A stretch of 60,119 nucleotides of DNA, from IMG/VR virus record IMGVR_UViG_3300025132_000038, positions 1 to 60,119 of that record; one strand, given 5' to 3'. The notes below the pieces were generated by a model that worked only from the letters and a program-made list of their open reading frames with translations, had not been told where the DNA came from and made no database searches. The translations under genes were made by a program, and so were the position numbers. Position 1 is the stretch's first letter; every line of letters starts with the position of its first letter. Source of the DNA: a virus. Shown piece by piece: positions 1-60,119 of the stretch.

Positions 1-783
1 CACACCGGAGATAGAGTGGGAGAATTAGCCTTATTTAAGGGATTTGAGACCGATTCTAGCTGTGGAGTTGAAGCAATTACACATATTTTGCCACTATTAC
101 CAAAAGGCCTATGGAGAAACAAAGTATTTAACATGTTTCATCAGGCCAAGCACATAATAGAGGACGAATTTAGCCCCTCTAACGCAGATTGTGGAGGTCA
201 TATAACTTTGTCAGCTTTTGGAGTAAATTCAACCGATTTATTTAATAAAGTTAGAAAGTACTCCGGTCTAATAATGTCTCTATATAGACTGAGGTTGATA
301 AACCCCTTTGTTAAGTACAATATGACAATGAGAGACACTAGAAGTAGTGGAACGTGGGTCAACGGCCAGCACACTCATAGTGGGTCAAGAGATAGCTACA
401 CACATCAAAAATATTGTTTTTGTAAAATAGGAGATAATGGAACAATAGAGTTTCGAGTACCTCCACGAGTTACCGGAGTTAAGCAATTAATGAAACGTTA
501 CGATTTATTTTATGAATTAATTGATTGTGCTATAAATGAAGTCTCCAACGGGTCATTTTTAAATAGAGTGAGACCTATTTTAAATAGTATGTACCCAAAT
601 CAACCGGAAAAGGTGGAAATGATTATAAGAGATAGTAAAAAGTTTCAGAAATTTATTGACACTCATGGGGAGTACACGTGCGACTTAACAGACACTTTTA
701 TTGAGTGCAACACACCAGAACGCCACGAAAGTCGAAAAGAGTACATAAGGACTCAACAAGAACTTTCTAGGATAGCGAGTTGA
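1..783 (+). CDS. Amidoligase-like (COOH-NH2 ligase) protein, 3' part of gene crossing the circular join
   Basis: This is the 3' part of a 342-residue protein whose first 82 codons lie at 59860-60105; the frame is continuous over the 14-base end overlap. In full-protein numbering I see GFEIEK (69-74), a D100-S-S followed by GVE (104-106), DCGGH (145-149) and IEFRVP (231-236). These match the order of conserved segments in Amidoligase_2-type enzymes: an acidic E-x-E, a D-S...E, a C-G-x-H and an E-F-R. That family has a glutamine-synthetase-like fold and is predicted to join carboxyl and amino groups using ATP. The substrate is unknown; a peptide or a protein tag is the family-level prediction. 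A GTG at 16 also opens this frame, but the upstream ATG at 59860 gives the full domain. A terminator follows at 806-831. The associated amidotransferase-cyclotransferase gene lies at 1438. Confidence 0.72.
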   Translation, partial: HTGDRVGELALFKGFETDSSCGVEAITHILPLLPKGLWRNKVFNMFHQAKHIIEDEFSPSNADCGGHITLSAFGVNSTDLFNKVRKYSGLIMSLYRLRLINPFVKYNMTMRDTRSSGTWVNGQHTHSGSRDSYTHQKYCFCKIGDNGTIEFRVPPRVTGVKQLMKRYDLFYELIDCAINEVSNGSFLNRVRPILNSMYPNQPEKVEMIIRDSKKFQKFIDTHGEYTCDLTDTFIECNTPERHESRKEYIRTQQELSRIAS

Positions 784-805
784 CAGAGTTAAGTTGACAA
801 TAATT

Positions 806-831
806 AAAGGGGACACTAGTCCCCTTTTTTT
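806..831 (+). terminator. Rho-independent terminator after the amidoligase gene
   Basis: GGGGAC and GTCCCC arms (loop ACTA) are extended by AAA/TTT and followed by a T run. The same hairpin core GGGGACACTAGTCCCC occurs in the opposite orientation at 36446-36461. Confidence 0.85.
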
Positions 832-839
832 ATGTCCTA

Positions 840-948
840 ATGTATCTTTAAAGAGACACCACACCAACCCACACAACACCAACCCAAACAACACCAACCC
901 ACAAAACACCAACCCACAAAACAAACAATGTATCTTTAAAGAGACACT
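840..948. repeat. 4 x 15-bp tandem array flanked by palindromic TGTATCTTTAAAGAGACA copies
   Basis: Four consecutive 15-bp units (863-877, 878-892, 893-907, 908-922) all begin ACCAACCC and differ at only a few bases. A copy of TGTATCTTTAAAGAGACA lies on each side (841-858 and 930-947). Related palindromic sequences occur at 38450-38473 and 58874-58891. The layout resembles iterons or protein-binding sites; function is inferred. Confidence 0.7.
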
Positions 949-962
949 TTCAATTATTTGTT

Positions 963-1046
963 TTTCAGTCAGTCAAAAAACGAATTATTAGAAGACCGAT
1001 TTATTTTTTTTGTGTTTCAGCTAGTCAAAACACGAATTTTTGAAGA
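963..1046. repeat. Imperfect direct repeat pair of about 32 bp
   Basis: TTTCAGTCAGTCAAAAAACG at 963 and TTTCAGCTAGTCAAAACACG at 1015 start two segments that stay aligned through GAATT and GAAGA, 52 bp apart. The purpose is unknown. Confidence 0.55.
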
Positions 1047-1152
1047 AATTTTTAAGCTAACGGAGACCTTCATAGACCACGCCACCTCTGTTAAATGCAA
1101 AAATAAAGAGGAAACCTGCACATCCCCCACATGCTGACGACCACCGGCACAC

Positions 1153-1173
1153 TTACGCAAGCCATTTGCGTAA
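1153..1173. repeat. Perfect 8-bp hairpin
   Basis: TTACGCAA (1153-1160) and TTGCGTAA (1166-1173) flank a 5-base loop, in a more GC-rich part of the non-coding region. There is no T run, so it is not a terminator. It could be an RNA hairpin or a protein-binding site. Confidence 0.5.
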
Positions 1174-1202
1174 ACGAAAAAAATACACCGGCCTAAGAAA
1201 AA

Positions 1203-1328
1203 TAAATTTGGTAGTTACATATATATATATTATCTTAGCAAAGAATTTGAATTATTCATAGCGAAAAAAGGGAAATCGTCAAGTTGTTAGACAAATGGGG
1301 GAAACAACAAAGCGAAGTCCCTTTTTTT
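1203..1328 (+). ncRNA. Candidate small RNA with its own promoter box and terminator
   Basis: A TAAATTTG box at 1203-1210 fits the Bacteroidota -7 element. About 55 bases downstream, AAAAAAGGGA (1264-1273) can pair with TCCC plus the T run at 1318-1328. Inside that loop TTGTT (1284-1288) can pair with AACAA (1304-1308). No gene lies upstream on this strand after the terminator at 806, so this terminator would need its own transcript. No known RNA family was recognised. Confidence 0.3.
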
Positions 1329-1345
1329 ATTTCTCCCCTCTTTAT

Positions 1346-1376
1346 TTGGTATTGTCTAAATTTTGTCTTATATTTG
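1346..1376 (+). promoter_or_regulatory. Bacteroidota-type promoter for the amidotransferase fusion gene
   Basis: TTG (1346-1348) lies 20 bases before TATATTTG (1369-1376), matching the TTG-N19/20-TAnnTTTG pattern. The start codon is at 1438. Confidence 0.5.
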
Positions 1377-1437
1377 TTTATTATTAACCGAGTTCTGAAC
1401 ATCAAAACATATGTTCTACTCATAAAATTTTAAACTT

Positions 1438-2574
1438 ATGTGTGTTATAATAGTTAAACAACAAAAAGAGAAAAAAGTATCCAAAGAGATATTAAAAACA
1501 TCAAGCAGAATTAACCCTCACGGATTGGGGGTTGTATGGTTAGATACATTTGAAGTATCTTATCACAAATCAAAAGAGTATAAAATTCTTGACACAACTA
1601 GACCTTATATTGCTCATTTTCGTTATGCAACAATAGGTAAAGTAAATAGAGCTAATACTCATCCTTTTATATGTGGCGATAATTCTGATGAATTATTAAT
1701 GATGAATGGTAGTATATATGGATTAGGAAATTCTAAAACGTGTGATACTAAAGTTCTTGCACAGAATTTAGGTAAGACTTCACGTCATACGTGGAAAAAA
1801 CAACTATCCGAGTATGATTGTAGATTCACTACAATTAATACTAGAACACGTACCTTTCAAATGTATAATAGAGAATTGTGGACAAAGAAAAACGGAGTTT
1901 GGTTTAGTAAAGACAATGTTATACAAGACAATTTGGTTGCAGTGTATGGAACATTAAAGAAAAATTACTCAAACTATAATCACTATTTACGTAGTTCTAA
2001 ATATGTAGGTAGTGGAGAAACACAAGACCGATACCCTTTATTAATAGAAAGCCTGCCGTTTGTGGTAAACAAAAAAGGAGTAGGTCATAATGTAGTTGTG
2101 GATGTGTTTAAAGTTTCTAACACCAAATTAGCAGACCTAGATAAACTAGAGGGACATCCACGTTGGTACAAAAGAGAAATCATACCTATTAAATTAAAAA
2201 GTGGTAAGGTTGTTAATTGTTGGGTATATTTCAACGATAAAGCTATAAACAAAAACACCACGTTTCACAAAACATATACTCAGTCGTATTTAGGTTATAC
2301 ATCAAATTGGAGAAATAATTGGTTAAGGTTTGATAATGACACGGCCATTGACACGTTCCGTGAGGATGAAATTTTACGAGAGGATGAGGTTGTGGAAACA
2401 AAACCCTTTTGTGTAGGTTGCTACAACGATTTAAAGTTTGACGGCTTTTCTAACTATCATTGTAGTAGTTGCGATAGTTGGTTTACTGAATCTGAAATAT
2501 TGCAAGACCACTTTGTTGAGAGGTCAGTGGATAGAATTATGGAGGGGAGTATGGATAATGAAGACACCATTTAG
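1438..2574 (+). CDS. Class II glutamine amidotransferase - gamma-glutamylcyclotransferase - zinc ribbon fusion
   Basis: Three domains are visible in 378 residues. Residues 1 to about 150 are an Ntn-hydrolase glutamine amidotransferase: Cys2 would become the N-terminal nucleophile after Met removal, followed by NPHGLG (26-31), HFRYAT-G (60-67), NTHPF (73-77) and NG (90-91). Such domains release ammonia from glutamine. Residues about 165-275 are a gamma-glutamylcyclotransferase/AIG2-like domain with VYGTLKK at 169-175 and the expected acidic residue in LEGHP (Glu238). Residues 325-345 form a CxxC...CxxC ribbon. The gene has its own promoter-like sequence at 1346-1376 and follows the amidoligase gene on the same strand, separated by non-coding DNA. 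This domain combination with an amidoligase was predicted by comparative genomics to act in peptide or protein amidation; the actual substrate is unknown. Confidence 0.8.
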   Translation: MCVIIVKQQKEKKVSKEILKTSSRINPHGLGVVWLDTFEVSYHKSKEYKILDTTRPYIAHFRYATIGKVNRANTHPFICGDNSDELLMMNGSIYGLGNSKTCDTKVLAQNLGKTSRHTWKKQLSEYDCRFTTINTRTRTFQMYNRELWTKKNGVWFSKDNVIQDNLVAVYGTLKKNYSNYNHYLRSSKYVGSGETQDRYPLLIESLPFVVNKKGVGHNVVVDVFKVSNTKLADLDKLEGHPRWYKREIIPIKLKSGKVVNCWVYFNDKAINKNTTFHKTYTQSYLGYTSNWRNNWLRFDNDTAIDTFREDEILREDEVVETKPFCVGCYNDLKFDGFSNYHCSSCDSWFTESEILQDHFVERSVDRIMEGSMDNEDTI

Positions 2575-2734
2575 TATGAGGTTTGAATGTAAGTATTGTT
2601 ATCGCAATATGACTCATTATGTACTTATGCAACTTGAAGGTAAGTTGACTAAAACAGAAGTGGAGAACATGTGCGATTGCAAAAAGAAAAAAAAGGATAT
2701 AAGTAAATTAAAATATAACGGAAATAAAAATTAA
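2558..2734 (+). CDS. Small zinc-ribbon-like protein
   Basis: A 58-residue protein with FECKYC near its start and CDC near residue 43, followed by a Lys-rich tail. The spacing suggests a four-cysteine metal site, though only the paired cysteines support this. It overlaps the end of the fusion gene by 17 bases if ATG 2558 is used; ATG 2576, two bases after that stop, is an equally good start. Coupled translation with the fusion gene is likely. Function unknown. Confidence 0.5.
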   Translation: MKTPFSMRFECKYCYRNMTHYVLMQLEGKLTKTEVENMCDCKKKKKDISKLKYNGNKN

Positions 2735-2739
2735 AAATT

Positions 2740-2886
2740 ATGAATAATTATAAAACCTATTTAATAGATATGATAATGGCCTTAGAGGGAAACACCAGTA
2801 TTGAGTATCACGTGAGTTTACTAACCTACTCTATAAACGAGTTGGTAGAAATTAAAGACGAGAAGTTTAACCAAAAATTAAAATAA
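2740..2886 (+). CDS. Hypothetical 48-residue protein
   Basis: A short frame (MNNYKTYLID...) with an A-rich leader ending AAAATTATG, like its neighbours. The 27 bases around this start codon (2723-2749) are identical to those around the amidoligase start (59843-59869). I recognise no domain. Confidence 0.5.
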   Translation: MNNYKTYLIDMIMALEGNTSIEYHVSLLTYSINELVEIKDEKFNQKLK

Positions 2887-2907
2887 AATTAATAAAAACA
2901 ATAAGTT

Positions 2908-3219
2908 ATGAACACAAACACATTAAATAAACATTTAGAAAATAAATCAACACAAGAAGTAACTAAAATGATTACAGAGATATTAGACATCATTGATAAA
3001 TATGATAAGGAATATAATTTAGAACACGAAAGTTTTTATCTATTACAAATAAATAAAAAGGAAAGATATAGTAAAGAGAAAATAGTTTATCAAGATAAAT
3101 TATTTAAAATAAGGGACATAAGAGATATGTTAAGAAATATGTTTAAAGATAGATATTTTAATAGAATACTTAAAAGAAGAACACAAGACTTGTTAAATAA
3201 AGTTGAATTATTAGATTAA
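2908..3219 (+). CDS. Hypothetical helical protein
   Basis: 103 residues, charged and predicted helical (many Lys, Glu, Leu, Ile), with no recognisable motif. It lies in a run of small same-strand genes separated by 10-20 bases, consistent with one early transcript. Confidence 0.6.
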   Translation: MNTNTLNKHLENKSTQEVTKMITEILDIIDKYDKEYNLEHESFYLLQINKKERYSKEKIVYQDKLFKIRDIRDMLRNMFKDRYFNRILKRRTQDLLNKVELLD

Positions 3220-3225
3220 AAAATT

Positions 3226-3384
3226 ATGAAAAATAAAGTAAATCAAGTAAATAAAGAAATAGCAATAGAATGTTTAAAGTCTATGTTAGATTGGAGTGAT
3301 AGAATAGGCACGGAAGAAAGACAAGAGATAGAGTTTGTATTGGATATGCTAACGAGAAAAGAAAATTTAATAAAAAATAAATAA
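3226..3384 (+). CDS. Hypothetical 52-residue protein
   Basis: A short frame (MKNKVNQVNKE...) starting 6 bases after the previous stop, with the same A-rich leader. Charged and probably helical. No domain is recognised; it is supported mainly by its tight spacing in the gene run. Confidence 0.5.
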   Translation: MKNKVNQVNKEIAIECLKSMLDWSDRIGTEERQEIEFVLDMLTRKENLIKNK

Positions 3385-3391
3385 TAAAATT

Positions 3392-3757
3392 ATGGAAAAA
3401 GAAACAAGATATTATATATGGGATAATGACTTACATCAAAGGTGGGGACAAATTGATTACATTATAAGGAATGATAAAGTTTATTATCTTGAGACGGGCG
3501 AGTATGTTGACTTGACAATGTTGTTACAAGATTGGGCTTTAAGTAAACCTGAGGAAGAATGGGGGGAGTGGTATAATGATGATGAAGGGAATTACTTAGG
3601 AGAAGACTATAAGTTTGAGGACTATATAAAGAGTTTGTCTAATAAAGACATAATACATGAATTGTTTGCGTGTAGTTATGAGGTTAGACAAATTATAGAT
3701 ATTGAACTTGATACAGATTCAATATGGAAATTAAAAAATTTAATTAAACCAAAATAA
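3392..3757 (+). CDS. Hypothetical acidic protein
   Basis: 121 residues, rich in Trp, Tyr and acidic residues (YYIWDNDLHQRWG near the start, EEEWGEWYNDDEG in the middle). It begins MEK, as do the next two small genes (3766 and 3899), which may reflect copied start regions rather than homology. No function recognised. Confidence 0.65.
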   Translation: MEKETRYYIWDNDLHQRWGQIDYIIRNDKVYYLETGEYVDLTMLLQDWALSKPEEEWGEWYNDDEGNYLGEDYKFEDYIKSLSNKDIIHELFACSYEVRQIIDIELDTDSIWKLKNLIKPK

Positions 3758-3765
3758 ATAAAATT

Positions 3766-3894
3766 ATGGAAAAGAGAAATTTAATCTTATATGTTTTAAA
3801 AGAAGACATAAAACAACAATTAGAAGAATTTGAATTAGGTGGTATTGATGTATGGGAATTAATTAAAAGAATAGAAACAATAGTAAATAAATAA
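3766..3894 (+). CDS. Hypothetical 42-residue protein
   Basis: A short frame (MEKRNLILYV...) preceded by AATAAAATTATG, sitting between close neighbours on both sides. Acidic and probably helical. No domain recognised. Confidence 0.45.
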   Translation: MEKRNLILYVLKEDIKQQLEEFELGGIDVWELIKRIETIVNK

Positions 3895-3898
3895 AATT

Positions 3899-4069
3899 AT
3901 GGAAAAGAAAATTGACAATTATATAGAGTGGTATAGAGTAGATTGCTCTGACCCTCACGGAGAATTAAAATGGTTAATAGATTTACTATTAAATAGTGAA
4001 CATACAGAAGATATGGAACAAGTATTAAATGATACTTACGAATTATATAAATCAAATTATACTCAATAA
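3899..4069 (+). CDS. Hypothetical 56-residue protein
   Basis: A short frame (MEKKIDNYIEWYRVDC...) starting 4 bases after the previous stop with the AATAAAATTATG leader. No domain recognised. Confidence 0.5.
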   Translation: MEKKIDNYIEWYRVDCSDPHGELKWLIDLLLNSEHTEDMEQVLNDTYELYKSNYTQ

Positions 4070-4073
4070 AATT

Positions 4074-4400
4074 ATGAAAACAAGAAACGATTTAGAATAC
4101 GCAAATTCTCAACCAAATGAGAACGAATTAGAAAAAGAAAGATTAGTAACAATATCAAATAGAAGTGTATATCATAAATACGCAGAGGTAACTATACCTA
4201 TACCCAAACGTATCAAAAAAGAGGATGTGGCCGATTGGTTATTTGAAAATGAAAACTTATACACAGATGATTTAGACCAACGATTACATGAATCAAAGTA
4301 TGAGTTTGGGTTTGGATTGGGGGAAGGCATGGATGAAAAAGATGAAGAAAGTGAAACGAGGTACGATATAGAGGGAGAAAAATATGGGGGACACCTATAA
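4074..4400 (+). CDS. Hypothetical acidic protein upstream of the ribozyme
   Basis: I chose ATG 4074 (108 residues) over the upstream in-frame ATG at 4029, because 4029 lies inside the preceding gene while 4074 follows its stop by 4 bases and carries the shared A-rich leader. The protein is acidic at its C-terminus (GEGMDEKDEESETRYD). Its stop codon at 4398-4400 directly abuts the hammerhead ribozyme. Function unknown. Confidence 0.6.
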   Translation: MKTRNDLEYANSQPNENELEKERLVTISNRSVYHKYAEVTIPIPKRIKKEDVADWLFENENLYTDDLDQRLHESKYEFGFGLGEGMDEKDEESETRYDIEGEKYGGHL

Positions 4401-4458
4401 GTCTCCGTCTACGAGTTATTTCTCGTACTGATGAGTTCACGTAGAACGAAACGGAAAC
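4401..4458 (+). ncRNA. Type III hammerhead ribozyme
   Basis: All parts of a hammerhead appear in the right order. Stem III is GTCTCCGT (4401-4408) with ACGGAAAC (4451-4458), 8 positions with one mismatch. The cleavage nucleotide C is at 4409 (GUC context). Stem I is TACGAG (4410-4415) with CTCGTA (4422-4427) and a 6-base loop. The core CTGATGA is at 4428-4434. Stem II is GTTC (4435-4438) with GAAC (4444-4447) and a 5-base loop. The core GAA is at 4448-4450, followed by the A that pairs with U of the cleavage triplet. The open end is at stem III, so this is type III. It lies between the stop codon at 4400 and the start at 4477, so self-cleavage after 4409 would split the early messenger RNA. 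Loop-loop contacts cannot be judged here. Confidence 0.9.
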
Positions 4459-4476
4459 TTTAAAAAATTAAATAAA

Positions 4477-4707
4477 ATGAAAGAATTAAAAAAAATGATT
4501 AAGATTGCTTTTAAAAGTGCTTACGATAGATTAAAATTATTAGTGTTATTAGTTATGACTCTAGGTTCATTAGGAGGAGGGATATATTGCGTAGCTATTA
4601 TGCTAGACAAATGTGGTTGGAACATACCTTTGTTTTTATTAGGTTGCGTTGGTATTTGGTTTGGGATTGGGATGATAGATATGTTTAGAGACACTTTTAA
4701 CAGATAA
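4477..4707 (+). CDS. Small two-helix membrane protein
   Basis: 76 residues with a basic start and two hydrophobic segments (about residues 19-42 and 47-66), so an inner-membrane location is likely with a short loop between. It is the first gene downstream of the hammerhead cleavage site (4409/4410) and would be translated from the 3' cleavage product, whose leader is about 67 bases. No family recognised. Confidence 0.6.
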   Translation: MKELKKMIKIAFKSAYDRLKLLVLLVMTLGSLGGGIYCVAIMLDKCGWNIPLFLLGCVGIWFGIGMIDMFRDTFNR

Positions 4708-4744
4708 ATAGAAATTTAAGTTTAATTAAAAAAAATATAAAATT

Positions 4745-5134
4745 ATGGGAAGGTATTATTCAGGCGACATAGACGGAAAATTTTGGTTCGCTATTCAAAG
4801 TTCAAATTGTGCTGATAGATTTGGTTCAACGGGTCAAACCCCAAACTATTTAGATTATTGGTTTGATGAGAGTCATTTAGAGAATATTAATAATGAGTTA
4901 TTAGAAATAGAAAAAAATTTAGGAGAAAACCTTAAATTATTAAACGAGTTCTTTAACCTTAATAATGGGTATAATAATCAAATGATAACCGAGTTCTACA
5001 AAGAAAAGGGCAAAACGATAGGAGAAGGAGATATTAAACATTTATTAGAGGAGTATGCAGACTTGTCCTTAGGCAAAGAGATAAGGGATTGCGTTAAAGA
5101 AAACGGAGAATGTAACTTTACGGCAGAGTTGTAA
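4745..5134 (+). CDS. Conserved-looking phage protein of unknown function
   Basis: 129 residues starting MGRYYSGDIDGKFWFAIQSS, a Gly/aromatic-rich opening I associate with small phage and plasmid proteins of unknown role, followed by a helical middle. It is the last gene before the terminator at 5157-5187 and so closes this transcript. Confidence 0.6.
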   Translation: MGRYYSGDIDGKFWFAIQSSNCADRFGSTGQTPNYLDYWFDESHLENINNELLEIEKNLGENLKLLNEFFNLNNGYNNQMITEFYKEKGKTIGEGDIKHLLEEYADLSLGKEIRDCVKENGECNFTAEL

Positions 5135-5156
5135 TATTTCTTTAAGGATACTCACA

Positions 5157-5187
5157 GAAAAAGGGGGACGTGTTGTCCCCTTTTTTT
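5157..5187 (+). terminator. Rho-independent terminator
   Basis: GGGGGAC / GTCCCC arms with a GTGTT loop, flanked by A and T runs. It closes the first early gene cluster and resembles the terminator at 806-831, including the CCCCTTTTTTTATG tail. Confidence 0.85.
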
Positions 5188-5213
5188 ATGCTCAAAAATA
5201 AACACACAATCAC

Positions 5214-5244
5214 TTGGTAATCATCTAGTTTTACACTATCTTTA
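5214..5244 (+). promoter_or_regulatory. Promoter for the recombination gene cluster
   Basis: TTG (5214-5216), a 20-base spacer and TATCTTTA (5237-5244) fit the Bacteroidota pattern with one mismatch at the last base. It sits between the terminator at 5157 and the start at 5268. Confidence 0.5.
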
Positions 5245-5267
5245 TACTTAAATTAAATACAATTCAA

Positions 5268-5615
5268 ATGAAAGAGAAAATTAAATTAACTATTAATAGA
5301 CTACAAAAAACAAAAAACCCTTCTACTTTTTATTTAGAAAGATTGCACGATTTACTCAGTAATACAACGAAAGAAAAGTGGGTAAATTCCGGTCAGTATC
5401 ACAACGCGAGAACGTTTGCCAGAAACAACCCTGAGTTTAATATACCTAAAGAAGTAAATCAAGTTATGTTTTATGCAGGGGAGTATGTAGTTTGTTTATA
5501 CGGAGAGACGTTTAAATGGAATGAATGTAGTTTTAGTTCCTTAAAGGATATTGAAAATTGTATTTGGGAAACCGAAAACTTAAAATTAAAAGAAAATGAA
5601 AAAAGAGATATTTAA
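5268..5615 (+). CDS. Hypothetical protein, first gene of the recombination cluster
   Basis: 115 residues with a basic helical N-terminus. No domain recognised. Its end overlaps the next gene by 20 bases, which suggests coupled translation with the DnaA-like protein that follows. Confidence 0.6.
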   Translation: MKEKIKLTINRLQKTKNPSTFYLERLHDLLSNTTKEKWVNSGQYHNARTFARNNPEFNIPKEVNQVMFYAGEYVVCLYGETFKWNECSFSSLKDIENCIWETENLKLKENEKRDI

Positions 5616-5895
5616 TCAATACGTAAAAGAAGTTGCTCAGGCTTTTGAAGTGGACGCATCCGACATGTTTACTAAAACCAAAGAAAGAACCAAAGTTGAT
5701 GCGAGACACATGTTATATTATTTATGTAAAAATAGGCCTATGCGAATAACTTATATTCAAAAATACATGGAAGGACGGGGTTATAAAATTAATCACTCAT
5801 CCATTATACATGGAATCTCTCAAATTGAAGGAAAAATAAATGAGGATAAAGATTACTTAAGTCTTATTAAGAAAATAGAACAATGTATAGTTTAG
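5596..5895 (+). CDS. DnaA domain IV-like DNA-binding protein
   Basis: 99 residues. The stretch VDARHMLYYLC followed by ITYIQKYM, GYKINHSSIIHGI resembles the DNA-binding domain IV of DnaA: a helix beginning D-A-R, then a helix-turn-helix ending in the H-S-S/T-I/V signature that reads the DnaA box. The ATPase domain is absent. In a phage this could bind a viral origin or host DnaA sites, or regulate transcription. It overlaps genes on both sides and lies just upstream of the annealing protein. The domain assignment is from motif reading. Confidence 0.6.
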   Translation: MKKEIFNQYVKEVAQAFEVDASDMFTKTKERTKVDARHMLYYLCKNRPMRITYIQKYMEGRGYKINHSSIIHGISQIEGKINEDKDYLSLIKKIEQCIV

Positions 5896-6290
5896 AACAA
5901 GTGTTTAATGAGGCTTTGGTTGATAGAGAAAGTGCTTTATTAAATAGCAGGCTATATCAAGCTAGATTGTTACGTGGAATCAAAATAGTAAGAGACAACG
6001 AAACTTTAGAGGTTGAGATATTTAATACTACAATAGGTGGGGATTTTTATAAAGAAATAACCCCAGAACAATATAAACTTTTTTTAGAAAATGGTTGGAA
6101 AATTGGAGTTTATGTTATATGTTTGTCTAACTATCGTAGAAAGCTTGTTAGGATTGAGGAACGAATAAAAGAGGAGTTAAATAGTAGAAAAAATGCTAAA
6201 AGTATAAAAACTTCTAAACATAGAAGATTAACTATACTAAAAAATTTTAAAGAAGTGTCAAACAAATTAAAAGAATTTCAAGATGAGTAA
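5883..6290 (+). CDS. Hypothetical protein
   Basis: 135 residues with a mixed first half and a strongly basic helical second half (RKNAKSIKTSKHRRLTILKN). It overlaps the upstream gene by 13 bases and the annealing-protein gene by 8. No family recognised; a role in DNA handling is suggested only by context. Confidence 0.55.
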   Translation: MYSLEQVFNEALVDRESALLNSRLYQARLLRGIKIVRDNETLEVEIFNTTIGGDFYKEITPEQYKLFLENGWKIGVYVICLSNYRRKLVRIEERIKEELNSRKNAKSIKTSKHRRLTILKNFKEVSNKLKEFQDE

Positions 6291-6885
6291 ATCAAAAAAT
6301 TATTACAAAGAATTATCAGAACTACCTATTAAAAGATTGGTAGAAAAAAAAGGTGGGTTAGATTATTTATCGTGGTCTAATGCTTGGGATATGTTAAAAA
6401 AAGAACACCCGAAAGCACAAAGAAAGGTATATGAATCAGAGCATACGGGACTAAACTTTTTTACGGACGGAAAAAGTGCTTATGTAAAAGTGGGGATTAG
6501 TGTAAACGATATTGAGCATGTTGACTACCTGCCGGTTATGGACTTTAGAAACAAATCAATACCCGTAGATAAAGTTACATCAACGGATGTTAATAAGGCT
6601 ATTCAACGAGCAACAGCAAAGGCTATTGCTATGCACGGGTTAGGGTTAACCTTATGGACGGGAGAAGATATACCTTCAGAACAAAATGAATCTAATGTTA
6701 TGACTCATATAAGTTTGGATATTGGAAGTGAAAGTTGGGGAAAGGCTTTAACTTATGTGGTCGCTAATAAACATTTAGGGGTAAATAAACTTATAGCTAT
6801 GCTATCTAAAAAATATACTATTACAGATATTGTTAAAAAAGAGATAGAGAAAACTATTAAAATGAACACCCCTCAACCAAAATAA
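6283..6885 (+). CDS. Sak3-type single-strand annealing recombinase (DUF1071-like)
   Basis: 200 residues matching the DUF1071/Sak3 pattern: LDYLSWSNAWDMLKKEHP near the start, LPVMDFRNKSI in the middle, then DVNKAIQRATAKAIAMHGLGL and WTGEDIP. Sak3 proteins anneal complementary single strands in phage recombination. A RecE-like exonuclease (7390) and an SSB-like protein (8142) lie downstream, completing a typical phage annealing system. The C-terminal 60 residues are a Lys-rich extension. Confidence 0.85.
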   Translation: MSKSKNYYKELSELPIKRLVEKKGGLDYLSWSNAWDMLKKEHPKAQRKVYESEHTGLNFFTDGKSAYVKVGISVNDIEHVDYLPVMDFRNKSIPVDKVTSTDVNKAIQRATAKAIAMHGLGLTLWTGEDIPSEQNESNVMTHISLDIGSESWGKALTYVVANKHLGVNKLIAMLSKKYTITDIVKKEIEKTIKMNTPQPK

Positions 6886-7013
6886 TGGAGAATACATTAA
6901 CAATATTATTTATTCTAGGATTAACATTTGTGGTGGGTGTGGTTATGGGTATATATATAACCACTCAAATTGGAGATTGGATAAATAATCAAATAAATAA
7001 AAAAAATGATTGA
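6885..7013 (+). CDS. Single-pass membrane mini-protein
   Basis: 42 residues with one hydrophobic segment (about residues 4-25) and a polar C-terminus. The start overlaps the stop of the annealing-protein gene by one base, and its own end overlaps the next gene by 8, consistent with coupled translation. Function unknown. Confidence 0.5.
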   Translation: MENTLTILFILGLTFVVGVVMGIYITTQIGDWINNQINKKND

Positions 7014-7134
7014 TTTAGAAATAGAACCATATGAAGATATGGATGAAAAAGAATTGTGTGCCCATTGTGGAGATGTTTATACAGACAAAAACTTTTGCTC
7101 TCAAGGGTGTGCTACGGCTTTTTTTAATGACTAA
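7006..7134 (+). CDS. Zinc-finger mini-protein
   Basis: 42 residues: an acidic N-terminus, then CAHC (residues 18-21) and CSQGC (31-35), giving four cysteines spaced like a small treble-clef or ribbon metal site. It lies between a membrane mini-protein and a structured non-coding element. Function unknown. Confidence 0.55.
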   Translation: MIDLEIEPYEDMDEKELCAHCGDVYTDKNFCSQGCATAFFND

Positions 7135-7139
7135 ATAAT

Positions 7140-7218
7140 TAAGGGGGGTTTTTAGGGTTGTTAAAAATGTCATGTCCACAACCTAGCCATAATGGTACTT
7201 TGTGTTTTACCCCCCTTA
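7140..7218 (+). ncRNA. Structured RNA element with three-way-junction potential
   Basis: A perfect 10-base inverted repeat, TAAGGGGGGT (7140-7149) and ACCCCCCTTA (7209-7218), encloses a second stem, GGTTGT (7156-7161) with ACAACC (7178-7183). A possible third short stem is GCC/GGT around 7186-7196. This predicts a closed three-way junction in the leader of the next gene. No known riboswitch or ribozyme core was recognised. A short T-rich stretch follows, so partial terminator activity is possible. Confidence 0.5.
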
Positions 7219-7234
7219 TTTTAAATTAATAATT

Positions 7235-7390
7235 ATGAATAAAAATAGAGACCCAAAACATATATATCAGGAAGATTTCTCAATAGGTATAGAATATCAT
7301 TATGATAACACTTATAAAAAAATTTACGATATACAGAAACTTAAAAGAAAAATTAAAATAATTATAGAAACCTTAGAAAATAAAAAATAA
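7235..7390 (+). CDS. Hypothetical 51-residue protein
   Basis: I chose ATG 7235 over the in-frame GTG at 7202, because 7202 lies inside the 3' arm of the RNA hairpin and 7235 carries the usual AATTATG leader. The protein (MNKNRDPKHIYQEDF...) ends in a basic helical segment. Its stop overlaps the start of the exonuclease gene by one base. Function unknown. Confidence 0.5.
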   Translation: MNKNRDPKHIYQEDFSIGIEYHYDNTYKKIYDIQKLKRKIKIIIETLENKK

Positions 7391-8118
7391 TGTCAAAAGA
7401 AATTTTAGAACTATTAAAAGAAGATGAGCAGTATTATAAAGGGGTGGGAAAAAATTATCTATCTAACTCCGATATTGGTACGTTATTAAAAAACCCAAGA
7501 GAATTTGGAATAGAAAGACCCGATAACGTGAATTTTATGAAAGGAAGATTGTTTCATCAGTTGATTTTAGAACCCAACAAAGCAAAGGATATGTTTTGTA
7601 TTGATGTTAATTCACGTAACACAAAAGCATACAAAGAATATAGTAATGGAAAGGTTGTTTTGTTAAAAAAAGAGGTAGATGAAATAAAAAACCTCACTAA
7701 AGTTATGTTAGGTAATGTAGACTTCTTTGATATGATAAGAGAAAAAAACAATCAATATGAAGTGCCTATGATAAAAGAAATAAAAGGAGTAATGTGGAAA
7801 GGGAAAGCAGATATTGTAAACGAGCATATATTAGTAGATTTAAAAACTACAAGTGATATATCAAAATTTAAATGGTCAGCAAGAGATTACAACTATGATA
7901 GTCAAGCATATATATATGAACAACTTTTTGGTAAACCTTTGTTCTTTTTGGTGGTAGATAAACAAACACAATCCTTGGGAATGTTTGAACCAACGCCAGA
8001 GTTTTTAGAAAGGGGAGAAAGAAAAGTAGAAAAAGCAATAGGAGTATACAATCAATTCTTTAGTGATAAAGCTGAGGAGGATATTGACACCTATTACATT
8101 AATGAACAATTAAATTAA
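7390..8118 (+). CDS. RecE/exonuclease VIII-like PD-(D/E)XK nuclease
   Basis: 242 residues. GKAD (Asp141) followed by VDLKTTSD (Asp150, Lys152) gives the D...(D/E)xK core, and YDSQAYIYEQLFG matches the conserved Q-x-x-Y region of phage PDDEXK exonucleases. N-terminal MKGRLFHQLIL also fits the family's G-x-x-x-H motif. The expected activity is 5'-to-3' resection of double-stranded ends to supply single strands for the Sak3 protein at 6283. The family is usually of similar size. Confidence 0.85.
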   Translation: MSKEILELLKEDEQYYKGVGKNYLSNSDIGTLLKNPREFGIERPDNVNFMKGRLFHQLILEPNKAKDMFCIDVNSRNTKAYKEYSNGKVVLLKKEVDEIKNLTKVMLGNVDFFDMIREKNNQYEVPMIKEIKGVMWKGKADIVNEHILVDLKTTSDISKFKWSARDYNYDSQAYIYEQLFGKPLFFLVVDKQTQSLGMFEPTPEFLERGERKVEKAIGVYNQFFSDKAEEDIDTYYINEQLN

Positions 8119-8141
8119 TTATTAACTAAATTTTATTAAAC

Positions 8142-8414
8142 ATGTCAGAAAAAGAAAAAATTTTCGCAGATGGATTTTCATTTAAAAAAAGAGAAAATCA
8201 ACCCGACTTTGTTGTGGGGAGAATGTCAATCAAAGTAGAAGACGCATTAGCGTTTTTAAAAGAACGTTCGAATAATGGGTGGGTAAACCTAAATATTAAC
8301 CAAGCCCGTAGTGGTAATTACTATTGCGAACTTGATACATGGAAACCCACACAAAATAATAACACAACTACAACCCCTCCGGTAGAGGAGGTTAAAGAAG
8401 ACTTACCCTTCTAA
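8142..8414 (+). CDS. SSB-like single-stranded DNA-binding protein with acidic C-terminal tip
   Basis: 90 residues ending EEVKEDLPF, close to the acidic D/E-x-x-(L/I)PF tip by which bacterial SSBs recruit partner proteins. A polar Thr/Asn/Pro linker precedes it (about residues 66-80), like an SSB tail. The first 65 residues (beta-rich, with WVNLNINQARSGNYYCELD) are shorter than a classical SSB fold, so this may be a divergent OB-like domain. Position next to the annealing protein and exonuclease supports an SSB role. A terminator follows. Confidence 0.65.
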   Translation: MSEKEKIFADGFSFKKRENQPDFVVGRMSIKVEDALAFLKERSNNGWVNLNINQARSGNYYCELDTWKPTQNNNTTTTPPVEEVKEDLPF

Positions 8415-8431
8415 ATGTGATGTGTGAATGG

Positions 8432-8466
8432 GGGGGAGGTTTGTCATATTCCTCCCCTTTTTTTGT
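8432..8466 (+). terminator. Rho-independent terminator
   Basis: GGGGAGG and CCTCCCC arms with a loop of about 11 bases, followed by a run of T. It closes the recombination cluster. Confidence 0.85.
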
Positions 8467-8477
8467 GTCGAAATGTC
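8465..8477 (-). promoter_or_regulatory. Inverted partial copy of the CGACAC element
   Basis: GTGTCGAAATGTC is the reverse complement of GACATTTCGACAC, nearly identical to the left end of the duplicated element at 57141 (one T fewer). It lies 80 bp upstream of the full copy at 8558. Confidence 0.4.
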
Positions 8478-8557
8478 AATAAACCCATTGGTAAATATAT
8501 ATTTATAGAATTTTATTTTATATTTTATTTTATTTTACTTAAATTGAACTTAAAATC

Positions 8558-8633
8558 GACATAATCGACACTAACATTGATAATCAGCTACTTACATAAA
8601 AAAAAACGACACTAAAATCGACACATCATGACA
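8558..8633 (+). promoter_or_regulatory. Duplicated 76-bp regulatory or origin-like element, copy 1
   Basis: Three CGACAC boxes (8566, 8607, 8619) and a TTGATAATCAG near-palindrome (8577-8587) sit at the same offsets (8, 49, 61 and 19) as in the copy at 57141-57216. The element ends on the primase-helicase start codon (8628), so it may be an operator for that gene or a replication site used by its product. Confidence 0.65.
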
Positions 8634-11045
8634 CAAAATATCACTATTTTTAAAAATATTAGAGAAACAGCTACTCCGTTTTACCGAGAAACATCCGTTG
8701 TATTAGAAAGAATACAAGAGGGGGCATCTAAAGAGCTTGTAAAAAAAATAAGACTAGAAAAAGATAAAGGAACTAGGAATGAGCTTAAAAAAGAACTACC
8801 GGCTATTTGCTTTTCTGGAAAATTTAACAAAAGAAATGACGATTCAATAGTAGAACATAGTGGGATAATATGTTTAGATTTTGACGGATATAAAAAACAA
8901 AAAGATTTACTTTCCGATAAAGAACAGATAAGTAAAAATAAACATGTGTATTCTGTTTTTATTAGTCCTTCTGGTAACGGATTGAAAGTTTTAATTAAGA
9001 TACCCCAAGATGCAGATAATCACGTTCATTATTTTAACTCCTTAGAAAAACACTTTGAATCCCCATACTTTGATAAGACTTGCAAAAACCTTAGTAGAGT
9101 GTGTTACGAAAGTTATGACCCTTTAATATATGTAAATGAAAATTCATCTATTTGGGATGTTATAGAAGATATAGAATATACGGAAGTTAATGTTCATAGA
9201 GACCCTCCTACTATACCTATAACAGATGAAAATAAAATTGTAGAGATACTTATTAAGTGGTGGCAAAAAAAATATCCAATGATAGAGGGGCAAAGAAATC
9301 AAAATGTATATGTCTTAGCTATGGCCTTTAACGATTATGGTATTAATAAATCTTTAGCGTCTTATGTACTTAATAATTATGCAACCCAAGATTTTAATTT
9401 ATCCGAGATACAAAGAACTATTGATAGTGCTTATTCACACTCTCAAAATTTTGGAACTAAGTATTACGAGGATGAGGAAAGATTAAATACTATAAAATCT
9501 AAATTAAGAAGGGGGGTTACTAAAAAAGAAATAAGAAGTCAGTTAGAGGAAACAAGTTTAGATGACAAAACTATTGATGCTGTATTAAATAAGGTAGAAG
9601 AAGAAAATAAATTAAAGCAGTTTTGGACTAAAAACGACAAAGGTGTTATAAAGATTGTTCATATATTATTTAAACACTTTTTAGAAGACAATGGGTTTTA
9701 CAAGTATTGCCCCGAAGGTAGTAAAAACTACGTCTTTGTTAGGGTTACTAATAATCTAATAGACCATACATCAGAAAAAGAAATAAAAGATTTTATTTTA
9801 GACCACCTTATTCAACTAGACGACAGCTCTATATATAATTATTTTGCCGACCAGACGCGTTTATTTAGAGAGGAATTTTTAACCCTATTATCTACTATAG
9901 ATATTTATTTTATAGCAGACACTAAAGATTATGCTTATTTATATTATAAAAATTGTGCCGTACAAATAAGTAAGAATGAGATAAAAACAATAGACTATTT
10001 AGATTTGGGTGGGTACGTTTGGAAAGACCATATAATTAATAGAAACTTTAATCTATGTAGTTCAGATGATTGTGATTATAAAAAATTTGTTTTTAACGTT
10101 TGTGGAGAAGACCCTGAAAGAACGTTGTCTATGGAAAGTACGATAGGTTATATGTTACACGGACATAAAAATTTATCTTATTGCCCGGCTATTATATTAA
10201 ATGATGAGGTTATATCAGACAACCCAGAGGGTGGTACGGGTAAGGGAATCTTTATGAACGCGTTAGCACAAATGAAAAAGGTGGTAACAATAGACGGAAA
10301 GTCTTTTGCGTTTGAAAGGTCTTTTGCTTATCAGTTAGTATCAGCAGATACACAGATATTAGTATTTGATGATGTTAAAAAACATTTTGATTTTGAAAGA
10401 TTGTTTAGCGTGGTTACAGAAGGTTTGACGTTGGAAAAGAAAAATAAGGACGCAATTAAAATACCTTTTAGTAAGTCTCCTAAAATAGCTATAACAACTA
10501 ATTATGCCATAAAAGGGGCCGGTAATTCATTTGCTAGAAGGAAGTGGGAGTTAGAGTTACATCAACATTATAATAAATCTTTTTCACCCTTAGATGATTT
10601 TGGAAAACTTTTATTTGGAGATTGGGGGGACGAGGAATGGTGTCAGTTTGATAACTACATGATTAGTTGTTTACAAAACTATTTAACAGCCGGTTTACAT
10701 AAAAGTAAATTTGTTAACCTTAAGGTTAGGCAGTTATCAGCAGAAACCTCTCATGATTTTATAGAATGGTGTGGATTAATAAAAGGGTCTCAACCCAATC
10801 CTAAACTAGTTGTTGATTTAAAAAACTATAAACATCAATTATATTTAGAGTTTATTGAAGAATATCCCGACTATGGCCCTAAAGCAAAAATGACTATATC
10901 GCGTACTCGTTTTTATAAATGGTTAGTATCTTATGCTTTGTTCCAAGAGGGTATACAACCAGAGGAAGGAAGGGATTCAGCCGGTAGGTGGATAAGGATA
11001 CGAAGTAAAAAAGAATTAGAGGTTCAAACAAATATAGATTTTTAG
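8628..11045 (+). CDS. Primase-helicase (BT4734/VirE-type primase domain with P-loop helicase)
   Basis: 805 residues. The N-terminal part (about 60-165) matches the BT4734-like/VirE N-terminal domain, a relative of archaeo-eukaryotic primases, with GIICLDFDG (metal-binding D-x-D) and ISPSGNGLKVLIKIP. Residues about 205-285 resemble a primase C-terminal domain (GQRNQNVYVLAMAFNDYGI...). A helicase domain follows near 530-680: Walker A GGTGKG (about 536), Walker B ILVFDDV and sensor-1 KIAITTNY, like D5/SF3-type helicases. It would prime and unwind at the phage fork. It is preceded by the duplicated CGACAC element and followed two bases later by the next gene. No DNA polymerase gene was found in the window. 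Confidence 0.85.
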   Translation: MTQNITIFKNIRETATPFYRETSVVLERIQEGASKELVKKIRLEKDKGTRNELKKELPAICFSGKFNKRNDDSIVEHSGIICLDFDGYKKQKDLLSDKEQISKNKHVYSVFISPSGNGLKVLIKIPQDADNHVHYFNSLEKHFESPYFDKTCKNLSRVCYESYDPLIYVNENSSIWDVIEDIEYTEVNVHRDPPTIPITDENKIVEILIKWWQKKYPMIEGQRNQNVYVLAMAFNDYGINKSLASYVLNNYATQDFNLSEIQRTIDSAYSHSQNFGTKYYEDEERLNTIKSKLRRGVTKKEIRSQLEETSLDDKTIDAVLNKVEEENKLKQFWTKNDKGVIKIVHILFKHFLEDNGFYKYCPEGSKNYVFVRVTNNLIDHTSEKEIKDFILDHLIQLDDSSIYNYFADQTRLFREEFLTLLSTIDIYFIADTKDYAYLYYKNCAVQISKNEIKTIDYLDLGGYVWKDHIINRNFNLCSSDDCDYKKFVFNVCGEDPERTLSMESTIGYMLHGHKNLSYCPAIILNDEVISDNPEGGTGKGIFMNALAQMKKVVTIDGKSFAFERSFAYQLVSADTQILVFDDVKKHFDFERLFSVVTEGLTLEKKNKDAIKIPFSKSPKIAITTNYAIKGAGNSFARRKWELELHQHYNKSFSPLDDFGKLLFGDWGDEEWCQFDNYMISCLQNYLTAGLHKSKFVNLKVRQLSAETSHDFIEWCGLIKGSQPNPKLVVDLKNYKHQLYLEFIEEYPDYGPKAKMTISRTRFYKWLVSYALFQEGIQPEEGRDSAGRWIRIRSKKELEVQTNIDF

Positions 11046-11046
11046 A

Positions 11047-11292
11047 ATGAATTGGAGTTTACACAGAGCAATGCTCAACTCTTATTATGTAATCATTAGA
11101 GGGTATGACCCCTACCTAATGATGTCAAAAGGAGGGGGTTTTTTTGCTCACGACCCCACTAGTGATTTAGAAAAAGAAGACGTGGAGGGTGTGTTAACAT
11201 ACTTTGAGGAGATTGAAGATTATATAAAGTGCCAAGAGATAAATAGTTTTATAAAAACACAATGGAATTTAGGGAATATCAAAAAGAAATAA
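11047..11292 (+). CDS. Hypothetical protein
   Basis: 81 residues with no recognised domain (MNWSLHRAMLNSYYVIIRG...). It starts one base after the primase-helicase stop and overlaps the SF2 helicase gene by 31 bases, so it is part of the replication operon. Confidence 0.55.
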   Translation: MNWSLHRAMLNSYYVIIRGYDPYLMMSKGGGFFAHDPTSDLEKEDVEGVLTYFEEIEDYIKCQEINSFIKTQWNLGNIKKK

Positions 11293-12491
11293 TAGACAAA
11301 AGCGTAGGAGTATTGCTAAAGTACAACTTTGTTTATCTAGCTATGGAGGTTAGAACGGGAAAGACATTAACAAGTTTGGGAATAGCTCAAAGTATGTTTA
11401 TGAACAACGTATTATTTATAACAAAAAAGAAAGCTATTAGCTCTATAGAAAGCGATTATAAATTACTCTCACCTAAATATAAGCTTATTGTCATCAACTA
11501 TGAATCACTTCACAAGATACCTAATTTAAAATGGGATATGGTTATTTGTGACGAGTCTCATAGTATGGGGGCGTTTCCTAAACCTAATAAAAGAGCAAAA
11601 GCCGTAAAAGATATTATACTCAAAACCCGTGCCAAAGTCATATTATTATCAGGAACTCCTACCCCAGAATCATACAGCCAAATATATCACCAAGTATATG
11701 GTATAACAAAAAACCCATTTTATGAGTGTGTAAACTTTTATAAGTTTGCCCATAAGTACGTTAAAATAAAAGAGAAAAAAATAAATGGTTTGTTTATTAG
11801 AGATTATTCGCATGGGCTAGAGTCTATACTTGAAAAAATGAAACCATACACTATAAACTTTTCCCAAAAAGAGGCAGGGTTTAAAACAACGATTAAAGAA
11901 AATGTTTTACATGTACCCATGAAAGAAGTAACTTATGATGTAGCAAGTAAATTGAAGAAAAATAGGGTAGTAGAAGGAGAGGAAGAAGTTATATTAGCAG
12001 ACACGCCTGTTAAATTAATGATGAAACTACATCAGTTGTATTCAGGAACAATAAAATTTGAAAGCGGAAATAAAATGGTGTTAGATTATAGTAAAGCTCA
12101 GTTTATAAAACAAAGGTTTGTTAACCAAAAAATAGCTATATTTTATAAGTTTACAGCCGAGTTGGAGGCTTTGAAAAGTGTTTTTGAGGACAATTTAACC
12201 ACGGAACTGAGTGTCTTTAAAGATACACCTAAAAGTATCGCCTTACAAATCGTGAGTGGCAGGGAAGGAATATCTTTAAAAGAGGCTAAGCATATAATAT
12301 ATTATAATATTGACTTTAGTGCTACGAGTTATTGGCAAAGTAGAGATAGAATGACAACCCAGAATAGATTAAAAAATAGTATATATTGGATTTTCTCCGA
12401 AGGGGGTATAGAAGATGATATATATAAAGCAGTAACGAAGAAGAAAGACTATACCGTCCGCCACTTCAAAAAGGATTTATTATCTTTGTAA
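11262..12491 (+). CDS. SF2 DNA helicase/ATPase (SNF2-like)
   Basis: 409 residues with the SF2 motifs in order: FREYQ (Q-like motif, residues 3-7), Walker A EVRTGKT (about 29-35), MVICDESH (motif II, DESH in place of DEAH), LLSGTPTP (motif III), then in the second domain IVSGREGISLKEA (motif V) and WQSRDRMTTQ (motif VI). It is compact, like phage SNF2/UvsW-type helicases that remodel forks or recombination intermediates. The VRR-NUC gene follows after two bases, a common pairing in phages. Confidence 0.82.
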   Translation: MEFREYQKEIIDKSVGVLLKYNFVYLAMEVRTGKTLTSLGIAQSMFMNNVLFITKKKAISSIESDYKLLSPKYKLIVINYESLHKIPNLKWDMVICDESHSMGAFPKPNKRAKAVKDIILKTRAKVILLSGTPTPESYSQIYHQVYGITKNPFYECVNFYKFAHKYVKIKEKKINGLFIRDYSHGLESILEKMKPYTINFSQKEAGFKTTIKENVLHVPMKEVTYDVASKLKKNRVVEGEEEVILADTPVKLMMKLHQLYSGTIKFESGNKMVLDYSKAQFIKQRFVNQKIAIFYKFTAELEALKSVFEDNLTTELSVFKDTPKSIALQIVSGREGISLKEAKHIIYYNIDFSATSYWQSRDRMTTQNRLKNSIYWIFSEGGIEDDIYKAVTKKKDYTVRHFKKDLLSL

Positions 12492-12493
12492 CA

Positions 12494-12733
12494 ATGAGTG
12501 AACAAAAAATTCAATTTAAAAAAATCAAAGAACTAGAACAAAAGGGGTATTATGTAATCAAGCTTACTACTACCAATAAAAATGGAATACCCGACCTTAT
12601 TGCTATACCTAAGGATAGTAATGTGTTGTTTGTGGAGGTTAAAAAACCCGAAGGGAAACTTTCAAAGTTACAAGAGTATAGAATTAAAGAACTAGAAAGA
12701 CATGGAATTAGAACCGAAATATATAGAGGATAA
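12494..12733 (+). CDS. VRR-NUC domain nuclease
   Basis: 79 residues forming a stand-alone VRR-NUC domain: NGIPDLIAI (Asp34), FVEVKKPEGKLSKLQ (Glu48, Lys50, Gln60). These are the metal-binding and catalytic positions of the family, which cuts branched DNA. Stand-alone copies are frequent in phages beside SF2 helicases, as here. Confidence 0.88.
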   Translation: MSEQKIQFKKIKELEQKGYYVIKLTTTNKNGIPDLIAIPKDSNVLFVEVKKPEGKLSKLQEYRIKELERHGIRTEIYRG

Positions 12734-13019
12734 AGATATAAAGTGTAGGTTTGACGACTACTTTATAGACGAGCTTATCATGTTACCTTATGAGGCGGCT
12801 ATAGGAATTATGGACGCGGTAAAAATAAACTCTAACCTTTTACCAGAAAAAAATAATTGGTCACAATTAGTGGGGGGTGTTATTAAAGGAAAGACGCCTT
12901 TTTTTTACGAACTAGAATATATTAAACCAACGGGTGAAGACCCTATCTATTTAGATATATTAGAAATAAATTGCGACGATTATTTAGATTACATTAACTT
13001 AAATCAATATTTAAAATGA
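12702..13019 (+). CDS. Hypothetical acidic protein
   Basis: 105 residues, acidic, no domain recognised. It overlaps the nuclease gene by 32 bases and its stop overlaps the next start (ATGA), which argues for translational coupling in the replication operon. Confidence 0.55.
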   Translation: MELEPKYIEDKDIKCRFDDYFIDELIMLPYEAAIGIMDAVKINSNLLPEKNNWSQLVGGVIKGKTPFFYELEYIKPTGEDPIYLDILEINCDDYLDYINLNQYLK

Positions 13020-13456
13020 AATTAACAGCAGATGCAAAAAATGCAAAAGACATGATAGAAAGAAGGTTTAACCTTAAACTATACACTAAGTGCCGAACAG
13101 CCCCTTATATTAAAGCGAGGTGTATGTTTTCTAAACTATTATTTAAACGGGGTTATGGTTGTTATGCTATAAGTAAAATGTTGCAAATGAATCACGCAAC
13201 CATATTAAACTACTTTAATAACTTTAAATGGTTTTATAAAACTGACTCAGAATTTGCCGAGAGTTATGAACAATTTTATGAACAAATGAGAAATTCCTCT
13301 ATAGTTTATACACAAATGAACGAGTATGAGTTAAAAAAAGAACTACTTTTATTACAAACTGAAAATAAAAACCTATATTTACGCAACCGAAAACTTGAAA
13401 ACAAGGTGAAACGACTAGAAGAAAGTAAAGTTATATACATAGAAAGTCGAATGTAA
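13016..13456 (+). CDS. DnaA domain IV-like protein with coiled coil
   Basis: 146 residues. Residues about 37-70 (ARCMFSKLLFKRGYGCYAIS, then MNHATILNYF) follow the DnaA domain IV pattern: an A-R helix, a helix-turn-helix and the H-x-T-(I/V) signature. Residues about 100-140 form a leucine-rich coiled coil (ELKKELLLLQTENKNL), suggesting a dimer. No ATPase domain is present. This is the second such protein in the genome (see 5596). It may recognise an origin or regulate transcription. Confidence 0.55.
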   Translation: MKLTADAKNAKDMIERRFNLKLYTKCRTAPYIKARCMFSKLLFKRGYGCYAISKMLQMNHATILNYFNNFKWFYKTDSEFAESYEQFYEQMRNSSIVYTQMNEYELKKELLLLQTENKNLYLRNRKLENKVKRLEESKVIYIESRM

Positions 13457-13466
13457 TAAAAATATA

Positions 13467-13661
13467 ATGAGTAAAAAACCTAATGCGGTAGAAAGAAATA
13501 GGCTTACCTACATTAATCACTTAATGGAGGAAGTTAATTCTGCCACGTCTCAGGTTTACGAACACTTTGTAGATAAAGAATATACCCAGGCCAAACAAGC
13601 TACTTATACTTTAATAAAAAGACTTAAAGACGTAATTCAATCCTTAGAAGATGAAGTTTAA
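13467..13661 (+). CDS. Hypothetical 64-residue helical protein
   Basis: 64 residues, helical and charged. It starts 10 bases after the previous stop and overlaps the phosphoesterase gene by 11. No function recognised. Confidence 0.5.
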   Translation: MSKKPNAVERNRLTYINHLMEEVNSATSQVYEHFVDKEYTQAKQATYTLIKRLKDVIQSLEDEV

Positions 13662-14370
13662 TTCCGATTTTCGTCCCCGTTTAAAGGGGAATAAAAAAAG
13701 AGCGTTTGAGTATTTTACAAAAAACGAAAGAAGAATCTTGGTAATAGGGGATATTCACGCCCCTTTTGTTTTAGATGGATACCTAGAGTTTTGTCAAGAA
13801 ACTTATGCTAAACATAATTGTAATCAAGTAATTTTCATAGGAGACATTTTGGATAACCATTATAGTTCTTTTCATCAGACAGACCCAAACGGTCTTGGTG
13901 GGGGACAAGAGCTTGAGCACGCTATAACAATAGTGCAAGAATGGTATCAAGCGTTTCCCGTTGCTGATGTTCTAATCGGAAATCATGACCGCATAATAAT
14001 GAGGAAGGCCGTAGATTCTGACGTTCCTAAACAATGGATAAAAAGTTACAACGAAGTTTTAGGTGTTGATTGGAATTGGACTGAAAGAATAGTTTATGAT
14101 GGTGTTCAATTCGTTCATGGAGAAGGGGGGACGGCACGTACAAAAGCAAAGAACGATATGATGTCCACTGTGCAGGGCCATATACATACCCAATGTTACA
14201 CCGAGTGGCTAGTTGGTAGAAACTTCCGAGTCTTTGGGATGCAAGTGGGATGTGGGATTGACGCTAAGTCTTACGCCGCAGCTTACGCTAAACATTTCAA
14301 AAGACAAGCTATTGGTTGTGGAGTTATCTTAGGTGGGCACACTGCTATAAATTGTTTAATGGAATTATGA
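13651..14370 (+). CDS. Calcineurin-like metallophosphoesterase
   Basis: 239 residues with the complete metal-binding motif set: GDIH (33-36), GD (64-65), GNHD (110-113), HGE (156-158) and GHIH (176-179). The fold cleaves phosphoesters with two metal ions; phage members act on DNA ends, RNA or nucleotides, and which applies here cannot be told. It is encoded at the end of the replication operon and overlaps the next gene by four bases. Confidence 0.85.
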   Translation: MKFNSDFRPRLKGNKKRAFEYFTKNERRILVIGDIHAPFVLDGYLEFCQETYAKHNCNQVIFIGDILDNHYSSFHQTDPNGLGGGQELEHAITIVQEWYQAFPVADVLIGNHDRIIMRKAVDSDVPKQWIKSYNEVLGVDWNWTERIVYDGVQFVHGEGGTARTKAKNDMMSTVQGHIHTQCYTEWLVGRNFRVFGMQVGCGIDAKSYAAAYAKHFKRQAIGCGVILGGHTAINCLMEL

Positions 14371-14780
14371 GGTTTGAGACAAAAGAAGATTTAGTGAGAG
14401 AAACTAAAGCTATAGAGAGGTTTGTTAGGTTATTTAAAGGAAGTTATAAAAAACTTGGCCCGAATGATATAGATTTTCGTGTGTTTGATAAAGAGAAAAA
14501 AATAATTGCCTATGTTGAAGTAAAGGGAAAAAGTAGTTGGTTGAAAGACGGCTTTCCTTTATATGTGGCGGCAAGAAAACTTGTTAAGCTTTGTGACAAA
14601 AGATTAAACCCTGTAGTTATGTGGGCGTGTAATGATGGTATTATTTACGCCAAAGTTCCTGAGTTAATTGGAGAAATGAGATGGGGTGGTAGAAAGGATT
14701 TAAGGGACGATGCTATAAATGACCAAGAGCTTATGGTGTATTTCGAAAACCAAAAGTGTTTTAAATATTTAAAATATTAA
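14367..14780 (+). CDS. PD-(D/E)XK-like endonuclease
   Basis: I chose ATG 14367, which overlaps the upstream stop (ATGA), giving 137 residues; an earlier in-frame ATG (14316) lies inside the phosphoesterase gene. NDIDFRVFDKE followed by IAYVEVKGK gives the D...ExK core of PD-(D/E)XK nucleases, with a helix in front (ETKAIERFV). It may be a resolvase-like or housekeeping nuclease. It is the last gene of the rightward arm, and its stop abuts that of the leftward arm. Confidence 0.6.
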   Translation: MRFETKEDLVRETKAIERFVRLFKGSYKKLGPNDIDFRVFDKEKKIIAYVEVKGKSSWLKDGFPLYVAARKLVKLCDKRLNPVVMWACNDGIIYAKVPELIGEMRWGGRKDLRDDAINDQELMVYFENQKCFKYLKY

Positions 14781-17700
14781 TTACTTCTTCCTATTATCAA
14801 TCCTTCTTTGATGCCCTGGAGACCTCTTTCTAGTAGTATTTTTTTTCTTCGATTTTTTATTTTTTCGTACTGAATTAGGTCGGTAAGATGGACTAACACC
14901 TATCACGTCATAGAAAGCTTCTTCACTAATATCCCCCTGCTCAATTAGCGTCTTGATAGGAGCATCTATACCTACCCCATCACCCTCTACACTTAATTCA
15001 AAGAATGGGTCAAATTGGAAACCTACATAAAGCTCGGCTAAACTTTCTATTGTTTTAGCTCCTTTTTGTAAAGTAGATAAATCTTCATCCGCCAAGTACC
15101 TAACCATTTCTGTTGTAACTCTATTAAAAGGATTTACCCCTTCTTCAATTTGTCGCGGGTTTTCTCCCGCCATTTTTAATATTGCGTATTCTAACGAACC
15201 ACCTATGAATGGTACTTGGGTAATAAGGTTCATTCCATACATTGACCTTTTCATTTGTTTTAATACATCTTCTTTATCCTCATCTTCCCCTTTAAAATAT
15301 TTAAACATATTTGCCATTGCAATAAATAAAACGTTAGCCACACCTAAATTTAAAACCACCGCTCTTATAGCATCTGAATCCACACTTCCTTTAGATGTTG
15401 CTCTCATTATGTTAGTCATACCCATATACACTTTATTCATTTGTAAAAACAGAGTACTGCCAAACATGGTAAAGAATCTATTTTTAAAATCAGTGCTCAT
15501 TTGGAGGGGAATTTTTTCTGTTCTTCCCCTTGTTTGTTGCGTAAGTTCGTAACTTTCAAAATTTTCTAAAGCCACGTCAGGGTCTACTCCTGCCCTAATA
15601 TCTGCATTATAATTAGCCATATAACCCATCACCCCCATAACATCTCCTAATACTGTAGGTGAGCTCATGGCGAATTTAAAAGCTCTCAGGAAATTACCCA
15701 TCCTTGTTTCTTTTTGACTCACAGTTCGGTCTGTTGGACTACCAGAAACTAAACCATATAAATCCCCCTCTAAACCTTTTTTAACCCTGTCTCTAAATAC
15801 CGGACTTAATTTATAAGCTTTTTGTAGTTGTTTAGGTAGTGTAAGCATTACATAACCCACATCAGCCATAAAGGCTAGTAGTTCTACCGGGGTAGCAGCA
15901 ACGTCTTTAATTTTAGTTAGACGGCTTTGTTGGTCTTTAGGCGCTCTACTTCTCATAAATTTATAATCTTCAAACGCATTAATAAAAGAAGAAGCTTGCT
16001 TAGGAATTTGCATTAACCTAAAAGCTAAAGCATAAGAGGTAAATTTAGTCATAATCTTTTCAATAAACCCTTGTTGAGAATCATTAAGAGAGTCAGGGTT
16101 AACAGCAAAGTTTATTGCTCTTTTTACTGCACGGTCTAAACCAGAGGCCTCTAACAATACTTTTACCGAAGGTGTGTTAACAATCGCTGTTAAATTTTTA
16201 ACACCTAAAGCGTAAGCCTTATAATGTTCCATGCTATCTATATGATTAGTTAGTGTATCTAAAAAGCCCGGGTCTAAATTAACATCACCCGTAACATCCG
16301 CTCTTTCTTTTAACGCAGAGTGTGTTTCATCACTAAATATACTGCCAAAATTCCCCTCTATTAATAATTTTTCTGTAGCTTTCTGCCTACTAATTGTTTG
16401 TGTTGGAAAGTAGTTTTCTACATAATCTAAGTTAACATCATTAGATTCTTTATAAACTTCGTTAATTGTTGGAAAGTATTCATTGCTTAAGTATTCAACC
16501 ACTTTGTCTGCAAACTCTATAGGTTGAGGTCCTAATATTTTTTTAATCTCGTCTATTTTCTCAGGCGTAAAGCCTTGCTTTTCTAGTTTTGCTCTTTGCG
16601 TCTCGTTCTTACTTAAAGAATATATACGTAATAATTGGTCTCCACTATATCTTTCTGTTTTACCTTTTATTTTTAAATCAACTAGACCAATGTAAAGTTG
16701 TTTTCGTATTTGTTTATAACCTTTAGTTACACCTGGAATAGAATTCGCTATTTCATTAAACTTTTTATTTACCTTTTCAATACCCAACATTTGATTTCGG
16801 TGCATCCTTCTTAAGGGTTTATATATATTGTTGTTAAAAAAGTTTTTGTTCTGTAACCCCCTGTCTAGAAGTTGAGTCAATGTTCCTAAGTGAGATAAGT
16901 GTTCTTTAAAAAATGAACGTATACCTATTATACTATCAAACTTTAAATTTTTAACGTAAGATTTTAAACCCTTTAACAGCTTACCTTTTTTAAACATAGC
17001 CCTAATACTTAACTTATCTTGACGTAGTTGATTTTTATTTTTAGGAATTTTGTTCCCATCTTTGTCCGTAGTAAATAATTCAGGATATGTTTCCTCGATT
17101 TGTTTGGTTGCTTGTTCACTTAATTTCTCCTGCTTAGCCGCTCTTTCTAATCGTTTTAATTGTAATCTTCCAATAGACTCTGCTCTAGCTTCTTCTAGTA
17201 TTTTTAATTTAGCTTGTACTTCTTCCATACTTGCGGTCATAACATCCCCCACAGTATCAAAAGCTTTTAGTTTATTAAGCATAGATTGCTCATTATCAGT
17301 AAGGGCTTCAGGGTTATTAAGAGCTTTTGTTATTAATTCCGCTTCGGTTATTTGAAGTTGTTTTAATATATTCTCAGCGCTTATGTCTTCTTTTAATTTT
17401 TGAATCTCCGCGTTTCGGGTGTCATCATTTTGAATTAAAGCTACCTTTAAAACTTTTTTTACTTCTTTAAAAAACTCACGCCCCAGCGCATCTAAACCTT
17501 TAGTAACTTTCCTACCACCCTTGGTTACAGTAGCGGCAGCTTTTTTTCTTACTAATTTTTCAATCTTTTGAATTAGCTCGTTTTTTATTTTTGTTTTTTG
17601 TTTATCTATAATTTTTACAACCTCCTCTGTTTTAGCTATGTAATTTTCAGCGGTGAGGTCAGTAATTCTTTTTAATAAAGAGTTGATTTGAGTTTGAGAA

Positions 17701-20700
17701 TAAGAGCTTGATTTCGGAAGGGTTCTTCTTATAATACCTCTTAATTGGTTTTGCAAGTTCTTTATATCCTTAACTGCTAGTTTTTTATTCTTTATAGTGT
17801 TTCTAATGTCACTTATTTCTTTTTGAATAGTTGGGTTTGTTCTTATTTCTAAACTCCTATCTAAAGCCACTTGCATAGCCATTTGGGTGTCCACATTTTG
17901 TTTTTGGAACAACTCACTCTCTTTTAATAATCTTTGAGCTTCTGCCCTAACATCAGAATAAGTTTTAACTCGTCTTGCTCTTTTTTTACCCTCAGGTGTA
18001 CTGTAAGCATAATCATTTAGTTTCTTTTTAATTTTACTAAACAACCTTAAACCTTCAATGGCACCCCCTTCTATGTTAGTAAACTCCGTTGGTAGTGTAA
18101 CATTTTCATCCATCTTTATTCTCATAGCCTCATTTATATCTGTAGCTTTAAATCCTCTTGATTGTAAAACACTTTTAATAGATGCGTCTGATATACCTTG
18201 TTGCCTTCCTTTGTTTACTATATCAATAATGGAATCTGTAGAACTAAACATTACCTCAGGATTCTTTAATTGTATAAGCTGCTTGTCGGTAAGTTTTATT
18301 TCTTTACCAGAAAATATATCGGCTAGTGCTGTTCCTAAAAACTTATCAAGCGTCATGTTTTCAATTTCACTTGTAGTTAAATCTTTAGACATTTTAAACT
18401 GCGTTTTAATGTACGTCCACATTCCCTGCAGCCAATTTTTAAATTTAGAAAGTAAACTAGCATCTGCTATATCCACCCCTTTATTTGCTATCATAATAGC
18501 CATAGTTTCATTAACAGCCTTAGTTGCGTCACCATTAAACTTTTTTAATTGTCTTTTATAAAGCGCTGTTTGCTGAACTAATTCTGCCCCTTTTCTATAA
18601 ATTTGCTGACCCTTTTCCGTTGTTTGTAAATAATTAGTCCAGACATGACCAAACTCATGAATTGATGTATCAAAAAGTTGAGATTGAGTATTGTGAACTT
18701 CAGGGTTTATCCATATATCCCCATCTACAGTTACACCATAATACACCTGCCCATCTTTAGTGTATTGCCTTACATCATCTCTACTAATTACATTATTAAA
18801 AGCTTCTTGGGTAGAGCTTATATTAACACTTGGGAATGACTTATTCATAAATGCCAAGAGTTGTGTATTATTATTAATAGGGTCTCCCTCTGTTACTAAA
18901 CCACTTATAATTCGGGATATTTCAGATGGAGTAAGAGCACCATAAGTCGCAAAAGCTTGATTTAAAGCATCCACCAACATTTTCTCATCTCTAAAACTAA
19001 ACTGAGTTTCACCCATAACCTTTCTTCCTCTTGAGATAGTACTTTCTTTTTTAGCAACAGTAGGTTTTCTTCTACTTGCTTTACCTTTTTCTTCTAAAGC
19101 GGACCATGCTCTTTCAGCTTTCTTAGAAGTATAATTTTTATCTGACTTCAACGGTTGATTATAAGTTTCTTGAACATAATCATTGGCGCTTTCATAAAGT
19201 TGTTGACCCAACCCTAAGCCTTGTAAGGCGGGGTGTATTTCAGAAATAGTAACTGTTCCATTTTCCTTACCCATTTGAGCACCCTCTCTACCTGCTATCA
19301 TTTCTAACCTTCCTAATAACTGACCGTCTGCGTGCAAAAACACCCTCGCTTTATTGGCAGGTACTTGAAAAAAAGACCTTTGTTCTGGAGTTAAATTCTT
19401 TCCATCTATCACCGCGTAACTTACCTCAACGTCTCCATTTTTTATTCGAGTTATTAATTGCTCATCTATTTCAAACATACCCTTACCTTGGTCTCTAGTA
19501 TCCACATTAACTGTAGAAATACTTTCTGTAAACATCATGCCTCTTGCTCCCCTTCCTCCACCATCTACTATCTTGTTAACCAAATTAACAAAAGCGTTTG
19601 TTATACCACCTTCCACGGGAGCTCGTTTAATTTTGTTTTGTTGATTTTTAGATGCGCTTTTGAAATTTACAAAATCTATATCATTATCTATCTTCCCCTC
19701 GGTTTTAAAGTCTACTTTACTTTTAGTGTCCTCTTTTAAAGTAGCCTCTAAATCTATTGCACCCTGCATATCTGATTCAATTTCCGCTATACGCTCCGTA
19801 TTCTCTTTAAAAAGTTGCTGCTGAAAGGGTGTTAGTTTTCTATTATTCATATTTTTAGAAGCAACCTCAGCTAACAACCCATCTAATCTTTGTTGGTCTA
19901 GGTCGTTATTAGTATATTTTATCTTATCATTACGTGTGGCTTTGATAGGAGTAGGTATACTAGGTATCTCGGTTTCTACCCCAATCGTTTCCTCTTGGAC
20001 CGGAGTAGTTTGGCTTTTAGTGGTAGTTTCTTGTTGGGTGTCTCCTTTTCCCACTGTTGCGCCATCTGCGGTTTGTTTTTCCACATCCAGGCTCTTTGTT
20101 TTTGACTCTTGAATGGCATTTATTTTATCATTTAAAAGGGTTAATACTTTATCATCATTTCTTACATTTATATCTAACTCCTCTACTTCTACACTACTTA
20201 GTCTAGCTAATCTTCTCATAAAGGATTTTTTACTATACTTTTTTCCATCTATAGTATAGGAAGATTTTTTCATACCAGGGGCTTTCACGTCGATTAAAGC
20301 ATCCACATTTATTCCACCTTCAACTATTTCACCTGTACGGACCATTTCAGAAAGCTCGGCGTCTATCTCACTAATAGTTTTAGAGTTTATTTGTTTTAGG
20401 TTTGGAGTTCTACTTAAATCTTTTTTAGCACTTAACAGCTCCATCGCTCTAGCTATTTTTTTGTTAGAAGCATTTTTACCTAAAAGTTCTTTAGCGTTTC
20501 TACGGTTTCCTACGTTTTCTTGAATTTGTTGATTTTGTTCATCACTAATCTTATTTAGATTATTCATGTTAGTTGACCATTGAGATATTCTTGAGTCACT
20601 AACATTTTCATTAGCCATATAATTAAAATCTAATAAGTTGTTCGCAATATCAGTATTACTGTTATTAACTTTGTCCATAAACATATTTACGGCCATATGA

Positions 20701-23387
20701 GAAGTGTTGTTACCCAAACCTCCCCATGATTCTAATAATATTTCTTTACTATTTATTTCTTGTCCTGCTGTTACTTGAGCTAAATACTCACCAAAACCTT
20801 CTGCTCCCGGGTCAAAAATTATTCTTTCTCCGGTCATAGCTAACATTTTTGTTGGCGTACTAGCTGTTTTACCCACTTTAAACACCCTTCCTGCTAATCC
20901 TGCAGAGAAAAAGTCTACTAGTGCTATTGGAATACCTCTTTTTAGACCCATTTCTCTACCTTGTGCCCACACTTCTTCGTCTGCAAAAGCTTTGGCAACG
21001 TCATCAGGGTTTGTTAAATCATATCCCGCCTCACCCATAGATTCCATTATTGAGTTGGTGTATTCTAAAACAAAACCACTTAAAGCAAATCCTGTTCTAA
21101 AACCCCAAAGTCCTCCGGTTATTGCTGCGGCAGGAACAGTTACAGCTTCTTCAGGCGTTCCGGCTTGAGGCCCCATTTGTCCCGCTGCTAAAGCGAGACC
21201 CGCCCCTGTACCCGCTCCTACAGCGGTAGTGGTAGGAATAATCACCAAACCATATGGGAGCATTTGGGTAAGACTCTCACTCATTAAGCCTAAACCATTA
21301 ACTAATAACAAATCAACCCTCATACCGCTTTCTCCTAATAAATATTTTTTAGATTCACCCCACCCTTCGGCACGCTGAAATCTATACATAAGTTTGGATT
21401 GACGGGGGTCTACATTAGATAAATATTCAGCGACCCTTGCTTGTAATTCTTTATCATTAGGGTCTTTCATTCCCAACTCCATTTGTATTATAAGTTTACC
21501 CGCCTGTCCTCTATTCCACGCGTTCTTTAAAGCTATCGTCCAACCTTTCATCCCTTCTACATATTCCTGTGTTATATTTTTATCATTCTTTCTATCATAA
21601 AAAGTTTTAGAGTTTTGATATTTATATGCAGCAAATTGTTGAGTTAATTCACCCACATCTCTTGAGGCAATAAGTTCTTGTTTAAGTTTTTGTTCTTTTT
21701 CGGTTTTAGGAACAACATATTCTAAGTCAGTCAAAGGAACGCCAAAGTTTTTTAATGACATAACATTCATTTCGTCTACGTATTGAAGTGCTTGTTCATT
21801 TAGTTTTGCTGCCTCTTTCGCTTTATACTCAAAGTTACGATGCAGTTTTAAATCTAACTCATCTCTTAAATCTTCGGCCTCATCACTCATGGCCGACTGC
21901 TGAAGAATACTATATTGTTCTTCTAATGCTTCTAGCTTTTCTTCCCAATCAGAGTATAAACTATTCTTACCGTCCGTTCCTATCCTAACATATTCAGGGA
22001 ATTTTATAGCTAAATCAGTAGGTATATTTCTAGTATTTTTACCATATTTAGGCATATACTCCTCTATAAAAGCTATGTCCTCTTTTACCTTTTCATAATT
22101 CTCAAACATTTCTTGTTCTGCAAAATAATCTTTACCATGTTCTCGGTAGAATTCTTGACCAAAGATTTCAGGGGAGCTAACGTTTTTCCAGGCCCCGTTT
22201 GCAAATTTTTCCGCTTCTTCCTCTGTGTCAAAGTAATAAACCTCTCCTCTTGTTCTAGCAAACTCTAAAGCATCTTCCCACTCGTCTGAACCAAACTCAG
22301 TCCACCTTTCAGGCCATGCACTCTGTATATCAGGATTAGTAGGGAAAAGGGTAGGAAAAGCCACAAATTTACCATCTTCTTCAGCATACGACATTAGGTG
22401 GGTTGATACACTCCCATCTCCGTTGTGCCTTCCTATCTCTCTACTTTGTTGTGCTTGAATGGATTGAGAGATAAAATCTGAAGGTCTCTCTGTTCTAGTT
22501 TCGGGTGACGTGGAATGTTTAATAATAAAGTCTTGTAACTTTTTACTTAGAGCAGGGTCACTATCATCTACCTCAATCTCAATAGAATGTAAACCATCTA
22601 ACGTCCTTACGTGTACTTTATCGCCCCACCCCATAGTTGAAAAACTAAAACCGTATTTTGAAAATTTTTCAGTTAAGTAATTAACGACATCATCTTCTTT
22701 TTGTTTGGTTAATTCAGGGTCTATAGTAACTATATCCTCTTGAAATTCTATATTATTATTTATTAAATCATTATAAGCGTTTTGTCGTTGTAGTTTTTCA
22801 GCCTCTACACGTTGTTGTTTTTGTAGCTCTATTTTATCCGCCTGCTCTCTTTTTGCTCTTTCTTCAGGTGTATTCCATTTTTCAGCCGCTTCTAGTTTTT
22901 TTTGTTGTTTTTCTTGCTGTTCTTGAAAATCATCAAAACGTTTTACAGGCATATTTAGTGCATCCGTCCCTCTCTGAGTCGCGTCCATGGGTGCGGCATC
23001 AGGGTTTATATTGTCCTGTGATTGATTTTTAACATCCTCAAAAGTAAAGTTAGGGTTCGAGTTCGAGTCTTTGTTTTGTAGTGCTTTTAGTTTATCTACA
23101 AATTCAGACTGACTAATCGGCTGAAATTCCGATGAACCATCTTCCGAAGGAGAATCCGTAACGCTGACGTCTGGGTTTTTTTTTTCAGGTAAGGTTTCAA
23201 CACCCATTAACTTAGCAAAGTCTTCCATTTCCTTAGTGTACCCATTATCTTTAGCGTTTTCAAACATAGTTCTTAACGCATCAAAATCTTCTCCCATTAA
23301 CTTTAGAAAATCAGACTTACTCTTACGGTAACCTTCATCTATGGCTACCTTATACATTATATCTACTGCTTCTTCATTCATAGGCAT
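14781..23387 (-). CDS. Giant polyvalent internal virion/ejection protein
   Basis: 2868 residues, the largest gene. Two similar segments open it (AIDEGYRKSKSDFLKLMG and AKDNGYTKEMEDFAKLMG). Residues about 690-775 are hydrophobic and Gly/Ala-rich and could insert into a membrane. Around 1340-1400 a GNAT-like pattern occurs (ISEIHPALQGLGLGQQLYE). HEFGH at 1577-1581 is a zincin HExxH motif. Long helical stretches and a very basic tail complete it. Large multi-domain proteins of this kind are packed in the capsid and injected with the DNA, where their enzymes protect the entering genome. Its place after two other likely internal proteins supports this. It is last in the late transcription unit. 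Confidence 0.72.
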   Translation of the reverse strand: MPMNEEAVDIMYKVAIDEGYRKSKSDFLKLMGEDFDALRTMFENAKDNGYTKEMEDFAKLMGVETLPEKKNPDVSVTDSPSEDGSSEFQPISQSEFVDKLKALQNKDSNSNPNFTFEDVKNQSQDNINPDAAPMDATQRGTDALNMPVKRFDDFQEQQEKQQKKLEAAEKWNTPEERAKREQADKIELQKQQRVEAEKLQRQNAYNDLINNNIEFQEDIVTIDPELTKQKEDDVVNYLTEKFSKYGFSFSTMGWGDKVHVRTLDGLHSIEIEVDDSDPALSKKLQDFIIKHSTSPETRTERPSDFISQSIQAQQSREIGRHNGDGSVSTHLMSYAEEDGKFVAFPTLFPTNPDIQSAWPERWTEFGSDEWEDALEFARTRGEVYYFDTEEEAEKFANGAWKNVSSPEIFGQEFYREHGKDYFAEQEMFENYEKVKEDIAFIEEYMPKYGKNTRNIPTDLAIKFPEYVRIGTDGKNSLYSDWEEKLEALEEQYSILQQSAMSDEAEDLRDELDLKLHRNFEYKAKEAAKLNEQALQYVDEMNVMSLKNFGVPLTDLEYVVPKTEKEQKLKQELIASRDVGELTQQFAAYKYQNSKTFYDRKNDKNITQEYVEGMKGWTIALKNAWNRGQAGKLIIQMELGMKDPNDKELQARVAEYLSNVDPRQSKLMYRFQRAEGWGESKKYLLGESGMRVDLLLVNGLGLMSESLTQMLPYGLVIIPTTTAVGAGTGAGLALAAGQMGPQAGTPEEAVTVPAAAITGGLWGFRTGFALSGFVLEYTNSIMESMGEAGYDLTNPDDVAKAFADEEVWAQGREMGLKRGIPIALVDFFSAGLAGRVFKVGKTASTPTKMLAMTGERIIFDPGAEGFGEYLAQVTAGQEINSKEILLESWGGLGNNTSHMAVNMFMDKVNNSNTDIANNLLDFNYMANENVSDSRISQWSTNMNNLNKISDEQNQQIQENVGNRRNAKELLGKNASNKKIARAMELLSAKKDLSRTPNLKQINSKTISEIDAELSEMVRTGEIVEGGINVDALIDVKAPGMKKSSYTIDGKKYSKKSFMRRLARLSSVEVEELDINVRNDDKVLTLLNDKINAIQESKTKSLDVEKQTADGATVGKGDTQQETTTKSQTTPVQEETIGVETEIPSIPTPIKATRNDKIKYTNNDLDQQRLDGLLAEVASKNMNNRKLTPFQQQLFKENTERIAEIESDMQGAIDLEATLKEDTKSKVDFKTEGKIDNDIDFVNFKSASKNQQNKIKRAPVEGGITNAFVNLVNKIVDGGGRGARGMMFTESISTVNVDTRDQGKGMFEIDEQLITRIKNGDVEVSYAVIDGKNLTPEQRSFFQVPANKARVFLHADGQLLGRLEMIAGREGAQMGKENGTVTISEIHPALQGLGLGQQLYESANDYVQETYNQPLKSDKNYTSKKAERAWSALEEKGKASRRKPTVAKKESTISRGRKVMGETQFSFRDEKMLVDALNQAFATYGALTPSEISRIISGLVTEGDPINNNTQLLAFMNKSFPSVNISSTQEAFNNVISRDDVRQYTKDGQVYYGVTVDGDIWINPEVHNTQSQLFDTSIHEFGHVWTNYLQTTEKGQQIYRKGAELVQQTALYKRQLKKFNGDATKAVNETMAIMIANKGVDIADASLLSKFKNWLQGMWTYIKTQFKMSKDLTTSEIENMTLDKFLGTALADIFSGKEIKLTDKQLIQLKNPEVMFSSTDSIIDIVNKGRQQGISDASIKSVLQSRGFKATDINEAMRIKMDENVTLPTEFTNIEGGAIEGLRLFSKIKKKLNDYAYSTPEGKKRARRVKTYSDVRAEAQRLLKESELFQKQNVDTQMAMQVALDRSLEIRTNPTIQKEISDIRNTIKNKKLAVKDIKNLQNQLRGIIRRTLPKSSSYSQTQINSLLKRITDLTAENYIAKTEEVVKIIDKQKTKIKNELIQKIEKLVRKKAAATVTKGGRKVTKGLDALGREFFKEVKKVLKVALIQNDDTRNAEIQKLKEDISAENILKQLQITEAELITKALNNPEALTDNEQSMLNKLKAFDTVGDVMTASMEEVQAKLKILEEARAESIGRLQLKRLERAAKQEKLSEQATKQIEETYPELFTTDKDGNKIPKNKNQLRQDKLSIRAMFKKGKLLKGLKSYVKNLKFDSIIGIRSFFKEHLSHLGTLTQLLDRGLQNKNFFNNNIYKPLRRMHRNQMLGIEKVNKKFNEIANSIPGVTKGYKQIRKQLYIGLVDLKIKGKTERYSGDQLLRIYSLSKNETQRAKLEKQGFTPEKIDEIKKILGPQPIEFADKVVEYLSNEYFPTINEVYKESNDVNLDYVENYFPTQTISRQKATEKLLIEGNFGSIFSDETHSALKERADVTGDVNLDPGFLDTLTNHIDSMEHYKAYALGVKNLTAIVNTPSVKVLLEASGLDRAVKRAINFAVNPDSLNDSQQGFIEKIMTKFTSYALAFRLMQIPKQASSFINAFEDYKFMRSRAPKDQQSRLTKIKDVAATPVELLAFMADVGYVMLTLPKQLQKAYKLSPVFRDRVKKGLEGDLYGLVSGSPTDRTVSQKETRMGNFLRAFKFAMSSPTVLGDVMGVMGYMANYNADIRAGVDPDVALENFESYELTQQTRGRTEKIPLQMSTDFKNRFFTMFGSTLFLQMNKVYMGMTNIMRATSKGSVDSDAIRAVVLNLGVANVLFIAMANMFKYFKGEDEDKEDVLKQMKRSMYGMNLITQVPFIGGSLEYAILKMAGENPRQIEEGVNPFNRVTTEMVRYLADEDLSTLQKGAKTIESLAELYVGFQFDPFFELSVEGDGVGIDAPIKTLIEQGDISEEAFYDVIGVSPSYRPNSVRKNKKSKKKNTTRKRSPGHQRRIDNRKK

Positions 23388-23390
23388 AAA

Positions 23391-25556
23391 TTAAAAGTCT
23401 GACATACTATCTCCTGTTCCTGGATTACTTGAGTTACTTTTACTTGGTCTAAAACTATCAGGTTGTACTACTCCGTCACCACCGCTCCACTGTGCAGGGT
23501 CATCAATAATACCTAAGTGCATATAGAAATCTGCGTTATTAAGAGCATCAAAATCATAGGTGTAACCACTTGACCCACCTGCATAATCTTCAATTAACTG
23601 CTTATAATCAATAGGTCTAATCTTTTTTCCGGTTTCACCTGCTCTATATATATCTTTAACTATTTGGTTGTATACAGCCACCATTTTCTCTCCCGTCTCG
23701 GCATCGTTAGCATAAGAAGGTATAGTAAGAGGTGCTGTCATTAATTCAGGATAGAATATAGTAATAGAAGCTCCTTTATCATACTGTCCGGATTCTCCAT
23801 CTATAGTAATATACTGACCATCTTTGTTTTGGTAAGTTATTACGGAAGTATTTGGTTGTAGATACGAACCATTAGTTAACTGTCCCGGTAATAATGAAAG
23901 AATTTTGTCAGCTTGAGTTTCCATTGCAACAGCGTGGTTTCTTCCTTTCCACCCACTTAAAGATGTTTTTTCACCTTTTTTCCATACTATTTCTACATCA
24001 GAAGGTTTATATACTTCCCCATCTTCTCCATCACCCGTAACAACATCATACGCTTCTACCGCCTCTTTATAATCTACATCAAACTCACCCACACCCGTAC
24101 CTTTTACCATGTCATCGGTTATACCTGTATTAGAAAGAGCTTTTTGTAAATCTTGTAATTCCATACCCGGGCCGCTTACGTGAGGAATAAGAGCTTCTAG
24201 GAAATTGGTAGGGTCCTGACCTCTTGGTATCTCTACTGTTGTAGTACCCGTTATCCTACCATCCTTATCTCTTATCGCCTTTTCAATATAAACTGTGTCG
24301 TTCGTTCCTACAAACGCACTCACTATATTCGGGTTAAGACCGGATAAACTAGCTAGAGTTGCATTAACGTCCTCATCATTACCTGTCCATATTTTAGATA
24401 CATTAGTTATAAAGTCTTTTGCTGATGTATCAGTATCCCCTCGGTCTGTTTTCCATTTTTGTTCTTGTCCTGCAGGTTTTTCTATATGGTCTAACTGTCC
24501 CTCTATTTGAGTCATAAACATGTCGTAAGCCGCTTTCTCTTGTAGCTTTCCGTTTTCAGTAGACAAATCAGGAACTAGTAAACCGCTGTTTGGTCTTTCA
24601 GGGTCGTTAATCATTAGAATTGCATTAGGGTCATTAGCCGCAATCTCAGGGTCTTGTTCAAATCTATAAGGTTCTCCTGTGTGTGGATTTATTTTTAAAT
24701 AATCCATTAACATACTGCCTATGTCTACAGGATTAGTCATTCTACTATTTATCCAATTCTTAATAGCATCATCAAACATAGGGTTTTGCCTTGCGTCTTC
24801 AATTGTAACTCCAGGGTTACTCCCTGAGAACTCTGTCCATAGAGTAGATAATTGATTTTCTATTTGGTCTAAATTACCTTCTAAATCGTACTTATTTATT
24901 TTTTGTTTAACTCTGTTTCGTAATTGTTGAACCTCAGCAAAGTCGTTTTGATTTTTACTTATACCTCCTGTATAATCACCATTCGCATCCACTTCTCTTT
25001 TACCTAAAGTAACTCTAAAATTAGTAGGGTTAATAAATAAAGCGTGATTTTCTAATTTACCCAAAGCTTCAGCTTGCATCATTTGCCATTGCTCTTGAGC
25101 GGCAGAGCAATCAATTCCTGTGTCCCCACCACAATTTTGCATACGCTCCATAGCTATATCATACTCTTTATTCCAATCATCCATAATGTCAAACGTTTGA
25201 GTTGTTCCATCTTTTAAGTTTTGAACAGCCACGGTATAGTCTTTTAATGATATATTACCCGTTTTAAGTTCTCTATCAAGCATTAACATTGCTTGTTGAG
25301 CGTTAGAAGCATATTCTAGTAAAGCGTCATTTCTACCTTTATGATTCCCCAAAGGGGCGTTGTTTAAGGTAGTTGCAATTTCTTTGGAATTTTTTTCTAT
25401 TTCATCTCTCTTGGCTTGCTTTTCAGCATCAACAGCCTCCATTGTTTCAGTTAATTGGGTGCTTATAGCACTCCAATCTAAAGTCTCTAAAGCCTTACCT
25501 CTTGCGTAACCCGTAGGAACGCCTCCTGTTGATACGTCAATTTTTCTTACAGCCAT
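23391..25556 (-). CDS. Putative internal virion/ejection protein
   Basis: 721 residues, largely helical and polar, without a recognisable enzyme motif or membrane segment. It lies between the small Ala/Gln-rich internal protein and the giant polyvalent protein, three bases from the latter. This is where podoviruses keep their ejection proteins. The role is inferred from position and composition only. Confidence 0.55.
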   Translation of the reverse strand: MAVRKIDVSTGGVPTGYARGKALETLDWSAISTQLTETMEAVDAEKQAKRDEIEKNSKEIATTLNNAPLGNHKGRNDALLEYASNAQQAMLMLDRELKTGNISLKDYTVAVQNLKDGTTQTFDIMDDWNKEYDIAMERMQNCGGDTGIDCSAAQEQWQMMQAEALGKLENHALFINPTNFRVTLGKREVDANGDYTGGISKNQNDFAEVQQLRNRVKQKINKYDLEGNLDQIENQLSTLWTEFSGSNPGVTIEDARQNPMFDDAIKNWINSRMTNPVDIGSMLMDYLKINPHTGEPYRFEQDPEIAANDPNAILMINDPERPNSGLLVPDLSTENGKLQEKAAYDMFMTQIEGQLDHIEKPAGQEQKWKTDRGDTDTSAKDFITNVSKIWTGNDEDVNATLASLSGLNPNIVSAFVGTNDTVYIEKAIRDKDGRITGTTTVEIPRGQDPTNFLEALIPHVSGPGMELQDLQKALSNTGITDDMVKGTGVGEFDVDYKEAVEAYDVVTGDGEDGEVYKPSDVEIVWKKGEKTSLSGWKGRNHAVAMETQADKILSLLPGQLTNGSYLQPNTSVITYQNKDGQYITIDGESGQYDKGASITIFYPELMTAPLTIPSYANDAETGEKMVAVYNQIVKDIYRAGETGKKIRPIDYKQLIEDYAGGSSGYTYDFDALNNADFYMHLGIIDDPAQWSGGDGVVQPDSFRPSKSNSSNPGTGDSMSDF

Positions 25557-25559
25557 AGT

Positions 25560-26336
25560 TTAATAATTTAAAGGTGAGTTATAATTTGCATAAGGACTGT
25601 AGTTTCCAAATGAGGTTGCAGGATTGTTAGATAACTGCGTGTTTTGGTTCATCGACGGAGTTGTAAGGTTGTTTTGTAAATTTAATCCTTGAAAATTATA
25701 ATTATTACTTGCATTAGGAGGGTTATTTCCCATATAGTTTCCTTGAAAATTTAAAGCACTCAAATCTGTACCCGCCCCTTGTTCTTTATTGAATAAAGGC
25801 GTGAACTCAGTAGCCGCCATACCACCTAGTTGTATAGTACTCTGTATCCCTTGATTTATCATTTTAGCACGAGTAGCTTGAGCATCTGCCGCCCTCTCTA
25901 CATTTCCTTGATATTGACCTAAATCTAATTGTACTTTAGCATCTCTTAAAGCTGCTTCTTCTTCAACGCTAGCTTTTTCTAAATCTTGCATAGCACCAAT
26001 TTGAGCAGATTGAATCTTTTCTTCTTGTGCTTGAGAGGCTTGCAGAACTTTTCCTGCCGTAGCGGCACCCCCTCTCTCATCACCTTCTACTCCCGCTTGC
26101 AGTTGTGCAGCAGATTGTATTTGGTTTTGCTCTCTTGCTTTTGCGTAAGGTTCCATGGACAAACTTAATTGGTCCATGTAATTGGTTTCAAGTTTACCAC
26201 GTGCGTCTTTCATAAATTTAGCCGCATCTCGCTCCGCTTTTGCTTGTATTTTTTTCTGCTTATTAGCTTGAATAAAACTACTTCCCGCACTTACAGCCGC
26301 TCCCGCCGCCATTACTATTGTTGTTGCTGCTGCCAT
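25560..26336 (-). CDS. Putative internal virion protein (gp14-like position)
   Basis: 258 residues: a hydrophobic Ala/Gly-rich N-terminal segment (about 5-24), a long Ala/Gln/Lys/Glu helical middle, and an Asn/Pro/Tyr-rich C-terminus (NNPPNASNNYNFQGLNLQNN). This matches small podoviral ejection proteins that form the first part of the transenvelope channel. It is four bases upstream of the 721-residue protein. Confidence 0.6.
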   Translation of the reverse strand: MAAATTIVMAAGAAVSAGSSFIQANKQKKIQAKAERDAAKFMKDARGKLETNYMDQLSLSMEPYAKAREQNQIQSAAQLQAGVEGDERGGAATAGKVLQASQAQEEKIQSAQIGAMQDLEKASVEEEAALRDAKVQLDLGQYQGNVERAADAQATRAKMINQGIQSTIQLGGMAATEFTPLFNKEQGAGTDLSALNFQGNYMGNNPPNASNNYNFQGLNLQNNLTTPSMNQNTQLSNNPATSFGNYSPYANYNSPLNY

Positions 26337-26337
26337 A

Positions 26338-26751
26338 TTACAAATTTATTTTTATCATTTCTTGAGTATATTGGTCTCCTGCTTTATACCCTAACCTCTC
26401 ATAGGTTTTTATTAAATTTTTATGTCTTAGGAGGGCGTAATTATATTTATTATCTTGTTTTTTACAAATCTCTCCTAGAGTTAAAATTAAAAGCTCTAAA
26501 GCTTCTTGTCTAAGCATAGGGTTGATGTATTCTTTATTAGAGATTATCCAATCTACCCATCCTACCTTTGAGTTAGTATTATACACAAAGCCTGCACATA
26601 CAGGAACTTTACCATGCCATACCATCAAACCTCCCGTGCCATCTTCAGGTAAAAAATCTCTCTGAGGAGGGGTCCATTCCCATTGTTTCCACCACGGGAC
26701 TAAAATATTATCATAGTCTTCGTGTCGTATTGGTGTTAAATTAAATTCCAT
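26338..26751 (-). CDS. GNAT-like acetyltransferase
   Basis: 137 residues resembling short phage GNAT proteins: a WWKQWEWTPPQRDFLP opening, VPVCAGFVYNT (beta-4), WVDWIISN (beta-5) and a C-terminal YERLGYKAGD, the usual GNAT ending. The acetyl-CoA loop is divergent, so activity is uncertain. Its target is unknown. It is encoded between tail and ejection genes, with its own TATCTTTG box 8 bases upstream of the start. Confidence 0.65.
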   Translation of the reverse strand: MEFNLTPIRHEDYDNILVPWWKQWEWTPPQRDFLPEDGTGGLMVWHGKVPVCAGFVYNTNSKVGWVDWIISNKEYINPMLRQEALELLILTLGEICKKQDNKYNYALLRHKNLIKTYERLGYKAGDQYTQEMIKINL

Positions 26752-26758
26752 TTCAATA

Positions 26759-26766
26759 CAAAGATA
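26759..26766 (-). promoter_or_regulatory. -7 promoter element (TATCTTTG)
   Basis: TATCTTTG on the minus strand matches TAnnTTTG and lies 8 bases before the GNAT gene start. No clear -33 TTG. Confidence 0.4.
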
Positions 26767-26790
26767 GTAAAAAATAAAGATTAGTTTTTA

Positions 26791-27687
26791 TTATGGGTTA
26801 CTTTTCATAACCTCAGAACCAACGGAATATAACTCTATAGCACTTGGTGAGACTACACTTAGTGTTATATCTGCATAATCTCCTAATAAACCATAGTTTT
26901 CCGCTTGTTGTCTTTTTATAAGAGTAAGTAGTTGATTGCCCCCTCCATCACCGGGAGGAAATACCCCGGGGTTAATATCCACCTCTACCATAGGTCTTCC
27001 TACATAAAGGGATGGAGTAACGGTATCAGTATTTATACCAATAGCCGTGCAACTTCCTATCCACCAACTTAAACCCAAGTCACCTGCCACTAGAGTTGAA
27101 TCTATCATAAAATCTCCCACTGCTAACATAGGAGGTATTTTAAACCCTAGTGGAAAGTTTATTCTATAAACAGTACCTCCTACCGCTTCTACTTCAGCGG
27201 AATCAAATTGACCCACCCCAATCACACTCCTTTGCTCATGCACTGTAGGCCCTGTTAATAAAGCTAAAGGTTGCTTAGTTATATCCGCTTGACTTACTTC
27301 AGGGTTTATAATATAACTAAACATATGTCCTTCTTTAGCTGTATAAGCATCATTTGCAGGGGCATTAACAAAATTAGTAGTATGACCTGTAACTTGGAGA
27401 TTAGAGACAATAGTTGTTCCCCAACCTGCCCCAGGTGTCCCTACTAAAACTATACTTTTAAACACTTTTGTTTCAAGAGACGATTCATTTAAACACGTTT
27501 TAACACTACTAGCATATTGGTCACCATAAAAATTAGAACGCGAATCGTTAACATTATGTCTCCATATATCCCCTTTATTAAAGGTGTATAGATAATTATT
27601 ACTACCTTGTATCCATTCAGGAATATAGCTATAAAAAGATGGCCATCCCTGAACTCCTGTGCTATATGTTAATGTGTATTGTGCCAT
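26791..27687 (-). CDS. Putative tail/adsorption structural protein
   Basis: 298 residues, beta-rich. The opening (GWPSFYSYIPEWIQG, YLYTFNKGDIWRHN) is a pattern I associate with tail proteins of Bacteroidota podoviruses. It lies between a Cys/Gly-rich tail protein and the ejection block. The exact role is not determined. Confidence 0.55.
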   Translation of the reverse strand: MAQYTLTYSTGVQGWPSFYSYIPEWIQGSNNYLYTFNKGDIWRHNVNDSRSNFYGDQYASSVKTCLNESSLETKVFKSIVLVGTPGAGWGTTIVSNLQVTGHTTNFVNAPANDAYTAKEGHMFSYIINPEVSQADITKQPLALLTGPTVHEQRSVIGVGQFDSAEVEAVGGTVYRINFPLGFKIPPMLAVGDFMIDSTLVAGDLGLSWWIGSCTAIGINTDTVTPSLYVGRPMVEVDINPGVFPPGDGGGNQLLTLIKRQQAENYGLLGDYADITLSVVSPSAIELYSVGSEVMKSNP

Positions 27688-27690
27688 ATT

Positions 27691-29037
27691 TTAATTATTA
27701 CAAACTATTATATTAGTTATTATTCCATTATCATCAATCTGTATTAAAGCAGAGGTGTCCTGAGGTGCCTGCCCCCAATTTACAAGCCCATTATTTAACT
27801 TAAGAGTTATGTTCGCATTAGGCCCTCCTGTTACTAAATTTACTTTATACCATTCATACTTAGTAGCACCACCCTCATTCCATCTCACATCCCCCACCGC
27901 AGGGTATTGTTGTTTATAAGCAAAAGAATTTACAGCTAACACTCCATTCCCAAATAAAGCATTTTGTTGGTTAGTATTAAGACTTGGAGTATTCAACACA
28001 TTCCCAAGTGCATTGTTATATAAACTAATTTGATAAAGTATATTAGGGTATACTCCAGGTGTCCCATCCGTGCACGCAGGCACAATGGCAGGGTCATTAG
28101 TAGCTAAAATCAAATCACTCATTTCAAAAGGAGTTGGAACTTGAGGGCAAATAAATACAAAATTAAAACCTGTTCCACCTGCTACAACAGGTTCACCTGC
28201 AAACACTACGTCCACAACTTGGTTATACAAAGTAGTTTTTGGTATAGGTATAAAAAACCCTCCCACAGGCTCCCAGCAAGTTGGAACTATAGTGTTAGCT
28301 TGACAAGCACCATATTTATCTACACCTAAAAGACCCATTTGGGTAACAGTAGATAAATTAACCCCACTTGCACCACTATAACCCGTTAACTCAACAGTCA
28401 TATTACCTGTTGGTGACCCTAGTGGAGGAAATGAGTTTGTAGTATCATCCCAATCGTAAACATCAAAAGGAGAAGAAGTAACAGGGGTCCCCACAGGGTA
28501 TGTAGCACAATCCCATTGACCCGTACCACAACCCGTAACTCCCGTTACACCGGGGTAACTAGAGTTATAATAGGTTCCATTACCCACATATACTATGTGA
28601 TTTTCTAAAATATTAGCCACACTAGGATTATTATTGGAAGCGTATCCATATACTTGACTTGAGCCTTCAGCTATTATTGTACCTGAACCTGAAGGGAATC
28701 TTGCTACTATACCATCAGGTACAGAGAAAGGGTCTATCCCTACTAAAGCAACCCCTCGCGTGCTCCCTAAACCCACGCTTAATCTAAACATGTCTAACGA
28801 AGAACCCTCTTGGGGTGCTGTAATACCACATGCTACACTAGGAGGTGCACAGGTTGGGCAATCTAATACCGGACCTAACACACATTCAGTTCCATTATTG
28901 CTTAAATAACGTTGATTAACACCATTAGAGTAATATCCGTTAGGTGCACATATAGTTAAAGCGCTATCAATCCATACACCCGATGCTCCTATAAAAGTTT
29001 CAGCATTTAAATAATAAGGTCCAAATTGTACTGCCAT
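27691..29037 (-). CDS. Putative tail fibre/appendage protein
   Basis: 448 residues, rich in Gly, Asn, Pro, Thr and Val, with several cysteine pairs (CPTCAPPSVACG near 80). The composition fits an extended beta-structured tail appendage. It lies immediately downstream of the 1653-residue tail protein and three bases upstream of the next tail gene. No receptor-binding domain was recognised. Confidence 0.5.
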   Translation of the reverse strand: MAVQFGPYYLNAETFIGASGVWIDSALTICAPNGYYSNGVNQRYLSNNGTECVLGPVLDCPTCAPPSVACGITAPQEGSSLDMFRLSVGLGSTRGVALVGIDPFSVPDGIVARFPSGSGTIIAEGSSQVYGYASNNNPSVANILENHIVYVGNGTYYNSSYPGVTGVTGCGTGQWDCATYPVGTPVTSSPFDVYDWDDTTNSFPPLGSPTGNMTVELTGYSGASGVNLSTVTQMGLLGVDKYGACQANTIVPTCWEPVGGFFIPIPKTTLYNQVVDVVFAGEPVVAGGTGFNFVFICPQVPTPFEMSDLILATNDPAIVPACTDGTPGVYPNILYQISLYNNALGNVLNTPSLNTNQQNALFGNGVLAVNSFAYKQQYPAVGDVRWNEGGATKYEWYKVNLVTGGPNANITLKLNNGLVNWGQAPQDTSALIQIDDNGIITNIIVCNN

Positions 29038-29064
29038 AATATTTTTATTTAATTATTTTTTATA

Positions 29065-32000
29065 TTATCCATTAATTACTACATCATCTGTGTTACAATT
29101 ACACTCATCTACCGTTATATCTACAAACGGTTCATATCCCGCTTGAACCATAGGCGTAGGTGGTGATGCCGTTCCTAACACGCATATACTGTAAAACAAT
29201 CCGGGTTGTAAACTCAAAGTTACTAAAATATTACTCATGTCATAATAAGTTACTGATATTAAAGCTCCACCACCATCTTGAGTAGCTGAGGTCGTTAGAG
29301 TATATAAGGTATTAACCCCCGCATTACAAGCACACTCACAACATAGTTCCTCAACCACCGATGGGTCTTCTCCTGCAGTAGGAATGTGACATAAATTCAT
29401 TTCCTTTACCACCCTGTAATCATATATTAAAACTAATTCATCTGCCCAACCCGGTACACCTATCGGTGCAGGCATAGCGGCTGTGATACTATTAGTAAGA
29501 GCACTCGCTGTTGTTTGTGGTACATTTAAAGCCGGAAAAGTAGCGGTAGCTAGTATGCTGTTTATATCAGCTAAAGTACTACAACCCCACAATAGTGCGG
29601 AAGTTATTCTATTATATCCCAACTTATGATAGGTTGGGTTAAAAACAAAATCATCCGTTGCAAATACCTGTGTAGATTTAACAGAAAAAATCCCTGTGTC
29701 CGTAGGAAAAGGCCCTTGTCCCTGAAAACCACTTTCGACATCACATAAAGAAACTGAAAAACTTCCATTAGGAGCAATTATACTATTTACCATGTTTTGT
29801 AACGCATCGGGAGTTGTACTGTTATCCGGAAATACGGGAGAGGTATAACCCCCTTCTACATATTGAATTTGGTCATGAACTCTTTGAGGAGATGGTAAAC
29901 TATATTGGGGTGAGTTTAATACTATCCTTCTAATCTTTAAAGGTGTTGGAACAACGCAAAAAGCCACGAAAGTTACAGTTAATTCTGTAGCCGACTGTAA
30001 GGTTACTGTGGCTGTGTTTGGATTTTGACTCCCTTTAGTAAACTGAAGAAAATTAGTTCCCGCAGCACCCACGGTAACCCCATCATACTCCACTGTTATA
30101 AGGTCCATAATTTCTACGGTTTCAATAGTAGCTGTACCAACGACATCACCAAAGTCTACACAAAAAGTAACGACATTTGTGTTAAATTGATACGTATATG
30201 TAGTATCACAATTAATACACGGCACATCTGATGGTAATAATATGTCTGAAGTATTTAAAACATATTCATTCATATAAGGGTCGTACCCTCCAAGTTTTAT
30301 ATCATTAGGTTCAGCAAGAAACATGTCCCTAAACCAACTTCTCATCCCATACTCTGAGATAACCTCTAATGATTCTGTACTATGACTACCCCCTGTTAGT
30401 TTTATTACTGCACCTCTTTTTGCATCTGTAAAATATTTCTCATGACCATATTCTGCGTAACTCTCAGGGTTTCTACTTATACCATATTCTTCTAACCTTG
30501 CTATTTGAGTCCCTAATACTGTAGGAGTAGCAGTTACCGCACCACCTCCCGTAGAATCAGAAAGTAAGTTTTTACCTGATAACACATAAGATATTTTATC
30601 TTCTTGTAAAACTAAAATATCACTTTTTCTTCCTACTAATTTTTCCACCGGCCCGAAAGAATCTTCTAAAGGTTTAAAGTTTAGAAGACCTAAATTAAAT
30701 TCGTTTAATTTATTAACGTTACTAAAGTCATTATAGACACCACTATAAGTTAAATCAGCATATCTATGAGCTCTCCCATAATCTTGTGAGGCTGTAGCCG
30801 TTACTCTATTACCTAAATTAAAAGAATCTCCTTTCACAGAGTCTCTAATAGTATAACTTTCACAACCATTACCAAACGCGTAACAGTTAAAATTACTTAA
30901 CAGTACTTGAGCAGAAACACCTGCTGCAATATCTTGGTTTACATCACCCGGAGAAGTTCCTGATTTGTGATTACCATTAGCCCCTATATCATAATTATCT
31001 GCACCTTCATACCATAAATCAGGAAACCCTTGTGCAGGCATTGTTTCAAATATCAATAAGTTAACCGCTCTAAAAATAGTAATTTCCCCTTCTACTCTTG
31101 ACCAACATTTATTACAATTACCACATGAGTTTGAACCTCTTATTAAAAATTTTATTAAATTACCACCATCTCTCGCCCATTGCCATGCGTTTACACATGT
31201 TTGACCAAATCCGTTTAAAGCCATGAAGTTGTTAGCCTCAGGGTATATGTAAGTATTTGACACATCACACTGAGAGTCGTTTCCTATAAATTGATACCCT
31301 GTGTTTTGCTCAATAATATCTCCTATATTTTCTGAATCAAACCAATCTATTACATCAGCATAAGTATTACCTACAATAAAATCATTAGGTTCATAATCGT
31401 ATTGTCTACGCTCACAACCTGAACCTCCTCCTCCCCATTTACCGGGTCTGTAAAATTTTATTTTCATACGTACCCTAGAGCCTGCAGGTAACTCCATAGG
31501 TGCACCCCACGTCGCCGTTGCATCATCCCATTCATTAAATGCACCATGTCCAAGCTTTAATACAGGCCAATTATCATTACCTGTTTTAGTTTTTGATTGC
31601 CAACCCGTAGTGGTTATAGCATCAGGGGGAACGTTTAAATCCATTCCACTTGCTTTAATTTTCATATAAACCCCACTTGGAGCATCTATTGAAGGGCCTC
31701 CAGGGTTGGCGGGGTCTAAAGGAACAACTATAAATCCTCTATCTTGCGCTTTCTTTTCTAATACTGTAATGTATTTACAACTATTAAGTGGTCCTGCCAT
31801 ATCTGACTTAACAATAAGACGACTTCCGTCTTCTACTTTTCTTGCATTTTCTCCGTCTAATAATATAAAAGCATCCGCTGACCCGGGTTCTATAAAAACA
31901 ATATTTGCAAAAATTGTCTCATAAGTAGTCTCTGAAGGTTTAATAACAAACTTATAGCTTTGCGCCCACCATGGAGCTACTTGGGTAGGGGGAATGGTAA

Positions 32001-34026
32001 TTCTTATTCTATTTTGAACATCACTTTTACTACATCCAATATGTACCGCATTATTTAAACTTGTAAAGGCTGTAGTAGCTCTTTTAAAAGCATCCATGTA
32101 TACAATACCCGCTTCATAACCCCTGTTACTATGTAAACTTGGAGGGGCGGAAGAAGTAGTAAACCCTGCTCTAGTATTAATCATATTAACACCCGGGTTT
32201 GGTAAAGTAAAATCACCTATTTGAAAGTAAAGATAATATGCTATACTATCGTTATTAGTATCGTTAGGTAATTGAGAATATCTAATTCCGGGAAAAACAA
32301 AAGAGATTGTGTTACCTGCTGATAATACCTGAATCCCTTCTTGAACGCCACCCACGTTTACACCATAATCAGTTTTATATAAACCCATAGTATTTACAAA
32401 AGGAGCGACGGGAGCGTTATAAGGAGATAAGGTGGTGTTAAAACCTAGGGGCATAGCACTATTAAATCGGTCAGTAAATGTTTCTCCCGTAGCACAGGTG
32501 GCCATGGGTTGCGCTCCCGCTGACCCTACTGCTGCTAAAAAATTAGGATTTACAGCCAAATCAGCTACTCCGGCAAAATCTTGAGGTAAAGTGTACTCCC
32601 ATTCTACCGTCCATTGAGTGGGAGGGGGGACGGCTGTAAAAAGAGTAGGAGCAGGGTTTGTAGCCACAGTCCCACCCTGTATTGAAAGTGCGTAGTTATA
32701 AAACTCAACGGTAAAGTTAATTGTAGACCCTGAAGTTAAATTAGTCGCTATACTACTTAAATCTACTGTAAAAACCGACTCGGGAACAGTTGCAGGACTC
32801 ACCCCCACATTATAGGTATTAGTTACCCTACCCACTGCGGCATCTAAATCCACCTCTCCAATTTGAGTATGAACAGTAGTAGCCTCATACTCTATCTTAG
32901 TAGGTATGCCGTCTGCCCCTTCTGCACTTTTTAAATCATAATTTTCTATATAATTTCCATAAACCAATCTGTTGCCCATTAAAGTTTGAGCTTGTGCAAA
33001 TCTTGGCACGTTGTCATAAAGTCTTAATATTTCTGAATCAGGTAATACGGTAAGTATTTGACTTGTGTTAAATTGTCTACTAATAAAAACGTTATCACCA
33101 TAATTACCCTCTTTAGTTATTCTCTCCATCACCTTTATTATACCATTATCATTGTCTTTCCATAATAACTCTATCCCTTTTACTAACGGACCGCCTGTTG
33201 AAAAGGTTACCGTTGCGACATTATTTTTATTTATCATCCCCTCATTTAAAAAACTTTGAGGGCTAAACGCAAATATTTTAGGTAAAAAAGCCGGAGCACT
33301 AAACTGAGAGGTTGCTGAAAATTCTCCATCTTCATACCTATATCTATAAGCAAATGAAACAAACCTTTCCTCTAAGAAATTAAACTCCTCTGACCCTGCT
33401 GTTAAAGAAACCTGAGGAGAGTTAGTAGGTGGTTTTTTAATAACTCTAATTTCTTCAGCAGAAAAATTATCACTACTCATAATAACGCCGGCAGAAATAG
33501 TGGGAGCACTATAGCCTCGGGTAACATTTATTACTCTAGGAGGATTTAAATTATCTGTCCAAAACAATAAATCATCTACTAAATTACATCCTGTTATTAA
33601 ATGTCTTTCATTAAAATTTAAAGTACTTTGCCCTGACACACCTTCTTGCACACTAATTAGGTGATATGAAACTTGACCTGTATTAGAATTGTAAGAAACT
33701 ACTAAATCTAAAATAGTAGTAAGCAGGGGAGACCCTACTCCTTGTCCTGTCCACGCAGGGTCATGCACAAACCAATAGATAGTTTCTGAAGCATCATCTG
33801 AAATAGCCCCAATACATCGTGCTGAATCGGATAAAACTGTACCATTAAAACTTAGTATAGTTATTTTAGAATTACCTTTGGTTAACTCAATAGCGCCTAT
33901 CTCAGATGCTTCTGTAGAGCCTAATCTTAAATTTTGAGCATCTATATATTCTCCTGGTGGAAGTAAACGTTCGTCTACCACCTTATTCATTTTTCCTGCC
34001 GCAAAGGTTCTTTTTATTTGTACCAT
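29065..34026 (-). CDS. Large tail tube/nozzle-like protein
   Basis: 1653 residues. The N-terminus (TFAAGKMNKVVDERLLPPGEY followed by a D-A-x-N-L-R pattern) and repeated beta segments resemble tail tubular protein B/nozzle-type proteins of short-tailed phages, which form the tail stub. A cysteine-rich stretch (CCECACN) lies near the C-terminus. It overlaps the previous tail gene by one base. It is much larger than T7 gp12, so extra domains probably decorate the core. Confidence 0.6.
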   Translation of the reverse strand: MVQIKRTFAAGKMNKVVDERLLPPGEYIDAQNLRLGSTEASEIGAIELTKGNSKITILSFNGTVLSDSARCIGAISDDASETIYWFVHDPAWTGQGVGSPLLTTILDLVVSYNSNTGQVSYHLISVQEGVSGQSTLNFNERHLITGCNLVDDLLFWTDNLNPPRVINVTRGYSAPTISAGVIMSSDNFSAEEIRVIKKPPTNSPQVSLTAGSEEFNFLEERFVSFAYRYRYEDGEFSATSQFSAPAFLPKIFAFSPQSFLNEGMINKNNVATVTFSTGGPLVKGIELLWKDNDNGIIKVMERITKEGNYGDNVFISRQFNTSQILTVLPDSEILRLYDNVPRFAQAQTLMGNRLVYGNYIENYDLKSAEGADGIPTKIEYEATTVHTQIGEVDLDAAVGRVTNTYNVGVSPATVPESVFTVDLSSIATNLTSGSTINFTVEFYNYALSIQGGTVATNPAPTLFTAVPPPTQWTVEWEYTLPQDFAGVADLAVNPNFLAAVGSAGAQPMATCATGETFTDRFNSAMPLGFNTTLSPYNAPVAPFVNTMGLYKTDYGVNVGGVQEGIQVLSAGNTISFVFPGIRYSQLPNDTNNDSIAYYLYFQIGDFTLPNPGVNMINTRAGFTTSSAPPSLHSNRGYEAGIVYMDAFKRATTAFTSLNNAVHIGCSKSDVQNRIRITIPPTQVAPWWAQSYKFVIKPSETTYETIFANIVFIEPGSADAFILLDGENARKVEDGSRLIVKSDMAGPLNSCKYITVLEKKAQDRGFIVVPLDPANPGGPSIDAPSGVYMKIKASGMDLNVPPDAITTTGWQSKTKTGNDNWPVLKLGHGAFNEWDDATATWGAPMELPAGSRVRMKIKFYRPGKWGGGGSGCERRQYDYEPNDFIVGNTYADVIDWFDSENIGDIIEQNTGYQFIGNDSQCDVSNTYIYPEANNFMALNGFGQTCVNAWQWARDGGNLIKFLIRGSNSCGNCNKCWSRVEGEITIFRAVNLLIFETMPAQGFPDLWYEGADNYDIGANGNHKSGTSPGDVNQDIAAGVSAQVLLSNFNCYAFGNGCESYTIRDSVKGDSFNLGNRVTATASQDYGRAHRYADLTYSGVYNDFSNVNKLNEFNLGLLNFKPLEDSFGPVEKLVGRKSDILVLQEDKISYVLSGKNLLSDSTGGGAVTATPTVLGTQIARLEEYGISRNPESYAEYGHEKYFTDAKRGAVIKLTGGSHSTESLEVISEYGMRSWFRDMFLAEPNDIKLGGYDPYMNEYVLNTSDILLPSDVPCINCDTTYTYQFNTNVVTFCVDFGDVVGTATIETVEIMDLITVEYDGVTVGAAGTNFLQFTKGSQNPNTATVTLQSATELTVTFVAFCVVPTPLKIRRIVLNSPQYSLPSPQRVHDQIQYVEGGYTSPVFPDNSTTPDALQNMVNSIIAPNGSFSVSLCDVESGFQGQGPFPTDTGIFSVKSTQVFATDDFVFNPTYHKLGYNRITSALLWGCSTLADINSILATATFPALNVPQTTASALTNSITAAMPAPIGVPGWADELVLIYDYRVVKEMNLCHIPTAGEDPSVVEELCCECACNAGVNTLYTLTTSATQDGGGALISVTYYDMSNILVTLSLQPGLFYSICVLGTASPPTPMVQAGYEPFVDITVDECNCNTDDVVING

Positions 34027-34949
34027 TACTTAATCCATTTATCCCTTCCTCTTAAGTTCATTAAGAGTCTTCCAGGATGTATATTACTTAATCTTATTTT
34101 CGCATTTCGTAACAAAGAACTTTTATTTTTTTTAGCTCTTGATACTATGTATTCTTGCACCCCAAATTTACTAGATAAAATAGCATAATTAATGTACGCA
34201 TATATATAATCTTCAAATAATTTATTAACTGAAATGTTTGCATCTACACCACCTTCCATTCCATCAGAAACGTATTCTAAAACACATTGTTGGTTTATCA
34301 TAGTAGAGTCAAAATTAATAACTCCAGATTTTTTATCAATTCTAAAAGTAGGATTTCTATTTGCTGTTTCGGTATTTAAACCAAAGCGTGAACCAATAGT
34401 ATAATCAAAATACCAATTCCCCTCCCAATAGTATCCTTCTTGCCCATTAAAAGGACTGTTAGAATTAAGGTAAATACTTTTTTTTGTTCCTGCAATTCTA
34501 TCTAAATCTAAAGGAGAGAATTGAGGACTCAATATATTACCGTCTTGGTCATACAACCAATTTCCATTATTATCTTTTAAATATGCTAAAGCCGTATTCG
34601 CTTGTATATTTTCCGTTAAAGGCATTAGGCTCCCATTTTTATATAAAGATACTCTAACCCAATTAACATAATCAGGAGGAAGTATCATAAGTGCTTGCGC
34701 ATTAATCTCTACCTGAAGTATTTTTATTTCTCTAAAAGCATCATAATTTAACTCTTGTATTCCACGCTTTGCGTGAAACAACACCTTATATCTTTCTTCG
34801 TTTGAAACAAGAGTATCGTTATCATTATAAATTAACATAAAATTATTAACAACATCATAAAGACTAACATACTGATAAGACCCCCAATTTAAATCTGTGG
34901 GAACAGTTCCGTTGTTTTCATAATATTGTAAGTTCGATATATATGTCAT
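34026..34949 (-). CDS. Putative head-tail ring / tail tube protein
   Basis: 307 residues. A helical segment (FHAKRGIQELNYDAF) followed by a beta-rich domain (MILPPDYVNWVRVSLY) resembles tail tubular protein A or ring proteins of podoviruses and crAss-like phages. Its place between another connector-like protein and the nozzle-like protein supports this. Confidence 0.6.
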   Translation of the reverse strand: MTYISNLQYYENNGTVPTDLNWGSYQYVSLYDVVNNFMLIYNDNDTLVSNEERYKVLFHAKRGIQELNYDAFREIKILQVEINAQALMILPPDYVNWVRVSLYKNGSLMPLTENIQANTALAYLKDNNGNWLYDQDGNILSPQFSPLDLDRIAGTKKSIYLNSNSPFNGQEGYYWEGNWYFDYTIGSRFGLNTETANRNPTFRIDKKSGVINFDSTMINQQCVLEYVSDGMEGGVDANISVNKLFEDYIYAYINYAILSSKFGVQEYIVSRAKKNKSSLLRNAKIRLSNIHPGRLLMNLRGRDKWIK

Positions 34950-34951
34950 AA

Positions 34952-36031
34952 TTATTTACCTTTATGTTCAGAGGATTCAGCACCCTCTAAAGATTGTCCG
35001 TATTGTACTGCGTTAACTTCTCTTATAGTTAAACCTCCATATTGTAATATTCTAGCCACTAAATCTTGAAAATTATCTTGAGGTAATTCAAAATCTTGAT
35101 AATCAGGTTGAGATTGATTAAATATAGGTCTTCCCCCTGTTGACCCTGAATAAGTCCAATTTGGGGTTTTAGGATACCTAATGTATTGACAAAAAACCAT
35201 ACCTGTTTCATTAATAATTTCCATAGGATATATTTCCGCAGTTTGATTACCCGTGTCTTTATTTCCTCTTAAAACATAAGCGGGCCACTGTGTGCTTGGC
35301 GCGGTTAAATTAGAAGTGCTAAGATTAAATATTCTTTTTTGACTAACTTTTTCTATCTCTATCAACCCTTTTTTAGAAAATATTTTAAAAGAAGGAAAAT
35401 CTGTCCCCACTTTCCAAATAAACTGTGTTGTGCTATAAAAAGCGGTTAGAGGATTTTGTTCAATAGACATTATTTGGGAAACAGGATATTCCGTCACCCC
35501 TGCATCTGCTGCGTTAGTCGTTAAAAGATTCACCACATAATCACCAACCTGGGGTGTAGGTAAATTTGGCCCCCAACCAAAAACTCCTCCATAATAATTT
35601 CCTTTGTTAGGAAAATCAGCGGGTAAAGTAGTACCGAAAGAACCATTTATATTATACGTCATGGTAGGTAAATAAAACAATTTATTTATAAGATAATAAT
35701 CATAAGGTAAGCTATATAAATTATTTACCGCGGCACTGTTGGCATTTTCTGTCCAATTTGCATTAAGGGGTTGAAGACTTTGATTAGTTAAACCTACCGT
35801 ATTAGAAAATATAGCAATAGTTTCTTCAATTCCTTTTGCAATATCAGGATACCCCGTATCGGAACGCCTGCCCGCACGTTTAGTTATTTGTAAATTATAG
35901 TCCATAAACAAATCCTCAAAAATATCTAACTGCGCTTGATATGCAAACAAGTTAAACTCTTGAGGAGTCATATATCCATAATTATTTTTGTTTAGCAACG
36001 CTAAACACATTTGGTACACTTCGTTTATCAT
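34952..36031 (-). CDS. Putative head-tail connector protein
   Basis: 359 residues. A helical N-terminus (MINEVYQMCLALLNKN, YGYMTPQEFNLFAYQAQLDI) leads into a beta-rich body, a layout seen in head-completion or ring proteins. It starts the tail module and has its own TATCTTTG box at 36037. The next gene begins two bases after its stop. Confidence 0.55.
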   Translation of the reverse strand: MINEVYQMCLALLNKNNYGYMTPQEFNLFAYQAQLDIFEDLFMDYNLQITKRAGRRSDTGYPDIAKGIEETIAIFSNTVGLTNQSLQPLNANWTENANSAAVNNLYSLPYDYYLINKLFYLPTMTYNINGSFGTTLPADFPNKGNYYGGVFGWGPNLPTPQVGDYVVNLLTTNAADAGVTEYPVSQIMSIEQNPLTAFYSTTQFIWKVGTDFPSFKIFSKKGLIEIEKVSQKRIFNLSTSNLTAPSTQWPAYVLRGNKDTGNQTAEIYPMEIINETGMVFCQYIRYPKTPNWTYSGSTGGRPIFNQSQPDYQDFELPQDNFQDLVARILQYGGLTIREVNAVQYGQSLEGAESSEHKGK

Positions 36032-36036
36032 AACTA

Positions 36037-36044
36037 CAAAGATA
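36037..36044 (-). promoter_or_regulatory. -7 promoter element (TATCTTTG)
   Basis: TATCTTTG on the minus strand, 6 bases before the start of the connector gene, fits TAnnTTTG. Confidence 0.45.
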
Positions 36045-36070
36045 CTAAAAAAAAAGTGGTAAGGTTGTTT

Positions 36071-36424
36071 TTAGAAAGCCTTCACTAATACAGCCGAAAC
36101 ATATATAGGTGGCGGTGGTACAGGAGGATTTAGTAAAGTAACGGGAATTTCTACATCGTAGGTCACGGTTGCCGAGGAGTTACTTGACCTTGCAAGATTT
36201 ATAGCTCTTTTAAACCCATTTATTACTCTATGAGCAGGGTCAGCGCCATGTAGAAGCTCTATCTGTGTTCTTCCGTTGTACCATATTGTCAATTTAGTAG
36301 CAGAATTTCTTTCAACCCATAGCAAACCATCTACAGGGATAGACTCTAACTGATTAGGGTTTATAGCATGAGTAGCTGTATCCCAATAATAAAAAGAAAT
36401 AGTTTTTATGTTTGATGAAACCAT
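36071..36424 (-). CDS. Hypothetical structural protein
   Basis: 117 residues, beta-rich (KTISFYYWDTATHAI...), with a proline run (PPVPPPP) near the C-terminus. It has its own TATCTTTG box just upstream and a terminator before that, so it is separately transcribed. Function unknown. Confidence 0.5.
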   Translation of the reverse strand: MVSSNIKTISFYYWDTATHAINPNQLESIPVDGLLWVERNSATKLTIWYNGRTQIELLHGADPAHRVINGFKRAINLARSSNSSATVTYDVEIPVTLLNPPVPPPPIYVSAVLVKAF

Positions 36425-36428
36425 AATG

Positions 36429-36436
36429 CAAAGATA
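36429..36436 (-). promoter_or_regulatory. -7 promoter element (TATCTTTG)
   Basis: TATCTTTG on the minus strand, 5 bases before the 117-residue gene and directly after the terminator T run at 36437-36445. Confidence 0.45.
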
Positions 36437-36463
36437 ATAAAAAAAGGGGACTAGTGTCCCCTT
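36437..36463 (-). terminator. Rho-independent terminator between structural genes
   Basis: On the minus strand the hairpin GGGGACACTAGTCCCC (36446-36461) is followed by a T run. The core is identical to the terminator at 806-831. Confidence 0.85.
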
Positions 36464-36485
36464 CTTTACCTAAGTAGCGATTTAC

Positions 36486-37277
36486 TTAACTCCATGTAAA
36501 AGTTCCTCCCCACTGAACTCCTTGAGTTCCTGATGAAGGATTTACAGGCATCTGCACTGAAACATCCGACCATCTACTTCTCCAAGCAGATAGTGCTACT
36601 TCACTAAATTTAGTAAAATAAGCATCGTCCGTTACCGCATCACCCATAGCAATAGCCAATTTTTGACTTGTTGCACCTCTTTTGTAATGAATAGTTACCT
36701 CACCGTCAGCATCGTTACCTCTAATTTCAGTTACTTTATCTAAGCAAACTTGGTATTGACCGTGTTCACTATTATCTGATAAAATAAAAAAATCGTCACC
36801 TACAATAATTCCTGCAGGATGGTCAATCAAAAGTTCTGTATTGCTAACTACTTTTGTGATAGTGTAATTAAGGTTTGTAGTTGTGTTACAAACTGTGTTA
36901 CCTATTGTAACGTTTGCTCCAAAACCTGCTGCCGATAAATCACACTTAAAAGCATTTGCTGCCGCAATAATACTGTAAGCCGTTCCTGAAGCGGAAAGAC
37001 CTCCTGTACCTGTTGCAGGAACAGCCGAGCCTTGAATACTTAAAACTGTATCACTATCTACTGCTGTTACTATAGCATACGTACGAACTGTATAACTTCC
37101 CGCTGCAGTTGTAATAACTGCATAGTCACCCACATTCACTGTAGTAAGAAAATTTTGTCCTGCTTCGGTTAATTTACCCGCAGTCGCCGCACTTGTTGTA
37201 CCTGAGTCCGCTACAGCCGCATTTGTTGCAGTTGAACCTGGATACAATTTTTGTGGCACATTTATATACTTTGCCAT
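36486..37277 (-). CDS. Putative virion structural protein
   Basis: 263 residues, rich in Ala, Thr, Gly and Val and largely beta-strand by pattern (VNVGDYAVIT, VVSNTELLIDHP). The TVVN-GD-A-I / SNTELLI phrasing is typical of capsid-associated or head decoration proteins. It lies in the capsid module and ends at a strong terminator. Confidence 0.5.
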   Translation of the reverse strand: MAKYINVPQKLYPGSTATNAAVADSGTTSAATAGKLTEAGQNFLTTVNVGDYAVITTAAGSYTVRTYAIVTAVDSDTVLSIQGSAVPATGTGGLSASGTAYSIIAAANAFKCDLSAAGFGANVTIGNTVCNTTTNLNYTITKVVSNTELLIDHPAGIIVGDDFFILSDNSEHGQYQVCLDKVTEIRGNDADGEVTIHYKRGATSQKLAIAMGDAVTDDAYFTKFSEVALSAWRSRWSDVSVQMPVNPSSGTQGVQWGGTFTWS

Positions 37278-37281
37278 AATA

Positions 37282-37614
37282 CTATGCTATTGCAATCGCA
37301 CTAATAGCCACCGCTCCTAAAGGAGTTGTACCTCCCGCAGGGTCTGCGCTAGTAGAAGGTGGTACGAAAGTAAATGCGACATCCGTCCATGGTGTAGTTA
37401 ATGATTCTGCAATTTGTGATTGTAATGAATCACGAAAAAAGTTTGCTAACACTGTTGTACCCACATCCGTGTGAGTAAAGGTAGCTGTGTTCCCACTATT
37501 GTAAGTAATAACTGTAGTTGTTCCATTGGAAACTGTAACCGCAATAACATCACTAGAACTTACATAGAAAGGATTCGTTTGTCCCGTTATAGGGACTGCT
37601 AAAAATTTGTCCAT
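37282..37614 (-). CDS. Putative small virion structural protein
   Basis: 110 residues, beta-rich (FLAVPITGQTNPFYVSSSDV), with a small hydrophobic Ala/Ile C-terminus. It is four bases upstream of the 263-residue structural gene. A 16-bp perfect palindrome and a TATCTTTG box lie in front. Function unknown beyond likely virion association. Confidence 0.5.
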   Translation of the reverse strand: MDKFLAVPITGQTNPFYVSSSDVIAVTVSNGTTTVITYNSGNTATFTHTDVGTTVLANFFRDSLQSQIAESLTTPWTDVAFTFVPPSTSADPAGGTTPLGAVAISAIAIA

Positions 37615-37638
37615 TTGGTAAAAAAATTAAATGGTTAT

Positions 37639-37654
37639 GCGAGAATATTCTCGC
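37639..37654. promoter_or_regulatory. 16-bp perfect palindrome, possible operator
   Basis: GCGAGAATATTCTCGC lies just downstream of the TATCTTTG box at 37657-37664 and upstream of the gene start at 37614. It could bind a dimeric repressor or fold in the leader RNA. Confidence 0.5.
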
Positions 37655-37656
37655 TA

Positions 37657-37664
37657 CAAAGATA
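37657..37664 (-). promoter_or_regulatory. -7 promoter element (TATCTTTG)
   Basis: TATCTTTG on the minus strand, 43 bases before the gene start at 37614, within the tail end of the preceding gene's 3' region. Confidence 0.4.
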
Positions 37665-37666
37665 CA

Positions 37667-38407
37667 CTAATTTTTTAACGACTTTTCTAACAATTTAAAC
37701 GCTTGCTCTCCTTCTTCACTTTGTAAATATGAGCTTACAATATAAACTTCATCTTCACCCGCAGGAATAACCACCATTCTTTTTTTATTAGACTTAGTGT
37801 TAAAGTAAATATCTTTACCTTTTTTTACTATTATCCCATTATCAAAAAACGATTGTACTTGAGCAGTAAACTTTAATTGAGGGTCAGAAATAATATTTAA
37901 AAATTCAGCAGGTTCATTTCTTGCAAAAACTAAAACGTCTCTACGAATTTCTGCTGTAGATTTTTTAGAAACATTTCCAAATAAAACCCTACCCACTTCA
38001 ACTAATTGTTCTACGGATAAAGAACGAGCTTCAACTAAAGCGTCTACTTCTTGATTAAGAACTTCAACTATTTCTTCTGCGTCTTTTTCATTATCAATAA
38101 CCTCAAACATTTTTCCATTTAAAGGGTGTTTTTCTAAAAACTGTTGTAGTATTTGATTATTCTTTCTAACCTGTAATAAGCCGTCCTCAAAAATAATAGC
38201 TTCTAAAATAACGTTCTCATCTTGTTCGTCAACATAAATACTTTTTTGATTAGTAGAATACCTTAGTTCTCTATTAACTCCTGTTTCTTCATCAAAATGT
38301 AATATGGGAAATCTTTTGGTATGTCTTGTAGGTAACATGTAAGAAAGTGGTGTTGAGTCACCTAGTAACCTATAAGCTTTGTTTGTAAATTTTGCTGTTT
38401 TTTTCAT
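37667..38407 (-). CDS. Putative capsid-module protein
   Basis: 246 residues. A basic beta-rich N-terminus (YRLLGDSTPLSYMLPTRHTKR) is followed by an acidic helical region and a basic C-terminus. It is the first gene after the major capsid terminator. No recognised domain; virion association is likely from position. Confidence 0.5.
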   Translation of the reverse strand: MKKTAKFTNKAYRLLGDSTPLSYMLPTRHTKRFPILHFDEETGVNRELRYSTNQKSIYVDEQDENVILEAIIFEDGLLQVRKNNQILQQFLEKHPLNGKMFEVIDNEKDAEEIVEVLNQEVDALVEARSLSVEQLVEVGRVLFGNVSKKSTAEIRRDVLVFARNEPAEFLNIISDPQLKFTAQVQSFFDNGIIVKKGKDIYFNTKSNKKRMVVIPAGEDEVYIVSSYLQSEEGEQAFKLLEKSLKN

Positions 38408-38449
38408 TTCAATTTAATTTAATATAATTTATAATTTAAAAAATAATAA

Positions 38450-38473
38450 GAGTGTCTCCTTAAAGAGACACTC
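38450..38473 (-). terminator. Rho-independent terminator after the major capsid gene
   Basis: Perfect 9-bp arms GAGTGTCTC and GAGACACTC surround a 6-base loop and are followed on the minus strand by TTATTATTTTTT. The hairpin belongs to the same sequence family as the copies at 841, 930 and 58874. Confidence 0.8.
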
Positions 38474-38490
38474 CTATCATCACTCATCAA

Positions 38491-39945
38491 CTATGCGTTG
38501 AATATCACAAAGTTATTTGCACCTAAAGTACAAACACATCTTTCTGATAAGAAGTTCACTTGCATCTCATCAACTGATGAAGTTCGTGCACCTCCTGCTG
38601 AACCTGTTATCCATGTTTTATATCTTCGGTCTTCAGTTTGTGAAGCTCTATATCTAACATGTAAGAAAGGTCTTTTAGCGTTTTTACCAAGAATTTGGTC
38701 ATAAACAGTTGTAGAACCCGCAGGTACTAATAAACCATTTACAGAACCACTTCCTGCTACAGACGATAAACCTCCTCTCATTGTAGGGTCATTTAGGTAT
38801 TTCCAATCAGACTTGTAAAAGTCATATCCTCTACGGAATCCTGTGAATCCTAGATTTAATGCCATTTCTTCGTCATTATCGAATAAACCATAAGAAGTAC
38901 CTCCAGCACCGTAAGAATTTTGTGCTGCTAACATGTCATCAATATCGAAACCGAAATCTCTGTTAACAAATACAACATTCTCCTCGATAGAACCTTGCTT
39001 ATCTAATCTTGAGATAACAGTATCCCAATCAGCTAAAGCTACAGGGTTACCTCCTGCCCAAACGTTTCCTCTTGTATTAACTACATAGAAGATACCTTCA
39101 GAACCTTTGTTACCTACTTGTTCAAAACCTGCACCACCTGTCAAGCCGATTACACCTGAACCTACTTCAGCAGGAACAGCTTCAATCATTGCTGTTTCTA
39201 GGTAATCATCAAAACGTAATCTTGTTTCATGTTCTGATTTTAGATACCATAAGTATCCTGCAGCACCATCTTCAGTAGTAACTTCTACCCATCCGATTTG
39301 TGCCATATCTGAACCTGTAACAGTATACGTGTCTTTAATGATGATTGGTGAATTGTTAAAGAACTCATCGTTAGCTTCTAACGAACCTATCATTCCTGAA
39401 GTTCCTTTTCTAAATTCTGAACCATAAATAAACATTGTAAACGTATCTGCACCTGCTGCAGTCATACCTGCTGCTTCATAGAAGTAAGCAACGAATGTGT
39501 CTGCTGCACCTGCATTTAGAGTCACCTCAGTAATAATACCTTTATTAGATGAACCACCGTTATTATTTTGCATAAAAACAGTTTGACCAACTCTTAATGA
39601 TATATCTGCTGCTGCAGGACTCATAGTGTCATTTACAATAAATGTAGCATTATCTGCTGCTGCTAACGCACCACCACCATTAATAGCTACATTTGTATAC
39701 TTAGTGTGTAACCTTCCTTGTTCAGCCCAAGTAACTTGGTCAGACATTGAAGGCATTTCTGCTCCTACCATTCTTAAGAATGAAGAAACAGTTCTATTAC
39801 CATAACGCTCAAATTCCTTTTCGTAGGTATCAGGCAAATATTGCTGTAACCACGTGAAATCAGCGTTGGTAAGATAATTATAGGGTGCAGCAACTTGCTC
39901 TGAAGCAGGTTGTAACTGATACCCTGGACTTGCTAATAAACTCAT
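38491..39945 (-). CDS. Major capsid protein
   Basis: 484 residues, Ala/Gly-rich with mixed strands and helices. It follows the portal and scaffold-like genes and is closed by its own strong terminator, as expected for a very highly expressed capsid gene. The opening (TWLQQYLPDTYEKEFERYGN) and the C-terminal VNFLSERCVCTLGANNFVIF resemble HK97-fold capsid proteins of Bacteroidota podoviruses. The fold is inferred from position and length. Confidence 0.75.
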   Translation of the reverse strand: MSLLASPGYQLQPASEQVAAPYNYLTNADFTWLQQYLPDTYEKEFERYGNRTVSSFLRMVGAEMPSMSDQVTWAEQGRLHTKYTNVAINGGGALAAADNATFIVNDTMSPAAADISLRVGQTVFMQNNNGGSSNKGIITEVTLNAGAADTFVAYFYEAAGMTAAGADTFTMFIYGSEFRKGTSGMIGSLEANDEFFNNSPIIIKDTYTVTGSDMAQIGWVEVTTEDGAAGYLWYLKSEHETRLRFDDYLETAMIEAVPAEVGSGVIGLTGGAGFEQVGNKGSEGIFYVVNTRGNVWAGGNPVALADWDTVISRLDKQGSIEENVVFVNRDFGFDIDDMLAAQNSYGAGGTSYGLFDNDEEMALNLGFTGFRRGYDFYKSDWKYLNDPTMRGGLSSVAGSGSVNGLLVPAGSTTVYDQILGKNAKRPFLHVRYRASQTEDRRYKTWITGSAGGARTSSVDEMQVNFLSERCVCTLGANNFVIFNA

Positions 39946-39967
39946 AATCTAAATTTTTTAAATATTT

Positions 39968-41101
39968 TTAACTCTTTTTAAAACTCTTTATTCTTAAACC
40001 TCTACCACTATTTTGTGATAAAGATTTAATTTTCATCCCTCCTTTACTTGTTACTTCAGGTGTGTTTCGCGTAGTCATTTTAATATTTTTAGTCTTACGC
40101 ATCACGTCTTCAGCAGCAACCGATTTACCTTGCTCATAAAAGAACTCAGCAAACTTTTGAGGGTTCATGGCCGCAGATAATGCCATGTGGTAATTAGAAG
40201 CATTTTTAATCATCCCGTTTTCATCTAAATGTTTAGATAAAAAATTATTGGGTGTTAATTGTTGTTTCTTTACCTCATCTGCACTACCAGGCGAATAAAC
40301 TAGTTTTTGTTCCCCAATTTTGAACTCAAAACCTTTGAACTCAGGGTTAAAAACTTCATCCGTCTTTTTAATAAAAAACTCACGCTTTTTATTAGTGACT
40401 TCTTCAGCCGTCTTTGCATCTGCCATATATTGCTTATAGTTTTTTAAAATTTCTTTATCCTCATCAGAAACACCTTCTCCCCTTGACTCAAGTGGGCGGC
40501 TATAATCTTCTTTTTGAGAATTGAAGAATTTTTTTGCCTTAGCAATATTTTTTTTCTTCTCTAACTTTTTTCTCCTTATGACATCCGGTTCATCAACCTC
40601 TTTGTCATAAACAAAATCTTTCATCATATAACTTACATCTTCCTCATCCAACCCTTCTTCAGTAGCCATATAATACTGTTTAAGTAGAGTGTCTTCAGGG
40701 AGTTCGTCAAAGTTTTGGTTTAACTTAACGTAATCTTCAAAACCTCTCCCTGTATCTTTTTTATATTTTAAATAAGCTGAAACGTCTTCAGGTAAAGGGT
40801 CTTGTTCTTCCCTTTCCTGAAATAACTCATCAACTGATTTTATTTCTTTATTGTATCTTTCATTTATATGTGAAAGAATATCATTTTCAGTAAACTCCTT
40901 CTTAACTTCTTCCTGAACTTTCTGTGTAGCAGGAGTATCTTGTGCAGGAGTTGCGGGTGGTGTTACCACTTCTTCTTTTGCAACTGCTTCCTGTTGTTGT
41001 TTACTTTCGTGTTTTTCCAAAAGTTCTTTTTCAATTTCTTGATTAGATTTTGGTTCTGCGAGTTTCACCTCTCTTACTTTCATGTTTTTATTTAATTCCA
41101 T
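39968..41101 (-). CDS. Putative scaffolding protein
   Basis: 377 residues, highly charged, with a Glu/Lys/Gln/Pro-rich disordered N-terminal third and helical segments after it, plus a basic Ser/Lys C-terminus (SGRGLRIKSFKKS). Position between portal and major capsid genes and this composition fit a capsid assembly scaffold. A TAACTTTG box lies at 41118. Confidence 0.6.
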   Translation of the reverse strand: MELNKNMKVREVKLAEPKSNQEIEKELLEKHESKQQQEAVAKEEVVTPPATPAQDTPATQKVQEEVKKEFTENDILSHINERYNKEIKSVDELFQEREEQDPLPEDVSAYLKYKKDTGRGFEDYVKLNQNFDELPEDTLLKQYYMATEEGLDEEDVSYMMKDFVYDKEVDEPDVIRRKKLEKKKNIAKAKKFFNSQKEDYSRPLESRGEGVSDEDKEILKNYKQYMADAKTAEEVTNKKREFFIKKTDEVFNPEFKGFEFKIGEQKLVYSPGSADEVKKQQLTPNNFLSKHLDENGMIKNASNYHMALSAAMNPQKFAEFFYEQGKSVAAEDVMRKTKNIKMTTRNTPEVTSKGGMKIKSLSQNSGRGLRIKSFKKS

Positions 41102-41117
41102 TAGATATAATTTTATA

Positions 41118-41125
41118 CAAAGTTA
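41118..41125 (-). promoter_or_regulatory. -7 promoter element (TAACTTTG)
   Basis: TAACTTTG on the minus strand, 17 bases before the scaffold gene start, fits TAnnTTTG. It would drive the scaffold and capsid genes. Confidence 0.45.
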
Positions 41126-41152
41126 ATAATTTTTTTAATAGTAATTTAGACA

Positions 41153-43597
41153 TTATCTAGGCCCAAATTGAGCTAGGTCAAAACCGTCTAAAGTATCTTC
41201 ATTTGATTCAAATTTTTGTGGGGGTAAATTGTTTTTCTTTTGATTTATTAATCTAGCTTGCTGATTATTTTGTTGAGTAATTCTATCAGATTTAGCTTTT
41301 TCTCTTTGAGTCTCTCTACTTTGTAAAGCGTTTTCACTTATGTTTCTTAATTGCATATTATAATCAAACTCCTCTCTCATTAATTGTGATTTCAATTTCG
41401 CTTCACCTTGCATTTTTTGTAACTCATACTGAATCTCTGCTTGCTTTAATTGCAATTTAGATTGTATATCTGCTTGTTGTTTTTGCATAGCTAGTTGAGC
41501 AGCCATTTCTTGAGACTTTAATTGTTGTTGAGCTTGCATAGCTTGTTTTTGCATTATCATTTTTTCCTCCCTATCTTGCTTTTGAACTCTTTTAACTTTT
41601 AAAAGTTGATTAGCTAGCTTCAAGTTTTTTATTTCTCTTATATCAATAGCATCTTCTAAATTAATATCTTGTTTAGATAAAGCCATTTGTATATTAGCCT
41701 CTAGTTGAGCTTTTTGTTCTTCATCTGGGGACAGCTCTATAAAAATACCAAAGTCGTATATATATAAATCTTTTATATCATTTAAAATAGAAACATTATA
41801 CTTTCCTATTTTATTAATAAAAGAATCTTTAAAATCGGAATACTCTAATATATCAGCAATTCTATAAGTCAACCCTTCCGCAAGCCTTCTATATAAAAAT
41901 AAACTACCATCTAAAATATGTCTAGTAGCCGTATTAGAATTAAGAGCAGCTAACTTTTGAACTCCCACTAAAGAATTAGGGTCAGGGGTTGAACCATCTC
42001 TAGCCTCATTAAGTCCTGTTACAGCCCTAATCATTCCTAAATAATGATTATAATTAGCAACTAACATTTGAACCTTTCCTGAACCTGAACTTGTACTTAA
42101 AGGTGTAATAGGCGTTTTCCCATGATTATAGTCACCATCTTGGGTAAAACTTCTCCCTATAACACTCCCTGTTTGGAAGTATAACCGCAAAGCATCTTCA
42201 GGGTTATACTCATTACCTGTTCCTAAATCAATCTCATTTAAGCCGTCTGCATCTATATAAACGCCATCAGGAACAGTTCGTGCGATAACTTGTTGTAATT
42301 TCAAGTGGGTCATTTGTATCAAATCAGCAAAAGGTATCATACGTCTAACTAAAGACTCAATTACACCTTTATACATTCTTGGTGCAACCGCTACGTAATT
42401 TGGTAAAGCGTGTTGATTAGCCGATTTAGGTCTAACCATATTGTGAGCTAATTCCCATTTTAATAAAATATTAGTTCCCATTACCATTACTCCATTATAC
42501 CACACATCTATTGTTTTTTCAACTTTCTCAAAATTACCTTCTTCCATCATTTCTGTTGGAGGATTGAATTGGTCATCCTTTTCAATCATTCTAGTATTCC
42601 CATTGTCGTATTTTTTTTTCTTATAAACTATTTTCTTAGTAGTTTTATAATTAAAATACATTACAGTAGCTGTGTCTTTATAAAAAATATCATTTTCATA
42701 AAACTGTGCAACGTTATAATAGTTATACCAACTCTGACTATATTGAGTAATTTCCTCTAAATCTTCATTAGTTAAACTTTGGTTTATTTTCAAAAGCTCA
42801 GTGATTGGTAAAGTTTTTATTTCCCCCCAATAAAAACAATCTTTAAAATGAGGGTCTTCAGTATAACTGTATACCACATTAGCAGGGTCAACATAACTTA
42901 TTTTAACTCCTGCTCCCTCTAAAAACTCATGTTTCGCAATAGCAATACCTATAGTAGTTAAATCATAATCATATCTTTTTCGTAAATCCTGATACTGATT
43001 TTCCGCAAACATAGTGTCAATAGCTTCTTCTTCTGCAATCTCAATAGCGGGTTTATATTTAAGTTGCATAAATAATTGTAATTCTTCATCTGTCTCAGGA
43101 AGTTCTTCAGGTTCTATACTAAATGGGTCAACCTTTCCTCTTTGTTTAATTTCTTCTAAAATTGGTTTGGCTGCCATTTGCCCTTCAATCATATTTTGAT
43201 ATTTACTTCTTTTTGATTGAGATATAGCATCTTGAGCATACGCCTTTACTTTAAATAACCTATCCGACATTCCATTAACAACTATATCTACAAACTTAGG
43301 TAAGATGGGCACAGGTGTCCAATCTAGGTTTAGGTGAGATAAGTCTCCATCTACTGCAAGCTCATTTTTATATTTAGCTATAGATTGTTCTCCTCTAGCA
43401 TATAATCTTAATCGGTGAAAATCTCTCCACTGACTATAATATCTACAATTAGTTGAGTCTTTACGAAACCATTCGTATTGAATAGCTTGACCTATTTGAA
43501 GTCCATACTCGTCCGTTGCTTTTTTTTCGTCTGAAACAAATTGTGTAGGGAAGGCCGCTTGCTTTATATTTATAGTTACAGGTTTGTTATTCTTCAT
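41153..43597 (-). CDS. Portal protein
   Basis: 814 residues. A long helical/beta body (with the tail-end segment VSILNDIKDLYIYDFGIFIEL) precedes a Gln/Lys/Ala coiled coil at about 670-790 (MQAQQQLKSQEMAAQLAMQK). The gene starts inside the end of the large terminase gene (4-base overlap) and precedes the scaffold-like gene, the standard packaging-to-capsid order. The length is typical of podoviral portals with a long barrel. Confidence 0.75.
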   Translation of the reverse strand: MKNNKPVTINIKQAAFPTQFVSDEKKATDEYGLQIGQAIQYEWFRKDSTNCRYYSQWRDFHRLRLYARGEQSIAKYKNELAVDGDLSHLNLDWTPVPILPKFVDIVVNGMSDRLFKVKAYAQDAISQSKRSKYQNMIEGQMAAKPILEEIKQRGKVDPFSIEPEELPETDEELQLFMQLKYKPAIEIAEEEAIDTMFAENQYQDLRKRYDYDLTTIGIAIAKHEFLEGAGVKISYVDPANVVYSYTEDPHFKDCFYWGEIKTLPITELLKINQSLTNEDLEEITQYSQSWYNYYNVAQFYENDIFYKDTATVMYFNYKTTKKIVYKKKKYDNGNTRMIEKDDQFNPPTEMMEEGNFEKVEKTIDVWYNGVMVMGTNILLKWELAHNMVRPKSANQHALPNYVAVAPRMYKGVIESLVRRMIPFADLIQMTHLKLQQVIARTVPDGVYIDADGLNEIDLGTGNEYNPEDALRLYFQTGSVIGRSFTQDGDYNHGKTPITPLSTSSGSGKVQMLVANYNHYLGMIRAVTGLNEARDGSTPDPNSLVGVQKLAALNSNTATRHILDGSLFLYRRLAEGLTYRIADILEYSDFKDSFINKIGKYNVSILNDIKDLYIYDFGIFIELSPDEEQKAQLEANIQMALSKQDINLEDAIDIREIKNLKLANQLLKVKRVQKQDREEKMIMQKQAMQAQQQLKSQEMAAQLAMQKQQADIQSKLQLKQAEIQYELQKMQGEAKLKSQLMREEFDYNMQLRNISENALQSRETQREKAKSDRITQQNNQQARLINQKKNNLPPQKFESNEDTLDGFDLAQFGPR

Positions 43598-45840
43598 TGC
43601 ATTATTTCACTTGTTAGTCCCTGGTTATTATACCTTGCAAAGTTAACACTTATTTTTGATTGTTTTTGATTTGGAGTATAAAGATGCTTTTGACTAGCCA
43701 TTATAGCAAGCCCTGAACTAATAGTAGCGTCATACGCAGTTCTATTGTTAATATCAAACTTAGCCCAATCTTCTAAAGTTTTACTAAAATACATACTTCC
43801 CATTATATCGCTATCTCTATAAGTTCCTTGTAAATCTAAACCCACATGTTTTTCTATATAAGATTCTACTGCAGCCGCATGAGCTTGTTTAACATCCTCG
43901 GAACTATTAGGAATACCTCCTAACTCTTTTTCTGTTTTAGAAAGTTTCAGGAGTTTTTTATCCGGCCTGTTTATAGAAAAAGCCCTATAACCTCTATTTT
44001 TTAAATGATAAAGTAATCTAGGTTTATTATTCTCCACTAAGATAGGCATACCATAAAACACACAAGCCATTAACACTTCCTCAAAAAATATTTCTGCAGT
44101 TTGTGGTCTTGCTATATATTCTAAAAAAAATTCATTACTCGGAACTTCATCCATGTTAAACTTAGTTAAACCATGTAAAGCGCCATTAGACCCTTTCCCA
44201 CCCACTGTTCCTGATATATCATAAGAGTCACAACCAAAACAACCCAAGTGTTCGTTTCCGGGATATTTGCCCCCTCTACTTTCTATTACGTTATTTTGTA
44301 GTTTTTTTGGAAGTAACCAACTAACTAAAAACCTACCCCTAGAATCCGGACTCCATATTACTTTACTATCTTTAACACCATTAGCCCAACTAAAACTTCC
44401 CCTAGTTAAATGTCGACCTTGAATTAATGAATCGTTATAATCTATTTGTTGGTAAATTTTTGTTAAATTAAATAAAGAAGATTTACTCTCATCTCTAAAA
44501 GCGTGTGACTCTGTTCTGGGAAATTGTCTATAAAACTCATTTAAGGCATCTGCATCCTGCTTTAAAGAATCTACTTCCGCCTTCCAATAATCTACTGCTC
44601 CTTTAGTAATGTACTCACCATCTACACCCATTAACTTCTCCTTAGGAGTATTAAAAACCGGCATACCATACCTATCTATAAAACCCTCCATGTTCCACTC
44701 CATCGGAATAAATAAAGAATACATGCCACTTTTTGTTTGACCATTTTCATTTCTAGTCATCACATTAGAGTCTTCAAATAATTTTTTAAAATTTCCACCC
44801 CCTTTCGCTAAAGCATTAGAAGTAGAACCCATTAAACATTTACCAATAATTCTACTCCCTAATCGTAAACAAGTTTTAGTTACCCTCCAATTATTTAATA
44901 TATTATTAGGTTTTATCCATTTACCACTTTCATCATGTACTAACAATAATAATTTTTCCCCATCATAAGAGTTGTCATCTGTATTTTTCCAATCTATCGT
45001 AGTATCTAATCCATATAACTCATCATTAGCAACGTCATACATGTTTTTTTTAGTAATTTTTGACGCAGGTATTCTAAAAGCTAACTCTGTCTTAGGTTTG
45101 TCCATTCCATCTTGTATGGGTTTAAAAAAGAAAGGAAGTCTACTTGATATGGGAACTACCTTGTCGGTAAACATTTTTTTTGCATCCGAACCTGTTTTAG
45201 ATAATATACCTACTCTTGAGTCTTTTGCTAATGTTCCTACATTTACACACTCCGAAGACCCCATATAAGAAAACCCTGAACGTCTTATTTTTAAATAAGT
45301 CATTCCAAAACTTCTTTTGTCAGCACGACAAGCTTCCCAAAATAAAAAAAATATTCTATTAGCCTCTCGGTAGTCAGGGTACCCCACATCAATATTAGTC
45401 CATTGTAAATACATATAGTGAGAACCTGTTATATAAGTAGGTTGACCTTTATTCATAAACCAATGTCCATCTTCTCTTTTATCAAACTCCTGCTCTATAT
45501 AATCTACCCAATGACTTTTAAATTCTTTGGGAGCATCATTCCATTGAAATATAGAGTTAATCTTAGACAAAGATTTAGGCAACTCTTTTCTTTCCCAATA
45601 CTGTTCTTTTTTATCCTCACTCCGCATGTAACATTCTTTGGGAGCTAGAGGTAATCCTATTATAAGGCCTGAAATATTTATTATTTCACCAATCCTTCCG
45701 GTTTTAGAAATGTTTACAAAATTATATTTTTCATTATATCCATACAACCATGTTCCTCCTCGATTTTTATTAGACAAAACTCGTTGAGGAATATAGTTAT
45801 CTAAAACCTTATATAAATTATTTTGAACGTCTTTCTGCAA
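43594..45840 (-). CDS. Terminase large subunit
   Basis: 748 residues. YLKIRRSGFSYMGSSE (about 180-195) is in the place of a deviant Walker A, LLLLVHDESG with Asp303-Glu304 is the Walker B plus catalytic Glu, and a coupling region follows (GKCLMGSTSNA). The C-terminal half starts a RNase H-like nuclease domain with CFGCDSYDISGTVGGKGS and a later acidic cluster. It would power DNA packaging and cut the concatemer. It overlaps the portal gene by 4 bases and the small-subunit candidate by 23. Confidence 0.82.
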   Translation of the reverse strand: MQKDVQNNLYKVLDNYIPQRVLSNKNRGGTWLYGYNEKYNFVNISKTGRIGEIINISGLIIGLPLAPKECYMRSEDKKEQYWERKELPKSLSKINSIFQWNDAPKEFKSHWVDYIEQEFDKREDGHWFMNKGQPTYITGSHYMYLQWTNIDVGYPDYREANRIFFLFWEACRADKRSFGMTYLKIRRSGFSYMGSSECVNVGTLAKDSRVGILSKTGSDAKKMFTDKVVPISSRLPFFFKPIQDGMDKPKTELAFRIPASKITKKNMYDVANDELYGLDTTIDWKNTDDNSYDGEKLLLLVHDESGKWIKPNNILNNWRVTKTCLRLGSRIIGKCLMGSTSNALAKGGGNFKKLFEDSNVMTRNENGQTKSGMYSLFIPMEWNMEGFIDRYGMPVFNTPKEKLMGVDGEYITKGAVDYWKAEVDSLKQDADALNEFYRQFPRTESHAFRDESKSSLFNLTKIYQQIDYNDSLIQGRHLTRGSFSWANGVKDSKVIWSPDSRGRFLVSWLLPKKLQNNVIESRGGKYPGNEHLGCFGCDSYDISGTVGGKGSNGALHGLTKFNMDEVPSNEFFLEYIARPQTAEIFFEEVLMACVFYGMPILVENNKPRLLYHLKNRGYRAFSINRPDKKLLKLSKTEKELGGIPNSSEDVKQAHAAAVESYIEKHVGLDLQGTYRDSDIMGSMYFSKTLEDWAKFDINNRTAYDATISSGLAIMASQKHLYTPNQKQSKISVNFARYNNQGLTSEIMQ

Positions 45841-46096
45841 AACCTTGTTTAGTATCTATTTGTTTAACGTTATCTAACTCTCTTAAACTTTCTTCCTCGC
45901 CATCTATTCGGTTTAAAATTTCAAACGCATCAAAGATTGCAAGTTTTTTAGTAGCGGCCGCATTTTTTAATCTATCTGCTGCCAACTCGTCTTCGGGGTC
46001 AGGTTTAATTATTTCTTCTTTTGCAACTTTTATTAATTGCCTAACTGCTTTTCTTCCGGCTTCTATAATTTGTTTTTTTAATTCTTTTGAATCCAT
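45818..46096 (-). CDS. Candidate terminase small subunit
   Basis: 92 residues, helical and charged (IIEAGRKAVRQLIKVAKEEI). It lies immediately upstream of the large terminase and overlaps it by 23 bases, the usual place for the small subunit. No DNA-binding motif is obvious, so the call rests on context. Confidence 0.5.
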   Translation of the reverse strand: MDSKELKKQIIEAGRKAVRQLIKVAKEEIIKPDPEDELAADRLKNAAATKKLAIFDAFEILNRIDGEEESLRELDNVKQIDTKQGFAERRSK

Positions 46097-46114
46097 CTAT
46101 TTTTTCAATAAAAT

Positions 46115-46612
46115 TTATTTCTTATAATACACACCATCTCTACCCATTGATTTTAAAAACATTACCTGAACCAATCTTGACTCCTCTCCTTTACCAAAAT
46201 TATCATATAAAGTTCTAGAGTGTTTATGGTAAGAATCAAATGCTACCAACCTATTGTATTTCATTCGAACATCACAACTTTTCGTTTCATCTTCATTATA
46301 AAAAGTTGTACCTGCATTTTCAGGAAACGTTTTATTTAAGTATAACAAAATAGTTTTATCACCCATCATTTCATCCGAATGGATATAATTTGGTTCTTCT
46401 TGTTGAAAAGGGGATTGTCTCACAAAATTATATTTAACTTGGTAATCAGGAAATAACATTAAAACAATTTTCTCTAACTCATCATTGTTTCTCACCTGTA
46501 TTCCTTTAAACACATTATCACCATCTTCTACGTCTACAAAACCTCCTTTTAATATATTTTTTACATATTGAGAAGGTTTTTTTATTATATCATCTAAAAT
46601 AATTAGTTTCAT
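46115..46612 (-). CDS. 2OG-Fe(II) dioxygenase
   Basis: 165 residues with the iron triad H-x-D (HSD, 78-80) and a distal His in SYHKHS (129 or 131), plus Arg146 in SRLVQV as the 2-oxoglutarate anchor. The order and spacing fit prolyl-4-hydroxylase-like dioxygenases. Such enzymes hydroxylate protein side chains, nucleic acids or small molecules; the target here is unknown. It lies in the packaging operon beside the terminase, and overlaps the gene upstream by four bases. Confidence 0.78.
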   Translation of the reverse strand: MKLIILDDIIKKPSQYVKNILKGGFVDVEDGDNVFKGIQVRNNDELEKIVLMLFPDYQVKYNFVRQSPFQQEEPNYIHSDEMMGDKTILLYLNKTFPENAGTTFYNEDETKSCDVRMKYNRLVAFDSYHKHSRTLYDNFGKGEESRLVQVMFLKSMGRDGVYYKK

Positions 46613-47172
46613 AATTTAATAGTTATTTGATGGTCAAACATTCTATACAACTTTTTATCCTCTACTCTAAACTCATATTCGCTATCAGGAACAAAAGAAA
46701 CTTTATCACCTGGGCGTAAACCTTGAGATTTTAAATACTTATTTACGTAAACCATTTCCCCCATTAAAGGTTCATTATTAGTGTTTTTAAAAATAACACT
46801 TTCTGTTTTAGGAATAGGTTTAACAAAACAATACCTACCGTAGGTTTTCCATTCATCATTTTGTTTGTATAAAAAAAACTGCTCCATATCAACTAAAAAA
46901 CAGTTATCTTTTAAAAAGCTTTTACCACTTTTCTGTCTACCTCTCATATCATAATAATACTTAAAAACGTTGTGGTGAACCAGTAGTATATCTCCCTTTT
47001 TAATATCTCCCTTATAATTTAACGGAACTTCAATTACTTCGGCTTCTCGATTAGAAAAACTAACATCCTCTTGTGAGGTGCTAATAATAATATCCTTACC
47101 TCCAATATTTTTAGAATTATTATACCTTCTGTTTTTTACAGGAGATACTATAAATTGTGTAGGGGACTTCAT
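46609..47172 (-). CDS. Possible tandem GroES-like (cpn10-like) protein
   Basis: 187 residues that read as two beta-barrel halves. The first has VIEVPLNYKGDIKKGDILLV and a flexible Gly/Ser/Lys stretch; the second has FVKPIPKTES, LRPGDKVSFVPDSEYEF and ends KKLYRMFDHQITI, like the closing strands of cpn10. This resembles phage co-chaperonin-like proteins and would be a second GroES-type partner besides the short groES at 55120. The assignment is tentative. Confidence 0.4.
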   Translation of the reverse strand: MKSPTQFIVSPVKNRRYNNSKNIGGKDIIISTSQEDVSFSNREAEVIEVPLNYKGDIKKGDILLVHHNVFKYYYDMRGRQKSGKSFLKDNCFLVDMEQFFLYKQNDEWKTYGRYCFVKPIPKTESVIFKNTNNEPLMGEMVYVNKYLKSQGLRPGDKVSFVPDSEYEFRVEDKKLYRMFDHQITIKL

Positions 47173-47396
47173 TATATATTTATATTATATTCTAAAGCGA
47201 CAGGTACAGTGCTATTAAACTCCTTCCATTTTAAAATTACATCCCCCTCTCTAATATAAATCTTTATAGATTGAGATTCCTCATCTTGTTTAATAAGTTC
47301 TATAGTGTAATTTCCACCTAAGACAGATTGTCCCACTATGTAGTGCATAGCTCCCGACTTGTAATCAGGGCCTACAGATATTTTTCTGATTTTCAT
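47172..47396 (-). CDS. Conserved-looking hypothetical protein
   Basis: 74 residues, beta-rich (MKIRKISVGPDYKSGAMHYI, VALEYNINI at the end). No domain recognised. It overlaps the 187-residue gene's start by one base and is part of the operon leading to the terminase. Confidence 0.5.
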   Translation of the reverse strand: MKIRKISVGPDYKSGAMHYIVGQSVLGGNYTIELIKQDEESQSIKIYIREGDVILKWKEFNSTVPVALEYNINI

Positions 47397-47407
47397 TTTA
47401 TTTTATT

Positions 47408-47686
47408 TTATACCCAAGCAGAAAGCTGCACCCTTCTCCATGAGTCAGGACCATAGCATACATATAAATAACCACTAGTTATCATAAAAGTTCCCATTAC
47501 TCCCGGAGAAGTAGGAGTAGCCGGAGCTAGAAGACCATTTGAACCATTAAAAAACAAATAAAGCGTTAACTCTGATATTTTTATATTTTTGGTTGCATTA
47601 GAATTAGTAGAATCACTAGTTAAAAATGTGTCTTGACTACTTATATCTGAATAACTAATTGTGGAGTATGTACTAATTTTTGCCAT
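47408..47686 (-). CDS. Putative small structural protein
   Basis: 92 residues. Ser/Thr-rich at the start (KISTYSTISYSDIS), with a Gly/Pro/Thr linker and a beta-strand end (GYLYVCYGPDSWRRVQL). This pattern is common at the tips of fibres or capsid decorations. Function not established. Confidence 0.45.
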   Translation of the reverse strand: MAKISTYSTISYSDISSQDTFLTSDSTNSNATKNIKISELTLYLFFNGSNGLLAPATPTSPGVMGTFMITSGYLYVCYGPDSWRRVQLSAWV

Positions 47687-47703
47687 TTCTACTTATTTTT
47701 TAA

Positions 47704-48024
47704 TTATTTTGCTTTAAATTGCGCCTCTCTTTGTTTTTTTACTTCCTCTATATCTTTATCAGATAAGAAGTCATTCTTTTGTTTTTGAGTAATTTTTCCT
47801 GTTTCTAAACTAATAGAAGCGTCTTTACCATATTTAGTAATTAACACTCTTTCTTTATCTATTAACTTAGTTTTAATTATACCAAGTACTTTTTTTACTT
47901 GCTCTTGTTCTAACACGTTGTCTGCTAATTTTATTTTTGCAGAGTTCATATCTTGAATTACTTGCTTAATCTCATTTAACTCATCTGTAGTTAAATAATC
48001 TTCTACTTTTTCTTTTTTTGACAT
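47704..48024 (-). CDS. Hypothetical helical protein
   Basis: 106 residues, Lys/Glu-rich and coiled-coil-like (TDELNEIKQVIQDMNSAKIK). It has its own TATCTTTG box at 48049-48056. Function unknown. Confidence 0.5.
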   Translation of the reverse strand: MSKKEKVEDYLTTDELNEIKQVIQDMNSAKIKLADNVLEQEQVKKVLGIIKTKLIDKERVLITKYGKDASISLETGKITQKQKNDFLSDKDIEEVKKQREAQFKAK

Positions 48025-48048
48025 TTGATTAAATTTTTAATTATTACA

Positions 48049-48056
48049 CAAAGATA
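48049..48056 (-). promoter_or_regulatory. -7 promoter element (TATCTTTG)
   Basis: TATCTTTG on the minus strand, 25 bases before the 106-residue gene. It would drive the operon that reaches the terminase. Confidence 0.45.
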
Positions 48057-48065
48057 AGTATTTTT

Positions 48066-48449
48066 TTACTTACCTTTTCCTTTTACCTTTTCGATGGACC
48101 TTCCTCCGAAGTAGCTCCCCACGATTGTTATCAAAACTAATTGTAATAAATCCGTCCATTTTTCTTCGACATGAAAGTCTAAGGTTCCTGCATCAATGAA
48201 AATTAACAACATAGTGCAGGCTAACATAAATATAAGAGTCATTGGCCTTACATTTTTACTTAACCAACTATCTGATTGCATGTCGGCGGTCCAACGAGCA
48301 GTTACATTTTTTTGCAAATCACTTTCAGAATCAAGAAGCATTTTCTTCATTTCATTCTTTAGCTTCATTTTTTCTTCTTTGGTTGTAACAACCTCATCTA
48401 TAATATTACCTGCATCACCAAGTATTTTACTTAACGCTTTTTTAATCAT
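48066..48449 (-). CDS. Holin (3TM-type)
   Basis: 127 residues. A charged helical N-terminus is followed by WLSKNVRPMTLIFMLACTML (first membrane segment, about 63-90) and a second at about 100-116 (LLQLVLITIVGSYFGG), ending in a basic tail. This matches the W-x-x-x-x-RP family of phage holins. It overlaps the M15 peptidase gene by four bases. Together they would lyse the cell. Confidence 0.75.
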   Translation of the reverse strand: MIKKALSKILGDAGNIIDEVVTTKEEKMKLKNEMKKMLLDSESDLQKNVTARWTADMQSDSWLSKNVRPMTLIFMLACTMLLIFIDAGTLDFHVEEKWTDLLQLVLITIVGSYFGGRSIEKVKGKGK

Positions 48450-48925
48450 ACTTTTTTATATTTAGTTTTTCCACCTGAACCCTTATAAGCCTCTAACAAC
48501 TGACACCTATTACCCTTTGGGTTATAAGAAATGTGTATCCAAGCGTAATCAAATTCATTTATCATTTGGTCAAAAGGAATGTCATTCTCTAACACAAAAT
48601 CCCATATTATCTTATTATCTACTATTCCTTTATTGTTCCTGTATTTTAAATCAGCAGCTTGACCTTTACAATGCTGACTTGTAGGAACGTAAATACCATC
48701 TTTTATTTTATGTGCACCTCCTAGTGCTTTATTTAACTCCTCTGACCTAAATCCTGAGTTTACCCCTAACATCCCTATACCATCGCGTATGGGTTGTAAA
48801 GTGAACTCACACAATGCTTTCATCTGCTCTATATGATGAAACTCTGGGGAATTATCAATCCCATGTCTTTTTGCAACGTTACTTTTTAAAAACTCAGAGA
48901 GAGTAAAATTTTTTGATAACCTCAT
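48446..48925 (-). CDS. M15 family peptidase endolysin
   Basis: 159 residues with VNSGFRSEELN (53-65) and the zinc site SQHCKGQAADL (His85, Asp92) plus WIHISY (His131). The M15_3 group cuts D-Ala-D-Ala or L-Ala-D-Glu bonds in peptidoglycan. No signal peptide is seen, so the adjacent holin would release it. Confidence 0.88.
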   Translation of the reverse strand: MRLSKNFTLSEFLKSNVAKRHGIDNSPEFHHIEQMKALCEFTLQPIRDGIGMLGVNSGFRSEELNKALGGAHKIKDGIYVPTSQHCKGQAADLKYRNNKGIVDNKIIWDFVLENDIPFDQMINEFDYAWIHISYNPKGNRCQLLEAYKGSGGKTKYKKV

Positions 48926-48927
48926 TA

Positions 48928-49290
48928 TTACATAAATTTCTTTAATACTAATTCTTCAACTTGCTTTTTAGCTTCCTTAATACACAACTGAAAAGTTAAA
49001 TCAGCTTCATATTTATGCACCACTTCCTTATTATAAAAAACAATAACAGTTGGTACGGAAAGTATTTTATACTCAGCAACCATATTAGGGCAATTCTCTA
49101 TGTCAATAATGTAAGTTTTTACATCCTTAAACTTAGATAAATCTACCATATTTTCTTTGTTCCAATCCGCATAAAACTCAATAACAACAATGTCTTCTTT
49201 TAAAACCGCATCTAAATCTGATTCTTGTAATGTCATTTGACCAAATGACACCATACTGATAAATAAAAAGAAGTAGAATAAATTTTTCAT
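48928..49290 (-). CDS. Exported thioredoxin-fold protein without active-site cysteines
   Basis: 120 residues with a signal peptide (MKNLFYFFLFISMVSFG). EFYADWNKEN (38-47) is at the place of the thioredoxin WCxxC, and SVPTVIVFYN carries the cis-Pro (Pro80). Both active-site cysteines are missing, so redox activity is unlikely; a structural or binding role is more plausible. Position two bases upstream of the endolysin gene links it to the lysis block. Confidence 0.65.
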   Translation of the reverse strand: MKNLFYFFLFISMVSFGQMTLQESDLDAVLKEDIVVIEFYADWNKENMVDLSKFKDVKTYIIDIENCPNMVAEYKILSVPTVIVFYNKEVVHKYEADLTFQLCIKEAKKQVEELVLKKFM

Positions 49291-49577
49291 TATTTTTGTA
49301 TTACCTCATACAAACGTTCATCCATAGTGTCTAACTTCTTTTCTATAGCATCTAATGATTCTTTGTTAGATAAAACCGTTTGTCTTATTAATTCATTTTT
49401 CATATTTATTTCTCCCGCACTAGGATAGCCGTCAAATTTTTCAACCTTAACTTCTATCGCATTTACCTGACCAACTAAGTTATAATAAGTTCCCACTAAT
49501 CCCACTACCATTAAAATGAAACTTATTAAGAACTTTAAATCAGTACTTACTTTTGTGTTATTACTTATTTTAGCCAT
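49290..49577 (-). CDS. Membrane-anchored coiled-coil protein (spanin-like)
   Basis: 95 residues: a cytoplasmic start, one membrane segment (about 15-36), then a periplasmic coiled coil (KNELIRQTVLSNKESLDAIE). The arrangement matches an inner-membrane spanin component. It overlaps the genes on both sides. The spanin role is inferred. Confidence 0.5.
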   Translation of the reverse strand: MAKISNNTKVSTDLKFLISFILMVVGLVGTYYNLVGQVNAIEVKVEKFDGYPSAGEINMKNELIRQTVLSNKESLDAIEKKLDTMDERLYEVIQK

Positions 49578-50143
49578 TTTACTTTACCATTTTGGATATA
49601 AATACTTTCAGGCTTTCTTATAACCTGACCCTTTAAATTGTAAATTAAATTAGTGTTTTCAGAATTTTTAATTATTTCTATGATTTCTGTATCACAAGGC
49701 ATACCTGTGTCACAATCAACATATTCTTCTATATATATCCACTCTGTTTCTGTTATATACAAAGTGTCTAAAATATCTTCATAAATATAAAGTGTATCTA
49801 TTTCTTCTATTACTTGTATTTCAATAATAGTATCTGTTAAATTAATATACTCTATTACATCAATATATAACGTATCACAACCAACCTCGTCTAACAAACA
49901 ATCAAATGTAGAAGTAGGAATTTGACCATCTTGCTCATCACTTGCATCTACACAATCGTCCCATCCATCTGCTATCCATGTTGTTTGCACACATCCATTA
50001 GGAGAATATTGAGTCCAATTAGACTCATCATCACCACAATAAAAACCTTGTGCCTCCGCACACTCTAAACACGCATCATTATATTCTTGTGAATACACTA
50101 ATCCGCTAAACAAAGTAAATAATAGTAATATGTATTTTTTCAT
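49565..50143 (-). CDS. Secreted protein with LDL-receptor-A-like motif and T9SS sorting tail
   Basis: 192 residues with a signal peptide (about 1-19). A Cys-rich part includes WIADGWDDCVDASDE (56-70), close to the calcium-binding W-x-C-D-G-x-x-D-C-x-D-x-S-D-E of LDL-receptor class A repeats, with Ala for one Cys. An acidic Ile/Tyr/Asp/Glu-rich middle follows. The last 28 residues (YNLKGQVIRKPESIYIQNGK...) match the type A T9SS sorting domain that ends IYIxNGK-x-x-x-K. The protein would cross the outer membrane of a Bacteroidota host. It lies between an outer-membrane barrel gene and the spanin-like gene. Confidence 0.68.
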   Translation of the reverse strand: MKKYILLLFTLFSGLVYSQEYNDACLECAEAQGFYCGDDESNWTQYSPNGCVQTTWIADGWDDCVDASDEQDGQIPTSTFDCLLDEVGCDTLYIDVIEYINLTDTIIEIQVIEEIDTLYIYEDILDTLYITETEWIYIEEYVDCDTGMPCDTEIIEIIKNSENTNLIYNLKGQVIRKPESIYIQNGKVKWLK

Positions 50144-50145
50144 AC

Positions 50146-51162
50146 TTAGAAGAATAAATAGTTAAACCCAAACTTTAATTCATATACAGGCTTCATCCAA
50201 TACCTCTGGTGAGTTCCTTCTACAAAGATTCCTAAATGCTTGGTAATACGTGAACCAAACACCACTCCTGCATCCCATTCTGCCCAATCACTGTTCTCAA
50301 CTCCATATTCAAAAGAATAATCATCAAGCCCATAATGCAAAGGTAGTAAATTATACCATACATGAATCCATAGTTTTGGTGACCATTTATAGTATGAAAC
50401 ACCTAAAACAGCACTAATTTCATTTTGAGTGCCTAACTTTTCTAATTCTTGCTCATTAAAAGATGCAACTGCACCTCCAAAATAATGTTTATAAAACTCA
50501 TCATTTGATGTCGCTAACAACTCATCCCCACTAAACCAATTCCAATCTCCATTTACAAATTCTCTACTATATCCAAAATCAGCCGCTAATTCTACAAAGG
50601 TACTTTCCCCTGGAGTCCAAAAATCCTCAATAGGGTTAACCCCATACACAGGGTGATTCCTAGCAATAATTCCTGCCGTAAAATCCCATGCACCTACCTG
50701 AACACGAAACCTAGTATCGAAGGAGGTGTATTCTAAATTTACTCTTTGATTGTCTTTGTATTGTAATTTAGTAACCGTTTTATTACCGAGATAACGTAAC
50801 CAAAAATTTGCATTATTAAATGTTTCACCGCGATTACGTATAAAAGAATAATTAAGGAGATACTCCCACCCGTTAGCATTACCAACAGTAACATTGTCTG
50901 AAACAGTTCTTTCAGTACCGTAGTACCATGTTTTAACTTTATATTCATAATCAAATCTTGCTATTTTTCGGATTCCGAAAGTTAAATTATAATCATAGGG
51001 GTTGATTTCAGTAACATCTTCATAACCCCTATCTATAGCTATGTAATTCTCCCTTTCCACCATAGACGTTCCCATAGTAAAAGAAGTATATACTGTAGAA
51101 TACTTAAAGAACTGACCAAAGGAAAGTAAAGGAAGTAATAATAATATAAATAATTTCTTCAT
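50146..51162 (-). CDS. Outer-membrane beta-barrel protein
   Basis: 338 residues with a signal peptide (MKKLFILLLLPLLSFG) and alternating amphipathic strands rich in Tyr, Trp and Phe, ending KFGFNYLFF with a C-terminal Phe, the signal for outer-membrane insertion. In a phage such a protein may block superinfection, alter the surface, or be used in lysis. The start overlaps the previous stop (ATGA). The secreted T9SS-tailed protein follows two bases later. Confidence 0.68.
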   Translation of the reverse strand: MKKLFILLLLPLLSFGQFFKYSTVYTSFTMGTSMVERENYIAIDRGYEDVTEINPYDYNLTFGIRKIARFDYEYKVKTWYYGTERTVSDNVTVGNANGWEYLLNYSFIRNRGETFNNANFWLRYLGNKTVTKLQYKDNQRVNLEYTSFDTRFRVQVGAWDFTAGIIARNHPVYGVNPIEDFWTPGESTFVELAADFGYSREFVNGDWNWFSGDELLATSNDEFYKHYFGGAVASFNEQELEKLGTQNEISAVLGVSYYKWSPKLWIHVWYNLLPLHYGLDDYSFEYGVENSDWAEWDAGVVFGSRITKHLGIFVEGTHQRYWMKPVYELKFGFNYLFF

Positions 51163-51287
51163 CTTCCTTGTCCTCTATATTGTTTCACATAATTAGTAGC
51201 TCCCTTGGAAAACGTAGACTTGCTCTTGCAGTGCCTTTTGTGTTTTGTTTTTTTGTTTGGTTGAAATCGAAATGCGTTTTTTGCCAT
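51159..51287 (-). CDS. Small basic peptide
   Basis: 42 residues, very basic (KHKRHCKSKSTFSKGATN), ending YVKQYRGQGR. Basic mini-proteins of this type recur in Bacteroidota phages. Its stop overlaps the start of the beta-barrel gene (ATGA), supporting it as a real gene. Function unknown. Confidence 0.55.
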   Translation of the reverse strand: MAKNAFRFQPNKKTKHKRHCKSKSTFSKGATNYVKQYRGQGR

Positions 51288-51343
51288 GACCTATCACATA
51301 TTTTATGTTAACATTTTTTATAGTACTTGAAATCGTCCACATA

Positions 51344-51910
51344 TTAATTGTAAGCTACATATAACCGAGCTCCATTATTAGGAGGGGTAGAGCTCCCCGT
51401 TGCCGAGCTAAACACTTTAACTACTTGAACCGGAACAAGAGGTTGAGCACAATCATAATTTTGTCCGTAATTACCTACAGCTCTTATCCTACCCGTTTCA
51501 GAAGCATTATCTTCTTCATTACAAGCTCCTAAAATAAAAATATCATTCTTATGACCCGGGCCGCTCAAAAGTACTACACCGGGGTCTGGAATATTTTGAT
51601 AAATAATAACAGGCTTCCCTGCAGCAGCACTTATATTGCTTGTAAGCGTAAGTTCATTTGATTTCACTTTCGTTATAATACTTCTATTCCCTACCGCAGC
51701 ACCATCAACTCCAACCATACAAACATCACCTACTTTAATACCTAACTCCTTAAAGTTAAGAGTAGCGGTTGTTACGGTTTTTAGTATCGCGTCATAAGCG
51801 CTTGGCTGAAATGTCGTCACATAATTTCTTGGAGACGGATTAAAAGCATTGTTAAAATTGTCCCCTGAAATATCAAAGGTTGCTTTTGGATAAAACTGTT
51901 GATTCGGCAT
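51344..51910 (-). CDS. Putative virion structural protein
   Basis: 188 residues, beta-rich, with VGDVCMVGVDG and IITKVKSNELTLTSN, the same kind of phrasing found in the 263-residue structural protein at 36486. A structural or decoration role is likely. No specific family recognised. Confidence 0.5.
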   Translation of the reverse strand: MPNQQFYPKATFDISGDNFNNAFNPSPRNYVTTFQPSAYDAILKTVTTATLNFKELGIKVGDVCMVGVDGAAVGNRSIITKVKSNELTLTSNISAAAGKPVIIYQNIPDPGVVLLSGPGHKNDIFILGACNEEDNASETGRIRAVGNYGQNYDCAQPLVPVQVVKVFSSATGSSTPPNNGARLYVAYN

Positions 51911-51924
51911 AACTTTTTTTTTAT

Positions 51925-52158
51925 TTATTTATTATAAGGGAAAATTCTGTTTAGGGAATCCTTTCGTTTACCACATCCACAATCTTTTCCTGTTGCTTTT
52001 GCTACCGCATCTACAGCTTTTTTAATACCTGTAGCTTTGGTAAATTTTTCTATTGTATCTCCCAACCCACGACTTTTCTTGTTTGATGGAACATATACAT
52101 TCTTTTTGTCATCATACCCCCTTGGTGAATGACCCATTAGTTGACTGCGGGTAGCCAT
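51925..52158 (-). CDS. Small Cys-containing basic phage protein
   Basis: 77 residues. A basic helical middle (IEKFTKATGIKKAVDAVAK) precedes KDCGCGKRKDSLNRIFPY. The CGCGKR-x-x-LN-x-x-FPY ending is one I associate with Bacteroidota phages; the cysteines may bind metal. Function unknown. Confidence 0.5.
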   Translation of the reverse strand: MATRSQLMGHSPRGYDDKKNVYVPSNKKSRGLGDTIEKFTKATGIKKAVDAVAKATGKDCGCGKRKDSLNRIFPYNK

Positions 52159-52161
52159 AAT

Positions 52162-52344
52162 TTAACAATTACAGTTTTTGCAGTCTTTAGCCATTTTAAA
52201 TCCTAGATTTAAAATTACCATTTTTAAACATTTTTTAGAAACATCTCCTTTTATTTCTAAAAGAGTTATTCCTCCTATTCTCCATTCTATAGCAATCTTA
52301 TCCCATTGTCTAGCATTGCTCGAAAAATAATTTATAAACTTCAT
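52162..52344 (-). CDS. Hypothetical small protein with C-terminal Cys
   Basis: 60 residues ending AKDCKNCNC. No domain recognised. Position within an unbroken series of small genes supports it. Confidence 0.4.
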   Translation of the reverse strand: MKFINYFSSNARQWDKIAIEWRIGGITLLEIKGDVSKKCLKMVILNLGFKMAKDCKNCNC

Positions 52345-52360
52345 ATTATATTACTTTTAG

Positions 52361-52855
52361 TTATTTTTTCATTCTCCATTTTTTCAAACCCTTTCTGTGA
52401 GTTTTAGGAACACCTGTGTGTTTTTTCTTTTTCACTCTATGTCCTTTATGAACATCAACTTGTTTTTCTGTTTGAAGATGCTTCCTGTTGTATTTAACAA
52501 CGTTTTTTTGTTTAGCATTTCCAATTTTTCTTTTCTGTTTAACTACCCTTCTTTTTCCTATAGCCCCTTCTTGTCTTCTGCTTACCTCAACTTTTTTCTC
52601 CCCACCTTTTGTTTTAACAACTTTTCTTTTACGTCCTGTTATAGGATTTTTATATCTTCTAGTAATAGTTGTTCTTCCCAGAACATCGGTTTTTTTAGTT
52701 TGTTTGTATACAGGTTTAACAGCTTTTTTAACAGCTTTCTTAACGGCTTGACCCGCTTTTTTTACTCCGGCACGCGCTTTTCTAATCGCGTTACCAACCT
52801 TACTACCTCCCGGCTTTCTTCTAAAGGATATTTTTCGTGTTCCGTATTTAGGCAT
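52361..52855 (-). CDS. Histone-H1-like highly basic protein
   Basis: 164 residues dominated by Lys and Arg, with an Ala/Lys stretch (KKAGQAVKKAVKKAVKPVYK) like histone H1 tails. It is the largest of a cluster of basic genes here. DNA or RNA compaction in the virion, or on the incoming genome, is the natural hypothesis. No enzyme motif. Confidence 0.55.
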   Translation of the reverse strand: MPKYGTRKISFRRKPGGSKVGNAIRKARAGVKKAGQAVKKAVKKAVKPVYKQTKKTDVLGRTTITRRYKNPITGRKRKVVKTKGGEKKVEVSRRQEGAIGKRRVVKQKRKIGNAKQKNVVKYNRKHLQTEKQVDVHKGHRVKKKKHTGVPKTHRKGLKKWRMKK

Positions 52856-52863
52856 AATTTTAA

Positions 52864-53064
52864 TTATTTAGTACTACATCCAAAATTTTTGGCATAATTC
52901 GCCATCTTAACTACACTAGAGGAATACTTTTTAGTATTCTTCATTACAGCGCTAGCGGCAGAACAGGCATCTTTAAACCCGTTCCGTTTAGCCCAATCTG
53001 TAAATTTCCCCTCATTCTTTTCTTTAATTTGAGGAAATTTCTTTGTCCTTCCTTTAGTCGCCAT
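52864..53064 (-). CDS. Small basic phage protein
   Basis: 66 residues with KFTDWAKRNGFKDACSAASA and KYSSSVVKMANYAKNFGC. The phrase looks like a conserved small phage protein, function unknown. It overlaps its upstream neighbour by one base. Confidence 0.55.
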   Translation of the reverse strand: MATKGRTKKFPQIKEKNEGKFTDWAKRNGFKDACSAASAVMKNTKKYSSSVVKMANYAKNFGCSTK

Positions 53065-53318
53065 TATGATTTTCTCATTATTCCCGTTCTATTACTACCT
53101 GTTTGAGTTTTAAACCCATGGTGTAATTTAGCTTTTACGCTTTTAGGATAGTGCTTATCTTCTTTCATTGAATGATTTCCCTCATAAGGATGTCCATATC
53201 TTGATTTAGACATTCCTTTAGACTCATTTCTTCTTGATTTGTAAGATTGTGAGTGAGGGCCTTTATGCTTCATACCTAAAGACTCATCCAATCTGTCGTT
53301 ATAACCTTGTTTTTTCAT
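53064..53318 (-). CDS. Small basic phage protein with internal repeat
   Basis: 84 residues with two related phrases, RLDESLGMKHK and RRNESKGMSKS, so it probably arose by internal duplication. Basic, His-rich, predicted disordered. Function unknown. Confidence 0.5.
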   Translation of the reverse strand: MKKQGYNDRLDESLGMKHKGPHSQSYKSRRNESKGMSKSRYGHPYEGNHSMKEDKHYPKSVKAKLHHGFKTQTGSNRTGIMRKS

Positions 53319-53341
53319 TTGTTAATTTTTAAAAATTATTA

Positions 53342-53515
53342 CTAGTATCCTGTACTTTTCATTGTTTTCTCCATGCCGTAGCCTGGGTTATTCTTTACTG
53401 AACCGTGATTCATTTTTGCAAACTCATGTGCTTGCGCTTTTCCTATGGCTGTATATGGAAAAACTTTTGTTTTCATTTTTCCTGTATCACCGCATTTATA
53501 TTTTACTGTTGGCAT
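53342..53515 (-). CDS. Hypothetical 57-residue basic protein
   Basis: MPTVKYKCGDTGKMKTKVFP opens the protein, followed by IGKAQAHEFAKMNHGS and a GYGME-containing tail. It has its own TATCTTTG box 16 bases upstream and lies in the basic-gene cluster. Function unknown. Confidence 0.5.
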   Translation of the reverse strand: MPTVKYKCGDTGKMKTKVFPYTAIGKAQAHEFAKMNHGSVKNNPGYGMEKTMKSTGY

Positions 53516-53531
53516 ATTATATATTTATTTA

Positions 53532-53539
53532 CAAAGATA
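53532..53539 (-). promoter_or_regulatory. -7 promoter element (TATCTTTG)
   Basis: TATCTTTG on the minus strand, 16 bases before the 57-residue gene, at the end of the upstream gene. Confidence 0.45.
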
Positions 53540-53551
53540 ATAAATTATTTA

Positions 53552-53980
53552 CTACGCTTTGTTATTATTCTTTTTCTTATCTTTCTTGTTTAAATTCTTA
53601 ACAGTATCTCTTACTGTTCTAATAGCCTTACCAAACTTACCTTTTTTAAGGCTAGAAATAGCTTCCTTACCACCACTATATATTTTATAAGCGTTAGTCT
53701 CTTTACCTTTTTTAGCTTTATCATGAATTTTTTTAATAGTTTTTCCAACTTTAGTCTTTTTGTACTTATCCACTTTTGCTTTTATTTTATCAGCAGCTTG
53801 CTCTACTCCCGTTTTACCGGTTGTCTCTTTTATATACTTTCTTGTGGCCTTTCTATTAGTTCTAGCCGTTTTCCTGTCTTCTTTAGACATTAGGTATTTA
53901 CCTTTTTTAGCCTTTCTTTCGGACCTTTTTTCAAATCGTGCTTCTTTTTTAGCACGCATTTTATCTCCAAATTTACTCAT
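53552..53980 (-). CDS. Highly basic protein
   Basis: 142 residues, Lys/Arg-rich throughout (KKEARFEKRSERKAKKGKYL), with no hydrophobic core visible. Predicted helical or disordered. Part of the basic-protein cluster; nucleic-acid binding is a hypothesis. Confidence 0.5.
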   Translation of the reverse strand: MSKFGDKMRAKKEARFEKRSERKAKKGKYLMSKEDRKTARTNRKATRKYIKETTGKTGVEQAADKIKAKVDKYKKTKVGKTIKKIHDKAKKGKETNAYKIYSGGKEAISSLKKGKFGKAIRTVRDTVKNLNKKDKKKNNNKA

Positions 53981-53992
53981 AACTTATATTTT

Positions 53993-54325
53993 TTACTTTA
54001 TTGTTGGTGAAGTGTTTAATTTTATCTGCGCTAACAACCTCTGCTTCTCTTGTCTATTCATAGGTTTTTTCCAATTCTTCATTCCTGGTAAAGTTTCATC
54101 TTTTATTTTTCTTTTTACCACTTTCTCTTTTCTTTTGTCCCACGTCCCTTTCTTTTCCATTCTAGCTTTCCGCTTAAGATTACGATTACGTTTCTTATCA
54201 CTAATATCGTAATACTCTAACCTTTTTGTAACCCTAGCTGTTTTTTTAGATTTTTTCTTTTGTTCGTTTAAAATCTTTTTAGTATTAGCTTGTTTTCTTT
54301 CCTTTACTTTGTTTACTATAGCCAT
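53993..54325 (-). CDS. Highly basic protein
   Basis: 110 residues, Lys/Arg-rich (KKRNRNLKRKARMEKKGTW), ending in a more neutral segment (KQRLLAQIKLNTSPTIK). Similar in character to its neighbours. Function unknown. Confidence 0.5.
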   Translation of the reverse strand: MAIVNKVKERKQANTKKILNEQKKKSKKTARVTKRLEYYDISDKKRNRNLKRKARMEKKGTWDKRKEKVVKRKIKDETLPGMKNWKKPMNRQEKQRLLAQIKLNTSPTIK

Positions 54326-54344
54326 AGTTGTTGTTGTTTTTTAT

Positions 54345-54659
54345 TTACCTACCCATTTTTTTATCCGCCCACTTTTTATTTCTCTTATCTAGTTTGTCGT
54401 ATTTTTTAATATCCCTATCCATCTTCTTAAGAAACCTTCTCTCTGACCTAGGTAAAGATTGTAGTTCTTTTCTCTCTGTTTTTCTAGCTGTTCTTTTTTG
54501 AAGTTTATCTAACTTTTTATTACCTCTTTTAACAGACATTTTGCCGGACTCAATTTTTCCTATTATTTTTTGTCCTTTTTTCTCTTGACGAGCTTCCATT
54601 TTTTTTATCTCTGAGGTGTTGTCCCTTTTTCTTTTTAACAACTTTTTTAATATAGACAT
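54345..54659 (-). CDS. Highly basic protein sharing MDRDIKKY motif
   Basis: 104 residues with FLKKMDRDIKKYDKLDKRNK. The segment matches the 130-residue protein at 58083 (LRIMDRDIKKYARQDKR), so the two are likely paralogues. It is first in the basic-gene cluster and has a TAACTTTG box at 54697. Confidence 0.55.
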   Translation of the reverse strand: MSILKKLLKRKRDNTSEIKKMEARQEKKGQKIIGKIESGKMSVKRGNKKLDKLQKRTARKTERKELQSLPRSERRFLKKMDRDIKKYDKLDKRNKKWADKKMGR

Positions 54660-54696
54660 AGTAGTTTATTTTCTTTTTTTGTAATTTTGTACCATA

Positions 54697-54704
54697 CAAA
54701 GTTA
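54697..54704 (-). promoter_or_regulatory. -7 promoter element (TAACTTTG)
   Basis: TAACTTTG on the minus strand, 37 bases before the basic-cluster gene at 54659. On the opposite strand TAATTTTG lies near 54682-54689, which could serve the rightward gene at 54720, making a compact divergent promoter region. Confidence 0.45.
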
Positions 54705-54719
54705 ATAAAATAAAATTTA

Positions 54720-55154
54720 ATGAATTTAAATTACTTAAAGTATTGGAGGGTTATAAGATATTTCGTAAAATCAAAATATAATCTTACTCAAGCTGACCTG
54801 GACATTCTTATTTTTTTGTTTGATGAAGGTTATTTTTCTAAAGATAAATTTAAGGAATTTGATGAGTTACTTAGTTGGAATGTAAATAGATTTGATAATT
54901 TACTACGCGATGGGTGGATAGAGGTTTTTAGAAAGTATGATGGTAAAAGAAAAGGGTTATACACCCTTTCATACAAAACAAATCGCTTAATTACCTCTAT
55001 ATATAATAAATTAAGTGGGGAAGAAATACCTACTAGTCCTTCAGCTAACCCTATATTTAAAAGAAAAGTGTCTTATACTGACAAAGTATATCGTAATATG
55101 ATAATAGAAATGAACCGATTTATAAAACAACAACGACATTCATTTGACGAATAA
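54720..55154 (+). CDS. Winged-helix-like putative regulator
   Basis: 144 residues and the only rightward gene inside the leftward arm. LTQADLDILIFLFDEGYFSK, then a recognition-helix-like LSWNVNRFDNLLRDGWIEV and the beta-wing FRKYDGKRKGLYTLSYK resemble a MarR-type winged helix. It could control late genes. Its end overlaps the end of groES by 35 bases in convergent orientation, so the two transcripts are partly antisense. Confidence 0.6.
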   Translation: MNLNYLKYWRVIRYFVKSKYNLTQADLDILIFLFDEGYFSKDKFKEFDELLSWNVNRFDNLLRDGWIEVFRKYDGKRKGLYTLSYKTNRLITSIYNKLSGEEIPTSPSANPIFKRKVSYTDKVYRNMIIEMNRFIKQQRHSFDE

Positions 55155-55377
55155 TAGCTACTACTTCATTATTAAGTAACATAGTATGTCCTGACTGTTG
55201 GTCATAATATATCTCGTCTCCCTTTTTTATTATCTCCACATCTGTTCCCACATTTAATACTTTACCTTTTCTGTATCGAAGATTAGATGTTTCTTCTCCT
55301 GATAAAAGAAGTCCTGACTTTGTAGTTACTTCTTCATCTATGGGTTTTATTATAATATATGTTCCTATTGCTTGCAT
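55120..55377 (-). CDS. groES: GroES (cpn10) co-chaperonin
   Basis: 85 residues. IGTYIIIKPIDEEVTTKSGL opens a typical cpn10 fold; the hydrophobic GLLL in the mobile loop is where GroES docks on GroEL. KGKVLNVG, IIKKGDEIYYD and VVAIIRQMNVV complete the fold. It caps the GroEL folding chamber. It lies downstream of groEL and overlaps it by 13 bases; bacterial operons have groES first. The host or capsid proteins could be clients. Confidence 0.88.
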   Translation of the reverse strand: MQAIGTYIIIKPIDEEVTTKSGLLLSGEETSNLRYRKGKVLNVGTDVEIIKKGDEIYYDQQSGHTMLLNNEVVAIIRQMNVVVVL

Positions 55378-56987
55378 GTTGTATCGTATGAACGTGCCAT
55401 TGTAATAATAGCGTTAGTACTTAGTATTGTATTGGCAACTGATATAGCGTTACTTAAAGCGCTTACAGTAACTTTGGTAGGGTCTATTACCCCTAAATCA
55501 ATCATGTTTCCTTTTTTTTCAGTAACTACATTGTATCCTTCGCCTTTTTCAAGGTTAGATGATAAATAAACATCATTTATATTTAAGCCTGCATTTTCAA
55601 GAATTTGTTTTAATGGAGATAATAAAGATTCTAATAAAATTGCGTAAGCAATTTTTTCGGCATCAGATTTTCCACTTTTTAATTCTGAAGAAATATTCAT
55701 CAAAGCTACCCCACTACCTGGAAGTATCCCGTCTGACAAAGCAGAACGAACCGCACATACAGCATCATCTACTCTATCATATAACTCTTTTTGTTCTAAA
55801 TCAGTATTACCACCTACATATATAACTCCTACTCCGCCTGTCAATGAGGCTATACGAGATAATATAAACTCTCTATCAGCTTTTGTTTTAGCTCTTTTAT
55901 GTGCATCTTTTAATTCCCCTACTCTTACATTTAATAATTCTTGATGTTCCTCATCTTTTGGTGAACAAAGGACGACAGTGGAGTCTCTCCCAACTATCAC
56001 CTTGGACGCTCTCCCTAAATCGGAGAAGTTTATAATACTCAAATCGTCCCCTGTTTTCTCAGAAAAATACGTTGCACCTACTGACATTGCTATGTCTTGC
56101 ATAAGCTCATGTGTTTTCCAACCAAATGACGGCGGTGGTATAATACACACCTTCAATCCTCTTTTCATAACATTAGCCGCTAATGTTTGTATAACATTTT
56201 GTGAACAAGGAGCTATAATAAGAAGTTTTTTGCTTTCTTGAATAATGGGTTTTAGAATATTCTCTATGTTTAATACGTTATTTATTTCAGCATCAGATAC
56301 TAAAATGTTAACATTTTCTAATATACACTCATCTTTCTTTTGATTATTAACAAATAGATTACTTGAATAACCTCTTTCTATTTTTATTCCTTCAGTTGTT
56401 TCTGAATACGTCTCCGAGTTTTGTGACTTCTCCACAGTCACTATTCCGTTTTCTCCAACCGTATTATATGTATCTGAAATAATACTACCAACAAACTCAT
56501 CATTGTTAGCTGAAATAGTGGCAACATTATTTAAAGTACTCTTTTCCACTTTTACACTATCTTTTTTTAACCTTTCAATAATATCAATAGTATAACTAGA
56601 TAAAGCACGTATAACTTCAGTTACACTTACATTAGGGTTTTTACTTAATAGTCTTGTGGTGTTCTTTACTATAGATTCAGTTAAAACAATAGCTGTGGTA
56701 GTTCCATCACCTGCTAAAGTAGCTGTTCTTTCCGCAGCTTGTTTCATTATTCTAACTGCTAAATTTTCAACAGGGTCAAGAAGCTCAACCGATTTAGCAA
56801 CCGTAACTCCATCTTTAGTTACTGTTATACTAGCGGTATGTTCTGGTGATTCAATAAGAACTGTGTTACCTCGGGGACCGAGAGTACTTTTTACTGCGTT
56901 AGCAATTTTAGTAATTCCTTTGATTAACTTTACTCTACCTTCTGTACCGAAGTCGAGCTCCTTGGGGATATATCCTGTATTATTCAT
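55365..56987 (-). CDS. groEL: GroEL (cpn60) chaperonin
   Basis: 540 residues, close to the 548 of E. coli GroEL and collinear along its length. LGPRGNTVLIE (36-46), TKDGVTVAK (58-65) and GDGTTTA (93-99, catalytic Asp94) form the ATP site, and the second catalytic Asp is kept in VDDAVCAVRSALSDG (about 408). The usual Asp52 position appears to be Glu46, and the usual GGG reads GSG. The C-terminal Gly-Gly-Met tail is absent (it ends ARSYDTTCKQ). It would form a folding ring with the adjacent groES. A TATATTTG box lies 28 bases upstream. Confidence 0.93.
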   Translation of the reverse strand: MNNTGYIPKELDFGTEGRVKLIKGITKIANAVKSTLGPRGNTVLIESPEHTASITVTKDGVTVAKSVELLDPVENLAVRIMKQAAERTATLAGDGTTTAIVLTESIVKNTTRLLSKNPNVSVTEVIRALSSYTIDIIERLKKDSVKVEKSTLNNVATISANNDEFVGSIISDTYNTVGENGIVTVEKSQNSETYSETTEGIKIERGYSSNLFVNNQKKDECILENVNILVSDAEINNVLNIENILKPIIQESKKLLIIAPCSQNVIQTLAANVMKRGLKVCIIPPPSFGWKTHELMQDIAMSVGATYFSEKTGDDLSIINFSDLGRASKVIVGRDSTVVLCSPKDEEHQELLNVRVGELKDAHKRAKTKADREFILSRIASLTGGVGVIYVGGNTDLEQKELYDRVDDAVCAVRSALSDGILPGSGVALMNISSELKSGKSDAEKIAYAILLESLLSPLKQILENAGLNINDVYLSSNLEKGEGYNVVTEKKGNMIDLGVIDPTKVTVSALSNAISVANTILSTNAIITMARSYDTTCKQ

Positions 56988-57015
56988 TTAATTTAAATTT
57001 AAGTTTAATTTATTG

Positions 57016-57023
57016 CAAATATA
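57016..57023 (-). promoter_or_regulatory. -7 promoter element for groEL-groES (TATATTTG)
   Basis: TATATTTG on the minus strand, 28 bases before the groEL start, fits TAnnTTTG. Confidence 0.5.
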
Positions 57024-57140
57024 GGAATTATTTTCTTATACCACTAACTTTAGTTATGTCAAATTTTTTTAATATTATTTATATATATATATTCTCCCTA
57101 TTATAAAAAAAAAGACTCACTATAAAAGCTTTAGTTTTTT

Positions 57141-57216
57141 GACATTTTCGACACTAGTTCTGATTATCAGTTAGTTAAGTACTTTAAATCGACACTAAAA
57201 CCGACACTATAATGTC
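57141..57216 (+). promoter_or_regulatory. Duplicated 76-bp regulatory or origin-like element, copy 2
   Basis: CGACACTA boxes at 57149, 57190 and 57202 and the perfect palindrome CTGATTATCAG (57160-57170) are spaced exactly as in the copy at 8558-8633 (offsets 8, 49, 61 and 19). GACAT at the left end and ATGTC at the right end mirror one another. It lies about 155 bases upstream of groEL. Confidence 0.65.
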
Positions 57217-57271
57217 AATTATCGTCATTTTCTTAACACTGAGTTAATATTAGAAGTGTTATCTTTACAGT

Positions 57272-57340
57272 ATGAGAATAGATATAGCTCCATATTTATA
57301 TATATTAATAATGATAGTGTGCTTCTTACTTTCAATTTAG
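57272..57340 (+). CDS. Possible 22-residue membrane peptide
   Basis: MRIDIAPYLYILIMIVCFLL followed by two residues, almost entirely hydrophobic. TATCTTTA lies 5 bases upstream, close for a leader. Very short frames arise by chance, so this is weak. Confidence 0.2.
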   Translation: MRIDIAPYLYILIMIVCFLLSI

Positions 57341-57342
57341 GC

Positions 57343-57370
57343 CAAAAGAAAAGGGAGCATATAGCTCCCT
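57343..57370 (-). terminator. Rho-independent terminator for the leftward gene at 57399
   Basis: On the minus strand AGGGAGC and GCTCCCT arms with a 5-base loop are followed by TTTTCTTTT. It lies 29 bases past the stop at 57399. Confidence 0.7.
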
Positions 57371-57398
57371 AATCCGTGTCAAACAAAGGGGTAATGTT

Positions 57399-57659
57399 TT
57401 ATATGTCACTATACTTTAATCTGTCATTCCACATTTTGTTAGTTTTTTTAGCAAATTTTGATTGCATACTATCTTTCTTTTTGTCTGTAGGCTTTGTAAC
57501 CGTTCTTTTACCTCTAAACTTAGTTACTGTTTTTTTAAGCGTACCATCTTTGTTAAATTTCTGCTTAATCTTCACATTGTTTCGCGAGTTACTTCTTTTT
57601 ACTTTTGTTTTAATTTTCCTTCCTTTTCTTTTTATAAATGTTGCTTCTCCTTTTGCCAT
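57399..57659 (-). CDS. Highly basic protein
   Basis: 86 residues, Lys/Arg-rich from the start (IKRKGRKIKTKVKRSN), with NKMWNDRLKYSDI at the end. Same character as the cluster at 52361-54659, but apart from it. It is the last gene of the short cluster that begins at 58685, and a terminator follows. Function unknown. Confidence 0.5.
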   Translation of the reverse strand: MAKGEATFIKRKGRKIKTKVKRSNSRNNVKIKQKFNKDGTLKKTVTKFRGKRTVTKPTDKKKDSMQSKFAKKTNKMWNDRLKYSDI

Positions 57660-57678
57660 TGTTTTATAGTTTTATAGT

Positions 57679-58068
57679 TTATATTTCAAATATCCAATAT
57701 TCGCAGTTTTTATTACCTGCACCAGCATGATATAAAAATATATCTTGTTGTCCTGCCCATGGTAACCATCCAAATTCTCCTGTTAATAATTGAAGAAATC
57801 TTGTTCCCGCTGTTCCCGCACTACCTGCATATATAGTAGTATCTGATGTGTTATTAATATATATGTATGAAGGCTTAGGCGTTGTGCTGTCAAATATTTT
57901 ATTGTCTGTATGTAGTATTGTAACCTCAGCTACACCACTTTTAACATCCGTTCCTACAGTTGTTGCTAATGATTTGTTTAAAGATAAACCAATGCTTATA
58001 GGGCCTGTCGGAGTTGGGCCACCTGAAGGGTTAGATACAAGTTCTATTCTAGGAGTTATTGTAGCCAT
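57679..58068 (-). CDS. Putative virion structural protein
   Basis: 129 residues, beta-rich (GISIGLSLNKSLATT-like opening and YIYINNTSDTTIYAGSAGTA), ending FGWLPWAGQQDIFLYHAG and CEYWIFEI. The IYAGSAGTAGTRFLQL phrasing is one seen in phage decoration or tail-tip proteins. Likely virion-associated. Confidence 0.5.
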   Translation of the reverse strand: MATITPRIELVSNPSGGPTPTGPISIGLSLNKSLATTVGTDVKSGVAEVTILHTDNKIFDSTTPKPSYIYINNTSDTTIYAGSAGTAGTRFLQLLTGEFGWLPWAGQQDIFLYHAGAGNKNCEYWIFEI

Positions 58069-58082
58069 ATCTTATTATTGTT

Positions 58083-58475
58083 TTATTTTATACTTCTTTT
58101 ATAACCTCTATTAGAACGTCTTAATCTCGACTTGTGAGCTCTATTTGCTTGTCTAGTAGCTTTATTTGCTTGTCTTGTTCTTTGATTAGTCGCTCTTTTT
58201 CTTTGTCTCGCAGCTTTATTAGACTCTCTAGTAGCTTTATTAGCAGCTCTTTTATCTTGTCTTGCGTACTTCTTAATATCTCTATCCATTATACGCAACA
58301 TTTTTCTGTCACTAATATCTCCTTTCTTTCTTGTTTTATTAGAAGCTGCTTTTCTTTCACTTCTAGCTGTAAGTTTTTCTACTCTTTTCTTAACCCTTGC
58401 CACCTTTCTAGGAGACTTAGCTGTGGTAAGCTTTTTAGTATTTCTCTTTATTCTTTTTTCTAATCTAGCTGCCAT
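58083..58475 (-). CDS. Highly basic repeat protein sharing MDRDIKKY motif
   Basis: 130 residues, Arg/Lys/Ala-rich. LRIMDRDIKKYARQDKR matches the protein at 54345. The C-terminal third is built from variations of ATRQANKA (for example KATRESNKAARQRKR), a short helical repeat. A nucleic-acid-binding role is a hypothesis from composition. Confidence 0.55.
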   Translation of the reverse strand: MAARLEKRIKRNTKKLTTAKSPRKVARVKKRVEKLTARSERKAASNKTRKKGDISDRKMLRIMDRDIKKYARQDKRAANKATRESNKAARQRKRATNQRTRQANKATRQANRAHKSRLRRSNRGYKRSIK

Positions 58476-58481
58476 ATCTTT

Positions 58482-58685
58482 TTATTTAAACATTTTTTTT
58501 AATGAAGCCATCATTGCCTCTTTCATTTCTTTTTGTTGTTCCGCTAACTCAATTCCGGCAGCAATATCTCTTACTGTATGTGAGCTTTTCATAGCTCGTC
58601 TAGCTTTAGCTGCGGTAACAAGACCCATTTCAGAGTCAGGCCTGTCATTTACTAATCGGCCATTTTTTATTCTTAATCCATCCAT
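58482..58685 (-). CDS. Small protein, first gene of the leftward arm
   Basis: I chose ATG 58685 (67 residues, MDGLRIKNGRLVNDRPDSEM) instead of the upstream in-frame ATG at 58733, because the TATCTTTG box at 58708-58715 lies between them and would start transcription after 58733. The C-terminal half is helical and Met/Lys-rich. The next gene starts 6 bases on. Function unknown. Confidence 0.5.
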   Translation of the reverse strand: MDGLRIKNGRLVNDRPDSEMGLVTAAKARRAMKSSHTVRDIAAGIELAEQQKEMKEAMMASLKKMFK

Positions 58686-58707
58686 GGTGTTATATATAAG
58701 GTTTAAG

Positions 58708-58715
58708 CAAAGATA
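58708..58715 (-). promoter_or_regulatory. -7 promoter element (TATCTTTG) for the leftward arm
   Basis: TATCTTTG on the minus strand, 22 bases before ATG 58685. It is the first leftward promoter-like box after the divergent non-coding region. Confidence 0.45.
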
Positions 58716-58798
58716 CAAAATTTTATTAGACATATGTAGTATTTAGGTCCCCCCCCATCCCACGTTTGGCCTACCCATATAGAAACTGATATTTTTTT

Positions 58799-58823
58799 AC
58801 AGAGGGGGGTCTGTTTTTTTTTT
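58799..58823 (+). terminator. Terminator-like hairpin with all-G loop
   Basis: ACAGA and TCTGT flank six G and are followed by eleven T. It points rightward, where no upstream gene exists, so it may end a small or antisense RNA. Confidence 0.4.
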
Positions 58824-58873
58824 CGCTAGTCCCAATTTTTTTGAGATTTTCGAGAGCCTTTGTACCTCCGTTA

Positions 58874-58891
58874 ATGTCTCCTTAAAGAGAC
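58874..58891. repeat. TGTCTCCTTAAAGAGACA palindromic element
   Basis: Arms TGTCTC and GAGACA flank CTTAAA... in the same sequence family as 38450-38473, 841-858 and 930-947. No T run follows, so here it is not a terminator. Confidence 0.5.
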
Positions 58892-58906
58892 ACCGGCCAC
58901 GTTCCA

Positions 58907-58969
58907 CCCTCTCCCCTCCCCCCTTTCCTCTCCTCTCCTCTCTCCCTTCCTCTCCTCCTCCCTTCCTTT
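58907..58969. repeat. 63-base pure polypyrimidine tract
   Basis: An unbroken run of C and T on the + strand, from CCCTCTCCCC to CCTTCCTTT; the complement is all purine and rich in G runs. It could form a triplex or G-quadruplex. An open frame on the minus strand through it is a low-complexity artefact. Confidence 0.85.
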
Positions 58970-59184
58970 ATATAATAAAGCTTTAACACTTAAAGAGGGG
59001 GAAGGCCACCACTCCACGCGTTCAAATTTTAGTAAATAAATCATAGGGAATACGATTAATTTAATTAGTTGATTAACAGATATAAACAATTCAGAGTTTA
59101 TAAAATGTCAAAATTTGTTTTTTATTTAGTGCAATTCCCTTGTTTTATACAAGAATTAAACGTATATTAAACTATTATTAATCA

Positions 59185-59204
59185 GAGGGGGAGTATAACC
59201 CCTC
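59185..59204 (+). promoter_or_regulatory. Leader hairpin before the gene at 59220
   Basis: GAGGGG (59185-59190) and CCCCTC (59199-59204) enclose an 8-base loop, 15 bases before the start codon. A promoter-like TTG-N20-TATATTAA lies just upstream. It may influence translation. Confidence 0.4.
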
Positions 59205-59219
59205 ATAAATTTAAAAAAT

Positions 59220-59834
59220 ATGAGAAATTTATTAGAGCTAGAGACTTCAATTCTAGAAACAAACGAAACGTTAAGAAATGGCCTTAAGGTCAACGAAATT
59301 AACGAATTTCAAAACTTAATTTTTGAGAGTGGAGTTAGTAAATTCCAGTCCTCAGTTAAGATGTCAAAAATAGTCAGCAAATCTATGGAATATTTCAAGT
59401 CGCAAGAATGTCAAGAGATGTTCTCTGAGGAGGGTATTTCTTGGACAAAAGAGGAGTTTTTTATGAAACTTTACGGATGGAGAAGGGCCTACGGATACAA
59501 AATGCTAAAATTGGCCACCATTCATAGTGCCAAAATTAGAAGTTTCGTTGTTAAAATGCAGGCCCTCAGAGATAGTGGAGAAGATACTAAAGAGTCAAGT
59601 ATTTCAGTAGAAAATTGTTTAAAGTTTGTGCGAAGTGGTGGAGAAGATACCAATAACGAATCGACCACACCAAACCCGACCACCTTACAGATGACTTGTT
59701 TAATTGAGGGGGTCAAGAAAAAAGTAGTTGTTAAATTGAACGGACAAATTAAGTGCAACTTAACAGATTCAGAAATAGAGTTACAAATTGAAGTACTAAA
59801 GCAAATCATTTTAAATAATCAGGCTACGGCTTAA
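59220..59834 (+). CDS. Hypothetical protein, first gene of the rightward arm
   Basis: 204 residues. A helical N-terminal half with ISWTKEEFFMKLYGWRRAYG and a linker rich in Thr/Asn/Pro, then a small C-terminal part (VKKKVVVKLNGQIKCNL). It lies right after the divergent region and 25 bases before the amidoligase gene, so the two are probably co-transcribed. No function recognised; a regulatory or replication-initiation role is possible from position. Confidence 0.55.
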   Translation: MRNLLELETSILETNETLRNGLKVNEINEFQNLIFESGVSKFQSSVKMSKIVSKSMEYFKSQECQEMFSEEGISWTKEEFFMKLYGWRRAYGYKMLKLATIHSAKIRSFVVKMQALRDSGEDTKESSISVENCLKFVRSGGEDTNNESTTPNPTTLQMTCLIEGVKKKVVVKLNGQIKCNLTDSEIELQIEVLKQIILNNQATA

Positions 59835-59859
59835 TAATAATCAATAAAAATTAAAAATT

Positions 59860-60119
59860 ATGAATAATTCAACAGGTATAACATACCAAACAACAGGTTT
59901 AAGGAACAGAGGAATATTAATGAATTACCACCGAAGTCCTTTACCAAATTTTATAAATAAAACACCTTTCAGTGTTGATTTAAGGGGTTTAAAGCCAACA
60001 GAAAAAAGGAGGTTAATAAGTTTCGATAATTCAGACAATACTTATTTTTCGCGTTATTGCGTAGGCTTTGAAATTGAAAAAACCTACTTCACAAACAGAG
60101 AGACTCACACCGGAGATAG
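59860..60119 (+). CDS. Amidoligase-like protein, 5' part of gene crossing the circular join
   Basis: This is the first 82 codons of the 342-residue amidoligase-like protein (continued at 1-783), plus the 14-base repeated end. The start ATG at 59860 has the same A-rich leader as the early genes. GFEIEK (69-74), the first conserved acidic motif of the family, lies in this part. The remaining motifs follow after the join. Confidence 0.7.
   Translation, partial: MNNSTGITYQTTGLRNRGILMNYHRSPLPNFINKTPFSVDLRGLKPTEKRRLISFDNSDNTYFSRYCVGFEIEKTYFTNRETHTGD

Follow-up and report, generated by a model that had tools for sequence, protein, structure and literature searches.

A type III hammerhead ribozyme between early phage genes, and its apparent exchange with other RNA end signals in an uncultured phage clade

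What might a small self-cleaving RNA do between two genes of a phage operon? The stretch of DNA analysed here (the window), a 60,119-base uncultured virus record, carries a hammerhead ribozyme (HHR) in the gap between a small ORF and the gene that follows it. The role of hammerheads in phages has been open since their discovery there (PMC3088659). We addressed this question by comparing the window with its relatives; all the evidence is computational and no cleavage data are available. The features discussed are listed in Table 1.

Table 1. Features of the window, and of related loci (L numbers), that bear on the hammerhead ribozyme.
Feature	Position	Strand	Remarks
Intrinsic terminator after the 16-783 gene	806..832	+	GGGGAC/GTCCCC stem
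Bacteroidota-type promoter upstream of the 1438 gene	1345..1376	+	TTTG-N20-TATATTTG; Bacteroidota consensus TTTG/TANNTTTG (PMC6847099)
Glutamine amidotransferase-like / gamma-glutamyl cyclotransferase (GGACT) gene	1438..2574	+	HHR or tRNA-like element often after relatives' copies
Upstream small ORF	4077..4400	+	107 aa from ATG 4077; stop TAA 4398-4400
Hairpin at 3' end of predicted upstream product	4371..4409	+	GGGGAC 4387-4392 with GUCUCC 4401-4406, or longer alternative via 4371-4389
Outer extension of stem III	4399..4460	+	AAGU 4399-4402 pairing with ACUU 4457-4460; C/A mismatch in between
Type III HHR, three stems and core	4404..4455	+	sequence, RF00008, clade model R1
HHR stem III	4404-4408 / 4451-4455	+	UCCGU / ACGGA
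Predicted cleavage, C17 (4409) / U1.1 (4410)	4409..4410	+	core alignment with RF00008 and R1
HHR stem I	4410-4415 / 4422-4427	+	UACGAG/CUCGUA, spanning 4410-4427
HHR core CUGAUGA	4428-4434	+	
HHR stem II	4435-4438 / 4444-4447	+	GUUC/GAAC, spanning 4435-4447
HHR core GAA	4448-4450	+	
Next gene	4477..4707	+	76 aa, two hydrophobic stretches; HHR or promoter before homologs
Second gene of downstream unit	4745..5134	+	129 aa, PHROG 33624, unknown function
Terminator ending the transcript that carries the HHR	5161..5187	+	GGGGAC/GTCCCC stem
Terminators after the 16-783 family	window, L002, L003		
tRNA-like elements after the 16-783 family	L141, L148, L156, L211, L213		
tRNA-like elements	L211:1623, 2031, 2954, 3896; L213:2199, 2490, 3249, 4724; L111:5401; L126:1644; L128:6336		
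HHR-like elements with extra U	L144:2896-2951; L207:6002-6053; L210:5315-5368; L222:2519-2569, 4406-4459		

The window was confirmed to carry the sequence of a complete type III HHR. All bases of the invariant core (C3-U-G-A-N-G-A9, G12-A-A14, A15.1-U16.1, H17) are present, stem III is open and loops close stems I and II, while the outer extension of stem III overlaps the stop codon of the upstream ORF. Hammerhead chemistry leaves a 2',3'-cyclic phosphate on the C17 side (4409) and a 5'-OH on the U1.1 side (4410); for the window, self-cleavage is inferred. When RF00008 was searched against 260 nt around the element, a match of 41.6 bits was obtained (E 4.7e-8; E 2.6e-9 against the whole record), model and window sharing the core CUGAUGA / GAA / A15.1-U16.1 / C17, three stems and an open stem III. 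However, this score lies 7 bits under the Rfam gathering cut-off of 48.5, and a default Rfam scan of the window at the gathering score listed nothing. The cut-off is an annotation threshold and not a biological property. Among the HHRs of 21 records searched, none reached the Rfam cut-offs (best 47.6 bits), which are too strict for this clade; since the members tested fall below them, HHRs of this kind are probably under-counted.

We therefore used a covariance model, R1, made from 75 related type III HHRs with the window sequence left out. Searched against the 60 kb window, R1 returned the HHR with a score of 51.3 bits (E 3.9e-12); its second-ranked match reached 11.4 bits. In the alignment of these type III relatives (A1), stem I was paired in 100% of cells and the stems showed 328 two-sided changes against 98 in shuffles, a signal that was lost when the partner strands were slid. 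The earlier note, made from the letters alone, had named the element a type III hammerhead, had placed cleavage after 4409 and an 18-nt gap before the next gene, and had asked for covariation of the stems in relatives and for an Rfam covariance match. Coordinates, cut position and gap all agree with the sequence, the identity is upheld by the full core, the three stems and R1, and the covariation is present; the Rfam match was obtained as well, only not at a score that would pass the gathering cut-off. The R1 search found one copy of the HHR in the window, which does not meet a multi-HHR criterion of several co-directional copies flanking genes. A string at 36530 (CTGATGA...GAAA) was rejected as a second HHR, being a match without stems that R1 does not find. 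Loop I of the window HHR is UUAUUU and loop II is ACGUA, where most relatives have UGNGUG and AAAA; the window element is single and, in these loops, divergent.

The cleavage-site base 17 was seen to covary with base 10.1 in A1 (columns 6 and 32; for example L072:4721-4771 and L066:2403-2453). The pairs were C17-G10.1 in 37 sequences, A17-U10.1 in 23, U17-A10.1 in 5 and other combinations in 10, and a U or A at 10.1 comes with an identical base at 11.1 (U.U or A.A). This coupling was reached in 0 of 500 shuffles (Fisher 6e-19, uncorrected for ancestry). We found no description of it in the literature, a weak indication given that only open-licence papers were covered; U10.1-U11.1 variants are already known, having been reported in PMC3088659, as were active tandem prophage HHRs. 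Several phages also contain recurrent HHR-like elements with an extra U after A9 (CUGAUGA-U-GAC...), whose activity is unknown.

Across the fetched loci (3 Mb), 75 HHR candidates of the group were picked up with strict and 118 with relaxed descriptors, of types I and III, compared with no strict and one relaxed match in block-shuffled sequence (3 x 3 Mb, one strand). One type I candidate among the 118 (L144:9355-9490) is dubious, and some descriptor hits may be inactive. The strand bias was strict, 118 of 118 candidates lying on the gene strand, nearly all of them a short way after a stop codon. At least one HHR was present in 38 of the 48 loci that had a gene of the 1438 type (glutamine amidotransferase-like, GAT) and at least 2.5 kb of flank on each side; up to five were found per locus, and multi-HHR arrangements were met in many relatives. 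The distance from the cut to the next ATG was fixed within each type, with a median of about 23 nt for type I (mostly 18-33 nt) and of about 68 nt for type III (mostly 63-74 nt; 67 nt in the window). Because the contigs are related, these counts, like the junction counts given below, are not phylogenetically independent.

The HHRs were associated with a hairpin that would form the 3' end of the upstream product. A stem of at least 7 bp was found for 81 of 91 type III and 20 of 27 type I elements, against 175 of 932 post-stop controls. In type III the hairpin lies upstream and stops about 5 nt (usually 4-6) short of the cut; in type I, stem III is itself the hairpin, long and reaching to about 1 nt from the cut. 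Owing to these positions, both types leave the same kind of predicted end, an upstream mRNA with a 3' hairpin. Within each phage, one hairpin sequence serves as stem III of type I elements, as the hairpin upstream of type III elements and in the terminators. It is GTCCGTT..ACGGAC in L106 (11 copies in 22 kb) and GTCTGTT..ACAGAC in L119 (13 copies), and in both phages the copies occur in HHRs, in terminators and between genes, with a few inside coding sequence; further phages have GTGTCT..AGACAC or GTGTAC..GTACAC. The recurrent stem of the window is GGGGAC/GTCCCC, whose three perfect copies (809, 5164 and 36446) are all terminator-like hairpins, and the hairpin before the HHR cut matches it over six base pairs, one being G-U.

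The palindromes of L106 and L119 were also observed to shift in concert at many sites, coding ones included, as at L119:8242 (Sak gene) and L119:13594 (helicase gene). Such concerted change suggests either a sequence-specific trans factor or gene conversion.

Borders of orthologous genes were then compared for the device that they carry. The family of the 16-783 gene, for which the name amidoligase was dropped and Pfam gives no hit, is followed at 56 distinct junctions by an HHR in 42 cases, a tRNA-like element in 5 and an intrinsic terminator in 3, about 6 having no recognised device. After the GAT family, HHRs occupy 21 junctions, terminators 2 and tRNA-like elements those of L111, L113 and L115 (that of L128 is weak); most of the remaining junctions have none. 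Before the family of the 4477 gene, we found a type III HHR in the window, a type I HHR in L065 and L102 and, in the place of the window's ribozyme, a promoter nearly identical to the window's 1345 promoter in L063, L064 and L067. This promoter exchange is based on few contigs. The best reading of the exchange observed at these borders is that HHRs of types I and III, tRNA-like elements, terminators and promoters are putatively interchangeable in the clade.

The tRNA-like elements are unannotated and about 42 nt long. In each, a linker of about 10-13 nt that contains GGT or GGC joins an acceptor stem to a T arm whose loop reads TTCGANT; there is neither an anticodon arm nor an encoded CCA. They covary, the T stem being paired in 100%, and a model of them (R2) gave 19 matches, all on the + strand. 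In nearly all cases the next ATG follows at a distance of 19-40 nt, and in several the phage hairpin stands 1-4 nt upstream of the element. HHRs are absent from L211 and L213, each of which has four tRNA-like elements. ARAGORN finds no full tRNA at the junctions of L141, L148, L156, L211 and L213, indicating that these are reduced elements, and Rfam gave a sub-threshold resemblance to tmRNA and nothing else. In tRNA punctuation and in the tRNA-like domain of tmRNA, an acceptor stem with a T arm acts as a processing signal between genes. The clade elements place the same acceptor and T arm between genes, but they are shorter in plan (no anticodon arm, no encoded CCA) and stand in phage operons, and their processing by RNase P or Z is inferred.

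From these results we consider it likely that the window HHR cuts the early polycistronic RNA as one of the exchangeable punctuation devices of the clade, cleavage being inferred. In RNA running from the promoter at 1345 to the terminator at 5161-5187, the cut would separate the gene that ends at 4400 from the one that starts at 4477. The RNA upstream of the cut would finish in the hairpin and carry a 2',3'-cyclic phosphate. Downstream, a new mRNA with a 5'-OH would begin, in which a 67-nt leader, headed by the hairpins of stems I and II, precedes the coding regions for the membrane protein of 76 aa and the protein of 129 aa. The devices are placed between genes of one direction, the RNA ones mostly beside a phage-specific hairpin, and with them each gene or gene pair would gain its own protected 3' end and a clean 5' leader without RNA polymerase being stopped. 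Protection from exonucleases and insulation of expression are inferred. Each device is separated from its ATG by an AU-rich stretch. This fits translation in Bacteroidota, which lack Shine-Dalgarno signals and tune it through secondary structure and through nucleotides upstream of the start codon, A-3 among them (PMC6847099). The earlier proposal, a type III hammerhead splitting the transcript of an early phage operon, is thus supported, with cleavage still inferred; what it missed is the clade-wide, hairpin-coupled system in which the cutter swaps with terminators, promoters and tRNA-like elements.

A sigma-70 scan gave no useful information, as is to be expected where promoters are not of the E. 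coli type. Two perfect copies of a 21-nt sequence, AATGTATCTTTAAAGAGACAC, stand as a direct repeat at 839-859 and 927-947 of the window, on either side of a stretch rich in ACACCAACCC repeats; the 21-nt unit is itself close to a palindrome.

The window copy has peculiarities that could be read otherwise. Its upstream hairpin (4370/4371-4409; -16.0 kcal/mol, z -4.1) overlaps stem III bases, whereas the separate hairpin of relatives mostly does not, and the stop codon, within that hairpin, is 3 nt from the HHR instead of about 34 nt as in type III relatives. In context the probability of stem I is 0.03 (naked RNA, ViennaRNA) and the upstream hairpin dominates the predicted ensemble; most of the canonical type III relatives likewise show a lower predicted stem III in context. 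The hairpin is thus predicted to out-compete the window ribozyme in naked RNA before cleavage, and for this reason the ribozyme of the window may work more slowly or only under certain conditions. A ribosome at the stop codon 4398-4400 might then melt the competing hairpin and let the HHR fold, so that release of the membrane gene would depend on translation of the upstream ORF. We regard this as unlikely, as such a switch would be specific to the window phage, and the folding energies omit the tertiary contacts that stabilise HHRs. The predicted misfolding might also betray a decaying, inactive relic, in keeping with the single copy, the divergent loops and the three nearest relatives, in which we found neither an HHR nor HHR remnants. 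Yet the core bases and three stems are all intact, the 67-nt distance to the ATG is conserved, and no other clade-type promoter was found between 1525 and 4477; decay is an improbable explanation.

Two further possibilities concern the clade as a whole. HHRs flank one gene on both sides in some relatives (for example at 287 and 1395 of L072), as would be needed if pairs excised RNA for circularisation or ligation into circular mRNA or small circular RNA. But the window has a single HHR, no RtcB ligase was found in the 12 clade phages in which it was sought, and Perreault et al., in the parts of their paper that were available, report no spliced or circular products (PMC3088659); circularisation is hardly tenable here. 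Number and place of HHRs vary between phages, which might indicate mobile or selfish insertions with no function for the phage. This seems very unlikely in view of their orthologous placement after specific genes, their fixed distance from the start codon, their strict strand bias and their swaps with other RNA end signals.

We thus retain cutting of the early RNA by an exchangeable device as the preferred reading for the window, and extend it to a more general proposal whose chances we judge to be evenly balanced. In this RNA punctuation system, a phage-specific hairpin would be paired with an exchangeable cutter (type I HHR, type III HHR or a minimal tRNA-like substrate of RNase P/Z) or with a U-tract, generating protected 3' ends and clean 5' leaders. 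Because the hairpin evolves in concert across the genome, it is probably recognised by a trans-acting factor.

The window HHR belongs to a known family, and both HHRs and multi-HHR phage operons are already known. According to Perreault et al. (2011), multiple HHRs flank prophage genes, and some of them cleave in vitro and in vivo (PMC3088659). Like those clusters, the clade HHRs are co-directional, intergenic, set in phage operons and able in principle to split transcripts; unlike what the consulted parts of that paper describe, they mix types I and III, have a phage-specific 3' hairpin and are exchangeable with tRNA-like elements, terminators and promoters. The same paper describes a hammerhead 13 nt before an early gene of halovirus HF1/HF2, with a 5' end mapped within 3 nt of the cut. 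This placement shortly before an early gene resembles that in the clade, but the halovirus case is a single example, from an archaeal virus, with a core insertion (PMC3088659). Theta ribozymes of gut phages, used in phage RNA maturation, are also small self-cleaving RNAs, but they have an HDV-like fold and cut next to tRNAs, not between protein genes as inferred for the clade HHRs (PMC10879173). No description of the hairpin coupling, or of the swap with tRNA-like elements and transcription signals, was found in open-licence papers, the only ones searched, which is weak evidence.

The phage is a member of an uncultured, podovirus-like clade of about 60 kb, whose hosts are probably Bacteroidota. 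For the primase-like protein encoded at 8628-11045, IMG/VR contains at least 600 relatives and GenBank one genome that is close, MW202828 ('Podoviridae sp.', Manatee Spring); similarity to phages of Flavobacterium, Polaribacter, Nonlabens and Cellulophaga is weak. The four hits among metagenome-assembled genomes are labelled Flavobacteriales, Cytophagales, Aliivibrio and 'bacterium'. The promoter at 1345, together with the two of these four that are Bacteroidota (Flavobacteriales and Cytophagales), points to Bacteroidota hosts without proving them.

R1 also finds an unannotated HHR in a cultured phage, Flavobacterium phage elemoF (NC_055853.1, L233; 17866-17920 on the - strand; 41.1 bits, E 7.7e-9); the 5'-OH predicted there falls about 62 nt ahead of the gp59 ATG. 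The 79-nt stretch that holds it is at least 99% identical in 68 Elemovirus records. Elemovirus on Flavobacterium sp. BAL314 is thus a cultured phage-host pair in which HHR activity can be tested, and the fixed spacing of the elements gives exact predictions of transcript ends. That one gene border can carry a ribozyme in some phages and a terminator, promoter or tRNA-like element in others is comparative evidence for a role of these hammerheads in forming RNA ends.
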